In this document: positions 1 through 64,000 of the stretch, one piece after another
Layout: each line of letters starts with the position of its first letter
Position numbering within the stretch: position 1 is the first letter of the stretch
NCBI RefSeq assembly: GCF_001570585.1
Contig: NZ_BBXF01000002.1
Coordinates: 1,062,898 to 1,126,897, forward strand
Direction: 5' to 3'
Length of the DNA stretch: 64,000 nucleotides
Origin: Herbidospora daliensis
GTDB taxonomy: Bacteria > Actinomycetota > Actinomycetes > Streptosporangiales > Streptosporangiaceae
Position numbers and translations under genes: made by a program
Notes under the pieces: model-generated
The model's input: only the letters and a program-made list of their open reading frames with translations
Told to the model about the DNA's origin: nothing
Database searches by the model: none

Positions 1-32
1 CTGCGGCTGCGCCGCGGACCGGCGTTCTTCCT

Positions 33-899
33 CTAACGCTTCTTGTAGTGGCGGCGCAGGGCCAGCCCCGCCGCCACGCCGCCCGCGACCGCGCCGGCCG
101 TCGCCGCGATGGGCAACCCGATCATGGTCGCCTTGCGGGTGGTGCGGAAGTCGCGCACCTGCCAGCCCCGCTGCCGGGCGTGCTCGCGCAGCTCGGTGTC
201 GGGGTTGATCGCGTAGGGGTGGCCGACCAGCGACAACATGGGCAGGTCGTTGGCCGAGTCGCTGTAGGCCGAGCAGCGGGTCAGGTCGAGCCCCTCACGC
301 CGGGCCAGCGCCCTGACGGCTTCGGCCTTGGCTGGGCCGTGCAGTAAATCGCCCACCAGGTGGCCGGTGTAGGCGCCGTCTTCGGTCTCGGAGACGGTGC
401 CGAGCGCGCCGGTCAGGCCGAGACGGCGGGCGATCACGTGGGCGAGCTCCACCGGCGTCGCGGTGACCAGCCACACCCGCTGACCCGCGTCGAGGTGGGC
501 CTGGGCCAGCGCGCGGGTGCCCGACCAGATGCGGTCGGCCATCACCTCGTCGTAGATCTCCTCGCCGAGCAGCACGACCTCGTCGACCTTCAGCCCGGCG
601 ACGAACGCCAGCGCCATCTCCTTGGCCTTGGCGACGTGGTCGGGGTTCTCGTTGCCGCGGACCCGGAACATCGCCTGCCCGACGGCGAACTTGACCAGGT
701 CGCCGGTGGTGAACAGGCCCCGGGCGGCCAGCCCTCGGGCGAAGTGGTAGATCGAGGCCCCGCGGACCATGGTGTTGTCGACGTCGAAGAACGCGGCGGC
801 CGTCGGATCGGGCTCGGCGCTCGGGGCCGGCAACGCGGCGGCGGCGGCCACCTCGCCCGCGAGTTCCGCCGCTTCGCGCCGTCTCAGTAGCCGCTTCAT
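33..899 (-). CDS. HAD superfamily subfamily IB phosphatase
   Basis: 288 aa. The DxDxT nucleophile motif (DVDNT, residues 39-43) follows a 30-residue Ala-rich leader. A later segment, [10 protein letters not shown], is the acidic motif that binds Mg2+ in SerB-like enzymes, so this is a HAD-IB phosphomonoesterase. The C-terminus has a hydrophobic Ala/Gly segment and a basic tail (RRHYKKR), suggesting attachment to the inner face of the membrane. The substrate cannot be read from sequence; phosphoserine-like or lipid-linked phosphate esters are the usual range. It lies downstream of rsbN on the same strand, an arrangement I recall from the Streptomyces bldN region. A role in development is only inferred. 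Confidence 0.85.
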
Positions 900-956
900 A
901 ACCTCCGAGCTTAACCGTTGAGCTCCCGTCGGCCGGTTGCCCGCGCGTGAACAGCG

Positions 957-1646
957 CTAGTTGCCGGCGGGGCCCGCGTACCCGTCGATGAGGCTCAGGT
1001 ACTCGGTCGCGATCTCGCGGTTCTCGGCGTCGAGCTTCGGCACCATCTTCTCGACGACCTTCTTCTGCTCCCGGGCGAACCGGCGCACCTTCGCGGGCGG
1101 CTTGGTCGGCTGTTTCACCTTCTCCAGCGCGAGCCGCGTGGTGCTGTCCATGTCCTCAAGGGTCTGCTCGATCAGTTCGGCGCGGTCGGGCGTGGCGGCC
1201 TTCAGCAGCTCGGCCGCCTCGGCGGCGCGCGAGCGGGCCACCGTCATCTGCCGGTCGGCGCGCTCGGCCTCGCCCCGGGTGAGGGTCAGCAGCGTCGACT
1301 CGGCCGCCCGCTTCAGCGGGTAGAGCACCTCGCCGGGACCGGAGGAATAGGTGACGGCCGCCACCGACATGGTCGCCGTGACCATGGCGCCGAGCGCCAG
1401 CCAGGGGCGCAGCCGCACCAGCAGGGGGATGCGCCGGATGCGCGGCCGGGCGTGGGCCGGCCCGGGGCGCCGCGGCGCGGCGCGTTCTTCCTGATGTGTA
1501 CGCAGCAACTCGGCCCGCAGCCCCTCGCGGAACTCGGCCCGGGGACCGGCGCCCTCGTGACCTGCGGCCTCACGGCGGCCGAGCTCCTCGAGCCGGGCGG
1601 CGACGCGCGCGGCACGCCGCATACGCGGAAGACGCCACCACCCCAT
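957..1646 (-). CDS. rsbN: RsbN-like anti-sigma factor (DUF5667 domain)
   Basis: 229 aa from ATG 1646. A cytoplasmic, charged N-terminal part (about 1-90) is followed by one membrane segment (RPWLALGAMVTATMSVAAV) and an extracytoplasmic helical DUF5667-type domain (GEVLYPLKRAAE, then RADRQMTVARSRAAEAAELL). In Streptomyces, RsbN sits beside BldN and holds it at the membrane. An ATG-like extension to 1694 exists but would overlap the -10 element of the BldN-type promoter at 1691-1718. Start 1646 has a GGGAG ribosome site at proper spacing. The name rests on gene order, domain and that promoter. Confidence 0.8.
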   Translation of the reverse strand: MGWWRLPRMRRAARVAARLEELGRREAAGHEGAGPRAEFREGLRAELLRTHQEERAAPRRPGPAHARPRIRRIPLLVRLRPWLALGAMVTATMSVAAVTYSSGPGEVLYPLKRAAESTLLTLTRGEAERADRQMTVARSRAAEAAELLKAATPDRAELIEQTLEDMDSTTRLALEKVKQPTKPPAKVRRFAREQKKVVEKMVPKLDAENREIATEYLSLIDGYAGPAGN

Positions 1647-1690
1647 CGCCAGAGCTCCCGCTCGAAGATCCACCCACCCCTGCGAATGGA

Positions 1691-1718
1691 CCAACGACGA
1701 CGCGTCGGAGTGGTTACG
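1691..1718 (-). promoter_or_regulatory. BldN-type ECF sigma promoter upstream of rsbN
   Basis: On the minus strand CGTAAC (1718-1713) is followed after exactly 16 bases by CGTTGG (1696-1691). As I recall it, the Streptomyces sigma-BldN consensus is CGTAAC-N16-CGTTGA, so one base differs. It lies just after the bldN stop and about 45 bases before the rsbN ATG, as expected for sigma-dependent induction of its own anti-sigma factor. Confidence 0.7.
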
Positions 1719-1727
1719 GGGCGTTTC

Positions 1728-2363
1728 TCAACTGAGATCTTTCGGCAGCGACCTGGCCAGCGCCTTGATGGCCCGGAACTGGAGGGCCTTGATCGCGCCG
1801 CTCTTCTTGCCCATCGCGGCGGCGGTCTCGGCGAGCGACATGCCGTACAGGAAACGCATGATCACGCACTCCTGCTGCTCGGGGCCGAGCTGCTGGACGG
1901 CGCGCATGACGTGCTCGTTCACCATGTTGGTGATCGCGGCGTTCTCGGGGATGTGGGGGCCGTCGAGCGGGGTGTCGAGGACCTCGGCCGTGGACACCTC
2001 AAGGCGGCTGCGGCCCGACTTGTAGTGGTCGGTGATCAGGTTGCGGGCGATGGTCACGAGCCAGGCGCCGAAGTCGCGGCCCTGCCAGGTGAAGTCGGAG
2101 ATGTTGCGCAGCGCGCGCAGGAACGTGTCGCTCGTCAGGTCTTCGGCGAGGGGGTGGGAGCCCACGCGGAAGAAGACGTACCGGTAGACGAGGTCGACGT
2201 ACCGGTCGTAGAGCTGCCCGAAGGCCTCGGTGTCGCCCGTCTTGGCGCGCAGCACCAGCGTGCGCATCTCGTCGAACTCGGGCGAGACCGCCTCGGGCGC
2301 TGACTGCAACGCTCCAGAGGTGACCGAAGGGGCCAGCCCGGCTAACGACCAACTGTTCAGCAT
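1728..2363 (-). CDS. bldN: ECF RNA polymerase sigma factor BldN
   Basis: 211 aa from ATG 2363; the reading frame is open further upstream but that part is not protein-like. Region 2 is clear (FGQLYDRYVDLVYRYVFFRV, AEDLTSDTFLRAL, FGAWLVTIARNLITDHY). Region 4 ends the protein (LGPEQQECVIMRFLYGMSLA, then a recognition helix around KKSGAIKALQFRAIKAL). In Streptomyces BldN directs genes for the hydrophobic aerial sheath (chaplins, rodlins). Here it neighbours its likely anti-sigma rsbN and lies near rex-hem as in S. coelicolor. The N-terminal 40 residues before region 2 resemble the BldN leader, which in Streptomyces is processed; processing here is not shown. Confidence 0.85.
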   Translation of the reverse strand: MLNSWSLAGLAPSVTSGALQSAPEAVSPEFDEMRTLVLRAKTGDTEAFGQLYDRYVDLVYRYVFFRVGSHPLAEDLTSDTFLRALRNISDFTWQGRDFGAWLVTIARNLITDHYKSGRSRLEVSTAEVLDTPLDGPHIPENAAITNMVNEHVMRAVQQLGPEQQECVIMRFLYGMSLAETAAAMGKKSGAIKALQFRAIKALARSLPKDLS

Positions 2364-2529
2364 CCGGATATCCCATGGGAGAGGGGAAGTCGGCGTGCTC
2401 GCCACTCTAGAAATCTCCCACAAATTACACAATGACGACCGTCTCTGTAATCCCTTCCGTAACGGACGCTTCCGACGGGTCCCGCTGGCTGGGCGTGTGG
2501 ACAGGGACAGGCCATAGAGTTGGTCCGTC

Positions 2530-4116
2530 ATGGAACTCGTTGTCGCAGTCATCGCGTTCGCGGGGGCGATCCTCGCCGCGGTCACCACAGGCGTCCTGGT
2601 CGGGCGGATCCGTGAGGAGTCCTCCGGCTGGCTCGTGGCGTGGGCGATCACCACGGTCGCGGTGTGCCTCGGGCTCGGCGCGATCGCCGTCGGCACCCTT
2701 CTCGGGTTCGGCCCCCTGACCTTCCGCGTGTTCCAGATCGGCGGCGCGCTGCTGGCGCCGTTGTGGCTGGCCGGTGGACTGATCCAGCTGCTCGCGGAGT
2801 CACGTTCCGCCCGGCTCGGCGGCTGGCTCCTGGCCGGCGGCCTGAGCTTCGTCGGCGCGGTCATCATGACCCTCGACCCGGTGCAGAGCGGCTTCAACAA
2901 GACGCTGCCGATCGCCAGCGACAAGTGGGACATCCCGCCCGAGTGGTTGCTGCGCGGCGTCCACGTGCTCGACCTGGTGATCCTCTTCGTCGCGCTGATC
3001 GTCGCGCTGATCCGGATGCGGTCGGGCGACGACTACGACGCCGACAACATGAACGCCACCGTCGTGCTGGCCCCCATCGGCATGGCCGCGATCGGCTCCC
3101 AGCTCTTCCTGGTGCAGGGCATCTTCGTGGCGGCGCTGCTGGCCGCGATCCCCGGCGGCCTCTGGTACGCCGTCAACCGCCCCCTCGCCCCCTACGACGA
3201 CGAAGACGAACCGGCGGCGGCGCCGCAGCAGGGCCCGCCGAGCGGTCCGATGCCGGTGCAGCCCCAGCAGCCGGTCTGGCAGGAGCAGAGCCTCGGCCGC
3301 CGCGTGGCCGGCCTGCAGCAGCAGCCGGCCGCCAACCCCATGACGGGCGCGATGGGCGGCCCGATGAGCAGCCCGATGAGCGCCCCCATGGGCGGCCCGC
3401 CGATGCCCACCACCGGTCCGCAACCGGCGGTCCCGCCGGCCCCCCGCTCGGGCCTCGGCGACCTGGTCGCCGAATACCGCGCCGGGGAACCGCAGGGCGG
3501 CGGCTTCGACTACGCCTCCCGCATGCAGCCCCCGCCGCCGCAGCAGCAGCCGCCCCAGCCGCCGCTGCCCCCCGACTACGGCGCCCCGGCGACCGGCACC
3601 TTCATGGCCGCCGACGCCTACAACCCCCAGGCCCCCGAATACGGCATGCCGGTGCCGCCCCCGACGGCCTCGACCGAGTTCCAGATGCCGAACACCGGGG
3701 TGCTCTACCCGGGCCAGGTGCAGGCCGCCCAGTCGATGGCCGCGGCGCAGGTCCCGGTGACGGCGACCGGATCGGTCCGGCCCTCACCCACGATCTACGG
3801 CATGCTGACCGTCTTCACCCTGATGGACGGCGCCGGCGAAGCCTTCGACAAGCTCGCCGAGGACACCGTCGAGCAGGTGCTCCGCAACGAGCCCGACACG
3901 CTCCTGTTCGTCTGCCACGGCGTGAAGTCGGCCCCGCTCCAGCGGCTGGTCTACGAGCTCTACCGCGACCAGACGGCCTTCCACGACCACCAGCGGCAGG
4001 CCCACATGGAGCGGTTCTCCACCGAGCGTCAGCCGCTGGTGCTGGCCACGAATGTGATCGAACTCACGGTCAACGCCGCGAAGGTCGTGCCGTTGCCCAC
4101 GACGTTCAAGATCTGA
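2530..4116 (+). CDS. Membrane protein with C-terminal ABM (quinol monooxygenase-like) domain
   Basis: 528 aa in three parts. Residues 1-215 hold about seven membrane helices, starting ELVVAVIAFAGAILAAVTTG. Residues 216-420 are a disordered Pro/Gln/Met/Gly-rich linker with repeated MGGPMSSPMS-like units. Residues 425-528 look like an antibiotic-biosynthesis-monooxygenase (ABM) ferredoxin-like domain (MLTVFTLMDGAGEAFDKLAE, YELYRDQTAFHDHQRQAHME). The C-terminal domain would face the cytoplasm. Such domains act on quinols or bind haem, which fits the nearby haem and Rex genes, but the fusion's function is unknown. It is divergent from bldN and overlaps the end of the glutaredoxin gene by 11 bases. 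Confidence 0.75.
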   Translation: MELVVAVIAFAGAILAAVTTGVLVGRIREESSGWLVAWAITTVAVCLGLGAIAVGTLLGFGPLTFRVFQIGGALLAPLWLAGGLIQLLAESRSARLGGWLLAGGLSFVGAVIMTLDPVQSGFNKTLPIASDKWDIPPEWLLRGVHVLDLVILFVALIVALIRMRSGDDYDADNMNATVVLAPIGMAAIGSQLFLVQGIFVAALLAAIPGGLWYAVNRPLAPYDDEDEPAAAPQQGPPSGPMPVQPQQPVWQEQSLGRRVAGLQQQPAANPMTGAMGGPMSSPMSAPMGGPPMPTTGPQPAVPPAPRSGLGDLVAEYRAGEPQGGGFDYASRMQPPPPQQQPPQPPLPPDYGAPATGTFMAADAYNPQAPEYGMPVPPPTASTEFQMPNTGVLYPGQVQAAQSMAAAQVPVTATGSVRPSPTIYGMLTVFTLMDGAGEAFDKLAEDTVEQVLRNEPDTLLFVCHGVKSAPLQRLVYELYRDQTAFHDHQRQAHMERFSTERQPLVLATNVIELTVNAAKVVPLPTTFKI

Positions 4117-4345
4117 GGGCCTGGCGCAGCCGGTTCTCGTCGACCCGCCAGTAGTCGTGCTGCACGCCGTCGACGAGTGTGACGGGAATCATCTCCCAGT
4201 ATTTCGCCAGGTCGGCGGGGTCCTGAGTGATGTCGCGTTCGTCCCATTCGACGCCGGTTTCGGCGGCCACGCGCTCGATGACGGCGCGGGCGTCGTCGCA
4301 CAGGTGGCAGCCGGGTTTGCCGAGCAGGGTGATGCGGTGAGCCAT
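4106..4345 (-). CDS. Glutaredoxin-like thiol-disulfide protein
   Basis: 79 aa from ATG 4345 (MAHRITLLGKPGCHLCDDAR). The redox motif CHLC sits after strand one, and the cis-Pro segment IPVTLVDG follows at the usual place, so the thioredoxin fold of the small actinobacterial glutaredoxin family is complete. It probably reduces protein or mixed disulfides in the cytoplasm with mycothiol or NrdH-type partners, which is an inference. A longer start at 4408 adds only non-conserved residues. It is convergent with the membrane-ABM gene and divergent from rex, so the 4346-4502 gap carries both promoters and the Rex operator. Confidence 0.85.
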   Translation of the reverse strand: MAHRITLLGKPGCHLCDDARAVIERVAAETGVEWDERDITQDPADLAKYWEMIPVTLVDGVQHDYWRVDENRLRQALRS

Positions 4346-4428
4346 ATGCCTACCGTATGGGGCGGATTCGGGACCGGCGGCCGCTCCTGACACCCTGGAA
4401 GGGAGCACGACAAGGGGGTCGCTCGACT

Positions 4429-4446
4429 TTGTGCATCACTTCACAA
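4429..4446. promoter_or_regulatory. Rex operator (ROP) in the rex-hem promoter region
   Basis: TTGTGCATCACTTCACAA matches the Rex operator TTGTGAA-N4-TTCACAA except at one base (C for A). Flanking T and A extend the dyad to 20 bp. It lies 57 bases before the rex GTG start, so rex probably represses itself and the hem genes when NAD+ is high and releases them when NADH accumulates. Confidence 0.9.
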
Positions 4447-4502
4447 AGGCACTAACCTGGAAAGCGGCCCCGAAACCGATTCCCCCTCAGGAGTGCCGGC
4501 CT

Positions 4503-5216
4503 GTGATCCGCCGAACCCCGCAACAACCGCGTGAACGCGGCATCCCCGACGCGACCGTCGCCCGGCTGCCGCTCTACCTGCGCGCGTTGAACGGTTTGGC
4601 CGAGCGGGCCGTAGCCACAGTCAGTTCCGAGGATCTTGCGGTGGCGGCGGGGGTCAATTCCGCCAAACTCCGCAAAGATCTGTCGCATCTGGGATCTTAT
4701 GGAACACGGGGCGTCGGCTATGACGTTCAGTACCTCATCTACCAGATCTCCCGCGAACTCGGCCTGACCCAGGACTGGGCGGTCGCGATCGTCGGAGTCG
4801 GAAACCTGGGCCGGGCCCTCGCCAACTACGGCGGGTTCGTCTCCCGGGGGTTCCGGGTGGCCGGGCTGCTCGACGCCGACCCGGAGGTCGTGGGCGACCA
4901 CATCGCCGGGCTCGTCGTGGAGCACAGCGACGAACTGGAATCGGTGATCGCCAAGCGGGGGGTGTCGATCGTGGTCATCGCGACTCCGGCGACCGCCGCG
5001 CAGGCGGTCTGCGACCGGGTCATCGCGTCCGGAGTGACGAGTATCTTGAACTTCGCCCCCGTCGTGCTCACGGTTCCTGCGGGCGTCGACGTCCGCAAGG
5101 TCGATCTGTCCATCGAACTGCAGATCCTCGCGTTCCACGAGCAGCGCAAGGTGAATGGGGGGCCCGCTGTGGTCGACGAGATCATGGGCGAGGAATGGGC
5201 GGGGGAGGTCTCATGA
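4503..5216 (+). CDS. rex: Redox-sensing transcriptional repressor Rex
   Basis: 237 aa from GTG 4503. The N-terminal winged helix (ATVARLPLYLRALNGLAERA, SSEDLAVAAGVNSAKLRKDL) is followed by a Rossmann NADH-binding domain (AIVGVGNLGRALANYGGF) and the C-terminal domain-swapped helix (LQILAFHEQRKV). Rex senses NADH/NAD+ and represses respiratory and haem genes. An upstream in-frame start at 4431 lies inside the Rex operator and is rejected. TGA overlaps the hemA ATG (ATGA), so rex-hemA-hemC-hemD form one translationally coupled operon, as in Streptomyces coelicolor. Confidence 0.97.
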   Translation: MIRRTPQQPRERGIPDATVARLPLYLRALNGLAERAVATVSSEDLAVAAGVNSAKLRKDLSHLGSYGTRGVGYDVQYLIYQISRELGLTQDWAVAIVGVGNLGRALANYGGFVSRGFRVAGLLDADPEVVGDHIAGLVVEHSDELESVIAKRGVSIVVIATPATAAQAVCDRVIASGVTSILNFAPVVLTVPAGVDVRKVDLSIELQILAFHEQRKVNGGPAVVDEIMGEEWAGEVS

Positions 5217-6493
5217 GTCTGCTGATCGTGGGGCTGAGCCACCGGAGCGCACCGGTCTCGGTGCTCGAACAGGTGACGATCTCCGGCGACGCCCTGGTGA
5301 AACTCCTCCACGACGTGCGGCAGGACGCCCACGTCGCCGAGGCCATGGTGGTCTCCACGTGCAACCGGGTCGAGGTCTACGCCGAGGTCGACCGGTTCCA
5401 CGGCGGGTTGTCGGCGATCACCACGCTGCTCGACCGCCACGCGGGGGCCGACCTGGCTCCGCATCTGTACGTCCACTACGAAGACCAGGCCGTCCACCAC
5501 CTCATGTCGGTGGCCTCCGGGCTCGACTCGATGGTGGTCGGCGAGGGCCAGATCCTCGGCCAGATCCGGGCCGCGCTGCGCCTGGCCCAGCAAGAAGACG
5601 CCGTCGGCTCGATCCTCAACGAGCTGGTCCAGCACGCCCTGCGGGTCGGCAAGCGCTCCCACAGCGAGACCGGCATCGACCGCGCGGGCGCCTCGCTGAT
5701 CGGCGTGGGCGTCACGCTGGCCGAGACCGTGATCGGGCCCATCGAGGGCCGCCGGGCGCTGGTCGTCGGGGCGGGCTCGATGAGCGCGCTGACCGCGGCG
5801 ACCCTCGCGCGGGCGGGCGTCACCGAGATCGTCATCGCCAACCGGACCTTCGAACGGGCCGAGCGGCTGGCCGAGACCGTCGGCGGCCGGGCCGTGCCGC
5901 TGTCGCAGGTCGCCGCCGAGCTCGCCACCGCCGACCTGGTCGTCTCCTGCGTCGGCGCGGGCACCCGCGTGATCACCCCTGAGATGATCCCGCCCCGCGA
6001 GGTCCCGCTGTTCCTGCTCGACCTCGCGCTGCCCCACGACGTCGACACCGCCGTCAGGGCGCTGCCCCTGGTCACCCTGGTCGACCTAGAGGACATGCAG
6101 CAGTCGGGCGCCGGGTCCGACGGCGGCCGGGCCGCCGACATCGCGGCCGTACGCCGGATCGTGGCCGACGAGGTCACCGCTTATCTCAACTCCGCCCGCG
6201 CGGCCAAGGTGACGCCTACTGTGGTGGCGCTGCGCAGTCGCGCGGCCCAGGTGGTCGAGTCGGAACTCGGCCGGCTCCACTCCCGCATGCCCGACCTCGA
6301 CGAGCGTCAGCGAGACGAAGTGGCACAGGCGGTCCGCCGGGTGGTAGACAAACTGCTCCACGAGCCGACTGTGCGTGTCAAACAGCTCGCCGCGTCTCCG
6401 GCAGGCGATCATTATGCGGAGGCGCTGCGCGAGCTGTTCAACCTGGACCCGAAGGCGCCCGACGCCGTTTCCCGGATGGAGATCGAGCAGTGA
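5213..6493 (+). CDS. hemA: Glutamyl-tRNA reductase
   Basis: 426 aa from ATG 5213, with a GGGGGAGG ribosome site. It reduces glutamyl-tRNA(Glu) with NADPH to glutamate-1-semialdehyde, the first C5-pathway step. The catalytic cysteine lies in STCNRVEVYAEV. The substrate pocket segment GLDSMVVGEGQILGQIR and the NADPH-binding GAGSMSALTA loop are intact, as is the C-terminal dimerisation helix. Length is normal for the family. It is coupled by 4-base overlaps to rex upstream and hemC downstream. Expression is likely set by the Rex operator at 4429. Confidence 0.97.
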   Translation: MSLLIVGLSHRSAPVSVLEQVTISGDALVKLLHDVRQDAHVAEAMVVSTCNRVEVYAEVDRFHGGLSAITTLLDRHAGADLAPHLYVHYEDQAVHHLMSVASGLDSMVVGEGQILGQIRAALRLAQQEDAVGSILNELVQHALRVGKRSHSETGIDRAGASLIGVGVTLAETVIGPIEGRRALVVGAGSMSALTAATLARAGVTEIVIANRTFERAERLAETVGGRAVPLSQVAAELATADLVVSCVGAGTRVITPEMIPPREVPLFLLDLALPHDVDTAVRALPLVTLVDLEDMQQSGAGSDGGRAADIAAVRRIVADEVTAYLNSARAAKVTPTVVALRSRAAQVVESELGRLHSRMPDLDERQRDEVAQAVRRVVDKLLHEPTVRVKQLAASPAGDHYAEALRELFNLDPKAPDAVSRMEIEQ

Positions 6494-7395
6494 ACCTGAG
6501 GCTGGGCACCCGCAAGAGCCTGATGGCGACCACGCAGTCGCAGCAGGTGGCGGACCGGCTGACCGAGCTCACCGGCCGCGGCGTCGACCTCGTCGGGATC
6601 ACCACCTTCGGCGACGTCTCCAAGGCACAGCTCTCCCAGCTCGGCGGTACCGGCGTGTTCGTCAGCGAGCTGCGCGAGAAGCTGGCCGCCGACGAGATCG
6701 ACTTCGCGGTCCACTCGCTGAAGGACCTGCCGACCACCCCCGACCCCCGGCTGGTCCTGGCCGCGATCCCGCTGCGCGACGACCCGCGCGACGCGCTCGT
6801 CGGCTCCCGCAAGCTGGCCGATCTGGCGCCCGGCTCCCGCGTCGGCACCGGCTCGCCCCGGCGCATCGCGCAGCTGCGGCTGCTGCGTCCCGACCTCGAC
6901 TACGTCCCGATCCGCGGCAACGCCGACACCCGGATCGGCAAGGTGACCTCCGGCGAGCTCGACGGCGTCGTGCTGGCCGCCGCCGGCCTCGCCCGGCTCC
7001 GGCGCGACGACGAGATCGCCTGCCTCTTCGACACCGACGAGATGCTGCCGGCCCCCGGCCAGGGCGCGCTCGCGGTGGAGTGCCGGGCCGACCGGCCCGA
7101 CCTGATCGAGCTTCTGAGCACGCTCGACGACGCGCGCACCCGCGACGCCGTCATCGCCGAGCGTGCGGTCCTCGCGGCGCTGGAGGCGGGCTGTTCGGCC
7201 CCCGTCGGCGCCTTCGCCGTCGATGACGGCCATGTGCTCACCCTGACCGCCACCGTGGTGTCCATCGACGGCGCCGCGGCGGTGCGGAAGTCCACCACCG
7301 GACCCATCTCCTCGGCCATGGAACTCGGGCGGGAGCTCGCGGCCACCATGATCGCGGAGGGGGCCGGGCAATTGATGGGAGAGCAGGCCCATTGA
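6490..7395 (+). CDS. hemC: Porphobilinogen deaminase (hydroxymethylbilane synthase)
   Basis: 301 aa from GTG 6490, overlapping the hemA stop. It joins four porphobilinogens into hydroxymethylbilane. The motifs RLGTRKSLMATTQSQQVAD and FAVHSLKDLPT (catalytic Asp region) are present, and EAGCSAPVGAFA carries the cysteine that binds the dipyrromethane cofactor. VGTGSPRRIAQL is the arginine-rich substrate segment. Length and domain order are normal. It is the third gene of the rex-hem operon, and its TGA overlaps the TTG start of hemD. Confidence 0.97.
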   Translation: MNLRLGTRKSLMATTQSQQVADRLTELTGRGVDLVGITTFGDVSKAQLSQLGGTGVFVSELREKLAADEIDFAVHSLKDLPTTPDPRLVLAAIPLRDDPRDALVGSRKLADLAPGSRVGTGSPRRIAQLRLLRPDLDYVPIRGNADTRIGKVTSGELDGVVLAAAGLARLRRDDEIACLFDTDEMLPAPGQGALAVECRADRPDLIELLSTLDDARTRDAVIAERAVLAALEAGCSAPVGAFAVDDGHVLTLTATVVSIDGAAAVRKSTTGPISSAMELGRELAATMIAEGAGQLMGEQAH

Positions 7396-8972
7396 CCACA
7401 TCAGAGCATCATGAGCATGGCATCGGCGGCTTCGTCGCCTTCGTAGGAGCTGGTCCCGGTGACGAGAACCTGCTGACGCTCCGGGGCGCCGATCTGTTGT
7501 CCAAGGCCGACGTCGTGGTCCTCGACCGCGAATCGTACGGCCCGCTGCTGCGGCACTGCCGGGCCGGCGTCGACGTGCGCGACGTCGCGGCCGACCCCGA
7601 CGCGCTCGCCGGGGCGGTCGGCGCGGCCAAGGCCGGGAAGCTGGTCGTCCGGGTGTGCCCGGGTGACCCGTCGTTCTTCTCGTCGGTGTCCGACGAGGTC
7701 GCGGCCTGTTCGCAGGACGAGGTCGACTTCGAGATCGTGCCCGGCGTGCCGCCGGCGACGGCGGTGCTGACCTACGCGGGCATCCCGCCGGCGTCGTCCG
7801 GGCCGGAGTTCCGGATCGTCGACGCGAGCCAGATCGACGACTGGTCCAAGCACGCCTCGGTCGAGGGCACGCTGGTGATCTACAACGGGGTCGCCGAGGC
7901 GCCCGCGATCGGCAAGGCGCTGATCGCCGCGGGCCTGCCCGACTACACCCCGGTCGCGGTGACCAGCGACGGCACCACCACCGAGCAGTACACCGTGGTC
8001 TCCTCGCTGGGCCGTCTCGGGCCCGACCTGAAGCACGCGGGCATGACCGAACCGGCCCTCATCGTGGTCGGCGACGCCGTCGGCCAGCGTGAGAAGCACT
8101 CGTGGTTCGAGACCAAGCCGCTCTTCGGCTGGCGCGTTCTCGTGCCGCGTACCAAAGAGCAGGCCGCGGGCCTTTCGGAGCAGCTGCGCAGCTACGGCGC
8201 GGTGCCGGAAGAGGTACCGACGATCTCCGTCGAGCCGCCGCGCACACCCCAGCAGATGGACCGCGCCATCAAGGGCCTGGTCACCGGCCGCTACGAGTGG
8301 GTGGCCTTCACCAGCGCCAACGCGGTCAAGGCGGTGCGCGAGAAGTTCGACGAATACGGCCTCGACGCCCGCGCGTTCGCCGGGCTGAAGGTGGCCGCCG
8401 TCGGCGAGGCGACCGCCCAGTCCCTGGTCGAGTTCGGGGTCAAGCCCGACCTGCTGCCGACGGGCGAGCAGTCGTCCGAGGGGCTGCTGGAGGAGTGGCC
8501 GCCCTACGACTCGATGCTCGACCCGATCAACCGGGTGCTGCTCCCGAGGGCCGACATCGCCACCGACACCCTGGTGGCGGGCCTGACCGAGCTCGGCTGG
8601 GAGTGCGACGACGTGACGGCCTACCGGACCGTCCGGGCCGCGCCGCCGCCCGAGGAGATCCGCAACGCGATCAAGAGCGGCGGCTTCGACGCCGTCCTGT
8701 TCACCTCGTCCTCGACGGTACGCAACCTCGTCGGCATCGCCGGCAAGCCGCACAACGTCACGGTGATCGCGGTCATCGGGCCGCAGACCGCCAAGACGGC
8801 CGAGGAGTTCAACCTGCGGGTCGACGTCATGGCCGACAAACCGTCGGCCTCCGCGCTGGCCGCCGCACTGGCGGAGTATGGTGCCAAGCAGCGCCAGGCG
8901 GCCGTCTCCGCCGGCGAGATCCCACGCCGCCCCTCGCAGACCCGAAGGGGTGCCCGGCGACGTCCCAAGTGA
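7392..8972 (+). CDS. hemD: Fused SUMT-like methyltransferase / uroporphyrinogen-III synthase
   Basis: 526 aa from TTG 7392, overlapping hemC. Residues 10-240 resemble uroporphyrinogen-III C-methyltransferase (FVAFVGAGPGDENLLTLRGA; VVRVCPGDPSFFSSVSDEVA; FEIVPGVPPATAVLTYAGIP). Residues 255-505 are uroporphyrinogen-III synthase (GWRVLVPRTKEQAAGLSEQL; WVAFTSANAV; FDAVLFTSSSTVRNLVG). The fusion is common in Actinobacteria. In the methyltransferase half, the usual GGDP is PGDP and the segment after VVVLD is unusual, so methyl transfer is uncertain. The synthase half should close hydroxymethylbilane to uroporphyrinogen III. The C-terminus is a basic, probably disordered tail. Confidence 0.93.
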   Translation: MTTSEHHEHGIGGFVAFVGAGPGDENLLTLRGADLLSKADVVVLDRESYGPLLRHCRAGVDVRDVAADPDALAGAVGAAKAGKLVVRVCPGDPSFFSSVSDEVAACSQDEVDFEIVPGVPPATAVLTYAGIPPASSGPEFRIVDASQIDDWSKHASVEGTLVIYNGVAEAPAIGKALIAAGLPDYTPVAVTSDGTTTEQYTVVSSLGRLGPDLKHAGMTEPALIVVGDAVGQREKHSWFETKPLFGWRVLVPRTKEQAAGLSEQLRSYGAVPEEVPTISVEPPRTPQQMDRAIKGLVTGRYEWVAFTSANAVKAVREKFDEYGLDARAFAGLKVAAVGEATAQSLVEFGVKPDLLPTGEQSSEGLLEEWPPYDSMLDPINRVLLPRADIATDTLVAGLTELGWECDDVTAYRTVRAAPPPEEIRNAIKSGGFDAVLFTSSSTVRNLVGIAGKPHNVTVIAVIGPQTAKTAEEFNLRVDVMADKPSASALAAALAEYGAKQRQAAVSAGEIPRRPSQTRRGARRRPK

Positions 8973-8992
8973 CCTCAGAAGGTGGTTTTCGC

Positions 8993-9979
8993 ATGAGTGC
9001 CGAGTTCCCGGTCGCCCGCCCACGACGGCTGCGCCGGACCGTTCCGCTGCGCCGGATGGTGGCCGGGACCCGGCTCCACCCGGCCGAGCTGATCCTGCCG
9101 ATGTTCGTCAAGGAGGGCATCGCCGAACCGGCTCCGGTCGGGTCGATGCCCGGGGTCGTCCAGCACACGCGCGAGAGCCTCCGCAAGGCCGCCCACGAGG
9201 CCGCCGAGGCGGGTGTGGGCGGCGTCATCCTGTTCGGCATCCCGGCCGTCAAGGACGGCCGGGGCTCCGGCGCCGACGACCCAGAGGGCATCGTCCAGAA
9301 GGCTCTGACAGACCTCAGGGCCGAGTTCGGCGACGACCTGGTGGTCATGGCCGACACCTGCCTCGACGAGTACACCGACCACGGCCACTGCGGCATCCTG
9401 ACCGAGTCGGGCGAGGTCGACAACGACCTGACCCTGGAGCGCTACGCCGCCGCGGCGGTCGCCCAGGCCCGCGCCGGCGCCCAGGTGATCGCGCCCAGCG
9501 GCATGATGGACGGCCAGGTCGGCGCGATCCGCGCGGCCCTCGACGCCGACGGCCACGCCGAGATCCCGATCCTGGGCTACTCGGTCAAGTACGCGTCCGC
9601 GTTCTATGGCCCCTTCCGCGACGCCGCCGAGTGCGCCCCCCAGTTCGGCGACCGCAGCGCCTACCAGCAAGACCCGGCGGGCCCGATCGGCGAGGCGCTG
9701 CGCGAGGTCAGGCTCGACCTGGCCGAGGGCGCCGACGCCGTCATGGTCAAGCCCGCCCTGGCCTACCTCGACGTCATCCACCAGGTCAGAGAGCTGGTCG
9801 ACGTCCCGGTGGCCGCCTACCAGGTCTCCGGGGAGTACGCCATGGTCGAGGCCGCCGCCGCCAACGGCTGGATCGACCGCGACCGCGTGATCATGGAGTC
9901 GCTGATCGCGATCCGCCGCGCGGGAGCCGACATGATCCTGACCTACTGGGCCACGGAGGTGGCTCGCAGGCTGGGCTGA
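8993..9979 (+). CDS. hemB: Porphobilinogen synthase (delta-aminolevulinate dehydratase)
   Basis: 328 aa from ATG 8993, 20 bases after hemD with an AGAAGG ribosome site. It condenses two aminolevulinates into porphobilinogen. The Schiff-base lysines lie in GYSVKYASAFYGPFRDAA and VMVKPALAYLD. The metal segment reads DTCLDEYTDHGHCG, with two of the three usual zinc cysteines and an Asp for the third, so metal preference cannot be assigned. The long open frame reaching back to 8102 is an overlap with hemD and is not coding. It is the probable last gene of the rex-hem operon. Confidence 0.97.
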   Translation: MSAEFPVARPRRLRRTVPLRRMVAGTRLHPAELILPMFVKEGIAEPAPVGSMPGVVQHTRESLRKAAHEAAEAGVGGVILFGIPAVKDGRGSGADDPEGIVQKALTDLRAEFGDDLVVMADTCLDEYTDHGHCGILTESGEVDNDLTLERYAAAAVAQARAGAQVIAPSGMMDGQVGAIRAALDADGHAEIPILGYSVKYASAFYGPFRDAAECAPQFGDRSAYQQDPAGPIGEALREVRLDLAEGADAVMVKPALAYLDVIHQVRELVDVPVAAYQVSGEYAMVEAAAANGWIDRDRVIMESLIAIRRAGADMILTYWATEVARRLG

Positions 9980-10079
9980 ACGGCCGTTTTCCCGGGGTCG
10001 CCCTGCGAAGATCCGGTCGGTCCGGGCATTATCGGGGGCAACAGCCCGTTTTTTCTCTGTGGGGGAGGAACAGCATCTG

Positions 10080-10703
10080 ATGGTCGGGGTCCCGCTCGCT
10101 CGCCGTTCGAAACGCCGCGCGCACCGAATACCGCACCGGCTCGAAGCGGTGGTCGACTACGCCCGGCTGGGCTGGGCGAGCTGTCTGGGAGCTCATCCGC
10201 TGCGCGAGGGGCAGCGGGCGTGCTCATGTGACCGTGTGGGCTGTCCCGATCCGGGCGCCCATCCGCTCTCGCCCGCCTGGCGCATGCAGGCCACCACCGA
10301 CACGGCCCAGCTCACCCGGTGGTGGGAGCAGGAGCCGGAGGCGAACGTCATCCTGCCCACCGGACGCGTATTCGACGTGTTCGACGTCCCGGCGGAGCTC
10401 GGGATGTCCGCCCTGACCACACTGGAGTCCCCAGGCCCGGTTGCCGCGAGCGGCGACCGGGTTCTGTTTTTCGTGGCCACGCGCGGCAACCCCGAAGACG
10501 AGGACGAGTGGTGGACCTCGTCGATCGACCACGCGCCCGAGACGATCGAGTCGAACCCGGGGCTGCGCTGGCACTGCCGTGACTCCTACGTCATGGCGCC
10601 GCCGTCGTCGCTGGTCGGCGGGGGGACCGTGCGGTGGCTCCGGCCGCCTGACGGGCGTCCGCTGCCCGATCCGCTGCGCGTGCTGGACGTGCTCGCCGAC
10701 TAG
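10080..10703 (+). CDS. Bifunctional DNA primase/polymerase (prim-pol) domain protein
   Basis: 207 aa from ATG 10080, preceded by GGGGGAGGAA. The segment [15 protein letters not shown], a cysteine-rich loop ([20 protein letters not shown]) and a [16 protein letters not shown] block match the N-terminal half of prim-pol (archaeo-eukaryotic primase-like) proteins of actinobacteria. The family's catalytic DxD is replaced by DVFDVP, and no helicase or other partner domain follows. It is probably a degenerate or regulatory relative. It lies between hemB and hemL, with only 5 bases before hemL, so co-transcription is likely. Confidence 0.65.
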
Positions 10704-10708
10704 GCTCG

Positions 10709-12007
10709 GTGGCCGTGAGTCGTACCGATGAATCAGCGGCCCTGTTCGCGCGGGCCAAGGAGATCGTGCCGGGTGGGGTCAACTCGCCGGTCCGGGCGTT
10801 CAACTCGGTGGGGGGCACGCCCCGCTTCATGGCGTCCGGGCAGGGGCCCCGCATCACCGACGTCGACGGGAACACCTACGTCGACCTGGTCTGCTCGTGG
10901 GGGCCGATGATCCTGGGTCACCGCCACCCGGCGGTGGTCGAGGCGGTCACCGAGGCGATGTCCCGCGGGTTCTCGTTCGGCACGGCGACCGAGGGCGAGG
11001 TGCTGCTGGCCGAGGAGATCGTCTCCCGGGTCGCGCCGGTCGAGAAGATCCGCCTGGTCAGCTCGGGCACCGAGGCCACCATGAGCGCGGTACGGCTGGC
11101 GCGCGGCTTCACCGGCCGCTCGAAGATCGTCAAGTTCGCCGGCTGCTACCACGGCCACGTCGACGCGCTGCTGGCCTCGGCCGGGTCGGGCGTGGTGACG
11201 TTCGGCCTGCCCGACACCCCGGGGGTGACGGGCGCGGCGGCGGCCGACACGCTGGTGCTGCCCTACAACGACCTGGCGGCGGTCGAGGAGGCGTTCACGC
11301 TCCACGAGATCGCCGCGGTGATCACCGAGGCGTGCCCGGCCAACATGGGCGTGGTGCCGCCCGCCGAGGGGTTCAACCGGCGGCTGAAGGAGCTCTGCGC
11401 GGCCAACGGCGCGCTGCTCATCGTCGACGAGGTGCTGACCGGCTTCCGGGTCTCGGCCGAGGGGTGGTACGGCCTCGACCCGGTGGACGCCGACCTGATG
11501 ACCTTCGGCAAGGTCATGGGCGGCGGGCTGCCCGCCGCCGCGTTCGGCGGACGGGCCGACGTGATGGCCCGGCTGGCCCCGGAGGGCCCCGTCTACCAGG
11601 CGGGCACCCTGTCGGGTAACCCCCTGGCCTGCGCGGCCGGTCTGGCGACGCTGCGCAACTGTGACGCCGGCGTCTACGCGCGGATCGATGCGGCCGCCCT
11701 GACCCTCGGCGACGCCGTGTCCGGCGCTCTCGCGGCCGAAGGCGTCGCGCACCGGCTCCAGCGGGCCGGCAACCTGTTCTCGATCTTCTTCACCGAGGGG
11801 CCGGTGACCGACTTCGCGTCGGCGAAGACCCAGAACACGGCCGTGTTCACCGCGTTCTTCCACGCGATGCTCGACCAGGGCGTCTATCTTCCCCCGTCGG
11901 CCTTCGAGGCCTGGTTCCTGTCGTCGGCCCATGACGACGGAGCTCTGTCGAAGGTCGTCGATGCTCTTCCGATCGCGGCCAAGGCCGCGGCCCAGGCTGC
12001 CGGTTAG
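10709..12007 (+). CDS. hemL: Glutamate-1-semialdehyde 2,1-aminomutase
   Basis: 432 aa from GTG 10709; a second GTG at 10715 is equally possible. This is a class III PLP aminotransferase fold that converts glutamate-1-semialdehyde to 5-aminolevulinate. The motifs [56 protein letters not shown] and the PLP lysine in [18 protein letters not shown] are all intact. It completes, with hemA and hemB, the route to porphobilinogen within this cluster. Its stop overlaps the end of the opposing 39-aa gene by two bases. Confidence 0.97.
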
Positions 12008-12123
12008 GCGACCCGGGCGCGGTTCTTGGCGCGCGACTGGCGGGCGTTGGAGGCCAGGGTCTCCAGGTAGGAGACGCGGGCGGTGGCGGACTGCTTCGTG
12101 AAGAGGTTGTTGATGATTCGCAT
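12004..12123 (-). CDS. 39-aa microprotein divergent from LysR gene
   Basis: The ORF encodes a basic peptide beginning [16 protein letters not shown] and ending [10 protein letters not shown]. It is too short for routine ORF calling. Of its 39 sense codons, 38 end in G or C, the same bias as the neighbouring true genes, which argues strongly for translation. The sequence predicts one amphipathic helix with a highly basic tail. It is divergent from the LysR gene at 12196 and convergent with hemL. The ribosome site is weak (GAAGA). No family is recognised; a regulatory target of the LysR protein is the simplest inference. Confidence 0.65.
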
Positions 12124-12138
12124 GTCTTCATCATGCAA

Positions 12139-12161
12139 CGCTTAATAGTTGAGGACAAGCG
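12139..12161. promoter_or_regulatory. Candidate LysR binding dyad
   Basis: CGCTT and AAGCG are separated by 13 bases in the short divergent gap between the microprotein and the LysR gene, the layout expected of a LysR recognition site. The arms are only five bases. Confidence 0.35.
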
Positions 12162-12195
12162 AGATTTTCTTGGGTCGACCCTTTAGACTGACTAC

Positions 12196-13116
12196 ATGTT
12201 GGACTTGCACCGTCTGAAGGCCCTCCACGCGGTCGCCACCTACGGTTCGGTCGGCGCGGCGGCCGAGGCGCTCATGGTCACCCCCTCGGCCATCTCCCAG
12301 CAGCTCGCCAAGCTGGAGAAGGAGACCGGCGCGGTGCTCGTCGAGCGCAACGGCCGCGGCGTGAAGCTCACCGACGCCGCCGGGCTGCTCGCCGAGCACG
12401 CCGAGAAGATCCTCGCCCTGGTCGAGACGGCCGAGGCCGACTTCGAGGCGCTGCGCGGGGCGGTGGTCGGGCGGTTGTCGATCGCGGCCTTCCCGACGGC
12501 CGCGCGCGGCATCTTCCCGGCCGCGCTGAAGCTGCTCAACGAACAGCACCCCGACCTCGGCATGCTGTTCTGGGAGCGCGAGCCCGAACGGCAGATACGC
12601 GAGGTCACCCGGGGCGAGATCGACCTGGCGGTGGTGCAGGACTGGCTGAACCGCCCGATGGCCATCCCCGAGGGCCTGTCACGGGCCGCCCTGCTCGACG
12701 ACGTCGCCGACATCGCCGTGCCGGCCGACCACCCGCTGGCCGACCGGCGTGAGATCTCCCTGTCGGAGCTGCCCGACGACCGCTGGATCACCTCGGCGCC
12801 GAGCACGGTCTGCCACGACTTCCTGCTGTTCCTGGTGCGGTCGGCGGGCAAGGAGCCCGACATCGTCTGCATGGCCGACGAATATCCGACCCAGCTCGCG
12901 CTGGTCGCGGGCGGCCACGGCCACGCGCTGATCCCCCGGCTCGGGCGCGGCGTGCTGCCCGAGGGGGTCAGGGCGATCCCGATCCTGCCCCGGCCGACCC
13001 GGCGCATCTACGCCCTGTGGCGGACCGACGCGGCCCGCCGCCCGGCCATCCGGGCCGCCGTCGACGCGCTGCGCACGGTCTGCTCCCATTTGGAAACCAC
13101 CCTTCGGCTCGCCTGA
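12196..13116 (+). CDS. LysR-family transcriptional regulator
   Basis: 306 aa from ATG 12196. The N-terminal winged helix is typical (LDLHRLKALHAVATYGSVGA, TPSAISQQLAKLEKETGAVL, ERNGRGVKLTDAG-like wing). A two-lobed substrate-binding domain follows from residue 90 (VVGRLSIAAFPTAARGIFPA). The effector is unknown. It faces the 39-aa gene across 72 bases, the usual arrangement of a LysR protein and its target. The histidine phosphatase gene follows 39 bases downstream. Confidence 0.92.
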   Translation: MLDLHRLKALHAVATYGSVGAAAEALMVTPSAISQQLAKLEKETGAVLVERNGRGVKLTDAAGLLAEHAEKILALVETAEADFEALRGAVVGRLSIAAFPTAARGIFPAALKLLNEQHPDLGMLFWEREPERQIREVTRGEIDLAVVQDWLNRPMAIPEGLSRAALLDDVADIAVPADHPLADRREISLSELPDDRWITSAPSTVCHDFLLFLVRSAGKEPDIVCMADEYPTQLALVAGGHGHALIPRLGRGVLPEGVRAIPILPRPTRRIYALWRTDAARRPAIRAAVDALRTVCSHLETTLRLA

Positions 13117-13155
13117 CGCCGTCTCGTCATGTGGTCCGAGTAGGCTGGCGCCACC

Positions 13156-13779
13156 ATGACTGAGACGACCGTCGTTCACCTGTTGCGCCATGGTGAGGTC
13201 TACAACCCGACCGGGGTCCTCTACGGCAGGCTGCCCGGCTTCCACCTGTCGGACAACGGCCGGGCGATGGCCGACATGGTGGCCAAGTCGATCGCCAACC
13301 GCGACATCGTGACTCTGTGGAGCTCGCCGATGGAGCGGGCCCAGGAGACCGCCGCCCCCTCCGCCGAGGCGCTGAAACTCCCCGTGGTCCTCGACGAGCG
13401 GCTGACCGAGGCCATGAACGTCTTCGAGGGCAAACCGGTGGCCGGTGACAACCGCGCCTTCTTCCGCGACCCCCGCAACTTCTGGCACTTCCGCGACCCG
13501 CGCCGCCCCTCGTGGGGCGAGGCCTACCGCGACGTGGTGGCCCGCATGAAGTCGGTGATCGACGACGCCCGCGCCGAGTCCCGGGGCCACGAGGCGCTGC
13601 TGGTCTCCCACCAGCTGCCGATCTGGATCATGCGGCTGGCCGCCGAGAGCAAACGCCTCTGGCACGACCCGCGCCGCCGCCAGGCCAGCCTGTGCAGCCT
13701 GACCTCCTTCACCTTCGACGGCGACCGTCTCATCAGCGTCGGCTACAGCGAGCCCGCCGCGGCGCTGCTCAAGGGCTGA
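13156..13779 (+). CDS. Histidine phosphatase family protein
   Basis: 207 aa from ATG 13156. The catalytic motif LLRHGEV (RHG) is near the N-terminus, and the second histidine lies in LLVSHQLPIW. The conserved acid/base Glu region (VLDERLTEAMNVFEGK) is between them. It is a phosphoglycerate-mutase-fold phosphatase; the substrate is unknown. In many actinobacteria this gene precedes the resA-ccdA-resB-ccsB cluster, as here, though an aldo/keto reductase gene intervenes on the other strand. It overlaps that gene tail to tail by 11 bases. Confidence 0.9.
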   Translation: MTETTVVHLLRHGEVYNPTGVLYGRLPGFHLSDNGRAMADMVAKSIANRDIVTLWSSPMERAQETAAPSAEALKLPVVLDERLTEAMNVFEGKPVAGDNRAFFRDPRNFWHFRDPRRPSWGEAYRDVVARMKSVIDDARAESRGHEALLVSHQLPIWIMRLAAESKRLWHDPRRRQASLCSLTSFTFDGDRLISVGYSEPAAALLKG

Positions 13780-14647
13780 TCCCCAGGTTCAGCCGGGCCA
13801 TCTCGTCGCCGGACAGCCGCAACCCTCCGGCGGCGACGTTCTCCTCGAGGTGCCGCGGATTCCCGGTGCCCGGGATGGCGAGCACGTGGTCGCCCTGCTG
13901 CAACGTCCAGGCCAGCCTGACCTGTGCGGCGCTCGCCCCGTGCGCGCGGGCGACGGCGAGCACCTCCGGGTGCTCCTCGGAGGTCGCTCCCGCCTCCCGC
14001 CCGGCCCCCGCGATGGCGAAGAACGGCACGAAGGCGATCCCCAGCTCGCCGCACCGGTGCAGCAGCTCTCGCTCTCCCGCCGTCGCGCCGATCCCGAAGG
14101 GGTTCTGTACGCACACCACCGGCGCGATGGCCCGAGCCTCGGCCAGCTGCTCCGCCGTCGCGTTGGACACTCCGAGGTGACGGATGAGCCCGGCGTCCCG
14201 GAGCCCGGCCAGCGCGCCGAAGTGCTCGGCGATCGAACCGCCGCGGCGGCTCGGCGGGATCCGCAGGTTCACCACGTCGAGATGATCGCGCCCGAGCTGG
14301 CGCAGGTTCTCCTCGACCTGACCGCGCAGTTGCTCGGGGGTGGCCCACCACCACGCGCCCGACGGATCCCGCGCCGGCCACACCTTCGTGGCGATCACGA
14401 GGTCGTCGGGGTAGGGGGACAGCGCCCGGTTGATCAGCTCGTTGGCCGACAGCCGGGGTGAGAAATAGAAGGCGGCGGTGTCGATGTGATCGACCCCGAG
14501 CTCGACCGCCCGCCGCAACACCGTGATCGACCGGTCGCGGTCGGCCGGGACGCCGGCTCCGAAGGCGACGTTTCCGGTCAGGCGCATCGCCCCGAATCCG
14601 ATGCGGTTGACGGTCAGGTCGCCCAGTTCTGCCGTGGAAGTAGACAT
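13769..14647 (-). CDS. Aldo/keto reductase
   Basis: 292 aa from ATG 14647, with a GGGGAGG ribosome site. TIM-barrel NADPH-dependent oxidoreductase. The barrel start is NRIGFGAMRLTG. The catalytic Asp/Tyr lie in DHIDTAAFYFS, the catalytic Lys in DLVIATKVWP and the His position in LDVVNLRIPPS. The NADP-binding C-terminal segment is AIPGTGNPRHLEENVAA. The catalytic His is not obvious in LDVVNLRI, where many family members have L.H, so catalysis may differ. Substrate unknown. It ends in an 11-base convergent overlap with the histidine phosphatase gene. Confidence 0.88.
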   Translation of the reverse strand: MSTSTAELGDLTVNRIGFGAMRLTGNVAFGAGVPADRDRSITVLRRAVELGVDHIDTAAFYFSPRLSANELINRALSPYPDDLVIATKVWPARDPSGAWWWATPEQLRGQVEENLRQLGRDHLDVVNLRIPPSRRGGSIAEHFGALAGLRDAGLIRHLGVSNATAEQLAEARAIAPVVCVQNPFGIGATAGERELLHRCGELGIAFVPFFAIAGAGREAGATSEEHPEVLAVARAHGASAAQVRLAWTLQQGDHVLAIPGTGNPRHLEENVAAGGLRLSGDEMARLNLGISP

Positions 14648-14790
14648 GAAAAAAGCCTCCCCGCTGTGCAAGGAGGCGTGATCCGTCCCGATCATTCTAG
14701 CGCGAGCTGTCGGGACGCCGGTCCCGGCTCCCGTTCGGGGCACCGGCCGGGGTGGCCGATACTATGGTTGCTCTACCGGTTGTAGTTCAA

Positions 14791-14800
14791 GGAGATCTCC
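14791..14800. promoter_or_regulatory. Palindrome overlapping the resA ribosome-binding site
   Basis: GGAGATCTCC is a perfect 10-base palindrome just before the resA ATG and contains the Shine-Dalgarno bases. It could hide the site in a hairpin or bind a regulator; chance is also possible. Confidence 0.3.
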
Positions 14801-14803
14801 TCC

Positions 14804-15382
14804 ATGTCCCCCTTCTCGCGTGCTCTCGTCGCCGTGTGCACGGCGCTGGTTCTGACCGGATGCGCCGGGAACGTCGGGGGTTCGGGGCAGCCGGAGTCCG
14901 ACGACACCCGGTTCGTCGCCGGTGACGGCAAGGTCCAGGTGTTCGCGGCCGGCGACCGCAAGCCGGCTCCCGTCGTCGCGGGGCAGACCCTCGAAGGCGC
15001 CCAGACGGCGATGGCCAAGGGCAAGGTCACGGTGATCAACTTCTGGGCCTCGTGGTGCGCGCCGTGCCGGGCCGAAGGGCCGACGCTCAAGGACGTCGCC
15101 GCCCGCACCAAGGCCGACGGCGTCGACTTCCTCGGCATCAACTTCAAGGACCAGAAGGCCGCCGCCACCGCCTACGACGCCCAGCTCACGCCGGGCTACC
15201 CGAGCATCCACGACCAGAGCGGCAAGGTGCTGCTCGGGTTCTCCGGCACGGTGCCGCCCGCAGCCATCCCCTCCACGCTCATCATCGACCGTGAGGGCCG
15301 GATCGCGGCCCGCGCCCTGGGCGCGGTCAAGTACCAGGCCCTGCTCGACGCCGTGACCAAGGTCTCCAGTGAATCTCGCTGA
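14804..15382 (+). CDS. resA: Thiol-disulfide lipoprotein ResA/TlpA
   Basis: 192 aa from ATG 14804. The signal peptide ends in a lipobox (VLTGCAGN), so the protein is anchored outside the membrane by a lipidated cysteine. A thioredoxin fold follows with the redox motif WASWCAPCRAEGPTL and the cis-Pro region AIPSTLIID. In system II cytochrome c maturation it reduces the apocytochrome CXXCH cysteines before haem attachment, drawing electrons from CcdA. The stop overlaps ccdA by 14 bases, so the four genes resA-ccdA-resB-ccsB are coupled. Confidence 0.93.
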   Translation: MSPFSRALVAVCTALVLTGCAGNVGGSGQPESDDTRFVAGDGKVQVFAAGDRKPAPVVAGQTLEGAQTAMAKGKVTVINFWASWCAPCRAEGPTLKDVAARTKADGVDFLGINFKDQKAAATAYDAQLTPGYPSIHDQSGKVLLGFSGTVPPAAIPSTLIIDREGRIAARALGAVKYQALLDAVTKVSSESR

Positions 15383-16097
15383 CACCGTCGCCTCGGGGTC
15401 GCTGCTGGTCGCGCTGCCGATCGCGCTGCTCGCGGGGCTGGTGTCGTTCCTGTCGCCCTGCGTGCTGCCGCTGGTGCCGGGCTATCTGTCGTACGTGACC
15501 GGCATGAGCGCCGACCCCAAGCGGGGGCGGCTGGTGCTCGGCTCGGTGTTGTTCGTGCTCGGGTTCGCGCTCGTGTTCGTGCTGGGCGGCGCGTTGTTCG
15601 GCGGGCTCGGGGCGGCGATGCTCGGCAACGCCGAGGTGATCACGCGGGTGCTGGGCGTGGTCACGATCGTGCTGGGGCTGGCGTTCATCGGCATCATCCC
15701 CGGCCTCCAGCGCGACTTCCGCATCCACAAGGTGCCGGCGGCCGGGCTCGCCGGGGCGCCGCTGCTGGGTATCGTGTTCGGACTCGGCTGGACGCCGTGC
15801 ATCGGCCCCACACTCGCCGTCGTGCTGACCCTCTCGGTCGACCAGGGCAGCGCCGCCAGGGGCGCGCTGCTCGCGTTCGGCTACGCACTCGGGCTCGGGC
15901 TGCCGTTCGTGGCGGCCGGGCTCGCCTACCGCAAGGCGCTCCACACGTTCCGCGCGGTGCGCCGACACACCCAGCTCATCACGCGGATCGGAGGAGCCAT
16001 GCTGGTCGCCGTCGGGTTGCTGCTGGTCACCGGTCTGTGGGGCGAGCTCATCGCCGGTCTCCAGGTGTGGATCGGCGGATTCGAGCCGGTGATATGA
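15369..16097 (+). CDS. ccdA: Cytochrome c biogenesis membrane protein CcdA (DsbD family)
   Basis: 242 aa from GTG 15369. Six or so membrane helices. The two redox cysteines lie in FLSPCVLPLVPGY and GLGWTPCIGPTL, the paired positions of the CcdA family. It passes electrons from cytoplasmic thioredoxin across the membrane to ResA. It overlaps resA upstream and resB downstream (ATGA). Confidence 0.95.
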   Translation: MNLADTVASGSLLVALPIALLAGLVSFLSPCVLPLVPGYLSYVTGMSADPKRGRLVLGSVLFVLGFALVFVLGGALFGGLGAAMLGNAEVITRVLGVVTIVLGLAFIGIIPGLQRDFRIHKVPAAGLAGAPLLGIVFGLGWTPCIGPTLAVVLTLSVDQGSAARGALLAFGYALGLGLPFVAAGLAYRKALHTFRAVRRHTQLITRIGGAMLVAVGLLLVTGLWGELIAGLQVWIGGFEPVI

Positions 16098-17644
16098 CAC
16101 TGACCGACGAAGAGAAGACGACCGGGAACGGCGGCCCCGCGGGGCTGGGCGTGGTCGGCTGGCTGCGCTGGGGCTGGCGGGTGCTCACCTCGATGCGCAC
16201 CGCCCTCATCCTGCTGTTCCTGCTGGCTCTGGCCTCCGTGCCCGGGTCGCTCTACCCGCAGCGCGGGGTCGATCCGGGGGCGGTCGCCCGCTACTTCCAG
16301 AACGATCCGACGAAGGCCGAGTGGCTCGACCGGTTCTCCCTGTTCGACGTCTTCACCTCGCCCTGGTTCGCGGCGATCTACCTGCTGCTGTTCCTGTCGC
16401 TGATCGGCTGCGTGCTGCCGCGCACGATGGTGCACCTGAAGGAGATGCGGCGCACGCCGCCGCCCGCGCCGCGCAACCTGTCGCGGCTGCCGCACCATGC
16501 CGACATCGAGGGCGACCTCGCCTCGGCCGAGGCCTACCTGCGGTCGAAGCGCTGGCGGGTGGTCACCGGCGACGGCTGGGTGTCGGCCGAGAAGGGGCAC
16601 CTGCGCGAGACCGGCAACCTGCTCTTCCACGTCGCGCTGCTGGTGCTGCTGGTCGCCGTCGGGGTGGGCGGGCTGTTCGGCTACCGGGGCAACGTGCTCG
16701 TCGTCGAGGGCGACGGGTTCGCGAACACGGTGGCCGCCTACGACCGTTATCTGCCCGGGTCGCAGGTGTCGCCCGAGGACCTGCAGCCGTTCTCGTTCAC
16801 GCTCAAGGACTTCCAGGCGAGCTACGTCGGGCCCGGCCACGAGAAGCAGGGCCAGCCGCTCGACTACTTCGCCAAGCTCGCCGTGCAGGATTCGCCGAGC
16901 TCGCCGGAGCGCGAGTTCACCCTCCGGGTCAACGAGCCGCTGGAGGCCGACGGCGCGCTGACGTACCTGATCGGGCACGGCTACGCCCCCACGTTCCGGA
17001 TCACCGGCGGCGACGGCAAGGTCGCCTTCGAGGGCGCGGTGCCGTGCCTGGTGAACGACACCTCGAACTACGAGTCGGAATGCGTCATCAAGGTGCCCGA
17101 CGCGGCCCCCGACCAGCTGGCGTTCCTCGGCCGGTTCCTGCCCTCCACGGCGCCGAGCGGCACCGAGTGGTTGTCGGTGTTCCCGGCCGCGGTCAACCCG
17201 ACCGTGCAGATCTGGCCGTTCAAGGGCGACCTGGGTCTCGACGCGGGAACCCCTCAGTCGGTGTACGACCTGAGCGGCCACCAGAACCTCAAGCCGCTCG
17301 GCCAGATGACCGCCTCGCCCAAGCCGATGGCCGTCGGCGACGCCGTCGACCTGCCCGACGGGGCGGGGAAGATCGAGTTCACCGGTGTGAAGGAGTGGAT
17401 CACCCTCCAGACCACCTACGACCCCGGCCGGTTCCCGGCCCTGCTCGCCTCCGGCGCCGCCATCCTCGGCCTGCTGCTGTCCCTGCTCATCCACCGCCGC
17501 CGCGTCTGGGTGCGCGTAAGGGACGGAGGGGTCACGGTGGGAGGATTGACCCGCACCGAGGGCGGAGACTTCGGCGAGGAGTTCGCCGAGCTGACGAAAG
17601 CCCTGGAACACCACGCTCGCGCAGAGGTGAAGGATGTCTCCTGA
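16094..17644 (+). CDS. resB: Cytochrome c maturation protein ResB (Ccs1)
   Basis: 516 aa from ATG 16094; the open frame further upstream is ccdA read in another frame. Three N-terminal membrane helices (including TALILLFLLALASVPGSLYP and WFAAIYLLLFLSLIGCVLP), a large extracytoplasmic domain (about 210-430) and a last helix (FPALLASGAAILGLLLSLLI) match the ResB/Ccs1 family. With CcsB it forms the system II haem synthetase that transfers haem to apocytochrome c. It overlaps ccdA by 4 and ccsB by 11 bases. Confidence 0.95.
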   Translation: MTLTDEEKTTGNGGPAGLGVVGWLRWGWRVLTSMRTALILLFLLALASVPGSLYPQRGVDPGAVARYFQNDPTKAEWLDRFSLFDVFTSPWFAAIYLLLFLSLIGCVLPRTMVHLKEMRRTPPPAPRNLSRLPHHADIEGDLASAEAYLRSKRWRVVTGDGWVSAEKGHLRETGNLLFHVALLVLLVAVGVGGLFGYRGNVLVVEGDGFANTVAAYDRYLPGSQVSPEDLQPFSFTLKDFQASYVGPGHEKQGQPLDYFAKLAVQDSPSSPEREFTLRVNEPLEADGALTYLIGHGYAPTFRITGGDGKVAFEGAVPCLVNDTSNYESECVIKVPDAAPDQLAFLGRFLPSTAPSGTEWLSVFPAAVNPTVQIWPFKGDLGLDAGTPQSVYDLSGHQNLKPLGQMTASPKPMAVGDAVDLPDGAGKIEFTGVKEWITLQTTYDPGRFPALLASGAAILGLLLSLLIHRRRVWVRVRDGGVTVGGLTRTEGGDFGEEFAELTKALEHHARAEVKDVS

Positions 17645-18557
17645 TCGTTTGGCCACGTTGAGCGACCAGCTCGTGCTGGCCGCCATTCTGCTCTACCTGG
17701 CCGCGATGATCGGCTACGCCCTGGAGCTGGCCTTCGGCCGGGTCACCGAGACGGTGAAGGAACGCCGCCTGGCGACCGTCGGCGGGCCGTCCGACGACCT
17801 GCCCGACCCCGAGCCCACGCCGGAGCCGGCGTCATGGGCCCCCAAGGCGGGTCTCATCGGCACCGCCGCCATGTGGCTCGGCTGGGTCGCCAACGTGTCG
17901 GCCACGCTCACGCGCGGCCTCGCGGTCGGCCGCTGGCCGTGGGGCAACATGTACGAGTTCGTCGTCGCCATGCTGCTCGCGGCCGTGACGGTGTTCCTGC
18001 TGCTCCAGCTGCGCTACCCGGTGCGCTTCCTCGGCGCGTTCGTCGGCGTGGTCGCGGCGATCGGCCTCGGCTTCGCGGTCCGTGTGCTCTACACGCAGGC
18101 CGGCCCGGTCGTGCCCGCGCTCGACTCGTACTGGGTGGCCATCCACGTCACCGCCGCCGTCGCGGCCAGCGGCCTGTTCATCGTCGGCGCCGCCGCCGCG
18201 GGGCTGTTCCTGGTGCGCAAGGAGGGCCCGTCGCGGCTGCCGTCGCGCGCCGACCTCGAACGCCTCGCCCACCGGGTCATCGTCATCGCGTTCCCGGTCT
18301 GGACGTTCGCCGTCATCTCGGGCGCGCTCTGGGCCGACAAGGCGTGGGGCCGCTACTGGGGCTGGGACCCGAAGGAGGTCTGGGCGTTCATCACCTGGGT
18401 GGCCTACGCCGCCTACCTGCACGCCCGCGCGACCGCCGGCTGGAAGGGCAAGGCCGCGATGATCGTGTCGCTGATCGCGTTCGCCTGCCTGATGTTCAAC
18501 CTCGTCGGCGTGAACATCTTCATCGGCGGCCTGCACTCGTACGCGGACGTGAAATAG
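17634..18557 (+). CDS. ccsB: Cytochrome c haem-handling protein CcsB (CcsA family)
   Basis: 307 aa from ATG 17634. About eight membrane helices. The tryptophan-rich haem-handling WWD motif is intact (WGRYWGWDPKEVWAFITW), with conserved histidines in VAIHVTAA and GGLHSYADVK. It exports haem and ligates it to apocytochrome c together with ResB. The resulting c-type cytochromes would serve the menaquinol oxidase branch, linking this operon to the haem genes upstream. Confidence 0.96.
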   Translation: MSPDRLATLSDQLVLAAILLYLAAMIGYALELAFGRVTETVKERRLATVGGPSDDLPDPEPTPEPASWAPKAGLIGTAAMWLGWVANVSATLTRGLAVGRWPWGNMYEFVVAMLLAAVTVFLLLQLRYPVRFLGAFVGVVAAIGLGFAVRVLYTQAGPVVPALDSYWVAIHVTAAVAASGLFIVGAAAAGLFLVRKEGPSRLPSRADLERLAHRVIVIAFPVWTFAVISGALWADKAWGRYWGWDPKEVWAFITWVAYAAYLHARATAGWKGKAAMIVSLIAFACLMFNLVGVNIFIGGLHSYADVK

Positions 18558-18590
18558 CGAGACGCGGTCGGCCGAAGGCCGGCCGTGTCT

Positions 18591-18887
18591 CTAGTCTTCG
18601 TCGCGCAGCTTGCGCTCAAGGCTGCGCAGGAAGTCGGGGTCGTCGTCAGGACCCCTCGGCGCCTCGGGAGGCGGCGAGGGGAGCAGGTTCTGTCCGGGGG
18701 TGATCGGTTCGGGCACCGGCCGCCCGGCGAGCAGCCACAACACTCCGCCCATCGCCGGAATCATCACGACCAGAACCCACGCGGCCTTGGGGAGGGTCCG
18801 CACGATCTCCGGGGGAGTGGTGATGACGTCGAAGAGGCAGTAGAGCCAGAAGGCCAGCAACGCCAGGCCGACAACCACGTTCGCCAT
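18591..18887 (-). CDS. Small PLDc_N-type membrane protein
   Basis: 98 aa from ATG 18887; an ATG at 18905 is the alternative. Two membrane helices (VVGLALLAFWLYCLFDVITT and AAWVLVVMIPAMGGVLWLLA) form the phospholipase-D N-terminal (PLDc_N) domain. A charged Pro-rich tail (RGPDDDPDFLRSLERKLRDE) follows. There is no phospholipase domain, so it is not an enzyme; such proteins are thought to be membrane-anchoring or regulatory. It is convergent with ccsB. Confidence 0.75.
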   Translation of the reverse strand: MANVVVGLALLAFWLYCLFDVITTPPEIVRTLPKAAWVLVVMIPAMGGVLWLLAGRPVPEPITPGQNLLPSPPPEAPRGPDDDPDFLRSLERKLRDED

Positions 18888-19022
18888 TCCAACACGGTAT
18901 GCCATCCCGTGGCCTGATCGTGTTGCGTCTTGCATAGCGACCGACGAAGCGGGATGACTCGGGCTAGACGGGCATCGTACGCTGCATCGGTACAGCACCT
19001 TCCCGACTAAAAGAGAGGTGCG

Positions 19023-19898
19023 ATGGCGCAGCAGGGCGACAGGGGCCGCCACCGGCGAGGGAATCGGTGGTGGCAGCGGAGCCACGCAGGGGCCAGCTAC
19101 GTCTCCCGTCGTGGGGCGGAGGCGACGCAGGAACGCATCGAAACAGTGGTCACCGACAGATGGGCGGACGCCCCCAGGGCCGTCGAGACCCCGGTGACCG
19201 CCCCGGTCGTCGACCGTCCGCAGTACACCTGGCGCGACTTCGAGCTGGACGACCAGCCCGCCCGCGCCGAACCGCACCACCCCGACAGCCCCGACTACCG
19301 CGACGGCCGCCGCAACTGCGGCGCCCTGGAGACGATCCTCTACCGGCAGTGGGACGCCATGGACGGCCCGCCGCCCCCCGACGTCATCCGCGCCGTCGAC
19401 AGCCTGGCCCGGTTGCCCGACCGCCTGAAGGAGATGCTGGCGGTCGGCCTCGACGGCATCTACGTCGGCCCCGGCGGCGTCCCGGACCTGGACGACATGG
19501 GCTACCTGCGGGGCGCCCCGCTCCCCAGCGGCCGCGCGACCTGGGACATCTGCGCCGGCGCGTACGGCGACCGGAAGATCGTCGTCGGCGACCGCCCCAG
19601 CCCGACGCCCGATGTGATGATGCACGAAGTCGGTCATGCGCTGGACGACGTGGACTCCCGTCCGGGAGAGTGGGTCTCGGACTCACCCGAGTTCGCCGCC
19701 CTCTACGACGAGTGCATCCCCCATCTGGCCTCGGCCTTCCACAAGCAGTCCGGAGAACTCGGCCGCAAGGAGTTCTTCGCCGACGCCTTCGCCGCCATCG
19801 CGTCGAGGCAGCGTCCCGCCCTGATAGACATGCTGGGCGGCGACACCCGCACGGCCCTCAACGTCATGCTCTTCTTCAACAGGCGCTACGGAATCTAG
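19023..19898 (+). CDS. Putative zinc metallopeptidase (lethal-factor-like HEVGH)
   Basis: 291 aa from ATG 19023, with an AGAGAGGTG ribosome site. The zinc-binding HEVGH motif is at 201-205 and a third-ligand candidate is E250 in RKEFFADAFAA, the spacing of the gluzincin fold seen in lethal-factor-like (ATLF/M34) domains. The first 100 residues are hydrophilic and Arg/Pro-rich with an NCGALETILYRQWDAMDGPP segment. There is no signal peptide or membrane helix, so export by a leaderless route or intracellular action is possible. A 79-aa acidic gene follows after 12 bases. Confidence 0.7.
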   Translation: MAQQGDRGRHRRGNRWWQRSHAGASYVSRRGAEATQERIETVVTDRWADAPRAVETPVTAPVVDRPQYTWRDFELDDQPARAEPHHPDSPDYRDGRRNCGALETILYRQWDAMDGPPPPDVIRAVDSLARLPDRLKEMLAVGLDGIYVGPGGVPDLDDMGYLRGAPLPSGRATWDICAGAYGDRKIVVGDRPSPTPDVMMHEVGHALDDVDSRPGEWVSDSPEFAALYDECIPHLASAFHKQSGELGRKEFFADAFAAIASRQRPALIDMLGGDTRTALNVMLFFNRRYGI

Positions 19899-19910
19899 GT
19901 AGGTCTCCTG

Positions 19911-20150
19911 ATGTTCGTGATCCGGCTCGCTGACGGCACGCTGCGGGTCCCGCAGTCGTTGACCAGCGACGACGGCCGCCTGATCGGCAACGCGTATGTC
20001 GAGATAGCGCCCGGCGAGCCGGACTACGACCAGTGGCTGGAGGAGTCCATCACCGAAGAAGAAGAAGCCGACCGCCGCAGAAGATGGCAAGAAGAGAACG
20101 ACGCTCTAGAACAAGAATTCCTAGCCTTCAAGGCCGAACAAGAAAAATAA
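19911..20150 (+). CDS. Small acidic protein beside metallopeptidase
   Basis: 79 aa from ATG 19911. The N-terminal half is strand-rich (FVIRLADGTLRVPQSLTSDD), and the C-terminal half is a strongly charged helix (EESITEEEEADRRRRWQEEN). No family is recognised. It lies 12 bases after the metallopeptidase gene and is probably co-transcribed. Size, acidity and position suit an inhibitor or immunity partner of the peptidase, which is inference only. The last codons are AT-richer than the neighbourhood. Confidence 0.65.
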   Translation: MFVIRLADGTLRVPQSLTSDDGRLIGNAYVEIAPGEPDYDQWLEESITEEEEADRRRRWQEENDALEQEFLAFKAEQEK

Positions 20151-20498
20151 GCCCCAGGCGCCAGTGCAATTTCACATGCCACAAATGGTCAAATCTTAAA
20201 TTATTCAGGCCAGGCGGGCCAAATATCCAGGCCAGATTCATGAATTGCCGCAGCGCGCCGGCGTCTGGACTGAGGAGCGCAGGGGAGCGAAGCGACCCGG
20301 AGCGACGAGGGAAGACGCCGGATATAAGCGCGAGGACCCCGCGCCGAAGGCGCGGCAAAGACACTGCGAGCCAGAACCTGCCGCGCCGTAGGCGCGTCCC
20401 CCGCCGTTTCTTCTCTCGGCGCCGTAGGTGCCCCGGGAAAAGAAAAAGGCGCGGCTCCCAGGTTCTGGCCGCGCCTCTCTGCTTCTTCCCGTGAAGCT
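20151..20498. other. Structured non-coding region
   Basis: No convincing gene is present in this 348-base gap. The first 80 bases are AT-rich. Then comes a 9-bp inverted repeat (CCGGCGTCT at 20258 and AGACGCCGG at 20313) around a purine-rich loop. Three small hairpins follow at 20339-20355, 20382-20396 and 20418-20432, each GCGCC-N3-GG-type. The bases at 20370-20387 can also pair with 20448-20469, inside the bldC terminator. Confidence 0.6.
20437..20475 (-). terminator. Rho-independent terminator of bldC
   Basis: On the minus strand an 8-bp stem (GGCGCGGC with GCCGCGCC) encloses a 12-base loop and is followed by TTTTTCTTTT. It begins 24 bases after the bldC stop. Confidence 0.85.
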
Positions 20499-20705
20499 CT
20501 ACCCGTTCGGCTTGTCGGCCGTCAGGACGTCTTCTCCACGGAGAAGGGCGTGCACTTCCGACTCGCGGAAACGCCGGTGCCCTCCGGGGGTACGGATGCT
20601 GCTGATTCGCCCCGCCGCGGCCCAGCGAGTCACGGTCTTCGGGTCGACCCGGAAGAGGGCGGCAACCTCTCCAGGGGTCAGCAGTCGCTCGCTGCTACTC
20701 TCCAC
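20499..20705 (-). CDS. bldC: MerR-family developmental regulator BldC
   Basis: 68 aa from GTG 20705. A ribosome site AGGGGGAG precedes this start and the length equals Streptomyces BldC, so the ATG at 20723 is rejected. The whole protein is one winged helix (LLTPGEVAALFRVDPKTVTR, WAAAGRISSIRTPGGHRRF). BldC binds direct repeats cooperatively and holds back early entry into sporulation in Streptomyces. It is single, monocistronic and ends in a strong terminator. Together with bldN it points to a sporulating host. Confidence 0.9.
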   Translation of the reverse strand: MESSSERLLTPGEVAALFRVDPKTVTRWAAAGRISSIRTPGGHRRFRESEVHALLRGEDVLTADKPNG

Positions 20706-20963
20706 AATCTCTCCCCCTCGCATCCCGCGTCATGCAGCGGGCGGACAGGTAACCAGTGTGCCGAGCGAAGCCTGATTTATCCGTGGTTTTCAGAGAAGAT
20801 CACGGGATGTTACCGGCTCAGTGCCCGATTGTTATATGATAGAGCCTCTTTGGGGCGCTCATGGGTGTTTCTTTACGAAAGCGCCGTGATGGGCACACTA
20901 GCAGCGCTCGTGCCGGATGCGAAGAGAGTCCGCCATACGGGACAGTGACGTAACCTCTACGGC

Positions 20964-21170
20964 GTGCATCCGGTAATCATCTACACCCTGTCCCGCCTGG
21001 GCCTGTTCGCCGTCGCCCTGGGCGTCCTCTATCTGCTGGGTCTGCGGACCTACGTGTTGCTCGCAGTGGCCGTGTTGCTGAGCGGGCTCGCCAGTTACGT
21101 TCTGCTGTCGAAGCAGCGGGACGCGGTCAGCGAGAAGATCAGCGACAAGAGGCGCCAGCCCGAGGGCTAG
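20964..21170 (+). CDS. DUF4229 small membrane protein
   Basis: 68 aa from GTG 20964. Two membrane helices (IIYTLSRLGLFAVALGVLYL and YVLLAVAVLLSGLASYVLLS) are followed by a basic cytoplasmic tail (QRDAVSEKISDKRRQ). This is the usual DUF4229 shape; the function is unknown. In many actinobacteria it lies near menaquinone-synthesis genes, and here menG is 1.3 kb downstream. Its TAG abuts the stop of the next, opposing gene. Confidence 0.8.
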   Translation: MHPVIIYTLSRLGLFAVALGVLYLLGLRTYVLLAVAVLLSGLASYVLLSKQRDAVSEKISDKRRQPEG

Positions 21171-22385
21171 TCAGGGCATCGGGAACATTCCGACTCGGGC
21201 ATGGTACTCGTGCCCGAGCTTCGTGGTGTCGCTTCCCACCAAAAGCCCCTTCTTTACCGGGAGAAAGGCCTTCACCCCGATTCCTCTCTCTCGGCCGGGA
21301 TTGAACCCGAGCGCCATTCCAGTACGTGGATGGAGCGCCGCGATGCCCTCTCGCGCGACCGCTCCCGGGCCCGCGGAGTCGTTTCCCAGCGGGTTGTCCA
21401 TCCACCGTTGGTGGCCCCCCACGTAAACGGCCGCGCCGGTGACGGCGACGCTGTAGAGCGAATCGCCACCCGTGTGGTTCACCCATGTCGGCTTCACGTT
21501 CGCGCCTTTCGCGTACGTCTCGAAGCGCGCCGCGGTGTCGCAGAGTTTCCCCGTCTTCGGGGCCGCGCCTCCGGTGGTGACGACCACGAAATAGGAGCCG
21601 TCGGGGGAGACATCGAGGCCGCGTACATAGGAGGGAAATCCGTCGCGGCAATGGGGGGCGTAGGCATTGGTGCGCCAGCGGGCGACCTTGCCGGTCTTCA
21701 GATCGATCTGGCCGAGTTGGTCGCGTGGCTGGCCGCCGAGGGTGGTGAACGAGCCGTCGAGAATCAGCCGGTCTTTCGTCGCCGCCATCGCGTGGACCTT
21801 CGGGTCGCCTTCTGACCGGCCGCCGCCGACGGCGACGGTGAACGACGGGTCGACGGCTCCGGTCGCGGCGTCGAGGCGGGCCAGGGCGGTGCGCTGGGCA
21901 CGGCCGATGTGGGAGAAGTCGCCGCCGACGTAGAGGTGGGCGCCCCGGCGTACAAGAGAGGTGATCTCGCCGCCGTAGGCGGCGCCACCGAACGACGCGA
22001 TCGGGACCCCGGACGGGACGGAGAACGCGGCGAGGCCCCGGGAGAAGGAGCCGCCGGCGTAGACCGTGCCGTCGGCGCCGGCCGCGAGCGTGTTGACGGC
22101 GCCGTCGAGGAAGGGGGCGAAGGGGGAGATGCGGCCGGTCGTCAGGTCGAAGGCGAAGAGGTTGGTGCGGCGCAGGGTGGACGTGCCCGACTTCACCGAG
22201 GAGAACTCGCCGCCGACCACCACGGTGTTCCCCACCAGCGCGAACGCGTTGACGATCCCGTCTAAGACATGGGGGGTGTGGTTCACCGGATTCGGCGACA
22301 CGACCGAGGGATGACGGATGCCCGCCCAGGCCGGGGTGGCCACGAGCGCGAGAGCGCTTACTGTGATCATGAATCTGGCACGCAT
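21171..22385 (-). CDS. Secreted beta-propeller-like protein
   Basis: 404 aa from ATG 22385. A Sec signal peptide (MITVSALALVATPAWA) precedes the mature part. Repeating blades carry the pattern VxGGxFxxV followed by LxxFDLTTG (VVVGGEFSSV, VYAGGSFSRG, LYVGGDFSHI, LILDGSFTTL, VYVGGHQRWM). These are delta-60-like propeller repeats. There are no catalytic residues, so it is probably an extracellular binding or structural protein. Single gene, convergent with DUF4229. Confidence 0.8.
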   Translation of the reverse strand: MRARFMITVSALALVATPAWAGIRHPSVVSPNPVNHTPHVLDGIVNAFALVGNTVVVGGEFSSVKSGTSTLRRTNLFAFDLTTGRISPFAPFLDGAVNTLAAGADGTVYAGGSFSRGLAAFSVPSGVPIASFGGAAYGGEITSLVRRGAHLYVGGDFSHIGRAQRTALARLDAATGAVDPSFTVAVGGGRSEGDPKVHAMAATKDRLILDGSFTTLGGQPRDQLGQIDLKTGKVARWRTNAYAPHCRDGFPSYVRGLDVSPDGSYFVVVTTGGAAPKTGKLCDTAARFETYAKGANVKPTWVNHTGGDSLYSVAVTGAAVYVGGHQRWMDNPLGNDSAGPGAVAREGIAALHPRTGMALGFNPGRERGIGVKAFLPVKKGLLVGSDTTKLGHEYHARVGMFPMP

Positions 22386-22485
22386 GGCCAAGTCCTAGCA
22401 GACGCAGAGTAATCAACGCACTACGTTGCGCACATTCGACCGGGCATGGCGTGACGGTGTGTGAGGTCGTCCTAGGCTGGGCACC

Positions 22486-23214
22486 ATGACGCGCGCTTCG
22501 CTGGACAAACAGCCCCATGAGGTCGCGGCCATGTTCGACCGCACGGCCGCGCGCTACGACCTGGTCAACGACGTGCTGTCGCTCGGCCAAGACCGGCTGT
22601 GGCGGCGGGCGACCGCGTCCGCGATCGACGCCGGGCCCGGTGAGCTGGTGCTCGACCTGGCGGCCGGCACCGGCACCTCTACCGACGCGTTCACCCAGCT
22701 TGGGGCGCGTGCCATCGCCTGCGACTTCTCGATCGGCATGCTGCAGACCGGCGTGCGGCGGCGGGGTTCGTCGGGGCTGACCGGCGGGGTCGCGGGTGTG
22801 ACGTTCGTCGCAGGCGACGCGCTGCGGCTGCCGTTCGCCGACGGGGTCTTCGACGCGGTCACGATCTCGTTCGGGCTGCGCAACGTCGCCGACACCCGGC
22901 AGGCGCTGGAGGAGATGCTGCGGGTGACCCGTCCCGGCGGGCGGCTCGTGGTGTGCGAGTTCTCCCGGCCGAAGCCGAAGGCGTTCGACACGATCTACAC
23001 GCAGTATCTGATGCGCCTGCTGCCGGTGGTGGCCCGCACGGTCAGCTCCAACCCCGACTCCTACGAATACCTCGCCGAGTCCATCCGCGACTGGCACGAC
23101 CAGAAGAGCCTCGCGGCGGTCGTCCAGAGCGCGGGGTGGAAGCGGGTGGCGTGGCGTGACCTGAGCATGGGGATCGTGGCGCTGCACCGGGGTGTCCGAC
23201 CGGAAAAGTCATGA
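22486..23214 (+). CDS. menG: Demethylmenaquinone methyltransferase
   Basis: 242 aa from ATG 22486. The UbiE/MenG signature is complete: [23 protein letters not shown] motif [16 protein letters not shown], and [19 protein letters not shown]. It performs the last step of menaquinone synthesis, methylation of demethylmenaquinone. The prenyl reductase, complex I and a prenyl synthase follow, so quinone synthesis and use are grouped. The 210-base gap downstream carries its own promoter and a Rex operator for the next genes. Confidence 0.93.
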
Positions 23215-23293
23215 AATTTGCACCGGCGCGCCAGGTAGAACGATGTTTTCGTCACGACTGTGCATGTTTACCCGCCGGTAGGTGTCTACCCCC

Positions 23294-23323
23294 TGACGAA
23301 GGTGTCGGGAGAGGGACTAGACT
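23294..23323 (+). promoter_or_regulatory. Candidate promoter for menJ-nuo operon
   Basis: TGACGA (23294) and TAGACT (23318) are 18 bases apart, a fair match to a vegetative sigma promoter. Transcription would begin near 23330, so the Rex operator at 23338 would lie just inside the transcript and could block elongation. Confidence 0.5.
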
Positions 23324-23337
23324 GCGGCGCGACAAGT

Positions 23338-23355
23338 TTGTGAAGTAGTTCACAA
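23338..23355. promoter_or_regulatory. Rex operator (ROP) before menJ-nuo
   Basis: TTGTGAAGTAGTTCACAA is an exact match to TTGTGAA-N4-TTCACAA, with flanking T and A extending the dyad. It lies 70 bases before the reductase start. Rex control of nuoA-N is known in Streptomyces. Confidence 0.95.
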
Positions 23356-23424
23356 AGGCACGAAAGGCTCAGCCTACACGGTCTGCGGCCCCAAGAAACT
23401 CAAAAGGACAGGACAGGTCCCCTC

Positions 23425-24690
23425 GTGAGCGAGCCAGCCCTTGCGGCCCGGCGGAGCGAGACCGATGCCGACGTGATCGTCGTCGGCGCCGGCCCCGCCG
23501 GATCGACGACCGCGTTTTATCTGGCGCAGTCCGGGCTGTCGGTCCTGTTGCTGGAGAAGACGACCTTCCCCAGGGAGAAGGTCTGCGGCGACGGCCTGAC
23601 CCCCCGCGCGGTCAAGGAACTGCTCGCGATGGGGATCAACGTCGACGCGCCCGGCTGGATCAGGAACAAGGGCCTGCGCGTCGTCGGCGGCGGCCTGTCG
23701 TTCGAGCTCGACTGGCCGGAGCTGTCGAGCTTCCCCGACTTCGGGCTCGTGCGCACGCGCAAGGACTTCGACGTCATCCTGGCCGACAACGCCGTGTCCA
23801 AGGGCGTCACCCTGCTCCAGGGCGTGAACGTGACCGCCCCGGTGATCGACGAGCGCAGCGGCCACGTCGTCGGCGTGAAGACCGCCTCGGGCGACGTCTA
23901 CCGCTCCCGCCTGGTGATCGCGGCCGACGGCAACTCCACCCGCATCTCCCTGGCCATGGGCCTGCACAAGCGCGAAGACCGCCCGATAGGGGTCGCGGTC
24001 CGCACCTATTACACGAGCCCGCGCCACACCGACGACTACCTCGAGACCTGGCTGGAGTTGTGGGACGGCGAACGCCTGCTGCCCGGCTACGGCTGGGTCT
24101 TCGGCGTCGGCGACGGCACCTCCAACGTGGGCCTCGGGCTGCTCAACACCAGTGAGGCGTTCAAGAAGATCGACTACCGCGACCTGCTCCGGCGCTGGAC
24201 CAAGAACATGCCGGCCGAGTGGGGCTTCGTCGAAGAGAACATGGTCGGCCCGATCCGGGGTGCCGCGCTGCCGATGGCCTTCAACCGGCAGCCCCACTAC
24301 ACCCGGGGCCTGGTTCTCGTCGGCGACGCCGGTGGGATGATCAACCCTTTCAACGGCGAGGGCATCGCGTACGCGATGGAGACCGGCCGCATCGCGGCCG
24401 ACGCCGTGGTGACCGCGCTCGCCCAGCCGACCCCCGCCGCGCGCGAGCGGGTCCTGCGGGCCTATCCGCGGATACTCAAAGACGCGTACGGCGGCTATTT
24501 CACCCTGGGCCGGGCCTTCGTCGAGGCGATCGGCAAACCGGGCGTGATGAATATGCTGACGCGGCACGCGCTGCCCCACCCCCGGTTGATGAGGTTCGGC
24601 CTGAAACTCCTGGGCAACCTGACCGACCACGGTGGCGACGCGTCAGACCGGATCATCAACGCCCTGTCGAAGGTCGCGCCGTCGGCATGA
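23425..24690 (+). CDS. FAD-dependent geranylgeranyl/menaquinone reductase (MenJ-like)
   Basis: 421 aa from GTG 23425. An N-terminal FAD-binding Rossmann motif ([20 protein letters not shown]), the [10 protein letters not shown] segment and [20 protein letters not shown] near 290 mark the geranylgeranyl-reductase family. In mycobacteria MenJ, encoded near menG and a prenyl synthase, saturates one isoprene of menaquinone; the same neighbours are here. The partly saturated MK-9 species typical of actinomycetes would be the product, which is an inference. It is the first gene of the Rex-controlled operon, 53 bases before nuoA. Confidence 0.88.
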
Positions 24691-24743
24691 CACCACTGGA
24701 TCGAAGAATCATGACCACATTCACCGAGAGGACGCCTTAAGCG

Positions 24744-25103
24744 ATGGAGCTCTACGCCCCCATCCTGGTGCTCGCGGTCCTCGGGGCGGGATTCGCCGTC
24801 TTCTCCGTGAGCATCGCCCCGTTCACCGGGCCGAAGAGGTGGAACCGCGCCAAGCTCGACGCGTACGAGTGCGGTATCGACCCCACTCCGCAGCCGATCG
24901 GCGGCGGCCGGTTCCCGCTGAAGTACATGATCACAGCGATGCTCTTCATCGTCTTCGACATCGAGATCATCTTCCTCTACCCGTGGGCCGTGGCCTTCGA
25001 CAAGCTCGGGGTCTTCGGTCTGGTCGAGATGGTGCTGTTCATCGTCACCGTGCTCGTGGCGTACGCCTACGTGTGGCGGCGTCGCGGATTGGACTGGGAC
25101 TAA
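24744..25103 (+). CDS. nuoA: NADH-quinone oxidoreductase subunit A
   Basis: 119 aa from ATG 24744. Three membrane helices. The acidic loop [20 protein letters not shown] with the conserved Cys is the diagnostic quinone-site loop. It is part of the membrane arm at the junction with the hydrophilic arm of complex I. Its TAA overlaps the nuoB ATG. First of fourteen consecutive nuo genes in the standard A-N order. Confidence 0.97.
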
Positions 25104-25654
25104 TGGGCCTTGAAGAGAAACTGCCCAGCGGCTTCGCGCTGACCACCGTCGAGCAGGTCGCCGGCTGGGCGCGCAAGAACTCCGTCTGGCCGGCCACCTT
25201 CGGTCTCGCGTGCTGCGCGATCGAGCTCATGTCCACCGGTGGCCCCAAGCACGACCTGGCCCGCTTCGGCATGGAGCGCGCGTCCGCGTCGCCCCGCCAG
25301 GCCGACCTGATGATCGTGGCCGGTCGCCTGTCGCAGAAGATGGCGCCGGTGCTGCGCCAGATCTACGACCAGATGGCCGAGCCCAAGTGGGTCATCTCCA
25401 TGGGCGTGTGCGCCTCGTCCGGCGGCATGTTCAACAACTACGCGGTGGTCCAGGGCGTCGACCACGTCGTGCCCGTCGACATCTACCTGCCCGGCTGCCC
25501 GCCGCGGCCCGAGATGCTCATCGACGCGATCGTCAAGCTGCACGACAAGATCCAGAACATGAAGTTCGGCGCCCACAGGGAGAAGCAGGTCGAGGAGCTC
25601 GAGCTCCAGGCGCTGCGCACCCTGCCGCTCATCGACCAGGGAGGGCAGAAATGA
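25103..25654 (+). CDS. nuoB: NADH-quinone oxidoreductase subunit B
   Basis: 183 aa from ATG 25103; the open frame reaching back to 24632 is not coding. It carries the terminal cluster N2: the ligands are the tandem cysteines in [15 protein letters not shown], the next in [14 protein letters not shown], and the last in [12 protein letters not shown]. It hands electrons to menaquinone at the NuoB/NuoD interface. It overlaps nuoC by 4 bases. Confidence 0.97.
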
Positions 25655-26300
25655 GCGACAACCTTCCTGAGGTCCCGGAGCAGCCGATCGCCCGGACCGG
25701 CATGTTCGGAACCTCCGGCACCGGCGACACCTCCGGCTACGGCGGCCTCGTGGTCCGCCGGCCGGCGCCGGTCTCCAGCCCGCGCCCCTACGGGAGCTAC
25801 TTCGACGAGATCGTCGACGGCCTCGACCACGAGGGCGTCGAGCGGGTCGTCGTCGACCGGGGCGAACTCACGCTTCACGTGGCGCGCGAGCACCTCGTCG
25901 AGGTCATGAAGAAGCTGCGCGACGACCCCGCCCTGCGGTTCGAGCTGTCCCTGGGCGTCTCGGGGGTGCACTACCCCCACGAGGCCGGGTCGGAGCTGCG
26001 CGCGGTCTACCACCTGTGCTCGATCACCCACAACCGCCGCGTGCGGGTGGAGTGCGCGACGCCCGACTCCGACCGGCACATCCCGTCGACGGTCTCGGTC
26101 TACCCGACGCACAACTGGCACGAGCGGGAGACCTACGACTTCTTCGGCATCGTCTTCGACGGGCACCCGGGCCTGACCCGGATCGAGATGCCCGACGACT
26201 GGGAGGGCCACCCGCAGCGGAAGGACTACCCGCTGGGCGGCATCCCGGTCGAATACCGCGGCGCCGAGATCCCCGCGCCGGACCAGAGGAGGTCGTACGC

Positions 26301-26304
<4 letters not shown>
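25651..26304 (+). CDS. nuoC: NADH-quinone oxidoreductase subunit C
   Basis: 217 aa from ATG 25651. The 30-kDa-subunit signature is present ([20 protein letters not shown] and [20 protein letters not shown]). The first 50 residues are Gly/Ser/Thr-rich and less conserved. It is a separate gene and is not fused to nuoD. It links NuoD to NuoI in the peripheral arm. Confidence 0.96.
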
Positions 26305-27613
<1,309 letters not shown>

Positions 27614-27617
<4 letters not shown>

Positions 27618-28267
27618 CCTACTCCCCAGAGGTCCGCGAGCGTCTCGAACTGGACGCCAAGGAGATCATCGGCAAGTACCCCAAGACCCGGTCGGCGCTG
27701 CTCCCGCTGCTCCACCTGGTCCAGGCGGAGGACGGCTACGTCTCCGACGCCGGTCAGGAGTTCTGCGCCGAGATGCTGGGCCTGTCGAAGGCCGAGGTCG
27801 TCGGCGTCTCGACGTTCTACACGATGTACAAGCGCAAGCCCGCCGGTGAGTACCACGTCGGCGTCTGCATCAACACCCTGTGCGCGGTGATGGGCGGCGA
27901 CCAGATCTGGGAGGAGCTCAGCGAGCACGCCGGCATCGGGCACGAGGAGGCCACCTCCGACGGCAAGGTGTCGCTGGAGCGCATCGAGTGCAACGCGGCC
28001 TGCGACTTCGCGCCGGTGATGATGGTGAACTGGGAGTTCTTCGACAACCAGACGCCCGAGTCGGCCAAGCAGCTCGTCGACGACCTGCGGGCCGGCAAGC
28101 CCGTGGTCCCGACCCGCGGCCCCGGCCGGCTCTGCACCTTCAAGGAGACCTCGCGGGTGCTCTCGGGCCTGCCCGACGAGCTCGCCGGCGAGGGTCCCTC
28201 GGCCGCCGGTCCCTCCCTTGAGGGCCTGCGCATCGCCAAGGCCAACGGCTGGGAGGCTCCCAAGTGA
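27614..28267 (+). CDS. nuoE: NADH-quinone oxidoreductase subunit E
   Basis: 217 aa from ATG 27614. The 24-kDa subunit with a 2Fe-2S cluster (N1a), liganded by cysteines in [13 protein letters not shown] and [13 protein letters not shown]. The thioredoxin-like domain is complete, and a 45-residue C-terminal tail (ending [10 protein letters not shown]) is common in actinobacteria. With NuoF and NuoG it forms the NADH-oxidising module. Confidence 0.96.
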
Positions 28268-29550
28268 CCACGCTGACTCCGGTCCTCACCAAGAACTGGG
28301 ACCTGCCCAACTCCTTCACGCTGGAGGGCTACGGCGACTACTCCGCCGCCCGCAGCGCGCTGGCGATGGACCCCGACGCGATCATCCAGGCGGTCAAGGA
28401 CTCCGGTCTGCGCGGCCGCGGCGGCGCGGGCTTCCCGACCGGCATGAAGTGGGGCTTCATCCCGCAGGGTGACGGCAAGCCCCACTACCTCGTCGTCAAC
28501 GCCGACGAGTCGGAGCCGGGGACCTGCAAGGACATCCCGCTGATGATGGCCAACCCGCACTCGCTCATCGAGGGCGTCATCATCACGGCCTTCGCCATCC
28601 GGGCCAACTACGCCTTCATCTACATCCGCGGCGAGGTCGTCCACGTCATCCGGCGGGTGCAGGCGGCGGTGCGCGAGGCGTACGAGAAGGGCTACATCGG
28701 GCGCGGCATCTTCGGCAGCGGCTACGACCTGGAGATCGTCGTGCACAGCGGCGCCGGGGCGTACATCTGCGGTGAGGAGACGGCGCTGCTCGACTCGCTG
28801 GAGGGCTTCCGGGGCCAGCCCCGGCTCAAGCCGCCGTTCCCGGCCGTCGCGGGCCTCTACGCCGCGCCGACGGTCGTGAACAACGTCGAGTCGATCGCCT
28901 CGGTCCCCTCGATCGTGGCCAACGGCGCCGAGTGGTTCGCCGGCATGGGCACCGAGAAGTCCAAGGGCTTCGGCATCTTCTCGCTCAGCGGCCACGTCAC
29001 CCGTCCGGGCCAGTACGAAGCCCCGCTGGGCATCACCCTGCGGGAACTGCTCGACATGGCGGGCGGCATCCGCGAGGGCCACCGGCTGAAGTTCTGGACG
29101 CCGGGCGGCTCCTCGACGCCGATCTTCACCGACGAGCACCTCGACGTGCCGCTCGACTTCGAGTCGGTCGGCGCCAAGGGCTCCATGCTCGGCACCCGGG
29201 CGCTGCAGATCTTCGACGAGACCACCTGCGTGGTCCGGGCGACGTTGCGCTGGACCGAGTTCTACGCCCACGAGTCGTGCGGCAAGTGCACGCCCTGCCG
29301 TGAGGGCACCTTCTGGCTCAAGCAGGTGCTGAAGCGGCTGGAGAAGGGTCAGGGCACCGAAGACGACCTGACCACGATCACCGACATCGCCGACAACATC
29401 CTGGGCCGGTCGTTCTGCGCCCTGGGCGACGGCGCGACGAGCCCGATCTACTCCTCGGTGCAGCACTTCCGCGACGAATACCTCAAGCACTTCGAGATCG
29501 GCGGCTGCCCGTTCGATCCCGCACTCGCAACCGTGTGGGGGAGCAAGTGA
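28264..29550 (+). CDS. nuoF: NADH-quinone oxidoreductase subunit F
   Basis: 428 aa from GTG 28264, overlapping nuoE. It binds FMN and NADH ([32 protein letters not shown]) and the N3 4Fe-4S cluster ([12 protein letters not shown], then [12 protein letters not shown]). This is the electron entry point of complex I. All ligands are present. Confidence 0.97.
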
Positions 29551-31934
29551 CCATCCAAGCAACCCAGCCCGAGGAGCGGGCGGTCGTCGAGATGGTCACG
29601 CTGACCATCGACGGCTTCCAGGTCAGCGTGCCGAAGGGCACGATGATCATCCGGGCGGCCGAGCTGCTGGGGATCCAGATCCCCCGCTTCTGCGACCACC
29701 CCCTGCTCGACCCGGCGGCCAACTGCCGCCAGTGTCTCGTCGACATCCCCGACGCGGGCAACGGCCGCGGCTTCCCCAAGCCGCAGCCCTCGTGCGCGAT
29801 CGAGGTCGCCCAGGGCATGGTCGTGCAGAGCCAGCTCACCTCGCCGGTCGCCGAGAAGGCGCAGCGCGGCGTGATGGAGATGCTGCTGCTCAACCACCCG
29901 CTCGACTGCCCGGTCTGCGACAAGGGCGGCGAGTGCCCCCTGCAGAACCAGGCGATGTCCAACGGCCAGGGCGAGTCGCGGTTCGTCGAGCAGAAGCGCA
30001 CCTTCGAGAAGCCGATCGCGCTCTCGACCGAGGTGCTGCTCGACCGTGAGCGCTGCGTGCAGTGCGCGCGCTGCCTGCGCTTCTCCGACCAGATCGCGGG
30101 CGATCCGTTCATCGAGTTCTTCGAGCGCGGGGCCAAGGAGCAGGTGGGCGTCGCCGACGGCGAGCCGTTCCAGTCCTACTTCTCCGGCAACACCGTGCAG
30201 ATCTGCCCGGTGGGCGCGCTGACCGGTTCGGCCTACCGCTTCCGGTCGCGCCCGTTCGACCTGGTCTCCCAGCCGAGCGCGTGCGAGCACTGCGCCTCCG
30301 GCTGCTCCCTGCGCACCGACCACCGGCGCGGCAAGGTCACCCGCCGCCTCGCCGGCGACGACCCGCAGGTCAACGAGGAGTGGAACTGCGACAAGGGCCG
30401 GTGGGCGTTCTCCTACGCCACCCAGCCCGACCGGCTGCGCTCCCCGCTGGTCCGCAACGAAGAGGGCGTGCTGGTCCCGGCGTCCTGGCCCGAAGCCTTC
30501 GCGGCCGTCGCCGCCGGGCTCGCGGGCCGCAAGGCCGGCGTCCTCACCGGCGGCCGGCTGACCGTCGAGGACGCCTACGCCTACAGCAAGTTCGCGCGGG
30601 TCGCCCTCGGCACCAACGACATCGACATGCGGGCCCGCCCCCACTCCGCCGAGGAGGCCCAGTTCCTGGCCCACTCGGTGGCGGGCAAGGGCATCGAGAT
30701 CTCCTACGCCGACCTCGAGAACGCGCCGGCCGTGCTGCTGGCCGGGTTCGAGCCCGAGGAGGAGTCGCCCATCGTCTTCCTGCGGCTGCGCAAGGCGGCC
30801 CAGAAGAAGGGGCTCAAGGTCTACTCGCTGGCGCCGTTCGCCACGCCGGGCCTGGCCAAGATGGGCGGCACCCTGATCCGGACCGTCCCCGGCGCCGAGG
30901 CCGAGTCGATCGGGGAGCTCATCTCCGACGGCGTCAAGCTTCCCGCGGGCACGATCATCATGGCCGGCGAGCGGCTGGCCTCGGCCAAGGGCGCGCTGTC
31001 GGCCCTGGTCCGGTTGGCCGGTTCGACCGGCGCCCGGCTGGCCTGGGTGCCGCGCCGGGCCGGTGAGCGCGGCGCCGTCGAGGCGGGCGCGCTGCCCAAC
31101 CTGCTCCCGATCGGCCGCCCGGTCGACGACGAGGCCGCCCGCGCCGAGGTCGCCCGCCTCTGGAACGTCGCCTCGCTGCCGGCCCAGGTCGGCCTCGACA
31201 CGAGCGAGATCCTGCGGGCCGCCCTCGACGAGCGGCTCGACGCGCTGGTCATCGCGGGCGTCGACCCGAGCGACCTGCCCGACCCCGAGCTCGCCCTGCG
31301 GGCCCTGGAGAACACGCCGTTCATCGTCAGCCTGGAGATCCGGGCCAGCGCCGTCACCGACCGCGCCGACGTGGTGCTGCCGGTCGCGGCGGTCGCCGAG
31401 AAGGCCGGCACGTTCGTCGACTGGGAGGGCCGCGGCCGCTCCTTCGAGGCGTCCGTGCCGCAGCCCGGTCTGATGAGCGACCTGCGCGCCGTCGCCGCCA
31501 TCGCCGACGCGATGGACGTCCACCTGGGTCTGCCCGACGTCGCCGCGGTCCGCCGCGAGCTCGGCGCCCTGGGCGCCTACAAGGGCGGCCGCCCGGTCGC
31601 GCCGAGCGTCACCGGCGGCACCGTCGCCGAGCCCGGCGCCGGTGAGGCCGTCCTGGCGAGCTGGCACCTGCTGCTCGACGACGGCAAGCTGCAGGACGGC
31701 GAGCCGTTCCTGGCGGGCACCGCCCGCGACGCGGTCGCGCTGCTGTCTCCGGCCACCGCCGCCGAGATCGGCGCGGTCGACAAGGTCACCGTCAACGGCG
31801 TCATCCTGCCGCTGCGGATCGCCGACCTGCCCGACCGGGTCGTCTGGGTGCCGGCCAACTCCGGCGGAGTCTCGGTCACCCGCGACGTGCGGGCCGAGGC
31901 GGGCGACGTCGTCACGATCGGAAGTGCCTCATGA
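29547..31934 (+). CDS. nuoG: NADH-quinone oxidoreductase subunit G
   Basis: 795 aa from GTG 29547, with GGGGGAG before it; GTG 29535 is the alternative. The N-terminal ferredoxin ([20 protein letters not shown]) is followed by the His-Cys motif [18 protein letters not shown] and ligands [12 protein letters not shown]. The N7-type site CEHCASGCS with a later Cys in [10 protein letters not shown] is present. The C-terminal part is a molybdopterin-oxidoreductase-like domain without cofactor function. Length is near average for actinobacteria. Confidence 0.96.
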
Positions 31935-33298
31935 GCCTCCTGACAACGGCCAGCGTGCTGGCCAGCCCGGCGGCCCCGGGCAGCCCGGGCCCGGGCCTGG
32001 CCGACTTCGGCCACGATCCCGTGTGGATCAGCATCATCAAGGGCCTGGTCATCTTCGTCTTCCTGCTGCTGGGCGTGCTGTTCGGCGTGTGGCTGGAGCG
32101 CAAGCTCATCTCGCGCATGCAGCACCGCTACGGCCCCAACCGGGCGGGCAAGTTCGGCCTCCTTCAGACCGTCGCCGACGGTCTGAAGATGGGGCTCAAG
32201 GAAGACCTGATGCCCCGCAAGGTCGACAAGCTGATCTTCTTCCTGGCGCCGGTGATCATCTCGGTGCCGGCGATCCTGGCCTACTCGGTCATCCCGATGG
32301 GCCCGGTCGTGTCGATGTTCGGCCACAAGACCCCGCTCCAGCTCACTGACATGCCGGTCGCGGTCCTGTTCATCCTCGCGATGTCCTCGATCGGCGTCTA
32401 CGGCATCGTGCTGGCCGGATGGGCGTCCAAGTCGCCCTACGCGATCCTCGGCGGGCTGCGCTCGTCGGCCCAGGTGGTCTCCTACGAGATCGCGATGGGC
32501 CTGTCGTTCGTGGCGGTCTTCCTGTACGCCGGCACGCTCTCGACCTCCGAGATCGTCGCCAAGCAGGCCGACGGCGGCACCGCGACGCTCTTCGGCCTCG
32601 ACGTCCCGCTGCCCAGCTGGTACGCCATCCTGCTGATCCCGTCGTTCCTCATCTACGCGATGACGATGTTCGGCGAGGTCAACCGGGTGCCCTTCGACCT
32701 CCCCGAGGGCGAGGGCGAGCTGGTCGCCGGCTACCACACCGAATACAGCTCCTCGCTGAAGTTCGCCATGTTCCAGCTGGCCGAATACGTCAACGTGTTC
32801 GTGGTCTCCGGTGTGATGGTCACGCTGTTCCTCGGCGGCTGGCGGGCCCCCTGGCCCATCTCCATCTGGGACGGCGCGAACGTCGGCTGGCTGCCGCTGC
32901 TGTGGTTCTTCGGCAAGATCGTGCTGATCTTCTGCTTCTTCGTCTGGGTCCGCGCCTCGCTGCCGCGTGTGCGCTACGACCAGCTCATGGCCTTCGGCTG
33001 GAAGGTCCTGATCCCGCTGAACCTGGCGTGGATCCTGCTGGTCGCCACCTTCCGCGCGCTGCGTGTCGAACAGAGCACCCCGGTCTTCATCCTGATGGCC
33101 ATCGTGGTGGTCGGCGCCCTCGCGGTCTTCTTCCGATTCGACACCGTGCAGCAGCGCCGCCGCGAGGCCCGCGCCGAGCAGGTCGAGGAGGAGTTCGAGC
33201 AGCTCCGCGAGGAGCCCACCGCCGGTGGATTCCCGGTCCCGCCGCTGGATCTGCCGCACTACCACGGGGCGAATCGCAAGGAGGTCCCCAGTGCCTAA
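31931..33298 (+). CDS. nuoH: NADH-quinone oxidoreductase subunit H
   Basis: 455 aa from ATG 31931. Eight membrane helices with the quinone-channel blocks [20 protein letters not shown] and [20 protein letters not shown] (the acidic loop). The 60-residue charged C-terminal tail is longer than in E. coli and typical of actinobacteria. It connects the quinone site to the proton pumps. Confidence 0.97.
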
Positions 33299-33806
33299 GT
33301 TCGACTGGCTGAACCCCGTCAAGGGGTTCGGCGTCACCTTCCACCACATGTTCAAGAAGCCGGTGACGGTGAACTACCCGGAGGAGAAGCGGCCCACGGC
33401 GCCGCGTTTCCACGGGCGGCACCAGCTCAACCGGTGGCCCGACGGTCTCGAGAAGTGCGTCGGCTGCGAACTGTGCGCGTGGGCCTGTCCCGCCGACGCC
33501 ATCTTCGTGGAGGGCGCCGACAACACCGACGAGGAGCGCTTCTCGCCCGGTGAGCGCTACGGCCGGACGTACCAGATCAACTACGCGCGCTGCATCCTGT
33601 GCGGGTTGTGCATCGAGGCGTGCCCCACGCGGGCGCTCACGATGACCAACGAGTACGAACTGGCCGACTCCAGCCGCGAGGCGCTCATCTACACCAAGGA
33701 GATGCTGCTCGCCCCGCTCACCGCGGGCATGGAGCAGCCGCCCCACGCGATGCGCCTCGGCGAGACCGAAGACGACTACTACCGACTGGGACGCGACAAT
33801 GGGTGA
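33291..33806 (+). CDS. nuoI: NADH-quinone oxidoreductase subunit I
   Basis: 171 aa from GTG 33291, with AAGGAGG upstream; the longer frame from 33225 lies inside nuoH. Two 4Fe-4S motifs, [12 protein letters not shown] and [12 protein letters not shown], hold clusters N6a and N6b. It relays electrons to NuoB. It overlaps nuoH by 8 bases. Confidence 0.97.
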
Positions 33807-34551
33807 GACCATCACGTTCTGGGTGCTCGCCGTCGTCTCGGTGAGCGCGGCGCTCGGGCTCGTCTTCAGCCGCAAGGCCGTCTACTGCGCCCTGATGCTC
33901 GGCGTGGTGATGCTCTCGCTGGCGGTCCTCTACGCGGTCCAGGACGCCCCGTTCCTGGCGGCGGTGCAGATCATCGTCTACACCGGCGCCGTGATGATGC
34001 TGTTCCTGTTCGTGCTGATGCTGGTCGGCGTCGACTCGTCCGACTCGCTGGTCGAGACGATCAAGGGCCAGCGGTTCTGGGCGATCGTCGCCGGGCTCGC
34101 CTTCGCCGCCCTGGTGGCGCTGGGCATCGGCAACGTGGCGTTCACCCCGGCCGTCGGCCTCGGCGCGGTCAACGCGGCGGGCAACGTGCCGTCGCTGGCC
34201 GAGCTGATCTTCACGCGCTACGTGTTCGCCTTCGAGGTCACCTCGGCGCTGCTGATCACCGCGGCGCTGGGCGCGATGGTGCTGGCCCACCGCGAGCGCC
34301 TGGAGCAGCGCGCCACCCAGCGGGAACTGTCCCGCGAGCGCTTCGTCAAGTACGGCGAGGAGGGCATCGACCCCTCGCCGCTGCCCGGCCCCGGCACCTA
34401 CGCCCGCGCCAACGCGATCGACATGCCCGCGCTGCTGCCCGACGGCAAGATCTCCAAGCTGTCGGTCAACCGCTACATCGCCAGGTACGAGGCCGAAGAA
34501 GGCACCATCGACCCGCAGGTGGCCGAGATCCTGGAAGGTGAGGACAAGTGA
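33799..34551 (+). CDS. nuoJ: NADH-quinone oxidoreductase subunit J
   Basis: 250 aa from ATG 33799. Five membrane helices including the conserved pi-bulge helix ([20 protein letters not shown]). A 70-residue hydrophilic C-terminal extension after the last helix is usual in actinobacteria. It overlaps nuoI by 8 bases and nuoK by 4. Confidence 0.96.
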
Positions 34552-34844
34552 CCACCCACTACCTCGTGCTCAGCGCGCTGCTGTTCGCGATCGGCGGGAT
34601 CGGCGTCCTGGTGCGGCGCAACGCCATCGTCGTGTTCATGTGCGTGGAGCTCATGCTCAACGCGTGCAACCTGGCGTTCGTCACCTTCGCCCGCCAGAAC
34701 GGCAATGTCGACGGCCAGGTCATCGCCTTCTTCGTGATGATCGTGGCCGCCGCCGAGGTCGTCATCGGCCTGGCCATCATCGTGACGATCTTCCGAACCC
34801 GCAGGTCCGCGTCGGTCGACGACGCCAGCCTGCTGAAGTACTAA
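34548..34844 (+). CDS. nuoK: NADH-quinone oxidoreductase subunit K
   Basis: 98 aa from GTG 34548. Three membrane helices. The conserved Glu lies in [17 protein letters not shown] and a second in [14 protein letters not shown]; both are needed for proton transfer. Length is standard. Confidence 0.97.
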
Positions 34845-34853
34845 GAGGTGGCC

Positions 34854-36758
34854 GTGGAACCCGCAGAGATCCTGTCGCACGCCGGCGGGGGTGCGATCAG
34901 CCTGGCCTGGCTGATGATCGTGCTGCCCCTCGCCGGTGCCGCGATTCTCCTTATCGGTGGCCGCGCCACGAACAAGTGGGGCCACCTCCTTGGCGTGCTC
35001 ATGTCGGTCGGCGCCTTCGTGGTGGCGGCCCTCGTGTTCTTCCAGCTGATCGGGCTCGACCCGGCGCAGCGCCGCCAGTCGGTGAACCTCTACGAGTTCA
35101 TCCCGGGCGTCGCGAACATCGGGCTGCTGATCGACCCGCTGTCGATCTCGTTCTGCCTGCTGATCACGTTCGTCGGATCGCTGATCCACGTCTACTCGAT
35201 CGGCTACATGTCGCACGACCCGGACAGGCGGCGGTTCTTCGCCTACCTGAACCTGTTCGTCGCGGCGATGCTGCTGCTGGTGCTGGCCGACAACTACGTC
35301 GCCCTGTTCATCGGCTGGGAGGGCGTGGGTCTCGCGTCCTACCTGCTGATCGGGTTCTGGCAGTACAAGCCGTCGGCGGCGGTGGCCGCCAAGAAGGCGT
35401 TCGTGGTCAACCGGGTCGGCGACTTCGGCCTGCTGATCGCGATGTTCCTGATCTTCGCCCAGTTCGGCACGCTGTCGTACGCGGAGGTCTTCCCGAACGC
35501 CGCCCAGGCCAGCCAGGGGGTGCAGACCGCGATCGGCCTGCTGCTCCTGCTCGGCGCGTGCGGCAAGTCGGCCCAGCTGCCGCTGCAGTCGTGGCTTCTC
35601 GACGCGATGGAGGGCCCGACCCCGGTCTCGGCCCTCATCCACGCCGCGACGATGGTCACCGCGGGCGTCTACCTGGTGGTCCGCTCGGGCGCCGCGTTCT
35701 TCCCCGAGGGCAGCACGGCCGGTCTGGTCGTGACGATCGTCGGTGTGGCGACGCTGCTGGCCGGTGCGATCATCGGTACGGCCAAGGACGACATCAAGAA
35801 GGGCCTGGCCGGCTCGACGATGTCGCAGATCGGCTACATGATGCTCGCCGCGGGCATCGGCCCGGCCGGTTACGCCTTCGCCATCGCCCACCTCATCACC
35901 CACGGCTTCTTCAAGGCCGACCTGTTCCTCGGCGCAGGTTCGGTCATGCACGCCATGAACGACGAGGTCGACATGCGGCGCTACGGCGGCCTGCGCAAGC
36001 TGCTGCCGATCACCTTCGCGACCTTCTTCATCGGCTACCTGGCGATCATCGGCTTCCCGCTGCTGTCCGGTTACTTCACCAAGGACGGCATCATCGAGTC
36101 GGTCATGCACCACAACGCGATCCTCGGCTGGCTCGCGGTGGTGGGCGCCGGCATCACCGGCTTCTACATGACCCGCATGGTCGTGATGACCTTCTTCGGC
36201 CCGAAGCGCTGGGACGAGAAGGCCCACCCGCACGAGTCGCCGGCCGTGATGACCTGGCCGCTGATCATCCTGTCGGTCTTCTCGGTCGGCCTGGGCGCCT
36301 ACCTGATCCTCAGCAACCGCCTGATGGTCTTCCTGGGCCCGGCCGTCGGCCTGCCCGCGGAGCTGCCCGGCTTCCACCCGTTCAGCGTGCCCGGTCTGAC
36401 GACCCTGGCCCTGGTCGCCGTCGGCGCCGGGATCGCGATCGCCAAGTACGGCCGCAGCGAGGTGCCCGTCGTACAGCCGCGCGGCTCGTTCCTCACCGTC
36501 TTCGCCCGTCGTGACCTCTACGGCGACGCCCTCAACGAGGCGCTGTTCATGCGCCCCGGCCAGTGGCTCACCCGCCTGGCGGTCTTCTTCGACAACCGGG
36601 GCATCGACGGCGTGGTCAACGGGCTGGCCGCCGGTGTCGGCGGATCCTCCGGCAGGCTGCGGAAGATCCAGACCGGTTACGTCCGGTCGTACGCCCTGTC
36701 GATATTCGTCGGTGCCGCCGTGCTGGCCGGCGCCTGGTTCGTGGTTGGGACCCTGTGA
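34854..36758 (+). CDS. nuoL: NADH-quinone oxidoreductase subunit L
   Basis: 634 aa from GTG 34854; GTG 34848 would overlap the ribosome site AAGAGG and is less likely. An antiporter-like pump with about 14 helices and the long lateral helix. Key blocks are [18 protein letters not shown] (Glu), [20 protein letters not shown] (Lys) and [18 protein letters not shown] (His). It is complete. Confidence 0.96.
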
Positions 36759-38269
36759 TGACCGCCATCCCGTGGCTTTCGATCCTGATGGGCGTGTCCG
36801 TCCTGGGCGCGCTCGGCGTGTCGTTCCTCAAGAACGACAAGCTCGCAAAGCAGGCGACGCTCGGCGTCTCACTGCTCGTGCTGGTGCTGGCCGTCGTGAT
36901 GACGGTCGGCTTCAGCCCCAACGGCGACCGGTTCCAGTACGCCGAGACGTATGACTGGATCCCCTCCTTCGGCGTCCACTACGCGGTGGCCGTCGACGGC
37001 GTGGCGCTGGTGCTGATCCTGCTGTCGGCCGTCCTCGTGCCGATCGTCGTGCTGGCCTCCTGGCACGACGCCGAGCAGGGCAAGCGCTCGGTCCGGACCT
37101 ACTTCGCGCTGCTCCTGGTGCTCGAAGCGATGATGATCGGCGTCTTCGCGGCGACCGACGTCTTCCTGTTCTACGTGTTCTTCGAGGCCATGCTGATCCC
37201 GATGTACTTCATGATCGGGTCGTACGGCGGCGCGCAGCGGTCCTACGCGGCGGTCAAGTTCCTGCTCTACTCGCTGTTCGGCGGCCTGCTGATGCTGGTG
37301 GCCGTGATCGCGCTCTACAACGTGGCCGACAAGAACAGCTTCCTGTTCCCCGACCTCATCGGCGCGGTCACCGACCCAACAACGCAGAAGTGGCTCTTCC
37401 TGGGCTTCTTCATCGCCTTCGCGATCAAGGCCCCGCTCTGGCCGGTGCACACCTGGCTGCCCGACGCCGCCGCGCAGGCCCCGGCCGGCGCCGCGGTGCT
37501 GCTCGTGGGCGTGCTCGACAAGGTCGGCACCTACGGCATGCTGCGGTTCTGCCTGGAGCTGTTCCCCGACGCGGCCAAGTGGGCGACCCCGGTCGTCATC
37601 GCGCTGTCGGTGATCGGCATCGTCTACGGCGCCATCGTGGCCATCGGTCAGACCGACATCAAGCGGCTCATCGCGTACACCTCGATCTCGCACTTCGGGT
37701 TCATCACGATGGGCGTGTTCGCGATGACCACCACGGCTGCCTCGGGCGCGACGCTCTACATGGTCAACCACGGGTTCTCGACCGGTGTGCTGTTCCTGGT
37801 CGCGGGCTTCCTGATCTACCGCCGCGGCTCGCAGTTCATCGCCGACTACGGCGGCGTGCAGAAGGTCGCCCCGCTGCTGGCGGGCGCGTTCCTGATCGCG
37901 GGCCTGTCGGGTCTGTCGCTGCCCGGCCTGAGCACGTTCGTCAGCGAGTTCATGGTGCTCCTGGGCACCTACGAGCGCTACGCCGTCCCGGCCATCATCG
38001 GCACGACCGGCGTCATCCTCGCCGCCATCTACATCCTGTGGATGTACCAGCGCACCATGAACGGCCCCACCGCCGAGTCGGTCGCCGAGATGAAGGACCT
38101 CAACGGACGCGAACGCTGGGTCGTCGCGCCGCTGATCGCCCTGATCGTCGTCTTGGGCTTCTTCCCCAAGCCGCTTCTCGACGTGATCAACCCGGCCGTC
38201 AAGGAGTCGCTCGTCAACGTGAAGGTCACCGACCCGGCTCCGGTCGTCGCTGTTAAGGAGGGCCAGTGA
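36758..38269 (+). CDS. nuoM: NADH-quinone oxidoreductase subunit M
   Basis: 503 aa from ATG 36758, overlapping the nuoL stop by one base. An antiporter-like pump. The conserved Glu is in LFYVFFEAMLIPMYFMIG and the Lys in AFAIKAPLWPVHTWLPDAAA. One proton channel of the membrane arm. Confidence 0.96.
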   Translation: MTAIPWLSILMGVSVLGALGVSFLKNDKLAKQATLGVSLLVLVLAVVMTVGFSPNGDRFQYAETYDWIPSFGVHYAVAVDGVALVLILLSAVLVPIVVLASWHDAEQGKRSVRTYFALLLVLEAMMIGVFAATDVFLFYVFFEAMLIPMYFMIGSYGGAQRSYAAVKFLLYSLFGGLLMLVAVIALYNVADKNSFLFPDLIGAVTDPTTQKWLFLGFFIAFAIKAPLWPVHTWLPDAAAQAPAGAAVLLVGVLDKVGTYGMLRFCLELFPDAAKWATPVVIALSVIGIVYGAIVAIGQTDIKRLIAYTSISHFGFITMGVFAMTTTAASGATLYMVNHGFSTGVLFLVAGFLIYRRGSQFIADYGGVQKVAPLLAGAFLIAGLSGLSLPGLSTFVSEFMVLLGTYERYAVPAIIGTTGVILAAIYILWMYQRTMNGPTAESVAEMKDLNGRERWVVAPLIALIVVLGFFPKPLLDVINPAVKESLVNVKVTDPAPVVAVKEGQ

Positions 38270-39816
38270 TCACGGCTCCCACCATCGAGTACTTCGCACT
38301 GGCCCCGCTGCTGATCATCTTCGGCGCGGCCATCATCGGGGTGCTCGTCGAGGCGTTCGCGCCTCGCTACCTGCGGCGGGCGATCCACGTCCCGCTGACG
38401 CTGCTGTCGCTGGTCGGCGCGTTCGCGCTGGTCATCCTGCAGACCGTCCGCGGCGTTCCGACGACCCCGGCGGCGATGGGCTCGGTCGCGGTCGACGGCC
38501 CGACCCTGTTCATCTGGGGCACCATCCTGGTGCTGTCGTTCGTCAGCATCCTGCTGATCAACGACGAGGAGCAGTTCGTCCCTTCGGCGGCGGCCGTCCC
38601 CGGCTCTGCCGAGGAGGAGAAGGCGATCTCCGAGGGCGCCGCGCACACCGAGGTCTACCCGCTGGCCCTGTTCGCCATCGGCGGCATGCTGCTCTTCCCG
38701 GCCTCGAACGACCTGCTCATCATGTTCGTCGCGCTTGAGGTCATGTCGCTGCCGCTCTACCTGCTGTGCGGGCTGGCGCGCCGCCGCCGCCTGCTGTCGC
38801 AGGAGGCGTCGGTCAAGTACTTCCTGCTCGGCGCGTTCTCCTCGGCCTTCTTCCTGTACGGCACCGCGCTGCTGTACGGCTTCGCCGGCACCGTCGACCT
38901 GTACGGCATCTCCCGCGCCCTGGCCACCGCCGGCGGCACCGAGACCCTGCTGCTCGTCGGCACGGCCATGCTGGGCGTCGGCCTGCTCTTCAAGATCGGC
39001 GCCGCGCCCTTCCAGGCGTGGAAGCCCGACGTCTACCAGGGCGCCCCGACCCCGATCACCGCGCTGATGGCCTCCGGAACCCTGGTGGCCGCCTTCGGCG
39101 CCGTGCTGCGGGTCTTCTGGGTCGCGCTGGGCAACGACAGCTGGAACTGGCAGCCCATCATGTGGGGCGTCGCCGCCCTGACGATGGTGGTCGGCTCGAT
39201 CCTGGCGATCACCCAGACCGACATCAAGCGCATGCTGGCCTACTCCTCGATCGCCCACGCGGGCTTCCTGCTCGTCGGCGTCATGGCCGTCGGCGACAAG
39301 GGCCAGAACGCGCTGGCGCTGTCGGGCCTGCTGTTCTACCTGGTCACCTACGGCATCACCACGGTGGGCGCGTTCGCCGTGGTGACGCTCGTGCGCGACC
39401 CGGGCGGCGAGGCGTGGCACCTGTCGCGCTGGGCGGGCCTGGGCAAGCGGTCGCCGAAGCTGGCGGGCCTGTTCGCCTTCTTCCTGCTGGCCTTCGCCGG
39501 AATCCCGCTCACCAGCGGCTTCTTCGGCAAGTACGCCGTCTTCAGGTCGGCCGTCGCCCTCGGCGAGGGCTGGCTGACCGGCCTGGTCGTGCTCGCGGTC
39601 GTGGCCTCGGCGGCGGCGGCGTTCTTCTACGTCCGGGTGATCGTGCTGATGTTCTTCAGCGACCCCTCGGCCGACGGCCCCACCGTCGTCACCCCGTCGT
39701 GGGCCACGTCGGCTGTGGTCGGCTTCTCGGCATTCGCTACGGTAGCCCTGGGGGTTTTCCCGCAGCCTGTCCTCGATCTGGCGGAAAAGGCTGCGAAGTC
39801 ATTGTTCGTGCAATAA
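38266..39816 (+). CDS. nuoN: NADH-quinone oxidoreductase subunit N
   Basis: 516 aa from GTG 38266. The third antiporter-like pump; blocks LIMFVALEVMSLPLYLLCGL and GLLFKIGAAPFQAWKPDVYQ are typical. An insert of about 30 residues with Ala/Glu (VPGSAEEEKAISEGAAHTEV) after helix three is common in actinobacteria. Last nuo gene, 12 bases before the prenyl synthase. Confidence 0.96.
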   Translation: MITAPTIEYFALAPLLIIFGAAIIGVLVEAFAPRYLRRAIHVPLTLLSLVGAFALVILQTVRGVPTTPAAMGSVAVDGPTLFIWGTILVLSFVSILLINDEEQFVPSAAAVPGSAEEEKAISEGAAHTEVYPLALFAIGGMLLFPASNDLLIMFVALEVMSLPLYLLCGLARRRRLLSQEASVKYFLLGAFSSAFFLYGTALLYGFAGTVDLYGISRALATAGGTETLLLVGTAMLGVGLLFKIGAAPFQAWKPDVYQGAPTPITALMASGTLVAAFGAVLRVFWVALGNDSWNWQPIMWGVAALTMVVGSILAITQTDIKRMLAYSSIAHAGFLLVGVMAVGDKGQNALALSGLLFYLVTYGITTVGAFAVVTLVRDPGGEAWHLSRWAGLGKRSPKLAGLFAFFLLAFAGIPLTSGFFGKYAVFRSAVALGEGWLTGLVVLAVVASAAAAFFYVRVIVLMFFSDPSADGPTVVTPSWATSAVVGFSAFATVALGVFPQPVLDLAEKAAKSLFVQ

Positions 39817-39828
39817 GGGAGCTTTTCT

Positions 39829-40812
39829 ATGGCCGCGCCGCCCGTTGTTGACCTGCCCGTCGCCGACGAGCGGCTGGCCGAGGACCTCTCCAACGGCCTC
39901 GCGGCCGTGGAGAAGCAGCTCCGTTCGGCGGTGGAAAGCGAGGACACGTTCGTCACCGACGTGTCCAAACACCTCATAGAGGCGGGCGGCAAGCGCTTCC
40001 GCGCGATGCTCGTCCTCCTCGCCGCCCAGTTCGGCGACCACACGGCGCCCGGGGTCATCCCGGGCGCCGTCGTCATGGAACTGACCCATGTGGCCACGCT
40101 CTACCACGACGACGTCATGGACGAGGCGTCCGAGCGCCGCGGCAAGCCGTCGGTGAACGCCCGCTGGAACAACACGATGGCGATCCTGACGGGCGACTAC
40201 GTGTTCGCGCGGGCCGCCGACATCATGGCCGACCTGGGCCCCGAGCCGGTGCGCATCCAGGCCAAGACCTTCGCCCGTCTCGTCCGCGGCCAGATCCGCG
40301 AGACCGTCGGCCCGGCTGAGGGCGTCGACCCGATCGAGCACTACATCGACGTCCTGGCCGACAAGACCGGCTCCCTGATCTCCACCTCGGCCCGTCTGGG
40401 CGCGATGCTGGCCGGCGCGCCCCAGGACGTCGTGCTGCGGCTGACGGCGGCCTGCGAGGCTATCGGGGTCGCCTTCCAGCTCGGCGACGACATCATCGAC
40501 GTCGCCTCGGAGACCTCCGGCAAGACGCCCGGGACCGACCTGCGCGAGGGCATCCGCACCCTGCCGGTCCTCTACGCCCTCGGCTCCGACGAGAACCCCC
40601 GGCTGCGCTCCCTGGTCGCGGGCCCGGTGCCCGAGGACGACATCGAGGAGGCGCTGGAACTGCTGCGCGCCTCCGAGTCGCTGAAGAAGGCCCGCGCCGA
40701 GCTGGAGCGCTGGTCGGCACGGGCGAAGGACCAGCTCTCCGAGCTCCCCGACATCCCCGCCCGCGCGGCCCTGTTGTCGCTGTGCGACTTCGTGGTGGAG
40801 CGCTCGGCCTAA
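39829..40812 (+). CDS. Polyprenyl diphosphate synthase (menaquinone side chain)
   Basis: 327 aa from ATG 39829. The first Asp-rich motif is YHDDVMDEA, the second FQLGDDIIDVA, with GGKRFRAMLVLL. These define a long-chain trans-prenyl synthase of the GrcC/HepT/IspB type. Product length is not readable; nonaprenyl would fit MK-9. It sits 12 bases after nuoN and shares the operon, so side-chain supply is co-expressed with complex I. It overlaps the opposing rarD stop by 4 bases. Confidence 0.92.
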   Translation: MAAPPVVDLPVADERLAEDLSNGLAAVEKQLRSAVESEDTFVTDVSKHLIEAGGKRFRAMLVLLAAQFGDHTAPGVIPGAVVMELTHVATLYHDDVMDEASERRGKPSVNARWNNTMAILTGDYVFARAADIMADLGPEPVRIQAKTFARLVRGQIRETVGPAEGVDPIEHYIDVLADKTGSLISTSARLGAMLAGAPQDVVLRLTAACEAIGVAFQLGDDIIDVASETSGKTPGTDLREGIRTLPVLYALGSDENPRLRSLVAGPVPEDDIEEALELLRASESLKKARAELERWSARAKDQLSELPDIPARAALLSLCDFVVERSA

Positions 40813-41711
40813 CCGACGGGCGCCAGTTCCTTCTCCGGTACGGGCTTCTTCACCAGGCCGTACCGGAGGCTGTCCCACGTGAAGACGGCCAGGGCCAGCC
40901 AGACCACCCCGAACCCGATCCAGCGCTCGGCCGGCATGGTCTCCTTGATGACCAGCACCCCGAGGATGAACTGCACGACCGGCGCGATGTACTGCAGCGG
41001 CCCCACGATCGTCAGCGGCACGCTGATGACCGAGGCGGCGAAGAACAGCAGCGGCACCGCCGTGACGACGCCCGAGCTGATCAGCAGCAGCGCGTGGCCG
41101 GCGCCGTGGTTGCCGAAGGTGTTGCCGCCGCCCAAGCTGAACAGGTAGAGCGCCGCCGGGACCAGCATGACCAGGGTCTCGATCGTGAGGCTCTCGGCGG
41201 CTCCGACCTGGGCCTTCTTCTTGACCAGGCCGTACAGACCGAAACTGAAGGCCAGCGTGAGGGCGATCCAGGGCAGCTGCCCGTAGCCCACGGTCAGGAT
41301 GACGACGGCCGTGATCCCCAGCCCCACCGCCACCCACTGCCACCGGCGCAGCCGCTCACCGAGGATGACCACCCCGAACAGGATGCTGACCAGCGGGTTG
41401 ATGAAGTAGCCGAGGGCGCTCTCGACGACGTGCCCGGAGTTGACCGCGTAGATGTAGACGCCCCAGTTGGTGGAGACGAGCACCCCCGCCGCCGTGAGGA
41501 GCAGCACCTGCCTGCGCGTCAGCCCTCTGATCCACTTCCAGTGCCGCCGTACCGCCAGGACGACGATCACGACCGCGAGCGACCAGAGCATGCGATGGGC
41601 GAGGATCTCGACGGCACCGCTGGGCTTGAGGAGGGGCCAGTACAGAGGGAACAGGCCCCAGAGGAGGTAAGCGGCGATGCCGTACCAGACTCCTCGGCGC
41701 AAATCAGGCAT
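40809..41711 (-). CDS. rarD: RarD-type EamA family transporter
   Basis: 300 aa from ATG 41711. Ten membrane helices in two EamA halves. The N-terminus (GVWYGIAAYLLWGLFPLYWP) and WKWIRGLTRRQVLLLTAAG match RarD. Substrate unknown; E. coli RarD was named for chloramphenicol sensitivity. Monocistronic and convergent with the prenyl synthase. Confidence 0.9.
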   Translation of the reverse strand: MPDLRRGVWYGIAAYLLWGLFPLYWPLLKPSGAVEILAHRMLWSLAVVIVVLAVRRHWKWIRGLTRRQVLLLTAAGVLVSTNWGVYIYAVNSGHVVESALGYFINPLVSILFGVVILGERLRRWQWVAVGLGITAVVILTVGYGQLPWIALTLAFSFGLYGLVKKKAQVGAAESLTIETLVMLVPAALYLFSLGGGNTFGNHGAGHALLLISSGVVTAVPLLFFAASVISVPLTIVGPLQYIAPVVQFILGVLVIKETMPAERWIGFGVVWLALAVFTWDSLRYGLVKKPVPEKELAPVG

Positions 41712-41728
41712 GAACCCTAGTTTGGCTG

Positions 41729-41752
41729 CTTACCTTGTTTATTACAAATAAG
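41729..41752. promoter_or_regulatory. AT-rich inverted repeat between rarD and msrA
   Basis: CTTACCTTGT and ACAAATAAG form an imperfect dyad in the 119-base divergent gap, the most AT-rich spot nearby. It probably marks the shared promoter region. Confidence 0.3.
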
Positions 41753-41830
41753 TGATGTTGTGTTGATGGTTAAGTGGTTCTAACGGAACAAAGCTTGGCG
41801 CACCTTGGTTGAGGTGGTCAGGAGGTAGAC

Positions 41831-42520
41831 ATGGGCTGGATCTTCGGTACGAACAAGGCATCCATGGTGAGCAAGGACAACGCGCTCCCAGGACGGTCCG
41901 TCACCATGCCGGTGACCGACCGGCACCTTGTCCTGGGGAGTACCCTCACCCCGCCCTGGCCCGAGGGCGCGGAGGTCGCCGACTTCGGGCTCGGGTGCTT
42001 CTGGGGCGCGGAGCGCAAGTTCTGGCAGACCCCCGGGGTACTGTCGACGGCGGTCGGCTACCAGGGCGGCTACACGCCCAACCCGACCTATGAGGAGGTG
42101 TGTTCCGGGCTGACCGGGCACACCGAGGCCGTCCGGGTCGTCTTCGACCCTTCCCAGGTCTCTTACGAGGAGCTCCTCAAGGTGTTCTGGGAGGCCCACG
42201 ACCCCACGCAGGGGATGCGCCAGGGGAACGACGTCGGGACGCAGTACCGGTCGGCGATCTACACGCACTCGGAGGCCCAGGAGAAGTCGGCGGCGGCTTC
42301 GCTGGCGGCTTACCAGGAGGTGCTGTCCGCGGCGGGGTACGGGGAGATCACGACGGAGGTGAAGGCGGCGCCGGAGTTCTATTACGCGGAGGACTACCAC
42401 CAGCAGTACCTTCACCGCAATGTCAACGGGTACTGCGGGATTGGCGGGACGGGTGTCAACGCAGGTGCCCCGTCCAACTGGTGCCCTACGGGGCTGACCA
42501 GCTCCTCGCCTGAGGAGTAG
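41831..42520 (+). CDS. msrA: Peptide methionine (S)-S-oxide reductase
   Basis: 229 aa from ATG 41831, with an AGGAGGT site. The catalytic Cys is in [14 protein letters not shown]; conserved blocks [18 protein letters not shown] and [13 protein letters not shown] follow. Two C-terminal resolving cysteines are in NGYCGIGG and NWCPTG. A 45-residue N-terminal extension is usual in actinobacteria. It repairs oxidised methionine in the cytoplasm. Confidence 0.96.
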
Positions 42521-42534
42521 TTCGCGGTTCGGGT

Positions 42535-42571
42535 GAGACCTCCGGCGGCACGGCCGCTCGGGGGTCTCTTT
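42535..42571 (+). terminator. Terminator of msrA
   Basis: An interrupted stem starting GAGACC and closing GGTCTC, with CCG/CGG and CGGC/GCCG inside, is followed by TTTCGTT. It begins 15 bases after the msrA stop. Confidence 0.65.
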
Positions 42572-42631
42572 CGTTCGAGGATCGCTGCGCAGACATGTCT
42601 TCAACCTCCGGACGGCCAGCAAGCCACGCAT

Positions 42632-42647
42632 ATAGCATCATCGCTAT
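42632..42647. promoter_or_regulatory. Candidate toxin-antitoxin operator
   Basis: ATAGC-N6-GCTAT is a perfect 5-bp dyad whose right arm overlaps the toxin ATG. The antitoxin has a helix-turn-helix, so autoregulation at this site is plausible. Confidence 0.4.
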
Positions 42648-43002
42648 GACCTGGGGTACGGTTGAGCTGGAGCCTGAGGTTCGCGAGTGGCTCGAAAAGT
42701 TGCCGGTGGCCTCATTCGCTAAAGCCGCCTTCTATATCGACCTCCTGGCGGCTGAAGGCCCACTGCTCGGAGAGCCGTACACGCGGCAACTCGACGGCAA
42801 GCTTCGCGAGCTGCGGTTCCACTTGGATGATCTATCAATGCGGGTGAGCTATTGGATCGCCCCGCACAGACGGATCGTCCTGCTGACGGTCTTCCACAAG
42901 ACGCGGATGCGGGAAGATCGAGAAGTGGATCGAGCTCGGCGGGCATTGCTGCGCTGTGTCGATCAGGCGCACACGGTGGATGTGGATGAGGAGCCGGCAT
43001 GA
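42646..43002 (+). CDS. HigB/Gp49-type toxin (RelE fold)
   Basis: 118 aa from ATG 42646. The RelE/Gp49 pattern is clear: VREWLEKLPVASFAKAAFYI, LGEPYTRQLDGKLRELRF and RIVLLTVFHKTRMREDREV. This family cleaves mRNA on the ribosome. The toxin precedes its antitoxin, the reversed order of higBA systems, and overlaps it by 4 bases. Confidence 0.85.
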   Translation: MTWGTVELEPEVREWLEKLPVASFAKAAFYIDLLAAEGPLLGEPYTRQLDGKLRELRFHLDDLSMRVSYWIAPHRRIVLLTVFHKTRMREDREVDRARRALLRCVDQAHTVDVDEEPA

Positions 43003-43298
43003 GTGAGGACACGACGTGGGAGGAACTCCGGCGGCGACGGCTGGCTGAGCCTGGCGCGAGTGAAGCTTATGAGGCGGCACGTCTGGCGTTCGAGCTCGGG
43101 AAAGCCGTACGGCGGATGCGAGAAGGGTACGGGTGGAGTCAGGCGGAATTGGCCGTCGCCGCGGATATGACGCAATCCGCTGTGGCACGCTTCGAAGCTG
43201 GCGGCACGGTTCCGACCCTTCCTGTGCTCGAGCGGTTGGCGAGGGCGTTGAACGCTGACCTTGAGGTGCGGATCAGTCCGCGAGCCCCGGCCGCTTGA
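42999..43298 (+). CDS. XRE-family antitoxin (HigA-like)
   Basis: 99 aa from ATG 42999. A helix-turn-helix at 35-85 (VRRMREGYGWSQAELAVAAD, then TQSAVARFEAGGTVPTLPVL) is preceded by a 30-residue toxin-binding helix region. It should neutralise the preceding toxin and repress the operon. Confidence 0.88.
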   Translation: MSEDTTWEELRRRRLAEPGASEAYEAARLAFELGKAVRRMREGYGWSQAELAVAADMTQSAVARFEAGGTVPTLPVLERLARALNADLEVRISPRAPAA

Positions 43299-43629
43299 CC
43301 CGCTTCGGGAGCCGGTGCCGCCGTGCCCAAGCATCGCGCACCGGTGGGAACTGGGGTTTCGTATTCTGCTGGTCTCACTTCTGCTGAGGCGTAGAACTAC
43401 GGCTTCGGCCTGAGCCACTGGCCCTTGGTCGGGTCCCTGCGGGGAGCTGATCTCGGGCCAGATGTGTGTTCGGCGACGAGTTCCTTCACGAGCTGTAGTG
43501 CTCACCCCACGGCGTCGGCGGGTGGGGGTCGCGGTCTCCATCGGGCGGAGGCCGGCTGGTTAGACTCGACGGATCACGCGCCGGTCATGCCGGTCGTACC
43601 ATGCCATCTCACTGACTTGCGAGACATTC
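43299..43629. other. Gene-free gap with short repeat
   Basis: No supported gene in 331 bases. It contains the first copy (43386-43470) of the imperfect repeat described separately. Open frames here have poor codon bias. Confidence 0.6.
43386..43470. repeat. Imperfect direct repeat, copy A
   Basis: Shares GAGGCGTAGA, CGGCTTCGGCCTGA, CGGGGAGCTG and TCTCGGGCCAGA in the same order with copy B at 44051. Copy A has an 11-base insertion in the middle. The two copies bracket the monooxygenase gene at 43630. Confidence 0.75.
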
Positions 43630-43959
43630 ATGATCTTCATCACGGCGAAATTCCGCGTGCTGCCCGAGTATGCCGACCAGTGGCCCGAGATCACACGCGA
43701 GTTCACCGAGGCCACTCGCGGTGAGCCTGGCTGCTTGTGGTTCGACTGGTCGCGCAGTGTCGAGGACCCGACGGAGTACGTCCTCGTCGAGGCGTTTCGG
43801 GATGGCGATGCGGGAGGTGCGCACGTCCAGTCCGATCATTTCAGGAAGGCGCAGCAGACGTTGCCCCGCCATCTCGCCGAGACCCCCCGGATCGTCAACG
43901 CGACGCTTCCGCAGGACGACTGGTCACTTCTCGGCGAGATGGCCGTGCCTGAGGCGTGA
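43630..43959 (+). CDS. Putative quinol monooxygenase (ABM domain)
   Basis: 109 aa from ATG 43630. A single ABM domain: MIFITAKFRVLPEYADQWPE, then ATRGEPGCLWFDWSRSVEDP, YVLVEAFRDGDAGGAHVQSD and HFRKAQQTLPRHL. Such small dimeric proteins oxidise quinols or aromatic substrates without cofactors or act on haem. Substrate unknown. It stands alone between two copies of a short repeat. Confidence 0.85.
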   Translation: MIFITAKFRVLPEYADQWPEITREFTEATRGEPGCLWFDWSRSVEDPTEYVLVEAFRDGDAGGAHVQSDHFRKAQQTLPRHLAETPRIVNATLPQDDWSLLGEMAVPEA

Positions 43960-44050
43960 GGCAAGCTTGGGGCGTGAATGCCCACAGACGATGTCAGAGC
44001 CCCCCCGGCGCAGCCCAGCTCCGGCGGTTCATGGGTCACACGCCTGTAAG

Positions 44051-44124
44051 GAGGCGTAGAGCTGCGGCTTCGGCCTGAATGACTGGTTTCCTTCGGGGAG
44101 CTGGTCTCGGGCCAGACGTGTATT
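44051..44124. repeat. Imperfect direct repeat, copy B
   Basis: Second copy of the 43386 repeat, lacking the 11-base insertion. It ends 34 bases before the histidine kinase ATG and so may include its promoter. Confidence 0.75.
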
Positions 44125-44158
44125 GACCGTGCTTTACCGCTCAAGCCACAGTGAGCGC

Positions 44159-45253
44159 ATGAACCGGGCCCTGGCCGTGCTGACCTTCGGTGCGCTGCTC
44201 ACGCTGCTGATCGGGGTCGTCGCATCCGGGGAGTCCCTGCCGGCGCTCCTGCTCGGCACCGTCTTCACCGCCTTGGCCACCGCCGGTTTCTCCTGGGTAC
44301 GGGCGCGCGGTCGGCCGGCCTGGTCGTTCGGTTATATCGCCGTGCAGTTGCCGATCGCCTTCGTGGTGTTCTCGCTGAACGCGGGGGTCGGCGCGACTCT
44401 GCTGCTTCTCGTACTGGTCAGCCAGTGTGTGCTGCTGCGGTTGCCGGTCGCGGCGACGGCGGTCGTGGTCGGGGTGGTGCCGTTCGTCCACCTCGGCATG
44501 TCGTGGGGTGAGGGGCTGCGGGAAGGGCTGGGAATACTCGTCGCCGCGGTGTTCGCCGCGATCGTGACGGAGTTGCTGCAGCGTGAGCAGCGGGCCCGGG
44601 CCGAACTGGCCGTGGCGCACGAGCGGTTGCGTGACTACGCCGCGCAGGCCGAGCGGCTGGCGACCGTGCAGGAACGCAACCGGGTCGCGCGTGACATCCA
44701 CGACGGGCTCGGGCACTCGCTCACCGTCGTCCAGATGCAGGTCAAGGCCGCGCGGGCGGTGTTGCCGATCGACGTCGCCAAGGCCGACGAGGTGCTCGCC
44801 AAGGCGCAGGACCAGGCGGAGGCCGCGCTCGCCGAGGTGCGGCGCTCGGTGCGTACACTGCGCGAACCGCGTGAAGTCCCTCCGCTGCCCGATGCCTTGG
44901 AGGTGTTGGCCGAACTGACGTCCGCTTCGGGTGTGGCGACCAGTGTGGCGATATCCGGTGAGCGGCGGCCGTTGTCCGACGAGACGCGGGAGGCGCTGTT
45001 CCGGGCGGCGCAGGAGGGGCTGACCAACGTGCGCAAGCACGCGGGGGCCACCCAGGCCGAGTTGGTGCTCGACTACGTCGACGCCGCCGTTCGGCTGGCC
45101 GTCCGGGACGACGGGGGTGGGTCCGCTTCGGCGGCTACGTCCGGGTTCGGGCTGGTGGGGCTGCGGGAGCGGGCCGAGCAGCTGGGTGGGCGGTTGAGTG
45201 TCGAATCGGCGCCGGGGGCGGGGTACACGTTGAGCATGGAGGTGCCCGGGTGA
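44159..45253 (+). CDS. Sensor histidine kinase (NarL/DesK type)
   Basis: 364 aa from ATG 44159. Five or six membrane helices (residues 1-140), a coiled-coil linker, the HisKA_3 phospho-acceptor (RNRVARDIHDGLGHSLTVVQ) and a HATPase domain (EGLTNVRKHAGATQ, DDGGG, GFGLVGLRERAEQLGG). The signal is probably membrane-related. It overlaps its response regulator by 4 bases. Two more membrane-linked genes follow. Confidence 0.92.
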   Translation: MNRALAVLTFGALLTLLIGVVASGESLPALLLGTVFTALATAGFSWVRARGRPAWSFGYIAVQLPIAFVVFSLNAGVGATLLLLVLVSQCVLLRLPVAATAVVVGVVPFVHLGMSWGEGLREGLGILVAAVFAAIVTELLQREQRARAELAVAHERLRDYAAQAERLATVQERNRVARDIHDGLGHSLTVVQMQVKAARAVLPIDVAKADEVLAKAQDQAEAALAEVRRSVRTLREPREVPPLPDALEVLAELTSASGVATSVAISGERRPLSDETREALFRAAQEGLTNVRKHAGATQAELVLDYVDAAVRLAVRDDGGGSASAATSGFGLVGLRERAEQLGGRLSVESAPGAGYTLSMEVPG

Positions 45254-45903
45254 GCCCGGTTCGTGTGCTTCTGGTGGACGATCAGGCGCTGTTCCGCGAG
45301 GCACTCTCGACACTTTTGAGCACGCACGACGGGATCGAGGTCGTCGGCGAGGCGGGGAACGGTGACGAGGCGATCCGGCGGGCCGCCGAGCTGGCCCCGG
45401 ACGTCGTGCTGATGGATCTGCGCATGCCGGTCCTGGACGGCGTCGCGGCGACCCGCCGCCTGCGTACCGACCACCCTGGCATCGGCGTCATCGCGCTGAC
45501 GACGTTCGACGACGACGAGAACGTGTTCGCCGCGCTTCGTGCCGGGGCTCTGGGCTATCTGCTCAAGGACGTCTCCTCGGCTCAGCTGATCGAGGCCGTG
45601 TTGGCCGCCGCGCGAGGGGAGTCGGTGTTGCAGCCGTCCGTCGCCGCGAAGGTGGTCGCCCAGTTCGCCCGGCTGCCCTCGGCCGGCGCACCGGAGCCGC
45701 AGCCGTTGGTCGTGCCGTTGTCCGGCCGCGAGCTCGACGTTCTGCGTCTGCTCGCCACCGGGCACAGCAACCGGGAGATCGCCTCGACGCTGCATCTGGC
45801 CGAGGGGACCGTGAAGAACCACGTCACCAACGTGCTGGCCAAGCTGAACGCCCGCGACCGCACCCAGGCCGCCTTGCGCGCACGGTCGCTCGGGCTGCTC
45901 TGA
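45250..45903 (+). CDS. LuxR-type response regulator
   Basis: 217 aa from GTG 45250. Receiver with acidic pair VLLVDDQALFRE, phosphorylated Asp in DVVLMDLRMPVLDG and Lys in YLLKDVSS. The C-terminal LuxR helix-turn-helix is LSGRELDVLRLLATGHSNRE to GTVKNHVTNVLAKL. Partner of the preceding kinase; likely targets are the dyads at 45921 and 45977. Confidence 0.95.
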   Translation: MSPVRVLLVDDQALFREALSTLLSTHDGIEVVGEAGNGDEAIRRAAELAPDVVLMDLRMPVLDGVAATRRLRTDHPGIGVIALTTFDDDENVFAALRAGALGYLLKDVSSAQLIEAVLAAARGESVLQPSVAAKVVAQFARLPSAGAPEPQPLVVPLSGRELDVLRLLATGHSNREIASTLHLAEGTVKNHVTNVLAKLNARDRTQAALRARSLGLL

Positions 45904-45920
45904 GGGTCACGGCCGCGTCG

Positions 45921-45932
45921 TGACCTCGGTCA
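45921..45932. promoter_or_regulatory. Dyad downstream of the response regulator
   Basis: TGACCTCGGTCA is a perfect inverted repeat, part of a longer imperfect one (GTCGTGAC and GTCATGAC). It lies 18 bases after the regulator stop, ahead of the next gene. Confidence 0.4.
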
Positions 45933-45976
45933 TGACTTCCGGCACATGGCAGGACGAAGGCCGGCGGCGACTCTTG

Positions 45977-45996
45977 TCGGTATCAGCCGATACCGA
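45977..45996. promoter_or_regulatory. Perfect inverted repeat before the membrane-protein gene
   Basis: TCGGTATC-AGCC-GATACCGA, eight-base perfect arms, ends five bases before the AAGGAG ribosome site. It may be an operator, possibly of the preceding regulator, or an RNA hairpin. Confidence 0.5.
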
Positions 45997-46011
45997 ATCG
46001 AAGGAGACGCC

Positions 46012-46386
46012 ATGCTGCGGACGACGAGTCGCAAACTGGGCCGTTTCGCCTGGCACTACGTCGAGATGGTGGTCGCCATGCTCGCCGGGATGTTCCTACT
46101 CGCACCGCTGTGGCCGGACGCCTGGCTGGCACTGCCCGAGGTGGACGTGCTCGTCATGGCGACGAACATGACCATCGGGATGACCGTGGTGATGGCGCTG
46201 CGCCGGCATTCGTGGGCGCGGATCGGTGAGATGGCGGCCGCGATGTACTTACCGTTCCTCGTCTTACTGGTGCCGTACTGGCTCGGGGCCGTGTCGGCCA
46301 TGGGGCTCATGATGGCCGGGCACGTGATCATGTTCCCGCTCATGCTGGCCGCCATGGTGTGGCGCCGCGACCACTACTGGCACTGA
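46012..46386 (+). CDS. Small multi-helix membrane protein
   Basis: 124 aa from ATG 46012 (AAGGAG). About four membrane helices, Met-rich (VLVMATNMTIGMTVVMALRR, then VSAMGLMMAGHVIMFPLMLA), with HYWH at the end. No family is recognised with confidence. The many methionines and His-rich end could bind metal, but this is speculation. It is in the two-component operon and one base before the DJ-1-like gene. Confidence 0.75.
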   Translation: MLRTTSRKLGRFAWHYVEMVVAMLAGMFLLAPLWPDAWLALPEVDVLVMATNMTIGMTVVMALRRHSWARIGEMAAAMYLPFLVLLVPYWLGAVSAMGLMMAGHVIMFPLMLAAMVWRRDHYWH

Positions 46387-46387
46387 G

Positions 46388-47677
46388 ATGCCAACCCTGC
46401 TGCGCCGCGCGCTCGCGGTCATCGCGGTCCTGCTCGTTCCGGTGGCGGGCGGGGCGGTCTCCGCCGTCGCCACCTTCGACGCCCAGTACGCACACGGGCC
46501 GGACCGGCCCGTCCCCGCCGCCGCCCCGGCTTTCGACCCCGCCAAACCGACCGCGGTCGTGGTGATCGGCGACAACGGGGCCGTCGTGTCGGACGCCCTC
46601 GCGCCCTACGAGATCCTGGTCGCCTCGGGGCGGTTCAACGTCTACACCGTCGCACCGCGACGACGTCCACTGCCGTTGACCGGTGGACTCGACCTGGTTC
46701 CGGACCTGAGCTTCGCGGATCTGGCCGAACTCACCGGCGGCGCCGCGCCGGCGCTCGCGGTCGTGCCGGCGATGCCGGACGTCGGCGGGCCCAGCACCGG
46801 TCCGGTCACGACGTGGCTGCGTGACCAGACGAGCCGCGGCACGCTGCTGCTCAGCGTGTGCAACGGCGCCGGTGTGCTCGCCTCGGCGGGTCTGCTCGAC
46901 GGCCGGCCCGCGACCGCGCACTGGATGCGGATCGGCTCGTTCGAGTCGGACTATCCCCAGGTGAACTGGGTGCACGGCGAACGGTTCGTCGACAGCGGCA
47001 CCGTCGTCACGACCGCGGGCGTGTTGTCCGGCATCGACGGAACCCTGCACGTGATCGAGCGCCTGGCCGGTCCGGCGGTGGCGGCGGACGCGGCGAAGGC
47101 CGTGGGCTATCGGTACTACGGCGACCCGCCGCCGGTCGTGACCGGCATCCCCGTGCCGGCCCCGGCCGCGATCGTCAACGCGGCTTGGACGTGGGCGCCG
47201 CCGGCCGTCGGCGTGCTGCTGACGCCGGGGGTCGGCGAGATCGACCTGGCGTCGGTGTTCGAAGTGCACGACAAGTCGCTCGCCGACCGGACCTTGGCCG
47301 TGAGCGCGGACGGCGGCCCCATCCGGTCACGGCACGGCCTGACGTTCCTGCCGCGCGCCGACCTCGCCGGCGCGGCCCCCGACCTGGACCGGCTGCTCGT
47401 GCCCGGAACGGGCGTTCGTGTGGACCGGATCCCCGACGGCCCTGAGCCGGTGTACGTGCACTCCGGACGCAACTTCGCCTACGACGACGCCATAAGGGAC
47501 CTGGCCCGAACGACCGACGTGGCCACCGCCCGCTGGGCCGCCGAGACCATGGAACTGCCGACCGACGGCCTGCGACTGGACGGCCCGGCGTGGCCGTGGG
47601 CGCAGACGGCGCTGCCCATCCTGCTGATCCTTCTCGGCACCGCCGCGGTGATCTTCCTCCGCCGCTACTCCGCGTAG
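46388..47677 (+). CDS. Membrane-anchored double DJ-1/PfpI-like protein
   Basis: 429 aa from ATG 46388. A signal or anchor helix (ALAVIAVLLVPVAGGAVSAV) leads to a DJ-1/PfpI domain (55-240). Its nucleophile Cys is in LLLSVCNGAGVLASAGLLDG, with a neighbouring His in ATAHWMR. A second, shorter domain (260-350) repeats the pattern of the first (GVGEIDLASVFEVHDKSLAD, then GLTFLPRADLAGA) but has no cysteine. A C-terminal helix (LPILLILLGTAAVIFLRRYS) anchors it. It would act outside the membrane. Last gene of the two-component operon. Confidence 0.8.
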   Translation: MPTLLRRALAVIAVLLVPVAGGAVSAVATFDAQYAHGPDRPVPAAAPAFDPAKPTAVVVIGDNGAVVSDALAPYEILVASGRFNVYTVAPRRRPLPLTGGLDLVPDLSFADLAELTGGAAPALAVVPAMPDVGGPSTGPVTTWLRDQTSRGTLLLSVCNGAGVLASAGLLDGRPATAHWMRIGSFESDYPQVNWVHGERFVDSGTVVTTAGVLSGIDGTLHVIERLAGPAVAADAAKAVGYRYYGDPPPVVTGIPVPAPAAIVNAAWTWAPPAVGVLLTPGVGEIDLASVFEVHDKSLADRTLAVSADGGPIRSRHGLTFLPRADLAGAAPDLDRLLVPGTGVRVDRIPDGPEPVYVHSGRNFAYDDAIRDLARTTDVATARWAAETMELPTDGLRLDGPAWPWAQTALPILLILLGTAAVIFLRRYSA

Positions 47678-48078
47678 GGCTGGTCGGCGCCCTGGGCGCT
47701 GTACCCGAGACTCCAGACGTAGCCGTCGGGGTCGGCGAAGGTGCCGCCGTACCCGCCCCACGGCAGAGCGCCGGCCGGCTTGAGAATGGTCGCGCCGGCC
47801 TTCTCGGCCTCCGTCATGATCTCGTCGACCCGCGTCTCGCTGCGGACGACGTAGGTCAGGACCAGTCCGCTGAAGCCGGAGCCCTGCTGGTCGGCGCCCA
47901 CCTGGGCGGCCAGGCCCTCACGGCCGTAGAAGCCGACGGGCGAGGCGCCGTCGGATTCGAAGAACACCGAGATCCCGAAGTCGTTCTGGATCTTCCAGCC
48001 GAGCCCCTCGGTGTAGAACTCCTTGGCCCGATCCATGTCCCGGACGCCAAGAAGGATCGAGCTGACGTGTGCCTTCAT
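47665..48078 (-). CDS. VOC-family (glyoxalase/bleomycin-resistance) protein
   Basis: 137 aa from ATG 48078. Two beta-alpha-beta-beta-beta modules (SSILLGVRDMDRAKEFYTEG; VRSETRVDEIMTEAEKAGAT; GGYGGTFADPDGYVWSLGYS). The metal ligands of glyoxalase I are only partly present, so binding or resistance roles are possible. Divergent from a LysR gene and convergent with the DJ-1-like gene, overlapping it by 13 bases. Confidence 0.88.
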   Translation of the reverse strand: MKAHVSSILLGVRDMDRAKEFYTEGLGWKIQNDFGISVFFESDGASPVGFYGREGLAAQVGADQQGSGFSGLVLTYVVRSETRVDEIMTEAEKAGATILKPAGALPWGGYGGTFADPDGYVWSLGYSAQGADQPYAE

Positions 48079-48170
48079 GTCCTGCTCCTGTATGAGAAAC
48101 GGTGGTCGTGGACGTCCTCAACTGTGGAGCGGCGGCCTACCGGCATCAACGTGAGATTCCGGGCGATCCG

Positions 48171-48186
48171 ATAACTTGGCGCTTAT
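48171..48186. promoter_or_regulatory. Candidate LysR box
   Basis: ATAA-N8-TTAT, AT-rich within GC-rich DNA, 18 bases before the LysR start and in the gap shared with the VOC gene. Confidence 0.4.
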
Positions 48187-48204
48187 AACGCGACTAGGGA
48201 CACC

Positions 48205-49095
48205 ATGGAACTCAGGGACATCGAGATCTTTCTGACCCTGGCCGAGGAACTGCACTTCGGCCGGACCGCCACCCGGCTCCACGTGTCCCAGGCGCGCGTC
48301 AGCCAGGCGATCAGCCAGCAGGAACGCCGCATCGGAACCCCGCTGTTCGACCGCGCCAACCGCCGCCAGGTCAGCCTCACCCCGGTCGGCCGGCAACTGC
48401 GCGACGACCTGCTCCCGGTGTACGCGGGCCTGCACGAAAGCCTCGAACGCGCCCGGATGGCCTCCCGTGGCATCATGGCGCGGCTGCGGGTAGGCATGTT
48501 GCCCTTCAACGTCCACGACCTGCATCCCTACTGGCGGGCCTTCCGCGCCCGGCACCCGCAGTGGGAACTGCAGGTGCGCCGCGCCTCCTTCGTCGACACG
48601 TTCGCCGGGCTCCGTAACGGCGAGATGGACGTGCTGGTCGCCTGGCTACCCGTGGAAGAACCCGATCTCACCGTGGGCCCGACCCTGTTCATCGACCCGC
48701 GCGTGCTCGCCGTCTCAGCCGAGCACGAACTGGCCGGGCGGTCCTCCGTGGGCCTGGAAGCGCTCGGCGGCTTCCGGCACGCGGCCGCACCCCGCATGCC
48801 GGACTACTGGGAGAACAGCTACCTGCCCTTCCAGACCCCGCGCGGCCAGCCGATCGAACGGGCCGAACTCATCACCAGCCCCGACGAGTTGATCAACCTG
48901 GTCAGCACGGGGGAGATCGTTCACAGCTTCCCTGCTCACGTGACCCGATACTGGGCGATGGGAGACCTGCGGTGGTTGCCGATGCCGGACATGCCCCATC
49001 TGACCTACGCCCTGATCTGGCAGACCGAGGCCGAATCCGACCTGGTCCGGGCACTCGCCGAGACGGTCCGCGACCTCGGCCCCACCTACGGCTGA
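48205..49095 (+). CDS. LysR-family transcriptional regulator
   Basis: 296 aa from ATG 48205. Typical helix-turn-helix (LRDIEIFLTLAEELHFGRTA; QARVSQAISQQERRIGTPLF) and effector domain (MARLRVGMLPFNVHDLHPYW). It faces the VOC gene, which it probably controls. Effector unknown. Confidence 0.92.
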   Translation: MELRDIEIFLTLAEELHFGRTATRLHVSQARVSQAISQQERRIGTPLFDRANRRQVSLTPVGRQLRDDLLPVYAGLHESLERARMASRGIMARLRVGMLPFNVHDLHPYWRAFRARHPQWELQVRRASFVDTFAGLRNGEMDVLVAWLPVEEPDLTVGPTLFIDPRVLAVSAEHELAGRSSVGLEALGGFRHAAAPRMPDYWENSYLPFQTPRGQPIERAELITSPDELINLVSTGEIVHSFPAHVTRYWAMGDLRWLPMPDMPHLTYALIWQTEAESDLVRALAETVRDLGPTYG

Positions 49096-49333
49096 GCAAC
49101 GGCCCGCGAAGTCCTCACCCGGCCGAGGCAGCCCGATCATGACCGTTCGTCGACACCCTCGTGAGTGGAATCCAGCCCATCGCCGCTAGCCGTATCGACA
49201 TGGGATACGGCGACCTCGGCGTTCGGGACGCCTCGCTCGCCGGTCCACCGTTCCGGTCGGCTCGGTACCTTGGTGGCGTGTTCGCCAGTGAAGCTGATCT
49301 CGAGCCCGACGTGCGACGAGATGGGAAGGACGC

Positions 49334-50044
49334 GTGACATCGAGCCTTTCCCATGTAGAGGATCTCTGCATCACGTACACCACGCATAGCGACATCGAGG
49401 TCGTCGCGTCGCTGATCGGCGCCGTCCCGTTGACGGTGGACTACCGGGTGGCCCCGGAAGCCATGACGCAGAGCACCACCACCATCGTCCGCTGGGGTGA
49501 CGGCATTTTGATCAGCCATCCCTACTTCGGCTACGAATGCTCCCGTCAGGAGGTCCTGGGCGCTCTGTCGAACGGTGGACACCTGGCCGTGTGCGTGACA
49601 TGGGGGCTCGGGTGTCTCCCGTGGAGCAAGTCCGGCGGCGACATGGTCCCCTGGTTCGAGGCGGCCGCCGCGCTGGCCTACTTCGCCTACGCGGTCGACG
49701 GTCGGCTGGACGCGGGGTTCGACCCTTGCGAATTCGACCGGACCGACCCTTCTGTCCGCTGCGGCTGGAACCCCGGCGCGGTCGACGACTACCTGCACGA
49801 CCTGGACTTCGGCTCTGTCACGGTCGACGGGATTGTCGGCGGACGGAATCCGCGGCCGGGGCGGATCATCCTCGCCCAGCATCCGAAAGCGTGCGTCACC
49901 ATGCTGGAGCGGATCTCCGGAGCCTCCTTTCCGGTGGATGTGCAATGGCCGGATTCGATCGAAGCCGGATTCACCGTCGTCAAGCCGATGCGAACCATGA
50001 GCACGGACGAATTCGCTCGCTTCATGGGTCCCGTGAGCAGGTGA
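49334..50044 (+). CDS. Hypothetical protein, possibly DUF6461
   Basis: 236 aa from GTG 49334 (GGAAGG upstream). Soluble, Trp/Cys-containing and without signal peptide. Segments such as HVEDLCITYTTHSDIEVVAS and FAYAVDGRLDAGFDPCEFDR recall the DUF6461 family found beside toxins. I am not certain of the family. It overlaps the Imm21-like gene by 4 bases, so the two act together. No toxin is adjacent. Confidence 0.6.
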   Translation: MTSSLSHVEDLCITYTTHSDIEVVASLIGAVPLTVDYRVAPEAMTQSTTTIVRWGDGILISHPYFGYECSRQEVLGALSNGGHLAVCVTWGLGCLPWSKSGGDMVPWFEAAAALAYFAYAVDGRLDAGFDPCEFDRTDPSVRCGWNPGAVDDYLHDLDFGSVTVDGIVGGRNPRPGRIILAQHPKACVTMLERISGASFPVDVQWPDSIEAGFTVVKPMRTMSTDEFARFMGPVSR

Positions 50045-50577
50045 ACAGTCGCAGGAGGACATGCGGTGCGGATCTGCCATGGGTGTCGACGCTCGGCGGG
50101 CCCCTCATCGTCGTTCCGGAATCGGCGTGCCGTCACTGGAACGGCGGATGGCTGATGAAGCACCACGATGACGAGGGCGATTACCGCAGGGCCTGTGACG
50201 TGGACGGTTACATCGGGCTCGTCGACGTGGGGCCGGCGAAGGCGCTCGTGCTCGGTGACCAGCCCGCCATCACCACGTTCCTGCCCGCGTCCGACCTCTT
50301 CGTCCGCTGGATCGCCGCGAGTTCCGAGGCCGAGGTCCTCGATGTCGCCACCGAGGCGGTCGGTTCGGCTCGATGGGACGAGGAGCTCACCTGGGACATT
50401 GACGGGCCGGTGATCCTCTTCGACTCCGTGGTCGGGCACGACGACCTCGCCACCGAGGAGCACCTTCGGATAGACATCCCGCCGGGGTGCTACACCGTCC
50501 GGGCCGCCTACATCCAGACCGAGACGGTCATGACGGTCGTCGTGCGGCTCACGAATGGAGGACGCCGAGCAGGGTGA
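50041..50577 (+). CDS. Imm21-like immunity protein
   Basis: 178 aa from GTG 50041; GTG 50083 is possible. The Imm21 pattern is recognisable: PWVSTLGGPLIVVPESACRH, YRRACDVDGYIGLVDVGPAK, ALVLGDQPAITTFLP and DLFVRWIAASSEAEVLDVAT. These proteins protect against polymorphic toxins, but none is next to it. Coupled to the preceding gene. Confidence 0.75.
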   Translation: MNSRRRTCGADLPWVSTLGGPLIVVPESACRHWNGGWLMKHHDDEGDYRRACDVDGYIGLVDVGPAKALVLGDQPAITTFLPASDLFVRWIAASSEAEVLDVATEAVGSARWDEELTWDIDGPVILFDSVVGHDDLATEEHLRIDIPPGCYTVRAAYIQTETVMTVVVRLTNGGRRAG

Positions 50578-50716
50578 GTTGCGGCCACGGGACGGGCGCG
50601 GCTCGAAGTCGCCGAGGCCGCCGAGCTGTGACACCTGGGCAAAGTGGGATCGGAGCCGCGCTCCTCAGCACCGGGTATACGGCATCACCTACATCAGAGT
50701 CATGGAGGATCCGAGG

Positions 50717-51670
50717 TCATCTCGCTGCCGCGCCGAGCCTTGCCAGGAGCACCCCGCTCAGCAGGAGCACGACGGCCTGCGCGACGGTGACGGCGTTGAG
50801 CGTCGCGGTGACCTGGTCGGCGGCCGGGCTCAGATAGGAGAGACGGGCCACGGCCACGGGGACGGTGAGGATGGCCAGCGCCAGCGGCACCGAAGGGGAG
50901 CGTCGCCGGGGTGTGGACAGATAGGTCACGACATATCCGGTGCAGGCCACCAGTAGCGCCAGGCTGGACAAGCCCGACGGCGACAACCACGGCCACGCCC
51001 AGGCCCACGAACCGGGGAACTGGGGCGACCGGATCGACGCCGTCATGGCCCAGGTCGCCAGGGTGACGACCAGGAAGAGGGCCGCTCCGGCGAGCAGGGG
51101 GAGGGCCGTGAGCCACCTCGGGTGGTGGTGCGTGGGGGCGTCCCGGTGAAAGCCCGCCAGCAGGGCGGCCACGGTGACCACCAGCGGGAGGGACTCCGGC
51201 GAGGCCGGGACGTACAGGATGAGGCCGAGGAGCGCCGTCGCCTTGGCGACGCGCGGGCGGCCCCGGACCAGCGCGACGTAGGCGGCGATCCAGAGCACGG
51301 ACGAGAGCTCTCTGACCAGGTGCCACAGGCGCTCGGCCGACGCGGGCTCGCCGATCGGGAGTTCGCCGGCGGGGTAGGGCAGCAGGCCGTGGACGCCCAG
51401 CGTCTGCGCCAGGTAGACGCAGCTCATCGCGGCCTGGAAGGCCAGGCCGATCAGGGCGGTCAGCCGGACAGCTCCGCCCCACGCGCCGAGGCGGAGGCGC
51501 ACGGCGAGTGCGGCCACGCTGGCGATCTCCGGCCAGCGTGGCCGCGCGTCGTCGCCGGCCGGTCCGGCGCCGTCGAGGAACGCCGAGACCATCTCCTCCT
51601 CGCGTTCGGCGCGGTAGCTCGCCGGGAGCAGCCGGAGCACCCGCCGGTAGCGGGACTCCAGGGCGGTCAC
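50717..51670 (-). CDS. Polytopic membrane protein controlled by PadR
   Basis: 317 aa from GTG 51670. A soluble N-terminal segment (ESRYRRVLRLLPASYRAERE EEM type) precedes about eight membrane helices. This shape, with a PadR regulator immediately upstream, is common in actinobacteria, where it is often linked to envelope stress or efflux. Function unknown. Confidence 0.78.
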   Translation of the reverse strand: MTALESRYRRVLRLLPASYRAEREEEMVSAFLDGAGPAGDDARPRWPEIASVAALAVRLRLGAWGGAVRLTALIGLAFQAAMSCVYLAQTLGVHGLLPYPAGELPIGEPASAERLWHLVRELSSVLWIAAYVALVRGRPRVAKATALLGLILYVPASPESLPLVVTVAALLAGFHRDAPTHHHPRWLTALPLLAGAALFLVVTLATWAMTASIRSPQFPGSWAWAWPWLSPSGLSSLALLVACTGYVVTYLSTPRRRSPSVPLALAILTVPVAVARLSYLSPAADQVTATLNAVTVAQAVVLLLSGVLLARLGAAAR

Positions 51671-52005
51671 GCCGGGCCGCCCGCGTGCCGGGCTCGCAGC
51701 CGCTCCGTCGCGTAGCGGGCATGCGCGGCCAGGCGGGCGGCCTCGGCCTCCAGGGCCTGGACGCCCTGGTCGGTGAGCCGGTAGTAACGCCGCAGCCGGC
51801 CCTGATGGGCTTCCTCGCGGTCGAGCGACACGAGTTCGTCGGCGGCCAGCCGGTCGAGCACGCCGTAGAGGGTGCCGATCTTGAGCTGGACGCGTCCTTC
51901 GGAGAGCCGCTCGACCTCCTGGACGATGCCGTAGCCGTGGCGCGAGGCGTCGGCGAGCGTGGTGAGGACGAGGAACGCCTGTTCCGTCAGGCCCCTTGAG
52001 TTCAT
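51667..52005 (-). CDS. PadR-family transcriptional regulator
   Basis: 112 aa from ATG 52005. Winged helix (LTEQAFLVLTTLADASRHGY, VQLKIGTLYGVLDRLAADEL, RLRRYYRLTDQGVQALEAEA) with a short C-terminal helix. A perfect 11-bp dyad lies 8 bases before its start. Overlaps the membrane-protein gene by 4 bases, so both are one operon. Confidence 0.93.
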   Translation of the reverse strand: MNSRGLTEQAFLVLTTLADASRHGYGIVQEVERLSEGRVQLKIGTLYGVLDRLAADELVSLDREEAHQGRLRRYYRLTDQGVQALEAEAARLAAHARYATERLRARHAGGPA

Positions 52006-52012
52006 GGGGCCC

Positions 52013-52039
52013 AGCATATCTTGTTCGCCAAGATATGCT
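52013..52039. promoter_or_regulatory. PadR operator
   Basis: AGCATATCTTG and CAAGATATGCT are perfect 11-base arms around TTCGC. It lies directly upstream of padR and overlaps the stop codon of the TNT-like gene. Confidence 0.75.
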
Positions 52040-52733
52040 AGGACGGCGGAGTCAGCTCCTTCAGGTATCCGTTGTCCAGCAGCCAGCGCACCGGCACCTC
52101 CTCGCTCGACTGCGGGGCCTCCGGGATGTACTTGCTGAGCACGTGATACTGCGTGCCGCCGCCCGGCTGCTGGAAGGCGGGGGAGACCGGGCCCACGTCG
52201 ACGCGGAACGACTTGGTCACCCGGAAGACGTGATAGTTGCACGGATGGGCGGGGTCCTGCGGATTGGTGTTGAGGTTCCGCGGCGGCAGCGCGCGCTTGC
52301 TGAAAGCGTCTCCCATCGGCGCGAAGAACGCGCCGCCGTAACCGCCGAAACGGTCGAGCAGCATGCCGATCTGGAGAAACGTCGTCTTCGACAGCAGTCG
52401 GCCGTTGGGGTAATTGCCGGAAAGGGCGAAACCCGCGTTCGGCGGGTAGCGATAGTCGTTCATCGCGTAGTTCCAGTAACGCGACAGGAAGTGCTGCGGT
52501 GCCAGACCGCCCATGGGCACGTATCCGCGCACCAATGCGCCGAGGTAGCCCGAACGGGGGAGGCGGACCGGGCCGAGGTCGGGATCGCCGGTCACGTACG
52601 GCGCGCCGCAGACCACCCCGATGGCGGCCTTCGACGGCCGGGGTTTCACAACGGCGTTTTCCGCGTGCGCGGCCGTGCCGGCCATGACGAACATCGCGGC
52701 GGTCAGCATGACGCCGCGTCGGAGATATTGCAT
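52038..52733 (-). CDS. Secreted TNT-fold NAD glycohydrolase-like protein
   Basis: 231 aa from ATG 52733, with an AGGGAAG site. A Sec signal peptide ends TAAHA|EN. The C-terminal domain (112-231) has the tuberculosis-necrotizing-toxin pattern: FLQIGMLLDRFGGYGGAFFA, SKRALPPRNLN, YHVFRVTKSFRVDVGPVSPA, FQQPGGGTQYHV and VRWLLDNGYLKEL. R128 and Q195 fit the catalytic Arg and Gln of TNT-type NADases as I recall them. It may hydrolyse NAD+ outside the cell or be a toxin. There is no adjacent antitoxin of the IFT type. Confidence 0.8.
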   Translation of the reverse strand: MQYLRRGVMLTAAMFVMAGTAAHAENAVVKPRPSKAAIGVVCGAPYVTGDPDLGPVRLPRSGYLGALVRGYVPMGGLAPQHFLSRYWNYAMNDYRYPPNAGFALSGNYPNGRLLSKTTFLQIGMLLDRFGGYGGAFFAPMGDAFSKRALPPRNLNTNPQDPAHPCNYHVFRVTKSFRVDVGPVSPAFQQPGGGTQYHVLSKYIPEAPQSSEEVPVRWLLDNGYLKELTPPS

Positions 52734-52828
52734 GACTTCCCTATTGGCGTGGATGGCGAGAATGATGGCTACATTCCCGGTTCGCCATAAGGAGAGGGCA
52801 AAAGGCCGGATGGGAAATCGTCCACCCG

Positions 52829-52851
52829 CTATTTCATGAATGCCGAAATAG
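52829..52851. promoter_or_regulatory. Nested dyads in the TNT/PaaX divergent region
   Basis: CTATTTC-N9-GAAATAG is a perfect 7-bp dyad. It is bracketed by CCACCCGC (52822) and GCGGGTGG (52870), perfect 8-bp arms of an outer dyad. Candidate PaaX sites between the divergent genes. Confidence 0.5.
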
Positions 52852-52899
52852 GTGCATAATTCGGTCTCGGCGGGTGGTTCCGTGCGGCAAGCTGGGGGC

Positions 52900-53847
52900 G
52901 TGCATGCCCCCACCCCTGCGGACGAGGTCAACACCCCGCGCACGCAGGCCGGCCCCAGCCCGCAACACCTGCTGACGACGCTGCTCGGTGAATATCTCGA
53001 CTCCTCCGACGCCGATCTTCCGTCGGCGGCGGTGGTCGCGATGCTCGCGGAGTTCGGCATCAGCGAGTCGAGCGCGCGGGCCGCGTTGTCGCGGCTGACC
53101 AAGCGCGGGCTGATCGCCGTACGGGGAACCGGCCGGCCGCCCGTCTACCACCTGACGCCGCAGGCCATCGCCCGGCATCGGTCCCGGATGGACCACTTCC
53201 TGAGCTTCGGCGCGCGGCCGCCGCGCTGGACCGGCGACTGGGTGACCGTCTCGTTCTCGCTGCCCCAGTCGGGCCAGGCCGCGAGGCATACGCTCCGCAA
53301 AACCCTGGGGGCGCTGGGTTTCGCCCGGTTGTACGACAGCGTGTGGATCCGCCCCGGCTCCGAGGCGGGCACCATGAACAAGGTGCTGCACGACATCCTC
53401 GACGGGGTCGACGGCGCACGATGGTCGGTCATGCACACCCGGTTCGACGACGAAGCGGGCCCGCACGGCCCGGCCGCCGCCTATGACCTGGCCGGACTCG
53501 CCGCGTCCTACGAGGAGTTCATCGCGCGCTACGCCGAGCTGCGGGCGGCCGTCCGTGACGGCGAGGTCGACGCGACCCGGGCGCTGGTGGCCCGCACCTC
53601 GGTGATGGACTCGTGGCGGAAGTTCCCCGACACCGACCCCGACCTGCCCGGACATCTGCTGCCCGCGCGGTGGCCCCGGCAGGAGGCCAGAGAGCTGCTG
53701 CTGGAGGTCCACACCGCGCTCGGCTCACTCGCGGAGGCGCGGCTGATCGAGATCGCCACCCCGCACTGGCCGGACGCCGCGTCGTGGATCACCCACTTCC
53801 GGGTGTCGGCGGACTCCGTCTCCGTTTCGACCCGCGGAGACGGTTGA
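52900..53847 (+). CDS. PaaX-family transcriptional repressor
   Basis: 315 aa from GTG 52900 (GGGGG upstream). N-terminal winged helix (LLTTLLGEYLDSSDADLPSA; FGISESSARAALSRLTKRGL) and PaaX core (WTGDWVTVSFSLPQ; LGFARLYDSVWIRPGS). In E. coli PaaX responds to phenylacetyl-CoA; here no paa genes are seen. It faces the TNT gene and probably regulates it, which is inference. Confidence 0.88.
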   Translation: MHAPTPADEVNTPRTQAGPSPQHLLTTLLGEYLDSSDADLPSAAVVAMLAEFGISESSARAALSRLTKRGLIAVRGTGRPPVYHLTPQAIARHRSRMDHFLSFGARPPRWTGDWVTVSFSLPQSGQAARHTLRKTLGALGFARLYDSVWIRPGSEAGTMNKVLHDILDGVDGARWSVMHTRFDDEAGPHGPAAAYDLAGLAASYEEFIARYAELRAAVRDGEVDATRALVARTSVMDSWRKFPDTDPDLPGHLLPARWPRQEARELLLEVHTALGSLAEARLIEIATPHWPDAASWITHFRVSADSVSVSTRGDG

Positions 53848-54031
53848 GAAAGTTTCATCTCCGAACGGTCGTCCGTCGGCGGGGTGATCTGCGCGCCCGG
53901 AAATCCGCCAGGTCAGCGTGCAATGTGGTTTTTGACACTTTTCATGACCGCAGTGATAGTAACTGCACGTTCTCGGGCTCCGTCGCGTGCCACCCGACCT
54001 GGAGCGCCGTCGTGACACTTCGGAGGGTGAA

Positions 54032-55237
54032 ATGAGAAAACGCTCGATCATCAGCGCGGGATTGGCGGCCGTCGTCCCGTTACTGGCCGGACTGGTGGCG
54101 CTCACCGGCGCGCCCGCCGCCGCGGCGGTCGGCGGTTCCGGCCCTTACCCGGCTGACTGGGAGACCTCCAACAGCCTGCAGAACCACACCATCTACCGGC
54201 CCGTGAACATCCCGTCGGTGAAACTGCCCATCTACGTGTGGGGCAACGGCGGCTGCTCCGCCAACGGGTTGTCGCAGGCCAACTTCCTCCGTGAGATCGC
54301 CTCCCACGGGTTCCTGGTCATCGCCAACGGCGGCCCGAACGCCTCGGGTTCGACGACGTCGCAGATGCTCACCCAGTCGATCGACTGGGCGATCTCGGAG
54401 AACGGCCGCCAGGGCAGCACCTTCTACAACAGGCTCGACACCGGCAAGATCGGCGTCGGCGGCTTCTCCTGCGGCGGCCTGGAGGCCTACGCCGTCTCCA
54501 ACGACTCACGCATCAGCACGACCACCATCTTCAGCAGCGGTCTGCTGAACGACGGCGACGACTACCAGCTGCGGCGGCTGACCAAGCCGATCGGCTACTT
54601 CATCGGCGGCAGCAGCGACATCGCCTACGGCAACGCCATGGACGACTGGGGCAAACTGCCCAGCGGGCTGCCCGCGTTCATGGGCAACCTGAACGTCGGC
54701 CACGGCGGCACCTACGGCCAGACCAACGGCGGCGAGTTCGGCCGGGTCGCGGTGTTGTGGCTGAAGTGGCGGCTGAAGGGCGACATCACGGCCGGCGCGA
54801 CCTTCGCCGGCAGCAGCTGCGTGTTGTGCAGCAGCGGGTGGCAGGTCCAGCGCAAGAACCTGGTCCTCGACGGCAGCTCCCCCTCGCCCTCGCCCAGCCC
54901 GTCGCCCAGTCCCTCGCCCAGCCCGTCGCCCAGCGCCGGGACCGAGGGGTGCTCGGCGACGTACACGGTGCAGGACCAGTGGAACAGCGGGTTCGTGGCC
55001 AGCATGACCGTCACCGCGGGCAGCACCGCGATCCGCGGCTGGCGGCTGACCCTGACGCTGCCCTCCGGGGCGGCGATCTCGACGATGTGGAACGGCGTCA
55101 ACTCCGGCACGACCGGAGCCGTGACCGTCACCAACCAGAGCTACAACGGGAACCTGTCGGCCGGGCAGAGCGCCACCCTCGGATTCCAGGGCACCGGGAC
55201 CGGCGCCGGCGCGACCGTGACCTGTACCGCCACCTGA
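54032..55237 (+). CDS. Secreted alpha/beta hydrolase with CBM2
   Basis: 401 aa from ATG 54032. Signal peptide (ends PAAAAVG). The hydrolase domain has a nucleophile elbow GFSCGGLEA, an Asp in GGSSDIAYG and a His in NVGHGGTYG as the likely triad. A 19-residue Ser-Pro linker leads to a cellulose-binding CBM2 with conserved Trp residues (DQWNSGF, IRGWRLTL, TMWNG). It would attach to cellulose and cleave an ester or amide nearby. Substrate unknown. Confidence 0.85.
   Translation: MRKRSIISAGLAAVVPLLAGLVALTGAPAAAAVGGSGPYPADWETSNSLQNHTIYRPVNIPSVKLPIYVWGNGGCSANGLSQANFLREIASHGFLVIANGGPNASGSTTSQMLTQSIDWAISENGRQGSTFYNRLDTGKIGVGGFSCGGLEAYAVSNDSRISTTTIFSSGLLNDGDDYQLRRLTKPIGYFIGGSSDIAYGNAMDDWGKLPSGLPAFMGNLNVGHGGTYGQTNGGEFGRVAVLWLKWRLKGDITAGATFAGSSCVLCSSGWQVQRKNLVLDGSSPSPSPSPSPSPSPSPSPSAGTEGCSATYTVQDQWNSGFVASMTVTAGSTAIRGWRLTLTLPSGAAISTMWNGVNSGTTGAVTVTNQSYNGNLSAGQSATLGFQGTGTGAGATVTCTAT
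54878..54934 (+). repeat. Ser-Pro linker coding repeat
   Basis: Tandem Ser-Pro codons (CCC TCG and CCC AGC units) encode the 19-residue flexible linker between hydrolase and CBM2. Repeat number may vary between strains. Confidence 0.9.
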
Positions 55238-55259
55238 CACATATATAAGGTGTGCGCCA

Positions 55260-55283
55260 GCCCGTGGCCGGTGGGCCACGGGC
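55260..55283 (+). terminator. Hairpin after the CBM2 hydrolase gene
   Basis: GCCCGTGGCC and GGCCACGGGC form a perfect 10-bp stem with a 4-base loop, 22 bases after the stop. No T-run follows, but such stems act as terminators in GC-rich actinomycetes. Confidence 0.7.
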
Positions 55284-55336
55284 TTCGGCGTACGCCGGTG
55301 TGTGACTCTGAGTAATCGAATTACTACTATCCAGGT

Positions 55337-55711
55337 ATGCGCACTCTTGTCGTCGCCGCCCTCGTGGCCGTCCCGCTGTTCGCCGCCCACCCCGCCGTGG
55401 CCGAGGCGCCCTCCGGGGCGCTGGTGCTCACCCGGAGCGTGAACGGCGGGCAGAAGGTGGTCGCCAAGCTCCTCTGCGACCCCGACGGGGGCTCGCACCC
55501 GGCGGCGAAGCAGGCGTGCGATCTGCTCCGGTCGGTCGACGGCGACCTCGCCAAGCTGGCGTACGACCCCGGCCGGATCTGCACCAAGGAGTACTTCCCG
55601 CACCAGGTGACCGCCGCCGGCACCTGGAAGGGCCAGGCGGTGCGCTACGCCCGGACCTTCGGCAACCGCTGTGAGATGTCGGCCGTCACCGGAGACCTGT
55701 TCACCTTCTGA
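55337..55711 (+). CDS. Secreted subtilisin-inhibitor-like (SSI) protein
   Basis: 124 aa from ATG 55337. Signal peptide (ends HPAVA|EA). SSI family with four cysteines at 47, 61, 82 and 112 and the CDPDGGSHPAAKQAC segment. The reactive loop is CTKEYFP: the P1 position, Met in Streptomyces SSI, is K84 here. This predicts inhibition of trypsin-like rather than subtilisin-like proteases. Overlaps the next gene tail to tail by 11 bases. Confidence 0.93.
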   Translation: MRTLVVAALVAVPLFAAHPAVAEAPSGALVLTRSVNGGQKVVAKLLCDPDGGSHPAAKQACDLLRSVDGDLAKLAYDPGRICTKEYFPHQVTAAGTWKGQAVRYARTFGNRCEMSAVTGDLFTF

Positions 55712-56720
55712 TCCGGCGCAGCCGGGCGTCCTGGAGCGCGGGCGGGGTCGTGCCGTAGTTGTCCTCGGGGTTGAGGTCGACGCCCGGTGGCACGATCGCG
55801 TCGATGCGGTCGAGCACGTCGTCGCTCAGGTCGACGTCGGCGCCCGGCAGCAGTCCGTCGAGCTGCTCGGCGGTACGCGGCCCGATCAGCACCGACGTCA
55901 CCGCCGGGTGCGCGCGGGCGAAGGCGACCGCGAGTTGCGGCAGGGTCAGGCCCGCCTCGGCGGCGAGCGTGCCGAGTTCGGCCAGCGCGGTGGCCTTGAG
56001 CCGGCCGGCCGGGGTCTCGGTGTCGTACCGGCCCGGCAGGAGGGTGGCGCGGTGGCCGCTCGCCAGGTCGGCGCGGCCGGAGAGCCAGCCGCCGTTGAGC
56101 GGGCCGAAGGTGAGCACGCCCATCCCGTGGCGCTGGACCGTCGGGAAGACGGCCGCCTCGGGCTTGCGGGTGAAGATCGAGTACATCGACTGCTCGACCA
56201 GGAACCGGTGGGTCCCGGCGCGTTCGGCGGCCCACTGCGCCTCGGTGATCAGCTCGGCCGGGAACATCGACGAGCCGAACGCGCGGATCTTGCCCGCCCG
56301 GACGAGGTCGGTGAGGGCCGAGAGCGTCTCGCCGACGTCGGTCTCGTGGTCGGGGCGGTGCATCTGGTAGAGGTCGATGTGGTCGACGTCGAGACGGCGC
56401 AGGCTGTCGTCGACCGCCTTGACGATCCACCGGCGCGAGCCGCCCCGCCGGTTGGGGTCGTCGCCCATCGGCAGGCCGAACTTGGTGGCGATCACCAGGT
56501 CGTCGCGGCGGCCCTTGACGGCCTTGGCGACGATCTCCTCGCACTCGCCGCCGGAGTAGACGTCGGCGGTGTCGATCACGTTGACGCCCGCGTCGAGGGC
56601 GCGGTGGATGATGCGGATCGCGTCGTCGTGGTCGCGGTTCCCCATGCTGCCGAACATCATCGCGCCGAGGGACAGTTCGCTGACGGAGATCCCGGTCGCG
56701 CCGAGAGTTCTGCGTTTCAT
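55701..56720 (-). CDS. Aldo/keto reductase
   Basis: 339 aa from ATG 56720; GTG 56732 is possible. TIM barrel: RRTLGATGISVSELSLGAMM, catalytic Asp/Tyr region NVIDTADVYSGGECEE, Lys in DLVIATKFG and the His in HIDLYQMHRPD. All catalytic positions are present. Substrate unknown. Divergent from an AraC regulator, which probably controls it. Confidence 0.92.
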   Translation of the reverse strand: MKRRTLGATGISVSELSLGAMMFGSMGNRDHDDAIRIIHRALDAGVNVIDTADVYSGGECEEIVAKAVKGRRDDLVIATKFGLPMGDDPNRRGGSRRWIVKAVDDSLRRLDVDHIDLYQMHRPDHETDVGETLSALTDLVRAGKIRAFGSSMFPAELITEAQWAAERAGTHRFLVEQSMYSIFTRKPEAAVFPTVQRHGMGVLTFGPLNGGWLSGRADLASGHRATLLPGRYDTETPAGRLKATALAELGTLAAEAGLTLPQLAVAFARAHPAVTSVLIGPRTAEQLDGLLPGADVDLSDDVLDRIDAIVPPGVDLNPEDNYGTTPPALQDARLRRIRR

Positions 56721-56757
56721 GCGGTCAATCACAACAAGCCGGGCGGCCGGGCCGTGA

Positions 56758-56789
56758 GCCCGATCCTGCCGCCGACGTGCCCGATCCTG
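56758..56789. promoter_or_regulatory. AraC-type direct repeats
   Basis: GCCCGATCCTG occurs twice, starting at 56758 and 56779, exactly 21 bases apart (two helical turns). This is the geometry AraC proteins use. It lies between the divergent reductase and araC genes. Confidence 0.65.
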
Positions 56790-56815
56790 TCAACGAGGGT
56801 GGTTGACTGGCGCGT

Positions 56816-57688
56816 ATGGAGCTCCTCGACGAGATGCGGCGGCTGATCATGCGCCACACCGCCGGCACCCGTCAGCGGACGATCACGGGCGGGGTGACCA
56901 TCGCGTCGGTGGCCTGCTCGACCGAGCCGGTCGGCACCATCTCCGAGCCGTCGCTCGCGATCGTCGCCCAGGGCGTCAAGCGCACGGTGCTCAACGGGGT
57001 GCCCTACGACTACCGCGCCGGGCAGTACGTCGTCGTCTCCGTCGACCTCCCCGTCGTCGGCCAGGCGCTGGCGGCCACCCGCGAGAAGCCGTTCGTGGTC
57101 TTCAGCATGTCGCTGAGCCCGGCGGTGATCGCGCCGCTGCTGCTGGAGACCGCCGTGACCGGCCCGCCCCCGGAGTTCACCGGCCTGGCGGTGAGCGACG
57201 CCACGCCGGAACTGCTCGATCCGGTCGTACGTCTGCTGCGCGTCGCCGACCGGCCCGACGACCTGCGGGTGCTCGCGCCCGGCTACCAGCGGGAGATCCT
57301 CTGGTGGCTGCTCAGCGGCGACCAGGGCGCGATCGTGCGGCAGATCGGCCTCGTCGACGGCAACCTCGCGCAGATCTCGCGGGGCATCCGCTGGATCCGC
57401 GAGCACTACCGGGAGCACCTCGTCATCGCCGACCTGGCGGAGCTCTGCGGGATGAGCGCGTCGACCTTCCACCGGCACTTCCGCGCGGCGACGTCGATGA
57501 CGCCCGTCCAGTTCCAGAAGCAGATCCGGCTCCAGGCCGCCCGCGCCCTGCTGATGACTCGGGCGGGCAACGTGGCCGAGGTCGGCTACTTCGTCGGCTA
57601 CGAAAGCACGTCGCAGTTCAGCCGCGAGTACCGCAAGGCGTTCGGGGCCTCTCCCGGCCGCGACGCCGCCCAGCTCGCCAACCGCTGA
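56816..57688 (+). CDS. AraC-family transcriptional regulator
   Basis: 290 aa from ATG 56816. N-terminal AraC_N domain (IASVACSTEPVGTISEPSLA), and a C-terminal pair of helix-turn-helix motifs (LVIADLAELCGMSASTFHRH; VAEVGYFVGYESTSQFSREY). This subfamily often sits opposite the oxidoreductase it controls, as here. Confidence 0.92.
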   Translation: MELLDEMRRLIMRHTAGTRQRTITGGVTIASVACSTEPVGTISEPSLAIVAQGVKRTVLNGVPYDYRAGQYVVVSVDLPVVGQALAATREKPFVVFSMSLSPAVIAPLLLETAVTGPPPEFTGLAVSDATPELLDPVVRLLRVADRPDDLRVLAPGYQREILWWLLSGDQGAIVRQIGLVDGNLAQISRGIRWIREHYREHLVIADLAELCGMSASTFHRHFRAATSMTPVQFQKQIRLQAARALLMTRAGNVAEVGYFVGYESTSQFSREYRKAFGASPGRDAAQLANR

Positions 57689-57699
57689 GCCTGAAACTT

Positions 57700-58344
57700 T
57701 CAGGCTTCGGGCCTCACGTGGCCCGTCGACCAGGCCCACGCGGCGATGCCCACCCGGTTGCGCGCCGCGAGCTTCCGCTGGATCCCGGCGACGTGGTTCT
57801 TGACCGTCCCGGCCGTGATGAACAGGGCCGCCGCGATCTCGGCGTTGGTGTGACCGAGGGCGACCAGCCGGGCGATCTCCAGCTCGCGGCCGGTGAGGCT
57901 CGCCCGGTCGGCCGGGGCGGGGGCGGTGAGCTCGCGCAGGAGCCGCACGGTGATCTGCGGGCTGATGAGCGTGTCGCCCGACACCGCGGCGCGCACCGCC
58001 TCTGCCAGCATGGCCGGGCTCGACCGTTTCAGCAGGAAACCGCAGGCGCCGTTGCGCAGCGCCGTGTGGACGTATTCGTCGAGGTCGAAGGTGGTGACGA
58101 CGACCACCTTGATCGGGTCGGGCGCCTCCGGCCCGGCGAGCAGGCGGGTGACTTCGAGGCCGTCGAGTCGGGGCATGCGGATGTCGGCGAGCACGACGTC
58201 CGGACGCAGGTGGCGGGCCTGTTCGACGGCGGAGGCGCCGCAGGCGGCCTCGGCGACGACGGTCATGTCGGGCTGGGCGTCGAGGATGATCCGGAACGCG
58301 TCGCGGATGTCCTCCTGGTCGTCGGCCACCAGGACGCGGATCAT
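57700..58344 (-). CDS. LuxR-type response regulator
   Basis: 214 aa from ATG 58344; the frame further upstream belongs to the kinase. Receiver (RVLVADDQEDIRDAF; DVVLADIRMPRLDG; FLLKRSSPAMLAEA) and LuxR helix-turn-helix (LTGRELEIARLVALGHTNAE; GTVKNHVAGIQRKL). Overlaps its kinase by 4 bases. Confidence 0.94.
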   Translation of the reverse strand: MIRVLVADDQEDIRDAFRIILDAQPDMTVVAEAACGASAVEQARHLRPDVVLADIRMPRLDGLEVTRLLAGPEAPDPIKVVVVTTFDLDEYVHTALRNGACGFLLKRSSPAMLAEAVRAAVSGDTLISPQITVRLLRELTAPAPADRASLTGRELEIARLVALGHTNAEIAAALFITAGTVKNHVAGIQRKLAARNRVGIAAWAWSTGHVRPEA

Positions 58345-59303
58345 GCTGCCGCCGTCGGCATCGTGGCCTCGACCCGCCAGCCGCGCGGCCGGTGCGGTCC
58401 GGCGGTCAGCGTGCCGCCGAGCGCCTCGACACGTTCGGCCAGGCCGGGCAGGCCGGAACCGCCGTCGCCGCGCACGCCGCCGGGCCCGTCGTCGGTCACG
58501 GTGACGCGCAGAGCCGGACCGGGCAGATCGGTCACGGTCACCTCCACGCGGCTCGCCGTGGGGGCGTGGCGGCGCACGTTGGTCAGGGCCTCGACGACGA
58601 CCCGGTAGGCCGTGGCCGCCGCCTCCCTGGGCGGGTCGCCGGGCCGCAGGTCGAGGTGGACGCTCGTGCTGCCGGAGAACCGTTCGCACAGGTCGGGCAG
58701 GTCGGCCAGAGACGGGAGCGGCGTGCGGTCGGCGGTGTCGTCGAGCATGCGCACGGTGCGGTCCATCGACGCCAGCGCCTGGAGGGCGGTCTGCTCGATG
58801 CGCTCGAAGAGGGCGACCGCCCGGTGGGGGTCGTGTTCGACGAGGATCCGGCCCGCCTGGGCTTGGGCGAGCATGCCGCTGACGTCGTGGGCGACGAAGT
58901 CGTGCAGGTCGCGGGCGAACTGGGCACGCTGGGCCCGGCGGGCGGCGAGCACCGAGCGGGTGCGGCGGTCGTCGAGGGCCCGCAGGTAGAGGCCGATCGT
59001 GGCGGCCAGCGCCGCCGACAGCGCCCAGACCGCGAAGCCGGCCACCGCCGCCGTCGTGGGCGGGCCCAGACCGTACCGGAGCAGAAGACCCGGGGTGGCC
59101 GGGCCCGCGAGCGCCGCGGCGACCAGCGCGGCGCGGGCGGGGGCGGTGCGGACCGCCAGGACGATCAGCACGAGCAGGCACCCCGACTCGGCGACGATCC
59201 AGCCGGGCGGGCCGGGAGGCCCGCCGGTGGCCACGGTCACGGCGGTGCCGGTCAGCGACGCGACGCCCGCGCCGCCGGTGATCGCCGCGATTCGGATGCG
59301 CAT
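58341..59303 (-). CDS. Sensor histidine kinase (NarL/DesK type)
   Basis: 320 aa from ATG 59303. Four or five short membrane helices (1-110), HisKA_3 box (FARDLHDFVAHDVSGMLAQA) and a HATPase domain (EALTNVRRHAPTAS; DDGPGG; GSGLPGLAERVEALGG). Signal unknown. It is divergent from the membrane-protein gene at 59414, the likely target. Confidence 0.92.
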   Translation of the reverse strand: MRIRIAAITGGAGVASLTGTAVTVATGGPPGPPGWIVAESGCLLVLIVLAVRTAPARAALVAAALAGPATPGLLLRYGLGPPTTAAVAGFAVWALSAALAATIGLYLRALDDRRTRSVLAARRAQRAQFARDLHDFVAHDVSGMLAQAQAGRILVEHDPHRAVALFERIEQTALQALASMDRTVRMLDDTADRTPLPSLADLPDLCERFSGSTSVHLDLRPGDPPREAAATAYRVVVEALTNVRRHAPTASRVEVTVTDLPGPALRVTVTDDGPGGVRGDGGSGLPGLAERVEALGGTLTAGPHRPRGWRVEATMPTAAA

Positions 59304-59413
59304 GTGCCGAGCCTAGGCAGCCGCCCGGGTCGCCGCCTATGTGCCGAACGGCATATGGGCCGGGCGGTGCGGCGTCCCCGACGCTGGGGTCGACCGGAAG
59401 AGAGGACGACGTG

Positions 59414-60583
59414 ATGCTCCGCTGGTGGAGGACCTGGCCTACCTGGGCCGCGTACGCCGCGGCCGTCTGGTCGGCGGCTTATGGCGCGCTCGGGGTGTTC
59501 TGGACGCTGGGCGGCGGCGGGTTCCCGTTCGCGCCCGTCGCCGACGACCGGGCGTCGGGCTCGATCCTGGAGGGCAGCCAGGCCGGGGTCGTGGCGCCCG
59601 TCATGGCCGTGGCCGGCTTGGTGGGCACGGCCGTCGCGCTGGCGATGGCCCGCGATTGGGCCAGGGGCCGGGTCAGGACGGCGATGCTGGTCTTCGGCTG
59701 GGTCACGGCCGCGACGCTCGCGCTGGTAATCCCCGACTACACCCTGCTCATGCTGGTGGCCTTCGCGCCGCTGCTGCTGGTGTTCGCCTTCACGGGGGTG
59801 CCGGGTCCGCAGGACGGCATCGGCGACATCCTCTACTGGCACCGGGTGAACCTGATCATCCTGTTCGCGGGCGGCCTGCTGTGGGCTTTGGCGACCCTGG
59901 CCTGCCACCGTCCCGCCGGACGCTGGACCACGCCGGAGGCGGCCCGCCGCTGGGGCCGGTGGGCCGTCCACGTGGCGTGCGCCGCGCCCGTGCCCTACGA
60001 GATCACCCGGATCGCCTGGTATCTCGGGGTCCCGCTCGGCATCCCCGAGGACTTCCTGCTCATGATGCGCCAGACGCCCGGGATGCTGGAGGTCGGCCTC
60101 GGCGGCGCGCTCGCGTCGATCGCCGGCTGCGTGCTCACCCACGGGCTGGTCAGCCGGTGGGGCGAGGTCTATCCCCGCTGGGTCTGGTTCAGGGCGGGCG
60201 AACGGGTGCCGCCCGCGCTGGCCGTGGTCCCGGCGTCGGTCGTGGCGGTGGTGCTGATCCCGGCGGGGCTGATGAACGTCCGCATGGGCGTCGACCCGGC
60301 GACGTGGGGGTTGAACGTGCCCGGCATGGCGTGGACGGTCTGGGGCGCGGCCCTCGGCGTCGCGGCCGGGGCCTACGCCCTGCGCCGGCGGGCGCCGGCC
60401 CTAGACGACGGTGCCGCGCATGAGCCAGTTCGGACCCTCGGCGTAGGCGCCGGCCTCGGCGAAGAACGCGCCGAAGTAGGGCCCGGCGGCGTGCGCGTCG
60501 AAGGCGGCGGCGTCGGCGTAGACCTCGTTCAGGTAGAAGACGTCGGGGTTCGTGTCGTCCGCGATGACCTCGAACCGTCGTGA
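59414..60583 (+). CDS. Polytopic membrane protein with antisense-overlapping tail
   Basis: 389 aa from ATG 59414 (AGAGGAC upstream). About nine membrane helices (AAYAAAVWSAAYGALGVFWT; LMLVAFAPLLLVFAF; VVPASVVAVVLIPAGLMNV), ending near residue 325. The last 60 residues run antisense through the opposing ABM gene and are Gly/Val/Glu-rich with no helices. Family not recognised. It lies beside the divergent two-component genes. The natural end may be near 60400 with a lost stop. Confidence 0.7.
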   Translation: MLRWWRTWPTWAAYAAAVWSAAYGALGVFWTLGGGGFPFAPVADDRASGSILEGSQAGVVAPVMAVAGLVGTAVALAMARDWARGRVRTAMLVFGWVTAATLALVIPDYTLLMLVAFAPLLLVFAFTGVPGPQDGIGDILYWHRVNLIILFAGGLLWALATLACHRPAGRWTTPEAARRWGRWAVHVACAAPVPYEITRIAWYLGVPLGIPEDFLLMMRQTPGMLEVGLGGALASIAGCVLTHGLVSRWGEVYPRWVWFRAGERVPPALAVVPASVVAVVLIPAGLMNVRMGVDPATWGLNVPGMAWTVWGAALGVAAGAYALRRRAPALDDGAAHEPVRTLGVGAGLGEERAEVGPGGVRVEGGGVGVDLVQVEDVGVRVVRDDLEPS

Positions 60584-60688
60584 GCCGGGCTCGTTGGCCA
60601 GGGAGTCGCGTGCGGTCTTGCGCGCCGCCCGGACGAAGTCGTCGCGGTGCTCCGGCCGGACGGTGAAGGAGACGACGAACTGGTACAT
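60401..60688 (-). CDS. Putative quinol monooxygenase (ABM domain)
   Basis: 95 aa from ATG 60688. ABM fold: FVVSFTVRPEHRDDFVRAAR, NEPGSRRFEVIADDTNPDVF, YLNEVYADAAAFDAHAAGPY. It faces an HxlR regulator across two operator-like repeats. Its 3' half overlaps the opposing membrane-protein frame by 183 bases. Of the two, this frame is clearly the conserved one. Confidence 0.88.
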   Translation of the reverse strand: MYQFVVSFTVRPEHRDDFVRAARKTARDSLANEPGSRRFEVIADDTNPDVFYLNEVYADAAAFDAHAAGPYFGAFFAEAGAYAEGPNWLMRGTVV

Positions 60689-60706
60689 GGATGATCCTCC
60701 CGGGCT

Positions 60707-60723
60707 GGTTCGGTGACCGAACC
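60707..60723. promoter_or_regulatory. HxlR operator, site 1
   Basis: GGTTCGGTGACCGAACC is a perfect 17-base palindrome with a central G, in the gap between the ABM and HxlR genes. Confidence 0.75.
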
Positions 60724-60739
60724 ACAACGTAGCATGCCC

Positions 60740-60756
60740 GGTTCACTGACCGAACT
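60740..60756. promoter_or_regulatory. HxlR operator, site 2
   Basis: GGTTCACTGACCGAACT agrees with site 1 at 14 of 17 bases and lies 33 bases from it (three turns), on the hxlR side. Two sites allow graded control of the divergent genes. Confidence 0.65.
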
Positions 60757-60777
60757 GGGATGGATAGGATCGACCGC

Positions 60778-61290
60778 ATGACGCTGCCCAGCACCTACGC
60801 CGACCGCAACTGCTCGCTGGCGCGCGCCCTGGAGGTCGTCGGGGAGCGGTGGACGCTGCTGATCGTGCGCGACGCGTTCTTCGGGGTGCGCCGGTTCGGC
60901 GACTTCGTCACCCAGCTGAAGATCCCGCGCGCCGTGCTGGCCGACCGGCTGAAGCTGCTCGTACGGGAGGGCGTGCTCACCCGCGAAGAGGGCCCGGCCG
61001 TCGAATACCGGCTCACCCCCAAGGGCGTCGAGTTGTGGCCGGTCGTGCGGACCCTGATGACCTGGGGAGACGCCCATTACTCCCCGGCCGGGGCGCCGCG
61101 CTCGGTCCGCCACGACCACGACGGCGGACTGCTCGACCCGGGCGGGCGGTGCGAGCGGTGCGGGCAGCTCGTTCCGGTGGCGGAGACCCGGGTCGAGCCC
61201 GGTCCGGGCTTCGACCCGGCCGACGAGGGCCACGACCCGGTGTCCGACGCGATCAACACACCCCGGCGGCTGCTCGACCCCATCGGCTGA
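60778..61290 (+). CDS. HxlR-family transcriptional regulator
   Basis: 170 aa from ATG 60778; ATG 60760 is possible. HxlR winged helix (CSLARALEVVGERWTLLIVR; FGVRRFGDFVTQL; YRLTPKGVELWPVVRTLMTW). The Cys near the N-terminus is the usual redox/electrophile-sensing position. A longer C-terminus has a CERCGQ pair. It probably represses the divergent monooxygenase until a quinone or electrophile appears. Confidence 0.9.
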   Translation: MTLPSTYADRNCSLARALEVVGERWTLLIVRDAFFGVRRFGDFVTQLKIPRAVLADRLKLLVREGVLTREEGPAVEYRLTPKGVELWPVVRTLMTWGDAHYSPAGAPRSVRHDHDGGLLDPGGRCERCGQLVPVAETRVEPGPGFDPADEGHDPVSDAINTPRRLLDPIG

Positions 61291-61315
61291 CGGGACGCGT
61301 CCCTATAATCCCGGC

Positions 61316-62785
61316 ATGTCAAGATCACCGTCATCGTTCGACATCGCGGTCGGGCTGCTGCACGAGGGCCGGTTGGTCGACGCCGAACAGGTCATGCAGA
61401 AGGAAGTGCGGGAGGTCGAGCGCCGGCACGGCGGGGGGAGCCCCGAATGGGCCGCCGTCCAGTGCGACCTCGGCAACCTCCTCTACGCCTCCGGTCAGCT
61501 CGACCGGGCCGTCGAGCACTTCAGGAAAGCCTGTTCCGGTACGCCCTCCGCCGACCACGAGACCCGCAAGGAGCAGATCACCTACGGGCTCAACCTCGGC
61601 ATGGTGCTGGCCGCCGCCGGCCGGTTCGAGGAGGGCGAGGCCGAGTTGCGGCGCAACCTCGGAGAACGCCTCGACTTCTACGGCCGCGACCACCCCGGCT
61701 ACGCCTTCGCCCTCGAACCGCTGGCCGACCTCCTGCTGGGGCGCGGCGACGTCGCCCAGGCCCGCCAGGTCGCCGAGGAGGCGGTCGGCGTCTACTGGAA
61801 CAACGGCCACGAGCGGGTCGCCGCCGCGCTGGCGTTGCGGGGCGAGATCGTCGTGGCCGAGGGGACCGGCGAGGCGCCGTTCTCCGCGCTCGACCGGCTG
61901 CCCGACGAGGTCGTCGAGGGCATCGCCGGCACGGTGATCGAGCGGGCGGTCCGCGATCCGAGGGCGGGCAGGGCCGTGCTGGCCCCGCTGGCCGACGCCC
62001 TGGAGGAACGTCTGGGGCCCGACCACCAGGCGACGCTCAACACGCTCTCGCAACTGGCCAACGCCGGTGGCGACGCCGGCGACGAGGCGGGACGGGTCGA
62101 GACGATCAGGAAGGTGCTCGCCTCCTACGACCGGCAGGGCCGGGAGCACGACGCGTTCATGGCGGCGCTCGGCCTGGCGATGGCGCAGGACGACGCGGGC
62201 GACACGGCGGGGGCGTTCGAGACGTACGCGCAGGCTCAGAGCAGGGCCGACGCCCTCGGGCGTCCGGAGTTCCACGCGCAGGTGCTGCGCAACTGGGGGC
62301 TCGCGCTGGCGGCGGCCGACCGGCCCGCCGAAGCGGAGGAACGCCTGCGGGCGGCCGTCGGGGTGGCCGATCTCGGGACCGACTACGAGATCCTCGGCCG
62401 GTCGCGGATCGCGCTCGGCCTCTTCCTGCAGCACGCCGACCGTTTCGACGAGGCCCGGCAGGTCGTGGAGGCCGGGCTGGCGACGCTGGACGGCGCGCAT
62501 CCCGACGCGATCACCGGCCGGAGTCACCTCACGGCCATCGCGGCGGGTCAGTCGTGCGGGTGCGGCGACATCGAGGCGACGATCGCCGTCGCGTTCAAGG
62601 AGTTCGTCCTCGGCAGGCTGCCGGGCGATCTGCTGGAGGACCTCGACGTCACCGTGCGGGACGGCGAGTTCTCGGTCGACGTGCGGCTGCGCCGCGAACC
62701 GGCCGAAGCCGAGATCGAGCACCTGAACCAGCTGTTGCAGAGCGCGACCGCCGAGTTCCGCGGCCGGCTGGTCGCCGGCGGCTGA
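61316..62785 (+). CDS. Tetratricopeptide-repeat protein
   Basis: 489 aa from ATG 61316. Helical TPR-like repeats throughout (AAVQCDLGNLLYASGQLDRA; NLGMVLAAAGRFEEGEAELR; ALEPLADLLLGRGDVAQARQ; NWGLALAAADRPAEAEERLR). No enzymatic or DNA-binding domain; the last 90 residues (with SCGCGDIEAT) are a separate small domain. A soluble scaffold; partner unknown. Confidence 0.82.
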   Translation: MSRSPSSFDIAVGLLHEGRLVDAEQVMQKEVREVERRHGGGSPEWAAVQCDLGNLLYASGQLDRAVEHFRKACSGTPSADHETRKEQITYGLNLGMVLAAAGRFEEGEAELRRNLGERLDFYGRDHPGYAFALEPLADLLLGRGDVAQARQVAEEAVGVYWNNGHERVAAALALRGEIVVAEGTGEAPFSALDRLPDEVVEGIAGTVIERAVRDPRAGRAVLAPLADALEERLGPDHQATLNTLSQLANAGGDAGDEAGRVETIRKVLASYDRQGREHDAFMAALGLAMAQDDAGDTAGAFETYAQAQSRADALGRPEFHAQVLRNWGLALAAADRPAEAEERLRAAVGVADLGTDYEILGRSRIALGLFLQHADRFDEARQVVEAGLATLDGAHPDAITGRSHLTAIAAGQSCGCGDIEATIAVAFKEFVLGRLPGDLLEDLDVTVRDGEFSVDVRLRREPAEAEIEHLNQLLQSATAEFRGRLVAGG

Positions 62786-62906
62786 CGGATCGCGGCCGCT
62801 GCCGACGTCGCTCCGCCGCCACGAGGGAGGCGGAGCGACTGACACGGGGACCCAGGAGTGTGGTGCCACCCAGGCCCTACGACGTCGCGCGTCACAGGCT
62901 CGGCCC

Positions 62907-62920
62907 TGTTAGCGCTAGCA
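62907..62920. promoter_or_regulatory. LacI-type operator-like palindrome
   Basis: TGTTAGCGCTAGCA is palindromic around CG except for one base pair. LacI-family sugar repressors of actinomycetes bind such CG-centred sites. It is far (475 bases) from the xylanase start. Confidence 0.4.
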
Positions 62921-63181
62921 CATCGTAGTGCGACCTCCCTTCGGCGTCCCGGCGTCTGGTGGTGCTGGCGGTGAGTAAATACAGCGGGCGTGACGGCGTC
63001 AAGGGCCCCGGCGCGGCGCTCGGTGCTGACGAGCCGTTCGGGGCTCCGTAAATTACGGCGTGAGCATGAAACTTGCATGCGCAAGCAGCTGTTTAATTTT
63101 CGAGCGCCGCCGGTATCGCACTCCCTCGTCGCTCCCTGTCGGGGCCCTTGTGGGGCCTATCAGACCAGGGTGCACGGCCGC

Positions 63182-63192
63182 CGAAAATTTCG
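63182..63192. promoter_or_regulatory. Palindrome CGAAA-N-TTTCG before xylanase
   Basis: CGAAAATTTCG, nine bases before a TTGACA hexamer. As I recall, similar CGAAA-N-TTTCG elements occur upstream of Streptomyces xylanase genes. Confidence 0.65.
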
Positions 63193-63200
63193 CTCCGGTG

Positions 63201-63230
63201 TTGACATGTTTCGGTTGGGTTTCCACACTA
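63201..63230 (+). promoter_or_regulatory. Candidate xylanase promoter
   Basis: A consensus -35 TTGACA (63201) is followed after 18 bases by a weak -10 (ACACTA). A 150-base leader would precede the start. Confidence 0.45.
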
Positions 63231-63258
63231 AGTCTCCGAGGCGGTCGGCCCAGCCTGA

Positions 63259-64000
<742 letters not shown>

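Follow-up and report, generated by a model that had tools for sequence, protein, structure and literature searches.

A predicted exported TNT-family NADase of Herbidospora daliensis and the small candidate partner gene found beside many of its actinobacterial relatives

How might a bacterium export an enzyme that is predicted to destroy NAD(P)+ when no inhibitor gene lies beside it? The question is raised by a 64,000-nucleotide stretch of the Herbidospora daliensis genome (contig NZ_BBXF01000002.1; the whole stretch is referred to here as the window), for which a preliminary description proposed a stand-alone, Sec-exported TNT-like NADase encoded opposite a PaaX repressor, with export itself keeping the host safe. 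TNT domains – the former DUF4237 – are credited with more than 300 homologues in bacterial and fungal species (PMC6398120), and bacterial members as such are thus known; secreted, stand-alone actinobacterial members with a partner gene were not found in a search of the open-licence literature. From the sequence comparisons below we consider it probable that the protein is a Sec-exported NAD(P)+ glycohydrolase of the TNT family, built of thumb and palm and acting as an accessory exoenzyme, and that an immunity partner of the Streptomyces type is missing in Herbidospora.

The gene (Table 1) translates into 231 amino acids and a stop codon, as first described, and its start ATG is preceded by AGGGAAGTC. 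Its only Pfam domain is TNT (PF14021; E 3.7e-28), with 98.2 bits against a curated cut-off of 27, and NCBIfam, PHROGs and PADLOC returned no match. This is also the sole PF14021 match in the 8.5-Mb genome, which is given as 99.99% complete. Relative to four Herbidospora orthologues there are 67, 67, 64 and 87 changes at third codon positions against 26/18, 36/15, 39/28 and 55/37 at first/second positions, and this excess at the third position fits purifying selection. A catalytically dead remnant is ruled out by the same pattern and by the intact site residues.

Table 1. Features of the NADase locus, in coordinates of the window
Feature	Coordinates	Strand	Basis or remark
Stand-alone TNT-domain protein, predicted NADase, 231 aa	52041..52733	(-)	Stop codon 52038-52040
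Signal-peptide-like N-terminus, ~residues 1-24 (MQYLRRGVMLTAAMFVMAGTAAHA)	52662..52733	(-)	By eye
Thumb region, ~residues 42-117, including Cys42	52383..52610	(-)	Alignment to fungal NADase thumb
TNT (palm) domain, residues 120-226, with D127, R128, F129, F136, R147, Q195 and Cys165	52056..52376	(-)	Pfam, alignment
PadR-type regulator	51670..52005	(-)	At the place of the small partner gene in most Streptomyces relatives
317-aa protein with hydrophobic stretches, no confident family	50717..51670	(-)	Next to PadR
Divergent PaaX-type regulator (actual start possibly further inside)	52852..53847	(+)	PaaX, PaaX_M and PaaX_C above cut-off

The closest solved structures are fungal NADases, with E-values of 5.8e-35, 6.8e-35 and 2.1e-34 for Aspergillus fumigatus chains, 1e-34 for 8R15 and 6.9e-28 for 8R17; the TNT domain of Mycobacterium tuberculosis CpnT follows far behind (phmmer E 0.0031). 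The alignment with AfNADase (phmmer 6.8e-35) extends over residues 22-198 and takes in both thumb and TNT palm, a likeness in sequence shared with AfNADase/NadA (6YGE, 8PMR, 8PMS), 8R15 and 8R17 alike, together with the same catalytic set. In AfNADase, changes at R129, F137 and Q194 inactivate the enzyme, and R148 and D128 form a salt bridge (PMC7955114). The corresponding residues of the query include R128 and Q195, found where the preliminary description had placed them, and the site is completed by D127, F129, F136 and R147. Apart from F136, all of these are invariant in 12 of 12 rows of a first alignment and in 81 of 81 rows of a larger set (counts that leave out loci L007-L013, L020, L119 and L120), the conservation of Q195 in 80 of the loci being partly built in since the scan pattern contained that Q. 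At position 136, 41 of the 81 rows have F and the other 40 have Y, while three fungal chains have F, Y and F. The assignment as a stand-alone protein of NADase type is well supported by sequence, and the protein very likely destroys NAD.

Likeness to the known systems has its limits. CpnT has the TNT domain in common with the query, with R780 (PMC7955114) and Gln822 (PMC6398120) named at the conserved places; CpnT is, however, larger, situated in the outer membrane and dependent on type VII secretion, and its operon includes an ift gene (PMC6398120, PMC8092274), whereas the query is small and lacks a linked inhibitor. The fungal enzymes are secreted, as is predicted for the query, although AfNADase is fungal and the query bacterial with presumed Sec export. 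No linked partner lies beside the query, and A. fumigatus and Neurospora crassa are without a homologue of the M. tuberculosis immunity factor (PMC7955114). Fungal surface NADases have been described as distinct from their bacterial counterparts and their thumb as structurally unique (PMC7955114). The thumb cysteines of AfNADase – C33, C38, C50 and C80, forming the disulfides C33-C80 and C38-C50 – are absent from the query, which has another pair instead.

That pair, Cys42 and Cys165, comprises the only cysteines of the query and presumably forms a disulfide. In 79 of the 81 rows a Cys stands 8-14 residues before an LGP motif and a second one 90-125 residues after it, and four more stand-alone proteins have the pair as well; in the domains of the long toxins L009 and L020 these positions are without Cys. 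In the two exceptions, from Peterkaempfera and Streptacidiphilus, a Cys is placed five residues ahead of LGP (position -5). The three fungal chains share this placement, but L012 and L013 do too, so that this Cys is ruled out as a private mark of the fungal chains and the Peterkaempfera/Streptacidiphilus proteins.

Export, presumably by Sec, is likely. By eye, residues 1-24 look like a signal peptide, with RR, a hydrophobic run and a TAAHA end. Of the 80 relatives (the best 80 of 214 loci), 79 pass a lax hydropathy rule that asks for a possible start with a hydrophobic stretch behind it; a like rule is also passed by 405 of 654 other genes at the same loci, or by 149 of the 654 at the called start. 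The case for export therefore leans more on the printed starts of the relatives, many of which have a basic-hydrophobic-AxA pattern.

The divergent PaaX-type regulator of the preliminary description is indeed present (Table 1). It scores 117.6 bits against TIGR02277, below the phenylacetate equivalog cut-off of 264.55, and regulation by phenylacetate through PaaX has no support from this score or from an arrangement that, among the loci compared, only Herbidospora showed. The genes for PaaX, NADase and PadR and the membrane gene are neighbours at three of the four named loci of this genus (L022-L024) and likewise in its two genomes with decayed NADase copies; PaaX is absent from this place in H. 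cretacea and at 16 of 16 tested loci of other genera, and we therefore regard it as a local feature. Following PaaX, at 53987-55711 on the plus strand, are genes for two secreted-type proteins, one with a CBM2 domain (and a match to a PETase model below cut-off) and one subtilisin-inhibitor-like.

Seven Herbidospora genomes could be compared, and a full-length NADase match was found in five and a decayed one in two. In one of the latter (G002, L014) the gene is broken over several frames, and in the other (G004, L015) only the stretch for residues 195-228 is left between PaaX and PadR; the PaaX and PadR genes on either side of the decayed copies are nearly full-length. Decay in two of the seven genomes indicates that the NADase gene is dispensable.

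Relatives of the protein are numerous among actinobacteria. When genome contigs were scanned, 214 stretches were confirmed; the best 80 of these were kept and are, judged by record title, all actinobacterial, including Herbidospora, Nonomuraea, Sphaerisporangium, Streptosporangium, Microbispora, Spongiactinospora, Actinoallomurus, Actinomadura, Frankia, Peterkaempfera, Streptacidiphilus and many Streptomyces. The 79 relatives with a start among these 80 loci have a median length of 238 aa (range 214-341, mostly 220-270), and the stand-alone TNT proteins of Streptomyces, Nonomuraea, Microbispora, Sphaerisporangium, Actinoallomurus and others agree with the query in family, size range and residues. 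One locus, titled Streptosporangium nondiastaticum (L081), is placed beside Streptomyces abikoensis by the tree and has a partner gene; its genus name may be wrong. On these comparisons the family appears as a large and little-described one, closest in sequence to the fungal-surface NADases.

Within the order to which the window belongs, PF14021 is matched in 92 of 150 genomes, and the query protein itself finds matches in 18 of 60 relatives at E <=0.001, decayed and distant copies included. The premise that TNT domains usually sit at the end of large toxins needs correcting for this order: 116 of the 138 PF14021 rows have an open frame of at most 460 aa, which is stand-alone size, a count that includes a second family with frames of 320-362 aa and some partial matches. 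The three members of this second family that were read (L118, L121 and L122, from genomes G123, G100 and G024) have a hydrophobic, anchor-like stretch, then a domain like the small partner protein described below, and last a TNT domain whose catalytic residues are altered (VDQFG, VDALG and GGVRF are examples); they are perhaps inactive, tethered relatives.

Clustering of neighbouring genes revealed a small conserved open reading frame just downstream of the NADase gene in many relatives. A profile of it was positive at 49 of the best 80 of the 214 loci, always on the NADase strand and 3-82 nt after the NADase stop; the 31 negative loci are L022-L043 (20 Streptosporangiaceae, one Actinoallomurus and one Actinomadura), eight Streptomyces and one Frankia whose contig stops 775 bases downstream of the NADase gene. 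Among the candidates scored in 150 Streptomyces genomes – part of the first-look candidates for both profiles – the NADase profile (A3) was matched in 45 and the partner profile (A2) in 46, with 43 genomes having both, two the NADase only and three the partner only (one of these at 23 bits). At 44 of the 47 places with an NADase match, the partner match lies directly downstream on the same strand, with 5-165 bases between the two, and the genes are presumably co-transcribed. Fisher's test for co-occurrence gives 1.8e-31, which describes linkage among related genomes and not independent events. The pair is present on three contigs of Streptomyces alfalfae XY25 with equal scores (L080, L085, L086) and near each end of the 8.2-Mb genome G289 (G289:C1:18491 and 8010438, where the partner matches run over a TGA), as if carried in terminal repeats.

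The partner protein has about 77 aa and by eye no signal peptide, and its gene varies most at the third codon position in eight of eight comparisons. It has no relative in Pfam or NCBIfam, and its profile finds only chance-level matches in the PDB, so that IFT is not matched. The partner also adjoins stand-alone TNT genes in genomes G102 and G147, and a distant partner-like domain precedes TNT in a 245-aa frame of G039 as well as in longer frames, of 331-362 aa, from G123, G100 and G024; these longer frames have a hydrophobic stretch of membrane-anchor type. These four fusions have E-values of 9e-11 to 2e-6 with an enlarged profile in a search of 10,000 sequences, and of 1e-7 to 0.003 with the first profile. 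Together, linkage and fusion are good evidence that the partner acts with the TNT domain, and the natural reading makes it a candidate immunity protein.

The small gene might instead encode a regulator, or a helper in folding or export of the NADase, and we judge this rather unlikely. Such a role could be argued from the fact that the partner is without a named or solved relative and owes its proposed function to linkage alone, and from the fusions to TNT domains whose catalytic residues are altered and which there would be no point in inhibiting. The TNT array of G039 (L117, G039:C111, ~10279-15019, minus strand) could be read in the same way: it consists of a long TNT toxin, a 226-aa gene, the partner and a partner-TNT fusion frame, and the partner, 799 bases and the 226-aa gene away from the toxin, is only second after it, such that the 226-aa gene may be the toxin's own immunity gene. 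Set against a helper, Pfam and NCBIfam give the partner no match to a family of regulators or chaperones, and it is linked to exported and non-exported TNT proteins alike. We retain candidate immunity as the preferred reading of the partner in what follows.

At the Herbidospora locus the partner is missing. Its profile has no match in the 64-kb window or at L022-L025 with ~5.9 kb downstream, and in the whole genome only one weak unlinked match (E 0.0105; L108, G000:C3:382630-382722), a small protein that shares its closing motif with the partner family and has no neighbouring TNT gene; a role as hidden inhibitor is not claimed for it. With up to 38 candidates scored per genome, the partner is matched in six of 150 genomes of the order and in none of the seven Herbidospora, and it is absent throughout the 16-row clade containing the query. 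Nor did the 31 partner-less loci have another conserved gene on the NADase strand within ~900 bases downstream (pieces of at least 35 aa, E <=1e-5); the one cross-genus match (L030-L035) lies on the opposite strand. The absence of an inhibitor thus stands for Herbidospora as far as the partner profile reaches – and the genome-wide search proposed at the outset has been made for that profile only – but does not extend to the family, in which 49 of 80 loci and 43 of 45 NADase-bearing Streptomyces genomes have the partner.

The proposal that export keeps the host safe is plausible for the Herbidospora lineage and is weakened as a general rule, because relatives of the same build have the candidate partner downstream; since most of the Streptomyces relatives examined keep it, export alone may not suffice everywhere. 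In those Streptomyces, the ~77-aa protein would probably bind enzyme that stays in, or re-enters, the cytosol. In Herbidospora, export and an oxidised Cys42-Cys165 pair may suffice, or an unlinked or unrelated inhibitor, possibly of another family, may take the partner's place.

Outside the cell, NAD(P)+ would be bound by D127-R128-F129, F136 and R147, and water would attack the ribose with help from Q195, yielding nicotinamide and ADP-ribose. No delivery module is seen, and the enzyme therefore most likely acts on NAD(P)+ that is extracellular or reachable at damaged neighbours. Its role would be that of an accessory exoenzyme, either in competition or in the supply of nicotinamide and ADP-ribose.

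A more aggressive role, in which the exported protein would find some way into neighbouring bacteria or fungi and kill them through NAD depletion, seems to us unlikely. TNT does occur in long toxin-type proteins of the same order (L009, L117, L016 and L019), and antibacterial toxins come with a linked immunity-like gene of the sort seen in the Streptomyces relatives. The protein, however, has 231 aa and no delivery domain, the eight neighbourhood open reading frames scanned include no secretion-system gene, and Herbidospora lacks a linked partner of known kind although the killing of kin would demand protection.

Alternatively, the enzyme could leave others unharmed and serve in scavenging or development, converting external NAD(P)+ to nicotinamide and ADP-ribose that the cell would take up or use to time its differentiation; we rate this as somewhat improbable. 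An NAD+ glycohydrolase of Streptomyces griseus is said, in the title of a 1996 report by Penyige cited in PMC7806871, to be tied to growth and differentiation, and S. griseus NCTC13033 has a family member with its partner (L077), whose connection to the 1996 activity is putative. The CBM2 and subtilisin-inhibitor-like proteins further on in the window are likewise of extracellular types. A core developmental gene, on the other hand, would not be expected to be decayed in two of seven Herbidospora genomes, or to be found in just 45 of 150 Streptomyces genomes among the candidates scored. An accessory exoenzyme remains the reading that we prefer.

The fungal likeness also bears on origin, and the evolution of fungal TNT enzymes is reportedly the subject of a 2024 study in Protein Science. 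In a tree of 53 rows, from which near-copies above a string-similarity ratio of 0.86 had been removed, the fungal chains – three fragments only – form one clade that lies among bacterial rows as sister to Peterkaempfera/Streptacidiphilus (99/94). A second tree with four more toxin domains, and with L055 and L011 dropped as long branches, retains this grouping at 91/88, and the toxin domains do not fall to one side of a branch. A topology in which the bacterial stand-alone proteins all stay together is not rejected (p-AU 0.145), and the nesting is therefore ruled out as proof of transfer; it suggests a transfer between actinobacteria and fungi.

A wider scheme, which we put forward tentatively and hold to be less likely than not, would join these observations. 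Actinobacteria would have a two-gene exo-NADase system, consisting of the enzyme and an undescribed TNT-binding immunity protein of ~77 aa; the surface NADases of Ascomycetes would derive by transfer from the Streptomycetaceae branch, with the partner dropped as in Herbidospora; and the small domain would have found a second use, fused to TNT as a built-in restraint. The non-adjacent partner in G039, the wider sharing of the Cys at -5 and the laxity of the signal rule each lower the odds of this scheme.

Lineages without the partner pose the question of how a cell exports an NADase safely, and the partner itself, if it is a TNT inhibitor, would be one of a new kind, unmatched in Pfam and NCBIfam. 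As the family is common in bacteria, has a thumb that can be aligned with the fungal thumb and is found in organisms that are easy to handle in the laboratory, both its function and its origin are directly testable.
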